This document shows, one piece after another, positions 1 through 22,698 of a stretch of 22,698 nt of DNA (positions within the stretch are counted from its first letter, which is position 1; the number at the start of each line of letters is the position of its first letter). The stretch is from positions 1 to 22,698 of IMG/VR virus record IMGVR_UViG_3300009365_003805; one strand, given 5' to 3'. The stretch comes from a virus. Position numbers and translations under genes: made by a program. Below the pieces are notes generated by a model. It did no database searches and was not told the origin of the DNA. It saw nothing but the letters and a program-made list of their open reading frames with translations.

Positions 1-564
1 TCACGACTTTTTTTCCGATTTTGATCCTATTTGCAAATTCCATTTCGACCCCTCGTAGACAGTCTCGAAATCGCGCCACTTATCCCACTCGTCCGCTAAT
101 GTATCAGGATTCACTCCCTTGTAATTGTATTCGCGCGCACCCACGAGAGCAAGGTATTTTCCAACGAGCTCAGAACAAACGAGCCACTTACCACGGTACG
201 AGACGCGCCTGGCCAAGGGCGGGAACAAATGAAGGAACAACCTCCAAGCTGGATACACTCGGCCCAGGTCCTCCTCAAGGAGTATATTTTTTGCCCTCTC
301 AAAGTCGCCCGATGTTAAAGGCGTATACCGAGCAATTTTGATCCGCTTGCCGTTATACTTGGAAAGATTACCGAGCCTGATTCCATTCGGGAGCGCCTCG
401 AGCGTGGCGCCTACATCGGTTAATACAATGCCGGCATGAGAATATACAGAGCTCCCGTCTTTTGCCCAAAATCTTTGAGCGCCATTTATTAACCGAGGAA
501 TGATTCCGGCGCCTTTGACGACAAAGACATCCCCCGCTTTTAAAGCCATTACTTTACTCACCAT
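1..564 (-). CDS. Permuted NlpC/P60 (YiiX-like) papain-fold enzyme
   Basis: This 187-residue protein (from the ATG at 564; a GTG one codon later has better spacing to GGAGG) has the order His first, Cys later: His43 in Ser-Val-Tyr-Ser-His-Ala-Gly-Ile-Val-Leu and Cys130 in Trp-Leu-Val-Cys-Ser-Glu-Leu. This order is typical of permuted NlpC/P60-like (YiiX/LRAT-type) thiol hydrolases. A Gly-Asp-Val-Phe-Val-Val start (residues 11-16) and Leu-Glu-Ala-Leu-Pro-Asn-Gly-Ile (55-62) match that fold. These enzymes cut peptides, amides or acyl esters. A second cell-wall-active enzyme or a virion peptidoglycan hydrolase are both possible. It has no signal peptide. The stop codon is the first three bases of the window, so the gene is complete. 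Confidence 0.66.
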   Translation of the reverse strand: MVSKVMALKAGDVFVVKGAGIIPRLINGAQRFWAKDGSSVYSHAGIVLTDVGATLEALPNGIRLGNLSKYNGKRIKIARYTPLTSGDFERAKNILLEEDLGRVYPAWRLFLHLFPPLARRVSYRGKWLVCSELVGKYLALVGAREYNYKGVNPDTLADEWDKWRDFETVYEGSKWNLQIGSKSEKKS

Positions 565-601
565 TACCTCCAGAAGAAAAAATATTCGACTAGGATCCGG
601 A

Positions 602-1312
602 TTAATTCATACCAATAAACTCGAGGCGGACGCCGCGGATCCCCGGCGCCGCCTTCGGAGGGTTTGGGAGATACACCGCCCCCACCTCAACACCGGACGA
701 CTCGAGATTGCCAACCAGAGCAACAAGGGAAAAGGTCACTTCCTCCCCGAGCTCGATCGGCTTATCGCATACAAGAGCCCGGGCCAGCGGATCGGAAGTC
801 TCACAAAAGATCTCATCCCCTTTATAGATCCGGAAAGCATCGACCGGACCATCCGGGAATGAATAAGCGAACGACGTCCGCCAGAGACTCTCATCCAGAC
901 GATCAACCGAGGCCTGGAAGTCGGTCGGAATAGCGATCAGATTCAATTCAAAGGACGACCCTGCAAGGCTGACTTGATCCCAGCGGTCAACCTTGGCCAG
1001 GGAAAAGGATCCGGCCGAACCATACTCAGCTGAGAACTCACAAAGAAAAGAGCCGGAGAAACCGTCTTCATCGGCGGCGCTATCAGTACACCCCTCGAGC
1101 TCAACACCATCCATATAAGTGCGAAGACCAACCACATCCGCGCCGGGCTGAACGCCGTCCGTGAATTCATAGTCGATCAAGACTCGCCAGGTCGCCTCCC
1201 CTGCCATTGCCGGCTTGGCCATTACAGCCAGGACACACAACGTCGTAAGAGATCCAACTAAGAGCGCAAACGCTGTATACAACTTCAACATTTTTTTCGT
1301 TCTCCAACTCAT
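602..1312 (-). CDS. Secreted protein with two fibronectin-type III-like domains
   Basis: This 236-residue protein has a Sec signal peptide: basic start (Ser-Trp-Arg-Thr-Lys-Lys), a long hydrophobic core (11-32) and Ala-Met-Ala at 35-37 as the cleavage site. Two related beta domains follow, about residues 41-118 and 143-214. The second is the clearer: Phe-Arg-Ile-Tyr-Lys-Gly-Asp-Glu-Ile-Phe-Cys-Glu, then Arg-Ala-Leu-Val-Cys, then Val-Thr-Phe-Ser-Leu-Val-Ala, with Cys75/Cys91 and Cys170/Cys182 likely disulfides. This suggests an exported protein. It could be a virion-release, host-surface or lysogenic-conversion factor. AAGGAGG lies upstream of the ATG at normal spacing. Function is not recognised. 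Confidence 0.55.
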   Translation of the reverse strand: MSWRTKKMLKLYTAFALLVGSLTTLCVLAVMAKPAMAGEATWRVLIDYEFTDGVQPGADVVGLRTYMDGVELEGCTDSAADEDGFSGSFLCEFSAEYGSAGSFSLAKVDRWDQVSLAGSSFELNLIAIPTDFQASVDRLDESLWRTSFAYSFPDGPVDAFRIYKGDEIFCETSDPLARALVCDKPIELGEEVTFSLVALVGNLESSGVEVGAVYLPNPPKAAPGIRGVRLEFIGMN

Positions 1313-1331
1313 AACACCCTCCTTTTTTTTG

Positions 1332-1352
1332 ATTCATCAAGAATCAAGATTT
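1332..1352 (-). repeat. Intergenic 21-base element, copy A
   Basis: The sequence lies just upstream of the ribosome binding site of the secreted-protein gene. It matches copy B (15996-16016) at 19 of 21 positions. It overlaps a short inverted repeat, TTGATTC / GAATCAA. Shared position before a Shine-Dalgarno site suggests a leader or binding site rather than a terminator; it is followed on this strand by A-residues, not T-residues. Confidence 0.5.
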
Positions 1353-1355
1353 TGA

Positions 1356-1769
1356 TTAATAGGTCCAGACTCGTGGCCGCGGACTCATCGGCTCGCGGCA
1401 ATCGTCCAGATGGATTATCCGTTTTTCCCATGGCCCCTTTTGCCGGATCCCTACACCAGAAAATCCCAACAGGACCGCCTCCTGGAGCACTCGATAAGCC
1501 CTCAACCCCGCGACTCGAATATCGACGGCGGCCACCCCGGCGCCGGAGTCCACGGCGTGAGGACCAACTCCTTTCATTTTTGGAGAGACTCGTTGATCAT
1601 GGGCCTTACACCTACACCCCGAGGTCACATAGAGAGGCAGATCTCCGCAACGCTTCCGGAGGACCTCAAGCCTCGCCATAAAGAGCGGATCCATCTCACA
1701 GAAACCACAACCGCATTGACAGGCCATTTCAGCGACGGAGAAATTTTCAGAGATTCGATTCTGTTTCAT
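1356..1769 (-). CDS. M15 family peptidase, endolysin
   Basis: This 137-residue zinc peptidase of the M15 (D-Ala-D-Ala carboxypeptidase-like, M15_3) family would cut peptidoglycan stem peptides for lysis. The zinc ligands are visible: His71 in Gly-Pro-His-Ala-Val, Asp83 in Ala-Val-Asp-Ile and His120 in Ile-Ile-His-Leu-Asp. A Val-Thr-Ser-Gly-Cys-Arg block (48-53) precedes them. Residues 17-24 form a Cys-Gln-Cys-Gly-Cys-Gly-Phe-Cys cluster, common near the start of this family. The length is typical. The start at 1769 was chosen for GGAGAGGA seven bases upstream and an ATGA overlap with the membrane gene; a longer reading from 1844 would run inside that gene. No signal peptide is seen, so it needs a membrane partner for export. 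Confidence 0.9.
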   Translation of the reverse strand: MKQNRISENFSVAEMACQCGCGFCEMDPLFMARLEVLRKRCGDLPLYVTSGCRCKAHDQRVSPKMKGVGPHAVDSGAGVAAVDIRVAGLRAYRVLQEAVLLGFSGVGIRQKGPWEKRIIHLDDCREPMSPRPRVWTY

Positions 1770-2131
1770 TTCGTGGTCCTCTCCTCCAAGCGCTCCACTT
1801 TTTTGGCCAATGGATCGAGCTTGCCATATATTCGAGTGAGGCATTCCGTCCGACGACGACTACAGTCCGCCTCGTGACTTGCCTCCTTTCCACCGACCAA
1901 ATCCCTTATCTCGTCGAGCTTATTCCCATGGGTATCGAGTCGTGATTCTTGCCGGCGCCAAGCAGCCAGCAGAACAACACCCAGGATCCCGGCCACGAAA
2001 AGGAACATCTTCCAATCAGCTGCACCAGTGATGGTATATGCCACAGGCTCGGCGGATGCTTTCGAGGCAATCTTCACGAGTGAGTCGGCGATTTTTTCCG
2101 CAATATTTAAAAGGGCTTCTTCACGTTCCAC
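1766..2131 (-). CDS. Single-helix membrane protein with coiled coil, lysis-block candidate
   Basis: This 121-residue protein has an N-terminal amphipathic helix (1-28), one membrane segment (Trp-Lys-Met-Phe-Leu-Phe-Val-Ala-Gly-Ile-Leu-Gly-Val-Val-Leu-Leu-Ala, about 40-57) and a charged C-terminal coiled coil (60-121) with a Cys-Ser-Arg-Arg-Arg stretch. The start is a GTG with AAGGAG eight bases upstream overlapping the preceding stop; no ATG is near. It lies directly before the M15 endolysin with an ATGA overlap, as holins or haemolysin XhlA-like membrane partners often do. A spanin-like inner membrane subunit is another option. No pore motif identifies it. Confidence 0.5.
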   Translation of the reverse strand: MEREEALLNIAEKIADSLVKIASKASAEPVAYTITGAADWKMFLFVAGILGVVLLAAWRRQESRLDTHGNKLDEIRDLVGGKEASHEADCSRRRTECLTRIYGKLDPLAKKVERLEERTTK

Positions 2132-2143
2132 CGAAAAAACTCC

Positions 2144-2704
2144 TTATATTTCTGCGAGTTGATTGATTGCAACACGGACGGTTGCCTCGATTGTTGCCAC
2201 ATCGGTCAAGCTCGTAATTTTTGCAATGGCACCACGACGAATCATTTCAATGCCGGCCGCCAACTTTGACCATTGAGAGGCAATAAATAGGACCTCGTCA
2301 CACGCGGTCTTCCCACTACAACTATTCGCAGCGGCCTCGGCGGCGACAAAATCCCAACCGGTCAAATCTTCCGGATAACCCGCAGCCGCGTATCTCTTAC
2401 ACTCGTCGAGCTTGAGGGCGTAAACCGCATCTTGTCCGGGAGCCACGGTGATATACCTAGCCCTTGTTTCACCGGCCGCCTGGTCAATAGCGTTTTTAGC
2501 CGTGGCCTGAGTATCGGGCAACGGATCATAGGCATCGAGCAAGGCCTGGGCCTCGGCGCCATAATTCTCACGATCAACCGGCTTCAGGCCGTTAGGTTCG
2601 ACAAAATCGACGGACTCATCGAGACTGTTCGAAATAACCGCAAAGCCCATGACTGCCAAATAGGCCACCTCGGCGGCAACGGTCTTTTGATTCAATGACT
2701 GCAT
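2144..2704 (-). CDS. Tail-associated protein with helical C-terminal domain
   Basis: This 186-residue protein starts at an ATG with AAGGAGG six bases upstream, which rules out a longer reading back to 2770. Residues 1-60 have Ala-Val-Met-Gly-Phe-Ala-Val-Ile and Pro-Asn-Gly-Leu-Lys-Pro-Val. From about residue 85 the sequence is alpha-helical, with Ala-Arg-Tyr-Ile-Thr-Val-Ala-Pro-Gly-Gln-Asp-Ala-Val-Tyr-Ala-Leu-Lys followed by Glu-Cys-Lys-Arg-Tyr-Ala-Ala-Ala. This is a pattern I associate with a domain found in phage tail and virion proteins and possibly used in assembly. The C-terminal half has two closely spaced cysteines. It follows the 200-residue gene by 11 bases. The likely role is virion assembly or fibre attachment, by position. 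Confidence 0.42.
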   Translation of the reverse strand: MQSLNQKTVAAEVAYLAVMGFAVISNSLDESVDFVEPNGLKPVDRENYGAEAQALLDAYDPLPDTQATAKNAIDQAAGETRARYITVAPGQDAVYALKLDECKRYAAAGYPEDLTGWDFVAAEAAANSCSGKTACDEVLFIASQWSKLAAGIEMIRRGAIAKITSLTDVATIEATVRVAINQLAEI

Positions 2705-2715
2705 TACATCCCTCC

Positions 2716-3318
2716 TTATGCTTGCACGTATATCCGACAGGAAATATTGGTTGTTGATGGAAAGATCCAAGTGGTTGCGGTACGGATGGGACCAGGATTC
2801 TCGTGGGTTGTAGCGAAAAAGAGCGCATTACAGTCACAAGCCGGGGTACCTTGCCCGCCTATCAAGCCAAGGAACGAGCCCGCAGATTGGCAATTGCCGT
2901 GCTCTATAACTGTGCCGGGCTCAAACGACTCAACCGAAATTCCAAGCCAAAAGAAACGCGGCAATTTTACCACCGCACCCAAATTCACATGACGGCTAAC
3001 GACAGTCCCAGCCGGCAAAGTATCAACCACCCGATGGATCAGCTCACCGGTCACGTAATCCCAAATCCCAAAAGCAACGTTGGCGTCAAGAGTGCGTGTA
3101 TTCGTAGCAATTTTATAGCTGACACCCGTACTTGCAAGTCCCTCCTCCTCCAACGCAAAAAGCGCCATTTTGTACCAACTGCCATTTAAAAAAGTCGTAG
3201 TGGAATCGTCTTCCTTGCCTGTGGTAATAGGCCAGCGGGCAGAACTCTGAAGAGCATAGCCAGTCGGCTTCGGTACTATCGCTGTTGGTTGAGGACCTTG
3301 TCCTTGTTTCATTTTCAT
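2716..3318 (-). CDS. Unrecognised tail-end protein, fibre or receptor-binding candidate
   Basis: This 200-residue protein starts at an ATG at 3318 (AGGA seven bases upstream; GTG 3321 and ATG 3312 are alternatives). Its N-terminus is low in complexity (Met, Lys, Gln, Gly, Pro). The rest is beta-rich, with Ser-Trp-Tyr-Lys-Met-Ala-Leu-Phe-Ala-Leu near 47, Ala-Phe-Gly-Ile-Trp-Asp near 82, Phe-Phe-Trp-Leu-Gly-Ile-Ser-Val-Glu near 120 and a final beta strand. Cys residues occur near 142 and in a Cys-Asp-Cys near 160. The gene lies between small tail-tip genes and the lysis block, where receptor-binding proteins are common. I do not recognise a family. A trimeric fibre head is possible but not shown. 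Confidence 0.4.
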   Translation of the reverse strand: MKMKQGQGPQPTAIVPKPTGYALQSSARWPITTGKEDDSTTTFLNGSWYKMALFALEEEGLASTGVSYKIATNTRTLDANVAFGIWDYVTGELIHRVVDTLPAGTVVSRHVNLGAVVKLPRFFWLGISVESFEPGTVIEHGNCQSAGSFLGLIGGQGTPACDCNALFFATTHENPGPIRTATTWIFPSTTNISCRIYVQA

Positions 3319-3578
3319 CACCTATTCCTGTAATAAGAGACATGGAGAGAGGCCGAAGGACTGATAAACCGCAACTTCTCAAGCTCGTTGTCAAAATTCA
3401 AAAAGCCATTAGACTGGATTGGCATCCCGACGGACACGGTCGGATCATCACCATGATCTTTCCACATCACCTCCCCACCCTTGACCACCACAAACGCCTC
3501 GTTTGCCCCGGGAGGAACGGTCAAACTAACAGCGCTCGACAAGTCGTCGATTTGCTCAAAACCTTTATTCACTCTCAT
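3318..3578 (-). CDS. Small beta-rich virion protein, probably tail tip or fibre
   Basis: This 86-residue protein begins Met-Arg-Val-Asn-Lys-Gly-Phe-Glu-Gln-Ile and has Pro-Pro-Gly-Ala-Asn-Glu-Ala-Phe-Val-Val-Val, Val-Met-Trp-Lys-Asp-His-Gly-Asp-Asp-Pro-Thr near residue 37 and a C-terminal Leu-Arg-Phe-Ile-Ser...Val-Ser-Tyr-Tyr-Arg strand pair. This is a short jelly-roll-like layout that I recall among small uncharacterised proteins near tail fibres. GGGGTG lies four bases upstream of the ATG. The stop overlaps the next start (TGATG). A decoration or fibre-attachment role is possible; no enzyme motif is present. Confidence 0.42.
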   Translation of the reverse strand: MRVNKGFEQIDDLSSAVSLTVPPGANEAFVVVKGGEVMWKDHGDDPTVSVGMPIQSNGFLNFDNELEKLRFISPSASLHVSYYRNR

Positions 3579-3591
3579 ATTGCACCCCGCT

Positions 3592-3819
3592 TTAAATTGT
3601 TACTTCATACGCCGGCAAATCCGGAGCCTCGCCGACAACCTCACCGGCCCGAACATAGGCCTTTAATCCAACCGCCACCGACTGACCTCGAGCTCGCATA
3701 ACTCCGCCGCCTAATGTTTCAACCGTGCTCGTCCCATCGGGATTATGAGCGGTCACATCAGCGACGATGGTCGGATCGGTGGGGATTAATCCTTGAAATT
3801 TCTCCCACAAATTAGCCAT
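3592..3819 (-). CDS. Small OB-fold-like tail-tip protein
   Basis: This 75-residue protein contains Val-Thr-Ala-His-Asn-Pro-Asp-Gly-Thr-Ser-Thr-Val, Arg-Ala-Arg-Gly-Gln-Ser-Val-Ala-Val-Gly, and Tyr-Val-Arg-Ala-Gly-Glu-Val-Val-Gly-Glu-Ala-Pro, a pattern seen in small OB-fold proteins next to phage tail hubs. The start at 3819 was chosen because TGGGGC lies seven bases upstream and the gene then overlaps the hub stop by only 8 bases; a longer reading back to 3936 would run inside the hub gene with arginine-rich, uncharacteristic residues. It may sit between hub and tip, as the OB domain does in other hubs. Identification is from pattern and position. Confidence 0.55.
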   Translation of the reverse strand: MANLWEKFQGLIPTDPTIVADVTAHNPDGTSTVETLGGGVMRARGQSVAVGLKAYVRAGEVVGEAPDLPAYEVTI

Positions 3820-5515
3820 GGAATCGCCCCAACTCGAGATCCTGAGAGACACGCAATCCATTACCCCGGGAAGCCGACACCGAACACGAGCGCACCTGGC
3901 CACGCCAGGCAGCAAGGCCGGTCTCCTGGACTTCAACCAAGCCCCCGGGAAGTATCAGCCCCGGGATCCCCGGATCCGCGAACAACGGAACACTCACCCG
4001 GGTAAAAGACCATTCCCCGCCAGCACCGAGAATATTCCGACCCCGTTCCATGCCAGCTGCAACCTCGGTGATCAGAGGATCCACAACATCACCGGCCAGG
4101 AGATCCCCAGCCGTACCCTCACGAGTTACTTTCACCTGGACACCTTGGCCCTCGCCAGAAACAAAAACCGCGTTATATGCTGGAGCCGGCCGCCATTCGG
4201 CCCCCATCTCCCGAAAGAGAGAATCAGGGAGTGCGACCTCCGGTGTTGCCGTGGCAAAGTCCCAGGGGTCCACCGGGTATTTTGATTGCACAATGAGGAC
4301 CTGGTCTGTCACATGGGATAGGACCACGCCGCCGGCCGCAGCGGCGATCTTCTTGATTGCATCGAGAGGAGTTAAATTCTGATATGACCAGGCGCCGCCC
4401 GAGACGAGCCAGTCGACTTGTTGCCAGTCGAGAGTAAAGCCGGTGTTCAAGAGCTCGGCCTCGGCGAGCTGGATCGCCGACCTCGCCTCGGTCTCACTGT
4501 ATGATCGAGCCGGCGCGTATGGTTTCGCCAGCTGGGCGGACTGACTTCGGCCGGTAATCGTCCAGCCTCCACCGGCAAAGCGTTTATTTTCCCGCCAACC
4601 TTCGACCAGGACCCGCCACAGAAAACCATTGATATTCACCTCGACCAGGACAGGCACTCCAGAGACAGGACGGACAAGATCCAGGGCCTCCCTCGAGTTA
4701 AGGGTCGCTTCAAAGCCCCAACACCAGGAGCCAAGATCCGCAGACAACCGCATGGCCGCGACATCAATGGGCGCTGAATCGGAAACTCGTGTCAAAAGAA
4801 CATTATTCATAACTCGATACACCCGCAGGACCGGCGCCGCCGGATAGGTCCTCGGCTCGAGGAAGATATACTGGTCTCGCCAGCCCGAGGGCTCACGCAT
4901 GGAACAGCGCTCGTCATAGGACAGAGCATCAAACAAGACGTCGCAATGGTCCCCGTCCCCGGTGGAGTTGATATCCCGACCCAGGTCGACGACGAGCCCA
5001 TCTCCGACCGGGAGGAGATAGTCGCGAAAACAAATCCGCGCATAATGATTCGGGCCCCACAAGGTTGCGTGGTGCTCGTCATTGGGCGGCGGCATGGACC
5101 ATGGATCGCGGAGCTCGCGGTCCCGGGCTGGTAACTCATCCCAGGGAAAGATCCTCTTAAAATCTCTTGCCGGCGGCGAAGCGTAAGGCTCGACGACTGT
5201 TCGGTCCTGGATCGGCAAATCCTCCCAGGGCAAATCGTGGTCGCGTGGTTTTGTTGGCGGGCTTTGCCAGGGCAATTCAGAGAGGAACTCGGAGCGGGCC
5301 AGGCGTTCCCAGCCGGCCCGGTTATGGAGAGCAAGATCGCGAAACTTCCCCCAGGGCGCCGCGTATTCCCGACGCAATTCGGCTGGCTTTCGCAAGCCGG
5401 TCCGATGGTGGATCCGCTTCGGAGGCGCCGCGATCCAGGGCGCCTCGACCTGGTGGTCCTCCTTGAGAGAGCGATCGAATTTAAGACGATAGGTTTTATG
5501 TTCTGCATGAGCCAT
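3812..5515 (-). CDS. Tail hub-like (baseplate hub) protein with 14-residue N-terminal repeats
   Basis: This 567-residue protein has two parts. Residues 26-165 are ten exact-length copies of a 14-residue unit with Pro-Trp at its start, most clearly Pro-Trp-x-x-x-Pro-x-x-(Asp)-Arg. Residues 170-567 are a beta-rich hub-like domain: Trp-Gly-Phe-Glu-Ala-Thr-Leu-Asn-Ser near 266, Val-Leu-Val-Glu-Gly-Trp near 302, Ile-Thr-Gly-Arg-Ser near 320, a helix Leu-Asp-Ala-Ile-Lys-Lys-Ile-Ala near 384, and Val-Leu-Ile-Val-Gln-Ser-Lys-Tyr-Pro at 406. This resembles the gp27/gpD-like hubs that cap the tube and hold the puncturing or wall-binding parts. The following OB-fold-like gene overlaps its stop by 8 bases, as expected for a hub partner. 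The ribosome binding site is weak (CGGA), so coupling to the upstream gene is likely. Confidence 0.65.
   Translation of the reverse strand: MAHAEHKTYRLKFDRSLKEDHQVEAPWIAAPPKRIHHRTGLRKPAELRREYAAPWGKFRDLALHNRAGWERLARSEFLSELPWQSPPTKPRDHDLPWEDLPIQDRTVVEPYASPPARDFKRIFPWDELPARDRELRDPWSMPPPNDEHHATLWGPNHYARICFRDYLLPVGDGLVVDLGRDINSTGDGDHCDVLFDALSYDERCSMREPSGWRDQYIFLEPRTYPAAPVLRVYRVMNNVLLTRVSDSAPIDVAAMRLSADLGSWCWGFEATLNSREALDLVRPVSGVPVLVEVNINGFLWRVLVEGWRENKRFAGGGWTITGRSQSAQLAKPYAPARSYSETEARSAIQLAEAELLNTGFTLDWQQVDWLVSGGAWSYQNLTPLDAIKKIAAAAGGVVLSHVTDQVLIVQSKYPVDPWDFATATPEVALPDSLFREMGAEWRPAPAYNAVFVSGEGQGVQVKVTREGTAGDLLAGDVVDPLITEVAAGMERGRNILGAGGEWSFTRVSVPLFADPGIPGLILPGGLVEVQETGLAAWRGQVRSCSVSASRGNGLRVSQDLELGRFHG
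5021..5440 (-). repeat. Ten-copy 42-bp (14-residue) repeat
   Basis: The copies keep a strict 14-residue spacing: Trp at residues 27, 55, 69, 83, 97, 125, 139 and 153, with Tyr at 111 and Leu at 41 in the missing places. Most are preceded by Pro. Clear units are Pro-Trp-Glu-Asp-Leu-Pro-Ile-Gln-Asp-Arg and Pro-Trp-Asp-Glu-Leu-Pro-Ala-Arg-Asp-Arg. The base sequence has diverged more than the protein, so the spacing is under selection or the repeats are old. Confidence 0.85.
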
Positions 5516-5835
5516 TATTCCGTCGCTACCTGTGAAACGTAATCAAGAACCTCGGCGTTATATTCAAGTGGTTTCTGAAGGTCGTCAAAAACAATCACCA
5601 AGAGACTCCTTTCGGGATACTCGGCCATTCCCTCGATGGACCATTCGCCGGTTACTGGATCCGACCAGGTCGCCCCTTTGTAATCATGATGAAAGCGACC
5701 AATAACCAGAATCCGGCGGCGAGCCGGCACCCCATTAACCCTCACCAACCCGGCGAGTTTGTGGCGCCATGTGTAAACCGTCGAGATCGGATCCCCAAAA
5801 AACTGGACACAGCCATCAGCTCCACCGAAAGTCAT
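5515..5835 (-). CDS. Small tail-tip protein with carboxypeptidase-regulatory-like fold
   Basis: This protein has 106 residues from the ATG at 5835 (a GTG at 5838 would add one). Its core, Gly-Leu-Val-Arg-Val-Asn-Gly-Val-Pro-Ala-Arg-Arg-Arg-Ile-Leu-Val, followed by Trp-Ser-Asp-Pro-Val-Thr-Gly-Glu-Trp and Tyr-Asn-Ala-Glu-Val-Leu-Asp, follows the pattern of small transthyretin-like domains (a first strand, then Ser-Asp-x-x-Thr-Gly, then a Tyr-Asn-Ala end) seen as modules in phage tail proteins. It overlaps the preceding gene by one base and the hub-like gene start by one (TAATG). It may cap or decorate the tail tip. Fold assignment is from pattern only. Confidence 0.5.
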   Translation of the reverse strand: MTFGGADGCVQFFGDPISTVYTWRHKLAGLVRVNGVPARRRILVIGRFHHDYKGATWSDPVTGEWSIEGMAEYPERSLLVIVFDDLQKPLEYNAEVLDYVSQVATE

Positions 5836-6779
5836 CACGGCCGAAATCCCGGACCGAGGTCGATCATGTACTGGCCGTTATTGCCGCCACGATAGGTGAG
5901 AAAAGCCATCAAATCGAGGTCACCCTGGGCCACTTGCTGGAGATTATCAAACGCCTCAGCATGTTGAGGATCCCAAAAGCCCGGCATATAACCACGAAAA
6001 GAATACGACTCCGATCCTCTATCCTTCAAATGAGGCCGAGAAAAAATCCATTGCCCATTCCATTGCTCGCTCGGCCCATACCTCCCGGAAATGGAAGCAG
6101 CTACACAGGGACCACCGCCCGACCTCATACCACAGCCTTGCTCAGTCGCCGTCGTCGGGACGACGCCGTCCGAACAGCGCGTATAGTGTGCAAAAGACCC
6201 GGAGTAATAACCGAGCATCTCCCAGTTTGAATATGAAGAAGGACCAAGCAATACACACCCCCATTCGTCCCCAGGAACGAGGGAAATAATATCTCCGAAA
6301 AAACTAGCCGAGACCCGCCACGTATTGTCGGTCGGATCTCCGGTCGTACAAGACCAAAAGACCATGCAATAGAAACAACGATCATCCCCTATCACCACCC
6401 AGGGCCGAGGCGACGTCGAATTCGCATTTGAGGCCCGAAAGCACCGATAAGAATTCAGAGGAAACGAACCATTCCCATTGTCGATATCAGCCATGGACTC
6501 ATAGCCGCGGAGCTCCGCGGCATACTGTACCGAGGCCGGCAACTCATTAGTTGAGGAATGATCCACCCGCAGAAAGAAGCCGGTCCCGGCCACCGGATTA
6601 TTCCGAAAGACCATCTTCTCCTCTTGCGCGTCGACAAACTCCAAGGTCCAACCAAGCGACGCTTTTTCACCGTACCCATCGACTAAGACCTTTCGGAGGA
6701 GATTGGTCACCGAGCCAAACTGGCCGGCAAGAACCGGAGCCTCGGGATCATCCCATCTGTAGACAGTAGGCGCGGCCAT
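5835..6779 (-). CDS. Tail-tip structural protein, Trp/Gly/Cys-rich
   Basis: This 314-residue protein starts Ala-Ala-Pro-Thr-Val-Tyr-Arg-Trp-Asp-Asp-Pro and has Leu-Val-Asp-Gly-Tyr-Gly near residue 32 and Phe-Arg-Asn-Asn-Pro-Val-Ala-Gly-Thr-Gly-Phe near 58. These match a family of about 300 residues that I recall from siphophage tail-tip clusters. It is rich in Trp, Tyr, Gly and Ser and contains several cysteines, including Cys-Phe-Tyr-Cys near residue 134 and Cys-Ser near 143. No enzyme motif is recognised. The ATG overlaps the preceding stop by one base and the stop overlaps the next start (TGATG), so it is coupled in the tail-tip set. Exact role unknown. Confidence 0.5.
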   Translation of the reverse strand: MAAPTVYRWDDPEAPVLAGQFGSVTNLLRKVLVDGYGEKASLGWTLEFVDAQEEKMVFRNNPVAGTGFFLRVDHSSTNELPASVQYAAELRGYESMADIDNGNGSFPLNSYRCFRASNANSTSPRPWVVIGDDRCFYCMVFWSCTTGDPTDNTWRVSASFFGDIISLVPGDEWGCVLLGPSSYSNWEMLGYYSGSFAHYTRCSDGVVPTTATEQGCGMRSGGGPCVAASISGRYGPSEQWNGQWIFSRPHLKDRGSESYSFRGYMPGFWDPQHAEAFDNLQQVAQGDLDLMAFLTYRGGNNGQYMIDLGPGFRP

Positions 6780-9700
6780 TAGTCAGCATCTCCCCGGATC
6801 TGGATCACAAATTGATCGTCGGGCTCGGTTACCGGCCCGGAAAGAGTAGTCCTCGCAACCCATAACGGACCATTCGCCGCCGTGGTATTGAATCGGAGGA
6901 CATTGTTTGTCGCCCACCCGGAGCCCCAACCATCAGCCTCAAGGGTGAAATAAGGAACACCGGTCGCAGGATTAACCGGCGCCGTTTGCGTTGTGATATA
7001 GCCTTCGGCGATCTGGCCGACTTGCTCGCCTATGACGTTAAAATGTGTAGCCGAATCAAAGACCAGGGCCCAGCGCTCCTCGATCGCTCCCTTATTGGTG
7101 GTAACGATGGGATAAATAACGTCGTTGTAATTGGCCGTGCAAGGATCACCGACGAGTCCGTCGAGGAAATCACTCTGCCAAGTCTTTTGGTCGAACAAAC
7201 CATAGACCCGACCTCGCAGATCCCCGAACAGGAGAGCACCCGAAACCATGGTCTCGTCGGCCGGGTAATCATGGGTAAGGCCGGCGGTAAAAGACAGCTG
7301 GCCATTGATCTGGACATCGGAAACCAGGAGCATATCCTCCCGTCTATGAAGGGCGGTCAAGGGCTCGGTGAATCCAGAAAGATCAAGAGGATTCTCCATA
7401 GTGATAGTACCGGCCACCAGGTCTGCGACATAATTACCAGCCGAAGGTACGAACACCCCGTCGGCGTCGTACATCTCAATGAGAGAGAGATCACCGCGCG
7501 ACAGGTTGAGGACCTGGTCGGCGGACAAAGGCGAAGGTTGGACTTCCTGGAGGGTGTGGTGAACCACGACCACGTCGCCGGATCTGAATATGGGAACCCG
7601 CCCATCGGAAGGAAGACGAACCGGATTCAAGCCGATCAGATCTGAATCAAGAGGGATCGAGGTATAAACCACACAACTATATTTAACAGTCGACCCGAGA
7701 ACCGGCTCCGGCTTCCAGATCTGCAATCCTTCAATCAAGTTGGCATCATACCAAGGCTCGGCCTCGTTACCCTCCGCCACTACCCACTCGCCAAAAGAGA
7801 GAATCGCGATCCCTGTTTCCGTGTTTATCGTCCCCTGGATCTTATCCCCGGTTATCATCCCGTTAAAATCAGCCGTGGCGTTTAAAGTTTCGCCGGTCTC
7901 GGTCTCACACTGCACATAAAAGGAGCCGGGCCGAAGAGGGACACCCGGCGTCCTGAACTGACAATCGAAAATAGTTTGAGGCCGGAACTCAGACAAAAGA
8001 GAATAAACAGTCAAGGCATTACTGGCCGAGACATAGTCGGTCAGAGAAACAAGGCCGGTCGAATAGTCAATAGTCCCCGCTTGCGTTCCCGAGTTGGTTT
8101 TATGATCAATATCCCGATAGATCAAACCAGAGCGATCGACATAATCATGGCCGGCCCATTCAAAATAAACAGAGCCAGGGACAACCGAGTCGGCCGTAAG
8201 AGGCAGAAGATCAAGAACAATAGCCGGGCTGGAAATCGTATCGGTTTCAGGTTGGCCGGTGATTCCATCCTGGGAAAAACGACAAGTCAAATCACGGTTA
8301 ATCGTGAAATACCCCTCGTATGGTTCAGTGACGGGATCCGAATATCCGGCAAAGACACTACGAGGCGCGCTATACACCCCGCCAATTTGGGCACCTGGAG
8401 CACCCACCGTAATTTCCACCGTGGTAAATTGCGGCGTCCTGTAAGTCCATGTCCCGGAAAGGATCCCCACCAGGTGAACATCGCCGGTGGTATAATTGAT
8501 CGTTGAACCCGTAGCAAGGGAGAGCTCGACATCATTGTTCGACCAATGACTATAGACTGTATTTGACTGGAGATTCCCGGCCCCGTCATCAGTGATGGTC
8601 AAATTTCCGTAAGCGGTAACCGCTATGATCACCACCGACCCCGCCTCGATGGGCGCCGGGCTCAATGTAAAATCGAAGACATGACCGGCCGGTTGCCCAT
8701 AGAATTCGACCTGTTCCTCCTGAGTGTAATAATCGTACTCATATTCAATATCGCTCCCGGGATCCATAACGGTATTCGGCCGAAAATACACAAGACCGGA
8801 TTGATAGACAATGGAACCGACACCATCACCGGAGATATTGCCGTTTCCGTCATCGGTGGCCGTCCTTTGTACCGATCCAGCCATCCAGCGAATGGTCAAC
8901 GAATTGGGCGAAACCATGTGCGGGAGGGTATGGGTTACTCCAGGAATCTCGATTGCAACATCGGTATTCCGGACCGTGTACTCGCTGGGCACCGCCCAGG
9001 AGCAAAGGATCATGGAGTCGGCATCGGGGAGAGCACCGGTGGTAACGATGAGCGCGCCGGTGGCATAGTCGATGGTCCCGGATCCGAGACCGGACTCATC
9101 ACCAAGGAGCTCGCCTAAACCGCGGTCGCGGAGCCGATACCACTTCCCTTGAGCCATGTAATCAACGCGCAACGTCCCGGGCGCCGGGATAGGGAAGAGA
9201 GAAGCCAACCAATTATAACCACGGTTATTCAGGGTAACCTCGATAGCGTGAGTATTAGAGATCCGGGCGATCGAGGTCGCCGGCTCGCCGGACAAAGTCC
9301 AGTTATAATTATAGGACGGCGCCGTATCAAAGGTTAGCGTCCCGGTCCCGTAATCTATCCGCCCCTCGACCACATCATTCCTGGTCAAATTCCCCGCCCC
9401 ATCATCCCGGAACACAACCGAGGAATACTGCAAATTCAAAGTCCCGGGCTTGACACCAAATCCACAGTAAATATTTGATCCCGCCGACGTGGGACAATTA
9501 CCAGTGGTGAAAGAAAAAGAATCGCCGGAATCCATAACCACGGCCGCGTCGCCGCCGGCCTGAACGAGGGACAGATTACTTTCATCTTGAGCCGAGGGGA
9601 CGAGATAAGAAAAAATCGAAGAGACTTTTAGATCCATATCGTCGGCCGAGGCAGCCTCGGCAAGCCGAGAAACTCCGTAATATTTCGCAGCATCCGACAC

Positions 9701-10363
9701 TTGCCCCACATAAACCCGGGCAAGCGGATCAACGTTATCATTAGGACTTACCTCAACACCATGGAAGGAATGGAGAAGCGGATCCCCGATCCCGACAGTC
9801 AAGACTCGGCGCTGAAAACTTTGTCCTATAAAAAAGGTTCGGACCTCCTCCTCCACCGAGGTAATCCGGACATATTGAGAATACTCATCGCCCTCCCCCT
9901 CTCTTTCCACGAGATACCAGACGTCCCCCACCCGAGGGAGATCCGCATCAACAGGAGCGAAAAGCGTCAACGCTCGAGATCCCTCAAGTTGGTTATTCCA
10001 CAACCAACCACCAAAGGCCGGCCCCTGAGTAATATAGGATTCCATCCTATCCCGGGCGCCGGTCCGAAAGTCGGTGAAAGAATTGGTGGTAAAGAGAACC
10101 GTATGGACCAGGGGATCGTCGGCCGGATCCGTCAAGATTACATTGGATCCGTAATAGGTCGCGTCGTCGTCGGTGAACACACCAACAAAGGACTTCCGTA
10201 AAGACACCCGGCCATATGTACGATCGAGTCTGGATATATCAGGAAAAAGATTATTGACGTTACCGTCTTGGACTTCAGTCCCGGACATTCTCCCGCCGCC
10301 GTCGTCGGTATCAGCGAGGCGCTGGGATGCCATTAATTTAATATCGTCTTTTGTTATGGCCAA
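6779..10363 (-). CDS. Large tail-tip/fibre structural protein with repeated beta modules
   Basis: This 1194-residue acidic protein begins with a helical lead and Asp-Gly-Gly-Gly-Arg-Met-Ser-Gly-Thr-Glu, then Leu-Asp-Arg-Thr-Tyr-Gly-Arg-Val-Ser-Leu-Arg-Lys (46-57), a head shared with large virion proteins of siphophages. From residue 306 to about 990 it has a chain of six or seven degenerate modules, each ending near Gly-x-Ile-Asp-Tyr-x-Thr-Gly. Residues 1080-1190 form a different C-terminal domain. The start is a TTG with GGAGG seven bases upstream, which is convincing; no ATG lies nearby. It is probably a long component of the tail tip or a side fibre. A receptor role is possible but unproven. 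The stop overlaps the next ATG (TAATG). Confidence 0.6.
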   Translation of the reverse strand: MAITKDDIKLMASQRLADTDDGGGRMSGTEVQDGNVNNLFPDISRLDRTYGRVSLRKSFVGVFTDDDATYYGSNVILTDPADDPLVHTVLFTTNSFTDFRTGARDRMESYITQGPAFGGWLWNNQLEGSRALTLFAPVDADLPRVGDVWYLVEREGEGDEYSQYVRITSVEEEVRTFFIGQSFQRRVLTVGIGDPLLHSFHGVEVSPNDNVDPLARVYVGQVSDAAKYYGVSRLAEAASADDMDLKVSSIFSYLVPSAQDESNLSLVQAGGDAAVVMDSGDSFSFTTGNCPTSAGSNIYCGFGVKPGTLNLQYSSVVFRDDGAGNLTRNDVVEGRIDYGTGTLTFDTAPSYNYNWTLSGEPATSIARISNTHAIEVTLNNRGYNWLASLFPIPAPGTLRVDYMAQGKWYRLRDRGLGELLGDESGLGSGTIDYATGALIVTTGALPDADSMILCSWAVPSEYTVRNTDVAIEIPGVTHTLPHMVSPNSLTIRWMAGSVQRTATDDGNGNISGDGVGSIVYQSGLVYFRPNTVMDPGSDIEYEYDYYTQEEQVEFYGQPAGHVFDFTLSPAPIEAGSVVIIAVTAYGNLTITDDGAGNLQSNTVYSHWSNNDVELSLATGSTINYTTGDVHLVGILSGTWTYRTPQFTTVEITVGAPGAQIGGVYSAPRSVFAGYSDPVTEPYEGYFTINRDLTCRFSQDGITGQPETDTISSPAIVLDLLPLTADSVVPGSVYFEWAGHDYVDRSGLIYRDIDHKTNSGTQAGTIDYSTGLVSLTDYVSASNALTVYSLLSEFRPQTIFDCQFRTPGVPLRPGSFYVQCETETGETLNATADFNGMITGDKIQGTINTETGIAILSFGEWVVAEGNEAEPWYDANLIEGLQIWKPEPVLGSTVKYSCVVYTSIPLDSDLIGLNPVRLPSDGRVPIFRSGDVVVVHHTLQEVQPSPLSADQVLNLSRGDLSLIEMYDADGVFVPSAGNYVADLVAGTITMENPLDLSGFTEPLTALHRREDMLLVSDVQINGQLSFTAGLTHDYPADETMVSGALLFGDLRGRVYGLFDQKTWQSDFLDGLVGDPCTANYNDVIYPIVTTNKGAIEERWALVFDSATHFNVIGEQVGQIAEGYITTQTAPVNPATGVPYFTLEADGWGSGWATNNVLRFNTTAANGPLWVARTTLSGPVTEPDDQFVIQIRGDAD
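7397..9448 (-). repeat. Tandem degenerate beta-sandwich-like modules
   Basis: The motif Ile-Asp/Asn-Tyr-x-Thr-Gly (variants Ile-Val-Tyr-Gln-Ser-Gly and Ile-Asn-Thr-Glu-Thr-Gly) recurs at residues 336, 431, 518, 622, 765 and 846 of the 1194-residue protein, with a weaker copy near 980. It is often preceded by Asp-Asp-Gly-x-Gly-Asn-x and by a Pro-Gly-x-x-x-Val strand. Spacing is 81-143 residues, suggesting Ig-like domains with variable insertions. Confidence 0.65.
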
Positions 10364-10365
10364 AA

Positions 10366-10740
10366 TTAAACCTCCATCAATCGAATAATGATCGAATAAT
10401 AATCGTCTGGATCCGGATCCGAATAAGCCAGGACAGAACGGGCCTCGATGCCTCGGTCCTGGTGGCGGAATACAACATCAAAGGTCCGCGCATCGTCCAA
10501 GGTCAAAACCATTTGACGCTCCGGATCTTCCGCCAAAGCCTGAAGGACCAAGAGGTCCGACCGCGTAATCCAGCCGATGGTCTCGGTCCCCTCGAGAGTG
10601 ATCGGTCGGCCGGCCAACTTTTCGCCGGTCTCGATAATCAAAGAGCCGGCCAGAGAATACTCGGCCGACTGTTCGATCTTGCTCCAGGAAAACTCATCCC
10701 CCCAGACCAGATCGGGAAGCTCTATTCCGTCCAGCTGCAT
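10366..10740 (-). CDS. Tail-tip protein of unknown function following the tape measure
   Basis: This 124-residue protein starts three bases after the tape measure stop, with GAGGG eight bases before the ATG. It begins Gln-Leu-Asp-Gly-Ile-Glu-Leu-Pro-Asp-Leu-Val-Trp and has Ala-Gly-Arg-Pro-Ile-Thr-Leu-Glu-Gly (residues 43-51) and Gly-Trp-Ile-Thr-Arg (56-60). A later strand holds Val-Val-Phe-Arg-His. The overall pattern is a small beta domain with one helix, which I recall from uncharacterised proteins just after the tape measure in several siphophages. A distal-tail or spoke role at the far end of the tube is likely from position only. No catalytic motif is visible. Confidence 0.5.
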   Translation of the reverse strand: MQLDGIELPDLVWGDEFSWSKIEQSAEYSLAGSLIIETGEKLAGRPITLEGTETIGWITRSDLLVLQALAEDPERQMVLTLDDARTFDVVFRHQDRGIEARSVLAYSDPDPDDYYSIIIRLMEV

Positions 10741-10743
10741 AAA

Positions 10744-13700
10744 CTAAGCCCTCGCCCCAGCGCTCTCGAGGATCCCGAGAAGCCGGTCAACCTGTCCCTC
10801 TTCCGAATACACCGTCGCCGATAGGCCGGCGGACTCATGGGATAGACGAACCTCAACTACCCGGCTCGGAATACTAGCAGCCGGCCCACGAACGTCTCCG
10901 CCCGTTGCCAGCCTGAGAGGCTCGATTGATGGAAGGGGGATTTTGATATTTGAAATAAAGCCGCCAAGGCGAGCCCGGACCTGGGGAGCCCAATCTCTCA
11001 CCGACGGCAACCTCATTGCATTAAGAGAAGTAAAAAGACCGCGGCCATACTTGCGAACCGCTTCTTTTCGGATAACAAACTCACCGGCCTCCAGGAGAGC
11101 GCGGATCCGATCTCCTCCACCATATCCACCAAGAGCACCACCACGATTAAATCCGGGTAGCGACTCGGAATCGGAATCACTAGAGGCCCTGGATAGCTCC
11201 TCGAGATTATCCATGGCTTGATCATGGGTATCTTGAGCCGACGCCAACTCTTGAGCCCGGCGCTCTCTAATTTGCCGGAGTTTTATTTGATGGAGCTGCT
11301 CGGCCAACTCAAAAGCTCGAAGATGTTCTTCCTCACCTAAACCGTTCGATTGAGAATAGAGCTCCTGGATCCTGGCCAGCTGGTCAGCATGACGCCTTTC
11401 CTCCAGGGCCTCGAGGTTACCTTGCTCCTGGTCGATCTGGTCCTGGAGCGTTCTATTGACACCCTCCAGAGCTTCCACCGCGGCGTATGCTTGGCTGACC
11501 AACTCGACAAGACGATCCTTTGCCCTTTCGATTCCTTGTTGCAAGCCGGCAAGATCCGAATCATCGAGATACTGAACTGAGTCGATGGCCCGCTCGCTTT
11601 GATCAATCAAGTCGATAATAGCGCCGGCTGAGGCCGAGGCCTGGTCGTTAAAGAGAGACACTGAAGCGAGGGCGGTTTGATAAGCATTACCCGAGGCCTG
11701 GTCGAGTCCCTCAATCTGGCGTCGCAAATCCTCGACTTGTCGAGCCTCGGTCAGGATTGACCGCATCACGTTAAGAGCCGCGACCTCCTGGTCATGGAGA
11801 GCCCGATACATTTTGTTCATTGAATGCGCGAGACCGGAATGAATCCCGGTAAAATGACTCCAGCGATCGCGGAGCGTAGCATCAGCCTCGACAACCCGGA
11901 CGGCGAGCTCGTTTAGTTTAGCGTCCACACTTTCCAGATTTGAGAGATCGACCTCGGGGATCTCCTTTTCCTGGGAGAGATAATCGAACATTCCGCGGAT
12001 CTCATCGGCCGCGGATCTCGAGATGTTTTCCAGCTCCCGAAAAGCAAGGACAGCGTGGTTGATCATCGAGCCGCTAACAGTGGTAGACGCCTTCTTTCCG
12101 GAGCTTGCGACTTCTTTTAATGAGTCAGACGCCCTCTTTGCAGAGGCCGCCTCTTTATCAAAAGCATTGGCCGCCTGTTCGGCGGCTTGCGCTACTTTTT
12201 GTTGTTCCTGGACAGCAATCCTGGAGGCCTCGATCTGGTCTTCCAGAGCCGCAACCCTATTCTTTGCCGCCTCGATCTCTTCATCGGTGGCGGTTTTAGA
12301 AAGGAGCAGCTGGCGGAGGTATTCCCGGGCCTGGTTCAAACGCTCCTGGCCACGAGTAAGGGCTGATTTGAGAACCGCCAACCTATTACGCTCGGCCTGG
12401 GCCGTAGCCTTGAGAGCGTCGGCCTGGGCCTTGAGGGATGAGGCGTGTTGTTCTGCCTGTTCAAGGCGAGCACGATCCACTGTCTCGGCTTCTCGAGAGG
12501 ACGCCGTATAATTTCGCGTTTCTTCCCTGGCTTTGGCCACGGCGCCAGAATAATCTCGCACCGTGGCAGCGCCGGCGGCCCGGGCCCGGTCAGAGCGGAC
12601 CTGTGATTTCAGCTGGTCGGCTTCACTCTCTCGGAGCTTGTCGACTTTCTCGGTCGTCTTATTGGCTTTTTCCTCGAGCTCCTGGAGCCGATCCCCGGCC
12701 GCCTGGAAATATTCTGATAGCTTTTGAGCACTTACGGCGCCGGATTCCGAGAGCTCATGGAGGGAGGCCTCGAGAGCTTTTATCTCATCGGGATCCGCCA
12801 TCTTTTTAAGAGCTGCTTCAAAGGCCGCGTCGATGATATCAGCTGAAGCCTGTCCAGATTGAGCAACCAACATAAAGGCATCATTAGCAGCCATGGCAGC
12901 GGTCGAGACATTGGTGGTTGCCTTGGCAACATCGACACCTAATTTTTCAAGGGCAACTTCCAGAGCAGCCTCAATGGTGACAGACGCAGCGGTACCGGAA
13001 TCGGACAGCTCGGAAAACCTCTCTTTCGCCTGGGCGATAAACTCTTCCAGCTTGCCCATGGGCATTTCATTGAAGAGGCCTTTCAACTCGGTTTTGAGTT
13101 GTTGGGCCGACCTTTGACCAGTGCTGACCATCTGGTCGAGCTTGGCCACGAAAGCATCGAGAGAGGCGTTTGTACTGTCAGAGGAAATCGACTTGAAGGC
13201 TTCACTTAATGAAACGGCCGCTTTTTGACCAGCTTCCGCGGTCGATTGGATATCCTGAGTCATTTTCCCCAGGGAGCCGGCCACCTTCTTGGAGGCCTGG
13301 TCGGCGCCAGTCTCGATCTCGTGAAACATGGCGGCGAACTCAGCATCAGCCGCGGCGATTTCCTTTTTAACTTCCTCGAGGTCACCACCGGTGATCCACC
13401 TCCAGGCCTGTTTCGCCCGGAGTCCCGCCTTAACCAGCCCGGCAACCATGGCCACGCCGGCTTGACGAACAACTTTAAATTTATTGAGGAGCTTTCCAAT
13501 CTCCCAACCAGCCAGGCCGGCCAGAGCAACAAGCCCACCCTTTGCAGCCAGGTTTAAACCTCTCAAAGAAGCAGTCAATCCACCATTCGCAATGATAGCG
13601 GCGCGAGCCTGGACAACCATCCCCTGTAGGCCAAGAACAATTTGGCCAAGCCCCAACTTCCAAAGCGTGAAGCCCGTCGCGCCGGCGGCCAGAGTAACCA

Positions 13701-15291
13701 AGAAAGCCTTGGTTATAGGACTTGCCGTGCTCACCCAGGAACTAAAACTCCGGATCCCTTTAATCACCGGCAAAAGCCCCATGGCAACAAGATTGCCCAT
13801 GGAATACATCACAGCGGTTAATTCATTCCTCAACAAGACAAGTTGATTTTGAGGCGTATCTTTCATCTTGTCGTAGGCTTCATCCATTGAGCCGGTGGCC
13901 TCGTCCATGGAAGACAGGATCCCTTTCAGCTCATCGAAGTTTTGAGTCAATGCAAGAACGCCGGTTCGCGCTTCAACATCGGGAATGAGAAAACGCATCT
14001 CGTCGATGGTGAGACCCTTCTCGCGGATCTGGTCCAGGGTAGGAATGAGCCCCTTCCAGGTGATCCCCAATTCATCAAACTTCCTTTTCGCTTCGGGAGT
14101 CGGCGCGGCCATGGCGTTGATCGCACCTTTCAAGGCAGTTGCAGCTTGAGGAGTACGGATACCGGCTTTTGTGAGAGCAGCTACCGCGGCGGAGACGTCG
14201 CGGATCCCGACGCCGGATGCCCTGGCCGTGGGTAAAATTTCACCGAGGTTATTGGCCAACTCGGGAAAGGTGGTCACACCTTTTTTAACTGTGAGGAATA
14301 ACGTGTCATAGATTCCGCCGAGCTTGTCGACTTCCATCCCGTAAGCATTCAAAACACCCATGCCCACATTGACAGCGGTTTTCGTATCGGTCACACCGGC
14401 AACGGCGGCCTTTGCAGACTTCCTAAGAATTTCCGTTGATTGCTCGAGGTTTGCGCCGGCGGAAATAATATCGTATTCAGCGCCGGCGAGATTGGTTGCG
14501 AGCTGGGGGATCTCTTTCGAGACCGCTACCACCTCGCCTTTCAAGGCGGCGAAACGCTCCTGGCTCACATCCAGAAGAGTATTGACCTCGGCCATCTTTT
14601 GAGAATAGTTACTGTAATCCGCGAAGGAACGGACAAAGGCATACCCCACCACAGCAAGACCAGCGAGTCCGGTCTTTGCCTGGGTGATAGCACCGGCCCA
14701 TCCATTGGTCTCAACCTTGAGCTCAGACACCTTTTGCTTAAGGCGCATCTTTGCTTGATGAAGCTCAACCGTGGTGAGTTTGCCGGAGCGGCGTAAATCA
14801 TTATATGAATTCTTGAGCTCTCCGATCTCCCGGCGGATCTCCCTATGGGACCGGACCCCGAAAGCCTGGCGAGCTGCATATACTTTTTTAGATTCGTTGA
14901 CGACAGAGGTTAAGCGCTTTTCCTCACTGGCCAGTTGACCAGTATTGACTCCGGCTTTCTTGGCTGACTCGGAGGCCTCACGGAATTTATTTTTCTGGCG
15001 CTCCAGCTGAACAGCCAGAGCCTTGACTTCCCTTTGTGTCTTTTTGTAGTTAGTGACCAGGCCGGCGGACGCCTTGCCGGCGACCTTCATCTCCTTGGCC
15101 TGTTCAGCCAGACGAGCACGAGCCTCTTTAAACTTTTGATTGACGTCCCGGACACCGGAACCGAGTTTCTTCAGGGAATCAATCTTCCCCAGGGAGGCGA
15201 TATCCTGCCTCATTCTTTGGAGGTTGGTCTTCCCTTCGTAATCGGCGCGGACTTTATATGTAAATTCCTTACCTGACACTTTTTTTGACAA
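10744..15291 (-). CDS. Tail tape measure protein (TP901 family core)
   Basis: This 1515-residue protein sets tail length and is ejected with the DNA. Residues 1-200 are helical and charged. Residues 255-470 are the TP901-type core, with Ala-Gly-Ala-Glu-Tyr-Asp near 270 and Lys-Gly-Val-Thr-Thr-Phe-Pro-Glu-Leu-Ala near 340. Hydrophobic segments lie near 205-222, 525-560 and 583-622. Residues 683-872 carry five imperfect repeats of about 40 residues. Residues 870-1370 are coiled coil, and residues 1383-1417 hold the common end motif Gly-Gly-Asp-Arg-Ile-Arg-Ala-Leu-Leu-Glu-Ala-Gly-Glu-Phe-Val. At about 0.15 nm per residue the tail would be near 225 nm. The start is a TTG (15291) with only an adjacent GGGGA; a GTG at 15279 is an alternative. 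Confidence 0.97.
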   Translation of the reverse strand: MSKKVSGKEFTYKVRADYEGKTNLQRMRQDIASLGKIDSLKKLGSGVRDVNQKFKEARARLAEQAKEMKVAGKASAGLVTNYKKTQREVKALAVQLERQKNKFREASESAKKAGVNTGQLASEEKRLTSVVNESKKVYAARQAFGVRSHREIRREIGELKNSYNDLRRSGKLTTVELHQAKMRLKQKVSELKVETNGWAGAITQAKTGLAGLAVVGYAFVRSFADYSNYSQKMAEVNTLLDVSQERFAALKGEVVAVSKEIPQLATNLAGAEYDIISAGANLEQSTEILRKSAKAAVAGVTDTKTAVNVGMGVLNAYGMEVDKLGGIYDTLFLTVKKGVTTFPELANNLGEILPTARASGVGIRDVSAAVAALTKAGIRTPQAATALKGAINAMAAPTPEAKRKFDELGITWKGLIPTLDQIREKGLTIDEMRFLIPDVEARTGVLALTQNFDELKGILSSMDEATGSMDEAYDKMKDTPQNQLVLLRNELTAVMYSMGNLVAMGLLPVIKGIRSFSSWVSTASPITKAFLVTLAAGATGFTLWKLGLGQIVLGLQGMVVQARAAIIANGGLTASLRGLNLAAKGGLVALAGLAGWEIGKLLNKFKVVRQAGVAMVAGLVKAGLRAKQAWRWITGGDLEEVKKEIAAADAEFAAMFHEIETGADQASKKVAGSLGKMTQDIQSTAEAGQKAAVSLSEAFKSISSDSTNASLDAFVAKLDQMVSTGQRSAQQLKTELKGLFNEMPMGKLEEFIAQAKERFSELSDSGTAASVTIEAALEVALEKLGVDVAKATTNVSTAAMAANDAFMLVAQSGQASADIIDAAFEAALKKMADPDEIKALEASLHELSESGAVSAQKLSEYFQAAGDRLQELEEKANKTTEKVDKLRESEADQLKSQVRSDRARAAGAATVRDYSGAVAKAREETRNYTASSREAETVDRARLEQAEQHASSLKAQADALKATAQAERNRLAVLKSALTRGQERLNQAREYLRQLLLSKTATDEEIEAAKNRVAALEDQIEASRIAVQEQQKVAQAAEQAANAFDKEAASAKRASDSLKEVASSGKKASTTVSGSMINHAVLAFRELENISRSAADEIRGMFDYLSQEKEIPEVDLSNLESVDAKLNELAVRVVEADATLRDRWSHFTGIHSGLAHSMNKMYRALHDQEVAALNVMRSILTEARQVEDLRRQIEGLDQASGNAYQTALASVSLFNDQASASAGAIIDLIDQSERAIDSVQYLDDSDLAGLQQGIERAKDRLVELVSQAYAAVEALEGVNRTLQDQIDQEQGNLEALEERRHADQLARIQELYSQSNGLGEEEHLRAFELAEQLHQIKLRQIRERRAQELASAQDTHDQAMDNLEELSRASSDSDSESLPGFNRGGALGGYGGGDRIRALLEAGEFVIRKEAVRKYGRGLFTSLNAMRLPSVRDWAPQVRARLGGFISNIKIPLPSIEPLRLATGGDVRGPAASIPSRVVEVRLSHESAGLSATVYSEEGQVDRLLGILESAGARA
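12676..13245 (-). repeat. Five degenerate 40-residue repeats in the tape measure
   Basis: The shared pattern is Ser/Ala-x-x-Gly-x-x-Ser/Ala-Ala-x-x-Leu-x-x-Ala-Phe/Leu, with the central glycine at residues 688, 725, 766, 813 and 851 (spacing 37-47). They resemble units of a helical array inside the tail tube. Base-level repetition is weak, so this is an old duplication. Confidence 0.6.
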
Positions 15292-15314
15292 TCCCCGCGA
15301 AAAATGGTTAAGAT
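15285..15314 (+). promoter_or_regulatory. Sigma70-like promoter for the opposite-strand gene
   Basis: A perfect TTGACA (15285-15290) is followed after 18 bases by TAAGAT (15309-15314), matching four of six bases of the -10 consensus. The ATG at 15321 begins six bases after the -10, so transcription would start at or very near the start codon. The -35 hexamer overlaps the first codons of the tape measure gene on the other strand. Such a stand-alone promoter is what a moron needs to be expressed from a silent prophage. Confidence 0.5.
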
Positions 15315-15320
15315 TTAATC

Positions 15321-15521
15321 ATGGACGCCATTAAATTCTTTACATGGACAACAATCACCGGCCTGACAACAGGCACCGCGATTGCTTTACTCCCCGAGCC
15401 ACTCGCTACAAAGGCGGCGGAATTGACCACCGCCCTCGTAGTAAATGGACTTCTTTTATTTACTGTTGGCGGCCTTTGCGCCTACGCCGCCCTTTTCATT
15501 TATTCAAGACTTATTCGCTGA
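15321..15521 (+). CDS. Small two-helix membrane protein; moron candidate
   Basis: This is the only plus-strand gene supported here. It encodes 66 residues with two predicted membrane helices: roughly residues 6-24 and 38-60, ending Ser-Arg-Leu-Ile-Arg. The loop contains Pro-Glu-Pro and charged residues. It fills the 212-base gap between the chaperone long form (stop 15504) and the tape measure start (15291), where the minus strand has no ORF of note, so it is not a shadow; it overlaps the chaperone end by 18 bases. A promoter-like sequence lies immediately upstream, so the mRNA may be nearly leaderless; no strong Shine-Dalgarno site is seen. HK97 gp15, a small membrane superinfection-exclusion protein, occupies a similar place in its tail operon. 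Function here is inferred; a holin-like role is also possible. Confidence 0.55.
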   Translation: MDAIKFFTWTTITGLTTGTAIALLPEPLATKAAELTTALVVNGLLLFTVGGLCAYAALFIYSRLIR

Positions 15522-15970
15522 TTTCTTGCCCAGCTCCGCCAACTCCTCCAGAACGACCTCAAAGAAAGACCATTCATAATCCCAGGCGTTGACGTGGCCG
15601 GCGTGTATTGCGTAAAAGACTAGTCGGTGGAGCTTCCTTCGGGACGAACCTCGTTCAGCAGTTTTCCTCCGACGTTTACGAGGCGACTCATCATCCCGAC
15701 GAAAGTAGGGTTTACCTCTTTCACCTGGTCGATCACCTTCTTAACGTCCGAAGGTGTGACACCATCCGCAACCATGGCGGCCAGCTCAAGGCCGGTACTC
15801 AAGGAGACAGCCTTCGCCGAGATCGGTTCATCACCGAAAAGAAGGTCGACCATATGGACCTCGCTTTTCGTATCCTCCATATCAGAGAGGACCTGGTCAA
15901 TCTCCTTGACTGTCAACTCCCGGGCCGTCACCTCACTACCGACAAACATCACTTTCCTTTCAGTTCCCAT
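15504..15970 (-). CDS. Tail-assembly chaperone, -1 frameshift long form (lambda gpGT-like)
   Basis: Past the short form's stop, the -1 reading frame stays open to a TGA at 15504-15506. It encodes a conserved-looking segment: Leu-Val-Phe-Tyr-Ala-Ile-His-Ala-Gly-His-Val-Asn-Ala-Trp-Asp-Tyr, then Phe-Phe-Glu-Val-Val-Leu-Glu-Glu-Leu, ending Lys-Lys-Ser-Ala-Asn-Lys-Ser. This has no good start of its own. The only slip-like site in the overlap is A-GGA-AAA (15668-15662). Slipping back one base there adds 52 residues, giving about 155 in total. A -1 frameshift at this gene is near-universal in long-tailed phages, and the long form is known to bind the tape measure in lambda. The site is weaker than lambda GGGAAAG (the GGA tRNA would re-pair with AGG), so its exact position is less sure than the event. 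Confidence 0.75.
15620..15970 (-). CDS. Tail-assembly chaperone, short form (lambda gpG-like)
   Basis: This 116-residue acidic protein (119 if a TTG at 15979 is used) is the short form of the chaperone that keeps the tape measure soluble while the tail assembles. The body is helical, with Thr-Ala-Arg-Glu-Leu-Thr-Val-Lys-Glu-Ile near the start, a Phe-Gly-Asp-Glu-Pro-Ile middle and Val-Lys-Glu-Val-Asn-Pro-Thr-Phe at the end, a familiar chaperone pattern. The start is ambiguous: GGAGG is 3 nt from the TTG and 12 nt from the ATG at 15970; ATG was chosen. It lies just before the tape measure gene and overlaps a -1 frame extension (15504). The leader contains a 21-base element also found before the secreted-protein gene at 1312. 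Confidence 0.85.
   Translation of the reverse strand: MGTERKVMFVGSEVTARELTVKEIDQVLSDMEDTKSEVHMVDLLFGDEPISAKAVSLSTGLELAAMVADGVTPSDVKKVIDQVKEVNPTFVGMMSRLVNVGGKLLNEVRPEGSSTD
15662..15668 (-). promoter_or_regulatory. Candidate -1 frameshift slippery site
   Basis: The minus-strand bases AGGAAAA, read in the chaperone frame as GGA AAA, allow the Lys tRNA to re-pair exactly after a one-base slip back; the Gly tRNA would re-pair imperfectly. The -1 frame is open from well upstream through to 15504. It is the best match in the overlap but not the canonical X-XXY-YYZ form. Confidence 0.5.
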
Positions 15971-15995
15971 TTGCTCCAACTACCTCCATTTCTTC

Positions 15996-16016
15996 ATTCA
16001 TCTAAAATCAAGATTT
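15996..16016 (-). repeat. Intergenic 21-base element, copy B
   Basis: Lies in the leader of the chaperone gene, nine bases upstream of its GGAGG, in the gap after the tail-tube gene. Copy A precedes the secreted-protein gene 14.6 kb away. Differences are limited to two bases. Confidence 0.5.
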
Positions 16017-16038
16017 AAAACTCAGACCAAAACGAAAC

Positions 16039-16803
16039 CTAGTACTTGATAAGCTCCCAGGTCCCCGCGGGTGTTGAAAGGATCTTGCCAGTAAGCTCGA
16101 TGGAGCTCAGGTCCTCAGAGATCCAGCCAAGATCACCGGCCGGCTCAAGTTGAGCCTTATTGACGATCACCTCATGATCGGACTGATCCGCCTCGTTACG
16201 GCCGATCAAACGCAGAAAGACATTGAAGGTCAGATTTTCCAGGGCCTTGATTGAGAAACCAGACTGAACGAGCCAGGTGTAAGTAACTTCAAGAGTATCG
16301 GCGTCGGTGATGGCGCCGCCCGGGATCACGTAGATTCGGCCCACCTGATAATCGACCTCATAGTCGACATCCACATCATAAGTAGTCGCACCACCAGAAT
16401 TGGTCACAACCGGCGGAGTCGCTGGATCCAGATTCCTGTTGTCGAGTTTCGCCCACTTGCCCTCACGAGCGACGATCTCTTCCGGAGTGCCTGTATTGTT
16501 ACCGGCGGCTTGAGAGTAATCAGAATCAGCACCAAACATGGCCTTGACTAGGTTGTCGCGAGTGATATCGGTCAAGGTGATTTTCACCTCTTGCTCGGTA
16601 TCACTAACAATACTGGTGATGGTCTGACCGAAATTCGCTCGGCGAGAACCCTTCTGCTCTTTCTTCTCGATGGAGGGTGCAGCGATCACAAAGGCCGAGG
16701 CGTTACCAACATCGAGCTCCCCCTGGGGAACGTCGTTCGCATCAAGGATCGCCATCTGGAGATCACCGGATCCCATAAATGATTCAGTTACATATTCAGG
16801 CAT
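16039..16803 (-). CDS. Major tail (tube) protein
   Basis: This 254-residue acidic, beta-rich protein is the likely tube subunit, stacked as hexameric rings along the tape measure. It opens with Phe-Met-Gly-Ser-Gly-Asp-Leu-Gln-Met-Ala, continues with Gly-Asn-Ala-Ser-Ala-Phe-Val-Ile-Ala near residue 33 and has a loop rich in Asp/Tyr-Val-Asp strands (residues 140-175). The end, Gly-Lys-Ile-Leu-Ser-Thr-Pro-Ala-Gly-Thr-Trp-Glu-Leu-Ile, is typical of tube proteins. GGAGG eight bases before the ATG in an AT-rich leader suggests high expression. Its place, after the terminator candidate and before the frameshifting chaperone, is the conserved one. No Ig-like extra domain was recognised at the C-terminus. 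Confidence 0.86.
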   Translation of the reverse strand: MPEYVTESFMGSGDLQMAILDANDVPQGELDVGNASAFVIAAPSIEKKEQKGSRRANFGQTITSIVSDTEQEVKITLTDITRDNLVKAMFGADSDYSQAAGNNTGTPEEIVAREGKWAKLDNRNLDPATPPVVTNSGGATTYDVDVDYEVDYQVGRIYVIPGGAITDADTLEVTYTWLVQSGFSIKALENLTFNVFLRLIGRNEADQSDHEVIVNKAQLEPAGDLGWISEDLSSIELTGKILSTPAGTWELIKY

Positions 16804-16824
16804 GACAAAAACCTCCTAAAATTA

Positions 16825-17304
16825 TTATTCTTGACCCGACCGGCGGGAAGATCCCAGCGGTCGAGAAATGAAAGACAGTAAAATTTTTCCAACATAGTAA
16901 GGGTGAGGCTGCAAACCGAGGGAGTCGCCAAAAGTCCAACGCAAAGGGAGCTCGAGTTTAGCCTCGGAAACAAAAGTCCGATTTTTCATGAGCCAAACCC
17001 GGAGGAAATCGAGCAGCCGATGAACCTCCAAAGAACCAGCCTCGACATTGCCATCGACCCAAGTTCCCACATAGAGAGCAGCGCCAGCCTTTGAATCCTT
17101 GAGAGCGTCCGCACCATCCAGGAAACGAACAACCACAAACGGGTAGTCTTCCCCCTGGCCCGGCTCAGATCCCTTCGGTGGCAGCCCGCCGACGAACACC
17201 CGCGGCGATCGTGGAGGAGCACCATCGACAGGATCCTGGAAGACCTGGTCGGCCAGAGCGGTTTCAAGAGCCGCCTTTATTTCCAACAGTCTCGCGCCGG
17301 TCAT
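16825..17304 (-). CDS. Probable tail-terminator protein
   Basis: This 159-residue protein has the layout of tail terminators, which cap the tail tube and stop its growth (lambda gpU role). It has an N-terminal amphipathic helix (Leu-Leu-Glu-Ile-Lys-Ala-Ala-Leu-Glu-Thr-Ala-Leu), then a Tyr-Pro-Phe-Val-Val-Val-Arg-Phe strand, a Leu-Tyr-Val-Gly-Thr-Trp strand, a helix containing Leu-Leu-Asp-Phe-Leu-Arg-Val-Trp-Leu and a C-terminal strand. Placement between a gpZ-like gene and the tail-tube gene is where a terminator is expected. It overlaps the preceding gene by 4 nt (ATGA). Sequence similarity in this family is low, so the call is mainly from fold pattern and order. Confidence 0.55.
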   Translation of the reverse strand: MTGARLLEIKAALETALADQVFQDPVDGAPPRSPRVFVGGLPPKGSEPGQGEDYPFVVVRFLDGADALKDSKAGAALYVGTWVDGNVEAGSLEVHRLLDFLRVWLMKNRTFVSEAKLELPLRWTFGDSLGLQPHPYYVGKILLSFISRPLGSSRRSGQE

Positions 17305-17933
17305 AAGAGCCCAGCCTCCCGGAGGACCTGGTCGGATTCACGTCGGAGATTTTTAGAGAGACGCTCGTCAAGAGCTTCCTCGAAACCGTCGACAATCTCG
17401 TCAGACTCAAGAAGAGAGATCGGATCCGGACCGAACCGCTCGCGGATCGGCGCCCGCCCCTCGGCCTCGCGCTGGAATATTCCAACATGCCCGGATCGCA
17501 TCCTGGCCACAAAGGAACCTGGAAGCGTTGAGCGACCTTTCGCAAGGTTGACCAAAAACGAGGCGCCAACAGGCGGACTATATTTTCCGCCTCGCCTTGT
17601 GGTGGCCGTGGCAGCTCCGCCGGACTTGGCAAGAGTCGGCCGGCCGGAATACCTATAGAGCGAGATCCCGGCTTTAGCGGCACCGTTTATACTGGCCACC
17701 AGCTCGGCGTCGGAATAAGACGCCCGCTTGACATACAACCCGCGACGAACATCACCGGCCCGAACATTGAACCGAGATCGGATCGCTCGAGAGGCGTCGG
17801 TGATTCCACCGCGTACCGTAATATTAAGAGCCCGAACGATGGACTTTCGGATCCCACCCGGGACCTGGGCCACTCCAGCCAGGAGGAGATCAAGATCCGC
17901 GTCATCCGCGTATAAATTGAAATCTCCGCTCAT
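17301..17933 (-). CDS. Tail-completion / minor tail protein, gpZ-like
   Basis: This 210-residue basic protein looks like the lambda gpZ family (Phage tail protein Z), which helps finish the head-proximal end of the tail. Supporting features are the opening Ala-Leu-Asn-Ile-Thr-Val-Arg-Gly-Gly-Ile-Thr-Asp-Ala-Ser segment (an all-helical start around residues 35-50), Arg-Phe-Asn-Val-Arg-Ala-Gly-Asp-Val-Arg-Arg-Gly-Leu, and a middle part ending Phe-Val-Ala-Arg-Met-Arg-Ser-Gly-His-Val-Gly-Ile-Phe-Gln-Arg, a motif seen in these proteins and in HK97 gp10-like neck proteins. The C-terminal 40 residues are helical. The position before the tail-terminator candidate fits. Four-base ATGA overlaps occur at both ends. 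Confidence 0.68.
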   Translation of the reverse strand: MSGDFNLYADDADLDLLLAGVAQVPGGIRKSIVRALNITVRGGITDASRAIRSRFNVRAGDVRRGLYVKRASYSDAELVASINGAAKAGISLYRYSGRPTLAKSGGAATATTRRGGKYSPPVGASFLVNLAKGRSTLPGSFVARMRSGHVGIFQREAEGRAPIRERFGPDPISLLESDEIVDGFEEALDERLSKNLRRESDQVLREAGLL

Positions 17934-18238
17934 GAGATATTCCTCGACAACTCCATCTCGACACCAGGCTCAAGAGGATCCACGGCGTCGACGAACCAGT
18001 CCTCACCGTCAAAAGGGATATATTGCCCGGGAACAATACCGGCCGCGTCGGCCGCCGACAGGTAAAGCCGGCGACGTTGAATATTGATTCCAACGTCCTG
18101 GCGATCCTGGTCATAAGAGATCGGCTCCCAAACCAGGGAAACAGTATTCCCGTTGAAGTCGATCTCCACGGCGTCCTCGCTTTCCTCGGAAAGAGTGAAA
18201 GCGAGGTCGTCGGCCATATGTTCTCGAGCGGTTGCCAT
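17930..18238 (-). CDS. Probable head-tail joining (neck) protein
   Basis: This 102-residue acidic protein sits between the decoration protein and the gpZ-like gene, the slot occupied in lambda-type phages by head-completion proteins such as gpFII. It has a helical start (Arg-Glu-His-Met-Ala-Asp-Asp-Leu) followed by a beta-rich region with Tyr-Ile-Pro-Phe-Asp-Gly-Glu-Asp-Trp-Phe-Val-Asp-Ala-Val-Asp near residue 75, a pattern common in small neck adaptors. The ribosome binding site is weak (no GGAG within 15 bases), and the upstream stop is only six bases away, so translation may depend on coupling. Its stop overlaps the next start as ATGA. No catalytic motif is seen. The function is assigned by position and size. 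Confidence 0.5.
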   Translation of the reverse strand: MATAREHMADDLAFTLSEESEDAVEIDFNGNTVSLVWEPISYDQDRQDVGINIQRRRLYLSAADAAGIVPGQYIPFDGEDWFVDAVDPLEPGVEMELSRNIS

Positions 18239-18244
18239 TGCTGA

Positions 18245-18577
18245 TTACTTGTTGATCAGGATATTGACAGACGCGGAAGCGTCGGCCGCAGCGGCCGCAG
18301 CCACACCGGCCAGCGTGTTGTCGGTACTGGTCAAGGTCAAGGCCTTTGCCGTGTCGTCCCAATAAAGGAGAACCCCCTCACCAACAGCGCCAGCGCCGTC
18401 ATAGGGCAAATTCCATACCTCATCCACCGCCGCCTCGCCCTGGGCACCGTCGGCGATATCCCCCAGGGCCACAGCGAGAATTGATCCAACCAGGAACGCC
18501 TCACCGGAAACAATATCGGCGCCGGTCCCATTAGTGACCGTCAACACCTTTCCTTCCTGCACATGATTTTGAGCCAT
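18245..18577 (-). CDS. DUF2190-type capsid decoration (cement) protein
   Basis: This 110-residue protein follows the capsid gene, the usual place for a decoration protein that stabilises the expanded shell. The sequence fits the DUF2190 family: an N-terminal Val-Leu-Thr-Val-Thr-Asn-Gly-Thr-Gly strand, a Ser-Gly-Glu-Ala-Phe-Leu-Val-Gly segment, a Gly-Val-Leu-Leu-Tyr-Trp-Asp-Asp segment and an Ala-Gly-Val-Ala-Ala-Ala-Ala-Ala-Ala-Asp-Ala-Ser-Ala end. It is rich in Ala, Gly and Val and has no cysteines, as expected for a small beta barrel. The start is well supported: GGAGG lies eight bases upstream of the ATG in an AT-rich leader (about 94 nt gap from the capsid stop), suggesting strong expression. 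Copies would be expected to be close in number to the capsid subunits. Confidence 0.83.
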   Translation of the reverse strand: MAQNHVQEGKVLTVTNGTGADIVSGEAFLVGSILAVALGDIADGAQGEAAVDEVWNLPYDGAGAVGEGVLLYWDDTAKALTLTSTDNTLAGVAAAAAADASASVNILINK

Positions 18578-18633
18578 GATCTAAACCTCCAAAGGTTTTT
18601 AGATTTAAAAAACAAGAGACTTCACCCTTCGCG

Positions 18634-18660
18634 GATCCGGACGACCTGGTCGCCCGGATC
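18634..18660 (-). other. Hairpin after the capsid gene
   Basis: Eleven bases after the capsid stop codon the transcript can form a 12-pair stem, GATCCGGGCGAC / GTCGTCCGGATC, with a CAG loop. One pair is G-U in the minus-strand RNA but would be A-C on the plus strand, so the fold favours the minus transcript. No T-run follows directly; a weak T-run comes about 20 bases later. It is more likely an mRNA-stabilising, processing or partial attenuation element between the capsid and decoration genes than a full terminator. Confidence 0.5.
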
Positions 18661-18671
18661 ACATTGACGAA

Positions 18672-20135
18672 TTAGTCGCCTCCTCCTCCTCCCGAACCTG
18701 GGTTCATGAAAGCACCTTTCGAGCCCACCAGGCCAGCGCCGAAATCGTGGCGGACCTTGAGCTCCAGCGCGTCGGAATCAAAATTCACTCTCTCCTCGAT
18801 ATATGGCTGCTCCTCACCCTCGAGGAAGGCAACTTCGATAACCGGCGCTCGATTCGGAGAGGCAAACAGATACCAAGCCTCAGTTGAAACATCGTCGAGA
18901 CGAGGCTCTGCGATCGGAGTCAATTTGCCAGCGTGTGGATTGAAAGTACCGGCTGGCATACCAGAGACAGGCAAGGTCGCGGAACGGAGAAGGATCTCGG
19001 AATCCATTTCCTGGGCCGTGGGAACAAGGAGAAACTCGGGCATAATATCCAGATTTGCGCCGGCCGTTCCTTTTTGCTTCCGCATCATGCTACGGCCAGC
19101 CTTGAGGTTGTCGGCATCCACAGCACCTAAATTCGCCCCGGTCTCTTCGAGGTTTTTATGAACCGCGGAAAACAGCGCGTTACCGTCAGAAAGATCCGGA
19201 TTACTGAGAATCAAAGAGTAGACCGCGTCGGATTCCATCCGGCGAGCAGAGTCGCCGAATAGCCTCGTCCCGCGAGTAAAGGCGCGAAGGTCATCGTTAA
19301 TAATCATCTGACGAGTAAAGATGATCTTGATACCCTTGGTCACAACCCTGTAAGACTCTTTCGAGTCGGTGAGTTTGGCGGTTCTATACTCACCGTTTTC
19401 ATTCAAGGGCAAGAGATCCGGAGCGCCGGAAAGCTCGATACCATGAATATCTTTGAAGTCCGTCGCATCGGTCACAGTCACAATGGGTCGCCAAGTTGAA
19501 GGAGCCTCATCGTATGCCCCTATCAAATGCTTATTGGCCAGGGCCGACATAAGGGCGGGAAAGTCTGAAGTTGAACCAGAAGCCAAAGCACGAGAGACAA
19601 CCTCCCGACGACTCAAACCCTCGACACGTTCGCCGGCCAAAACCAAACACTGGCGGACGATATGCAACATAGACCGACCACGGAGCTCTTGAGCACCGAC
19701 GGCCGGAGCATCGACACTAATTCCAGAACGCAGAGAAAGAGCGTCAGCCGCCGCGTTACGGAATTTATCCCGGGCCTCGGTTTCAACGGTAATACCGGCA
19801 CCGGCACCGACAGGAGTCGACTTTTTCGCCAGGTCGTCAAGAATCTGCTTGCGGACCTGGTCCATATCCATACCGGCGGCTATAAATTCTCGGCCTCGTT
19901 GCTCACCCAAACCGGCAACGGAAACGGCGTCGAGGATATCGGCGGTCCGCTTTCTCTCGGCGGCCACCGCCTCGGCCTTTACCTGTTCATTGTCGACAGG
20001 CTGAGCAGCTGGAGCCGGAGGAGTCGCGGGAGTCTCGGGAGCTCGGCCGCCGTCTCCAGCGCCGGAGTCCGCCCGGTGACCGCATTCGCACCGGACCCCG
20101 TCAAAATCCTTTCCACAGTCAGGACACTTCTTCAT
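18672..20135 (-). CDS. Possible internally initiated scaffold-capsid product
   Basis: Inside the fusion gene, in the same frame, codon 245 is an ATG preceded by AGAGGTGA with a four-base gap (AAAC). This is a better ribosome binding site than many true starts in the window. Initiation here would give a 487-residue protein lacking the protease but keeping the Cys/His knuckle, the scaffold-like region and the whole capsid domain. Lambda makes its scaffold Nu3 from an internal start within the protease gene C, and a capsid needs hundreds of shell subunits but few proteases. It is therefore reasonable that this is the main capsid precursor. The signal is seen directly; the use of it is inferred. 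The alternative is chance purine-rich sequence, with capsid released only by proteolysis. Confidence 0.6.
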   Translation of the reverse strand: MKKCPDCGKDFDGVRCECGHRADSGAGDGGRAPETPATPPAPAAQPVDNEQVKAEAVAAERKRTADILDAVSVAGLGEQRGREFIAAGMDMDQVRKQILDDLAKKSTPVGAGAGITVETEARDKFRNAAADALSLRSGISVDAPAVGAQELRGRSMLHIVRQCLVLAGERVEGLSRREVVSRALASGSTSDFPALMSALANKHLIGAYDEAPSTWRPIVTVTDATDFKDIHGIELSGAPDLLPLNENGEYRTAKLTDSKESYRVVTKGIKIIFTRQMIINDDLRAFTRGTRLFGDSARRMESDAVYSLILSNPDLSDGNALFSAVHKNLEETGANLGAVDADNLKAGRSMMRKQKGTAGANLDIMPEFLLVPTAQEMDSEILLRSATLPVSGMPAGTFNPHAGKLTPIAEPRLDDVSTEAWYLFASPNRAPVIEVAFLEGEEQPYIEERVNFDSDALELKVRHDFGAGLVGSKGAFMNPGSGGGGGD

Positions 20136-20867
20136 GTTTTCACCTCTTGCATTGTTGTTGACAGAATCGCGATCGCCAGGACTACCGACCAGAGCTCGCA
20201 CCTTTGCGAGACGGTCCGCCCCAATGGGCACCAGCGACAACTCTTTTATGGCCCACCTGGTCGAAACCTTGAGCGGACCTTCGTATTCTTTTCCGTTGAT
20301 TAATTGTTTCTCGCCTTCCGGGATGTAATAGGAGGGCTCGAGGACCTCATACCCGACAGAAACGTCGGTTAAGTGACCTTCCTCCACCTTGACCTTTGCG
20401 GCGGCGGCGCGTTCATCGGCGGAGAAATCTATCTGGCAATCTTGCCCCGGGTATCCCTCAACGTCGCAACGCTGGAAGTCACCGGCCGAGCCGAATAAAT
20501 CGTCGATACTGGCCCGGGAATGGGTATCAAGAACAGGAACGCGACCGGAATCTGGAAGGATCATTCCGTCGGCGACAAGCACCTCGCGAACGAAATCCCA
20601 GCGTTCCCAATCCCATACCGTGGCCGGGAGCTCAGTCGTCGCAACAAAGCGACAAGAGCCGGCCTCGGCGTCAAAGGTCCCCGGCCTCACTACTCCGGAG
20701 CGAACAGATAATCCCTCTCGCAAGCCAGCGGCGACCAGGGCCTCACGGACATCCTCGCGATCCATAGACTTACCTGGACCGGCACCATCTCGGAGCTGAA
20801 TCCCTCGAGCGGCTCGGGCTTTTTCTTTACGTGCTCTTTTCTTCTTTCTCTTTGCTCGTGACTTCAT
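18672..20867 (-). CDS. Prohead protease / scaffold / major capsid protein fusion
   Basis: This single 731-residue chain joins the capsid protease and the shell subunit. Residues 1-20 are very basic (Arg/Lys-rich). Residues 50-230 look like an HK97-type S78 prohead protease, with His116 in Leu-Asp-Thr-His-Ser, Ser170 in Asp-Val-Ser-Val-Gly-Tyr and the Lys-Glu-Leu-Ser-Leu-Val-Pro-Ile block near 208. Residues 245-264 form a Cys/His knuckle. Residues 265-390 are Pro/Ala-rich then helical and probably act as scaffold. Residues 390-731 are the capsid part, resembling the Mu gpT-like/HK97-fold families, and end in a run of glycines. The start has AAGGGG seven bases upstream and an ATGA overlap with portal. 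Protease-capsid fusions are known in several phage groups. A strong internal start at codon 245 suggests that two products are made. Confidence 0.93.
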   Translation of the reverse strand: MKSRAKRKKKRARKEKARAARGIQLRDGAGPGKSMDREDVREALVAAGLREGLSVRSGVVRPGTFDAEAGSCRFVATTELPATVWDWERWDFVREVLVADGMILPDSGRVPVLDTHSRASIDDLFGSAGDFQRCDVEGYPGQDCQIDFSADERAAAAKVKVEEGHLTDVSVGYEVLEPSYYIPEGEKQLINGKEYEGPLKVSTRWAIKELSLVPIGADRLAKVRALVGSPGDRDSVNNNARGENMKKCPDCGKDFDGVRCECGHRADSGAGDGGRAPETPATPPAPAAQPVDNEQVKAEAVAAERKRTADILDAVSVAGLGEQRGREFIAAGMDMDQVRKQILDDLAKKSTPVGAGAGITVETEARDKFRNAAADALSLRSGISVDAPAVGAQELRGRSMLHIVRQCLVLAGERVEGLSRREVVSRALASGSTSDFPALMSALANKHLIGAYDEAPSTWRPIVTVTDATDFKDIHGIELSGAPDLLPLNENGEYRTAKLTDSKESYRVVTKGIKIIFTRQMIINDDLRAFTRGTRLFGDSARRMESDAVYSLILSNPDLSDGNALFSAVHKNLEETGANLGAVDADNLKAGRSMMRKQKGTAGANLDIMPEFLLVPTAQEMDSEILLRSATLPVSGMPAGTFNPHAGKLTPIAEPRLDDVSTEAWYLFASPNRAPVIEVAFLEGEEQPYIEERVNFDSDALELKVRHDFGAGLVGSKGAFMNPGSGGGGGD
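20136..20147 (-). promoter_or_regulatory. Internal ribosome binding site in the protease-capsid gene
   Basis: On the minus strand the bases read AGAGGTGAAAAC directly before an in-frame ATG at 20135. AGAGGTGA pairs well with the 3' end of 16S rRNA and the spacing is within the normal range. It falls at the protease/scaffold border of the fusion, where an internal start would be useful, rather than inside a folded domain. Confidence 0.65.
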
Positions 20868-22474
20868 GCAGGATCCCCTTGTATAGATGATTCTTTTGAT
20901 AGGCGTTTTTGGCGGAGCTCGTGGAGTTCCGTCAAAGCCTTTTCTTCTTCGATCAAACCCTCTACAACCTCATCCCAATCCTCGCCCCGTTGAGCCGACA
21001 ATTTCCGACGGGTCGACAAAGCGTTCTCAGGATCAATCATGATCTCAGAGGCTCGGCCATCCTTGAGCGGATCGACCCAGGTCCAGCCTGGATCCTGCCA
21101 GGTAACCGCCTCGAGATACGGAAGCGGATCCGCGGCAAAGGAGCGGAGCTCCGGAAGGAGACCAGCCAACCAGGCAGCCTCGACGAACCAGGCCCAGAGA
21201 CGATCGTTTAATTTGTCATTGAGAAACTTTTGTTGACCTTGATAGGAAAGGCGCTCCTCTAAAGCAGCGGATCGAGCGCTGGAATAACTGGCCTCGGAAT
21301 AGTCATTAGAAAAACCTTCGTAGGACATGCCGACGCCGGCGGAGATACTCCGGGTTTGATCCCGGATAAATGGCTCATATTGTGTACCTGGCCGATTGTG
21401 GCTGGCGAGTTGAATCTCAGTCCCAAACGGAAGGCCTTGAATCCGGCCAGGCTCCAGGTATTGAGGGACATCTTTCCAACCGGGCGCTCCTGATTGGGGG
21501 GCACCCGACGAGCCGCCGGTGGGGGAAGAGGAACCGCCCGACAGCCCGCCGAGGCTGGGGACTTCTGGAAATGCTGATTTGATAAAAATTCCGAAAGCAG
21601 CCGCCAAACGAGCGCCGATCCGCTCGGTCGACTTGTATTCCGAGAGATCGTAAGCCTCCATAAGGACAGCGGCCAGCCAGGAGATACCGCGGGTTTGAGA
21701 GATCCGACGACGATCAAAGACGTGGATAATATCTTCAGCTGGATAAGGAATTGAAACATTGGATCCCGAGGCTTGATAATCGCCCGGATGATTAACCATG
21801 ATATGATAAAAAACCGGCTTGCCGGTCATCGAATCAAACTCGATACCACGCCGGCCGATGTTGCCGTTTTTCAGTTTGCCGTCCACCCGAGGATCCAAAT
21901 GGTCACACTCCAGGAGCTCAACCCTTAATGGCACCACTCCAGGAGGAGAGTCGGGATCTATCACACGATGGACCAAGAATTCCCCATCACCCCAAACATG
22001 ACGGAGGCCGAGCTTTTGCATGGCAGCTATCCCATCGTGGCCGGTAAGATCCGCATGTTTAGACCACCGACGCCAGAGGGCCTCGGCTTTCTTATTGACC
22101 TCTTTCAGGAGTTGACCGGCCGGATCCCTAAAACGTGCCTGGGGATTGATCCCCATTCTCACCACGTTGTTACAAATCTTTTCAATGGCGCCGGAAACGT
22201 AACCGCTATTTTGGATTAGATCCCGGGCCCGGCCAAGGATCCACTTATGGCCTCTCTTGATATCCGCGTCGGCGGACTTCGGACGAGTCTTCCAATTTTG
22301 ATTAGCCCCGGAGAGCTCGCCGGCGGCATAGGACCGGATGGCCATTCGGCGGTTGACATATTGAGCAGCCAGCCCAGGGAAAACACTACCGATCACAGTC
22401 GCGACAGCGCGTGTCGTCCCATCAAAGACCATGGCACGGATCGAGCGTTTTCCTGACTCCCATCCGTCACTCAT
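20864..22474 (-). CDS. Portal protein, lambda gpB family
   Basis: This 536-residue protein would form the dodecameric ring at the capsid vertex through which DNA is packaged and to which the neck attaches. The family signature is clear: an N-terminal Arg-Arg-Met-Ala-Ile-Arg-Ser-Tyr region, a central block with Ile-Ile-His-Val-Phe-Asp-Arg-Arg-Arg and Gln-Thr-Arg-Gly-Ile-Ser-Trp, and near residue 410 the classic Asn-Asp-Tyr-Ser-Glu-Ala-Ser-Tyr-Ser-Ser-Ala-Arg motif. These match the lambda-type portal family (Phage_portal_2). The length is close to lambda gpB (533). Around residues 304-330 there is a Gly/Ser/Pro-rich insert, probably a flexible loop. The start overlaps the gpW-like stop by 4 nt and the stop overlaps the next start by 4 nt, so translation of the three genes is probably coupled. 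Confidence 0.95.
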   Translation of the reverse strand: MSDGWESGKRSIRAMVFDGTTRAVATVIGSVFPGLAAQYVNRRMAIRSYAAGELSGANQNWKTRPKSADADIKRGHKWILGRARDLIQNSGYVSGAIEKICNNVVRMGINPQARFRDPAGQLLKEVNKKAEALWRRWSKHADLTGHDGIAAMQKLGLRHVWGDGEFLVHRVIDPDSPPGVVPLRVELLECDHLDPRVDGKLKNGNIGRRGIEFDSMTGKPVFYHIMVNHPGDYQASGSNVSIPYPAEDIIHVFDRRRISQTRGISWLAAVLMEAYDLSEYKSTERIGARLAAAFGIFIKSAFPEVPSLGGLSGGSSSPTGGSSGAPQSGAPGWKDVPQYLEPGRIQGLPFGTEIQLASHNRPGTQYEPFIRDQTRSISAGVGMSYEGFSNDYSEASYSSARSAALEERLSYQGQQKFLNDKLNDRLWAWFVEAAWLAGLLPELRSFAADPLPYLEAVTWQDPGWTWVDPLKDGRASEIMIDPENALSTRRKLSAQRGEDWDEVVEGLIEEEKALTELHELRQKRLSKESSIQGDPA

Positions 22475-22698
22475 GATCGGCGCCCTCCGAATGCAATATT
22501 GCCGGAGGGCATAACTCCGCCGTTCTTAAGATTTTCAAGCCGGGCCTCCAGACGATCAATAACCGTCTGAACCTCGGTAAGGTTCGCCTTCGTATACTGA
22601 CGACGACCTATTTGATAAGACTGATTTCCCTCGAGGATCTTTGCGCGGGCGGCTTCATACTGAGCGAGAGTCGCCTCTATCTGTTGTATCGTTGCCAT
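22471..22698 (-). CDS. gpW-like head-to-tail connector protein
   Basis: This 75-residue protein lies directly upstream of the portal gene, as W does before B in lambda. The second half has the pattern expected of the gpW family: a Gln-Ile-Gly-Arg-Arg-Gln-Tyr strand, then a helix (Leu-Thr-Glu-Val...Ile-Asp-Arg-Leu-Glu-Ala-Arg-Leu) and a Gly/Arg-rich tail. Lambda gpW is 68 residues and enters the portal vertex after packaging to let later neck proteins bind. The ATG is the last three bases of the window, so its ribosome binding site is outside. Its stop overlaps the portal start in an ATGA. The alternative is another small family found in this position, such as DUF6148. Identification rests on position, length and pattern. 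Confidence 0.72.
   Translation of the reverse strand: MATIQQIEATLAQYEAARAKILEGNQSYQIGRRQYTKANLTEVQTVIDRLEARLENLKNGGVMPSGNIAFGGRRS

Follow-up and report, generated by a model that had tools for sequence, protein, structure and literature searches.

The T/TMP junction and the genes around it

The window analysed here is the whole 22,698-nt viral record IMGVR_UViG_3300009365_003805. The minus strand carries all of its structural genes, namely those for the portal, capsid/protease, major tail protein (MTP), chaperone G, tape measure protein (TMP), tail tip and endolysin. A preliminary description of this DNA had placed an ORF for a 66-residue, two-helix protein on the opposite strand in the interval between the chaperone and TMP. 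That ORF is present at 15321-15521 (+). The junction contains the following features:

10744-15291, minus strand: TMP gene, assigned by position and size, with a TTG start at 15291 or a GTG start at 15279; the N-terminus resembles the TMPs of loci L220 and L227
15285-15290, plus strand: -35-like hexamer TTGACA (6/6 match), overlapping the first TMP codons on the other strand
15309-15314, plus strand: -10-like hexamer TAAGAT (4/6 match), after an 18-nt spacer and 6 nt from the ATG
15321-15521, plus strand: candidate moron gene for a 66-aa membrane protein with two transmembrane (TM) segments, from the ORF listing, with an ATG start
15698 down to the stop at 15504, minus strand: T, a start-less -1-frame extension of chaperone G with the C-terminal pattern GH..-YGWSFF, as in relatives
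15661-15667, minus strand: candidate slippery stretch GGAAAAC for a G to GT frameshift, inferred from sequence
15620-15979, minus strand: tail assembly chaperone G (phrog_7608, E 6e-14; phrog_1442 'tail assembly chaperone', E 0.06)
16039-16803, minus strand: MTP (phrog_807, E 2e-41)

The chaperone shows the usual G/GT arrangement. The T frame of the window ends ...HVNAWDYEWSFFEVVLEELAELGKKSANKS* (the C-terminal end is also given as ...FYAIHAGHVNAWDYEWSFFEVVLEELAELGKKSANKS), and the same C-terminal pattern recurs in relatives, for example as ...CRLIQAGHVGAWHYGWHFFLIALETLNGK in L221. This T extension (15698-15504, minus strand) had been overlooked in the preliminary description, which held that the minus strand has no ORF opposite the 66-aa frame. 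T runs to 15504, and the real sense-strand gap is therefore 15292-15503 (212 nt). The 3' end of T overlaps the 66-aa ORF by 18 nt, tail to tail. Elsewhere in the window, the head maturation protease and major capsid protein are apparently fused in one 731-aa ORF (18672-20867, minus strand; phrog_4523 and phrog_133), and an edge-truncated ORF (4-564, minus strand) resembles enoyl-CoA hydratase-like phage proteins (phrog_1128, E 6e-8).

Coding potential and promoter geometry of the 66-aa ORF

The product of the 66-aa ORF contains two hydrophobic segments. AlphaFold2, run on the single sequence with no alignment, predicted helices at residues 3-21 and 26-65 with a mean pLDDT of 80 and a pTM of only 0.40. 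An ATG-initiated ORF of at least 60 aa appeared in 3.4% of dinucleotide shuffles of the stretch, and one that also carried two TM-like segments appeared in 0.02%. Codon usage scored -0.07 per codon, compared with +0.04 to +0.12 for the phage structural genes. This value falls inside the range of antisense ORFs and neither supports nor refutes coding, and we set codon usage aside as uninformative. We also considered derivation of the slot protein from hydrophobic segments of TMP and rejected it, as there is no meaningful similarity between them.

The size and predicted two-helix hairpin of the protein would suit a lysis accessory (holin or antiholin) or a small hydrophobic toxin. The gene lies on the strand opposite to the late genes, however, with the endolysin about 13 kb away, and a one-TM holin-like ORF (1766-2131, minus strand) already adjoins that endolysin. 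We regard a role in lysis or toxicity as highly improbable.

The preliminary description also reported a promoter, TTGACA-18-TAAGAT, with the ATG six bases after the -10 element, and the sequence agrees. The promoter alone is weak evidence, since one such site was found where 0.6 would be expected in 1.1 kb, and promoter-like sites arise by chance about once per 2 kb. An equally good promoter whose -10 ends precisely 6 nt ahead of the ATG occurred in 0.13% of shuffles. The six bases between the -10 and the ATG are TTAATC and contain no Shine-Dalgarno sequence. A sigma-70-type promoter with this spacing starts its transcript at, or adjoining, the A of the ATG. Because the -10 element ends 6 nt before the ATG, the mRNA probably begins at the AUG and is leaderless, a point absent from the preliminary description. 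The lambda cI mRNA made from PRM is a leaderless prophage transcript and resembles the predicted mRNA in having its start codon at the transcript start and in being expressed in the prophage state. cI is a repressor rather than a membrane protein, and we compare the expression geometry alone. A simple consensus scan, which may not fit the terminator type of the host, found no terminator-like site on the plus strand in the roughly 580 nt after the ORF (15521-16100).

A cargo site with recurring opposite-strand two-TM genes

Phages, viral contigs, genome contigs, PHROGs, Pfam, PADLOC and the PDB yielded no homologue of the 66-aa protein, and neither did 258 genomes of the class that holds Desulfobulbaceae prophages. 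Neither it nor six sister slot proteins matched a PADLOC HMM up to E=1. As these searches found no homologue, we studied the site in relatives instead. TMP and MTP as single-sequence queries gave no match among viral contigs. Loci were gathered from IMG/VR, GenBank phages and bacterial genomes through a 1194-aa tail protein (phrog_6128), and about 150 non-redundant relatives were compared. One 8-kb contig (L002, IMGVR_UViG_3300007510_001078), with a portal 100% identical to that of the window, apparently comes from the same virus; it ends short of the T/TMP slot. The 1194-aa tail protein is one gene in the window. It is split into two genes at about residue 670 in a Desulfobulbaceae-related lineage (L005 9512, L006 12011, L007 5870, L014 12011 and L113/L114 (G001)), where a TAA stop is followed by a purine-rich, ribosome-site-like stretch and then an ATG.

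The distance from T to TMP was judged in the relatives that share this tail protein. T often abuts TMP; otherwise, the interval holds cargo. In relatives that have the chaperone but carry nothing extra between T and TMP, T ends no more than about 10 nt from TMP (L113, L221, L223, L224, L225, L227 and L229). The junction that holds the 66-aa ORF is thus closed in relatives lacking an insert, as expected of a moron. The MTP-TMP interval ranges from 6 to 2002 nt among relatives. Between TMP and MTP flanks that are at least 97% identical, it measures 71 nt (L096-L098), 889 nt (L090/L094) or 2002 nt (L095). The slot is cleanly empty or filled within this group, in which the chaperone itself seems absent from the interval. 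On the sequence comparison, these filled and empty states are the signature of a cargo site.

Slot cargo occurs on both strands and includes sense and opposite-strand genes. The 2002-nt slot of L095 holds an opposite-strand ORF, named by eye as alpha/beta-hydrolase-like, together with a 302-aa ORF. One state of the L090/L094/L095/L096-L098 group carries a 152-aa ORF that appears lectin-like by eye, and the L051 slot holds a 255-aa ORF named by eye as Cys-rich. The MTP-TMP interval of L043, L046 and L047 contains a sense-strand multi-TM protein of about 259 aa; by flank identity, L043 groups with L116/L171 of Aeromonas.

Opposite-strand two-TM ORFs recur at this site. Such ORFs begin at the TMP start, or a little ahead of it, in the window and in L012 (44 aa), L024 (60 aa), L027/L103 (52 aa), L034 (81 aa), L035 (79 aa), L057 (60 aa), L129 (65 aa) and L220 (53 aa). 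L035 was counted as slot although the boundary set by the script put it just outside. The ORFs form nine slot families, that of the window included, and are mutually dissimilar except for L027/L103 (62% identical). The L092 ORF overlaps a sense ORF and is for that reason probably spurious. The slot makes up 10% of the sense-noncoding DNA and holds 11 of the 15 two-TM opposite-strand ORFs. This density (11 in 27 kb of sense-noncoding slot DNA versus 4 in 239 kb elsewhere) is about 25-fold higher, with P about 1e-8 by locus and 2e-7 by family, and P = 1e-5 without the two weakest cases, L092 and L057. Enrichment fell to about 2-fold (11/152 versus 58/1755 junctions) in a looser test that admitted ORFs antisense to coding DNA. 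The C-terminal overlap with the T frame seen in the window also occurs in L034 (about 60 nt) and L035 (4 nt).

We weighed whether the 66-aa ORF might be no gene at all and simply a chance ORF in a short untranslated gap. Its lack of homologues, its neutral codon usage, the frequency of promoter-like sites and a -10 element matching at only four of six positions would all be compatible with chance. The ORF, two TM segments and a correctly spaced promoter are jointly rare, however, relatives without an insert have practically no gap at T/TMP in which an ORF could arise, and the same build recurs in unrelated sequences. We consider a chance origin improbable and the 66-aa ORF very probably a real gene.

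The 52-aa sister family, represented at nine loci, allowed us to compare substitutions. Well-diverged pairs gave dN/dS values (as pN/pS) of about 0.2-0.5; near-identical pairs gave pN/pS of 0.13-0.8, with counts too low to interpret. Indels are absent from the family. The pattern of substitutions indicates that this family is under purifying selection. In all of its members, a TACAAT element ends 6 nt before the ATG, and the six bases that follow it vary (GGGCGG, GAAGGG, GGGTGC and GCGGGC). L034 has the arrangement TTGACA-17-GATAGT-6-ATG. The shuffle P for the -10/6-nt/ATG geometry is 0.001 in the window and 0.0003 in L034. The leaderless geometry is therefore common to three unrelated families, those of the window, the 52-aa proteins and L034. 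The slot genes of L012, L024 and L220 have a Shine-Dalgarno leader instead, which is strong in L220 (AAAGGAGG).

These data also bear on whether the functional product could be the transcript rather than a peptide. An antisense RNA over T and G could silence leaky late expression in a lysogen or set the G:GT ratio, and a transcript from this promoter would enter T and G, with no terminator found for about 580 nt downstream. Several observations argue against this. A two-TM ORF whose first base coincides with the predicted transcript start would seldom arise by chance (0.02%, as above), the 52-aa sister family is constrained at the protein level, and the Shine-Dalgarno sequences of the L012, L024 and L220 slot genes would be needless for an antisense RNA. 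A role as antisense RNA would also leave the recurrence of the two-TM build unexplained. We judge it to be quite unlikely.

The preliminary description had proposed the 66-aa ORF as a moron, and the T/TMP cargo site and the recurring small opposite-strand two-TM genes support that reading. The relative nearest to the window is L220, whose tail protein shares 49% identity. It sits on a 4.3-Mb contig from a Desulfobulbia genome, and its 53-aa two-TM slot protein is unrelated to the 66-aa protein of the window. The location of L220 in a bacterial contig of this length indicates that the lineage includes prophages. No integrase was identified in the 22.7-kb window fragment, so we infer that the virus is temperate from its relatives. 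Taken together, the 66-aa ORF is likely to be a membrane moron expressed from the prophage.

Known systems and a proposed role in superinfection exclusion

We compared the 66-aa ORF with systems described in other phages. The title of Cumby 2012 (cited in PMC13190303 and PMC10884400) describes HK97 gp15 as a superinfection-exclusion moron. Like the 66-aa ORF, gp15 is a small membrane-protein gene situated between the chaperone T frame and TMP and extra to the structural operon. Unlike the 66-aa ORF, it lies on the sense strand, is followed by an annotated terminator and has a Shine-Dalgarno sequence, and its product has one hydrophobic helix and a charged tail rather than two helices. No alignment between the two proteins was obtained at E<=100. 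The parallel with gp15 drawn in the preliminary description thus holds for the position between T and TMP and fails for strand, helix number and sequence similarity.

Phage JBD26 carries Tab on the minus strand, inside its late operon, as a moron that has a separate promoter and acts on TMP (PMC10884400). The Tab/anti-Tab system resembles our proposal in its placement within a late operon, its independent promoter and its expression from the prophage (PMC10884400). It differs in that Tab lies between terminase genes, blocks tail assembly via TMP and is soluble when expressed. Tab is also paired with a counter-defence gene, whereas no such partner was seen for the 66-aa ORF. SNIPE is a membrane-bound nuclease that acts during injection, a stage at which TMP is a target of membrane-bound defence (PMC13190303). 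The likeness lies in its membrane location and in its action where TMP crosses the inner membrane (PMC13190303); SNIPE is a nuclease with a DUF4041 domain, whereas no catalytic domain can be recognised in the 66-aa protein. Morons that run backwards within late operons have precedents, and so has the T/TMP slot. Their combination with a leaderless promoter and a two-TM build that recurs appears to be a new variation, and we found no published description of it in open-access full texts.

We propose that the 66-aa ORF is a single-gene cargo, independently transcribed, at the chaperone T/TMP junction. The predicted promoter spans the start of TMP, and in a lysogen with a silent late operon the leaderless mRNA would yield only the small protein. 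The opposite orientation of the ORF would make it a lysogeny-only gene. Folded as a helical hairpin, the protein would sit in the inner membrane, which is where TMP contributes to genome entry. Its most likely job would be superinfection exclusion, in which it would stop genome injection by phages that share the tail/inner-membrane route. After induction, convergent late transcription through the ORF would lower its expression while the phage assembles its own progeny. We put exclusion at injection by the 66-aa protein at about an even chance.

A prophage-expressed membrane moron might instead have another role, such as masking or removing a surface receptor to keep released progeny from being wasted on lysogens, blocking conjugation, tuning envelope stress or transport, or conferring another lysogenic-conversion trait. 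The slot, recurrence and promoter evidence would be the same, and slot cargo extends beyond membrane proteins, as in the hydrolase-like ORF of L095 and the Cys-rich ORF of L051. A common target on the injection route nevertheless accounts better for the recurrence of small, unrelated two-TM proteins beside TMP than assorted metabolic roles do, and we consider these other roles rather unlikely.

Extending the exclusion model to this large siphophage group, we tentatively suggest that the T/TMP junction may be a dedicated exclusion slot, a view we hold as possible but short of probable. Unrelated two-TM proteins would be loaded into it backwards, their promoters reaching over the start of TMP and many of their mRNAs being leaderless. 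The exclusion gene and the tape measure would then be co-inherited and mutually exclusive in expression, with exclusion on in the lysogen and off during TMP transcription. If true, this arrangement would explain how an exclusion gene can be on in lysogeny and off during assembly of the phage's own tails. A backwards two-TM ORF at the TMP start whose -10 element lies about 6 nt ahead of the ATG would, by position and geometry alone, point to exclusion genes lacking recognisable sequence homologues. Finally, the linkage between excluder and TMP would make the proposal that TMP type sets exclusion specificity directly testable.
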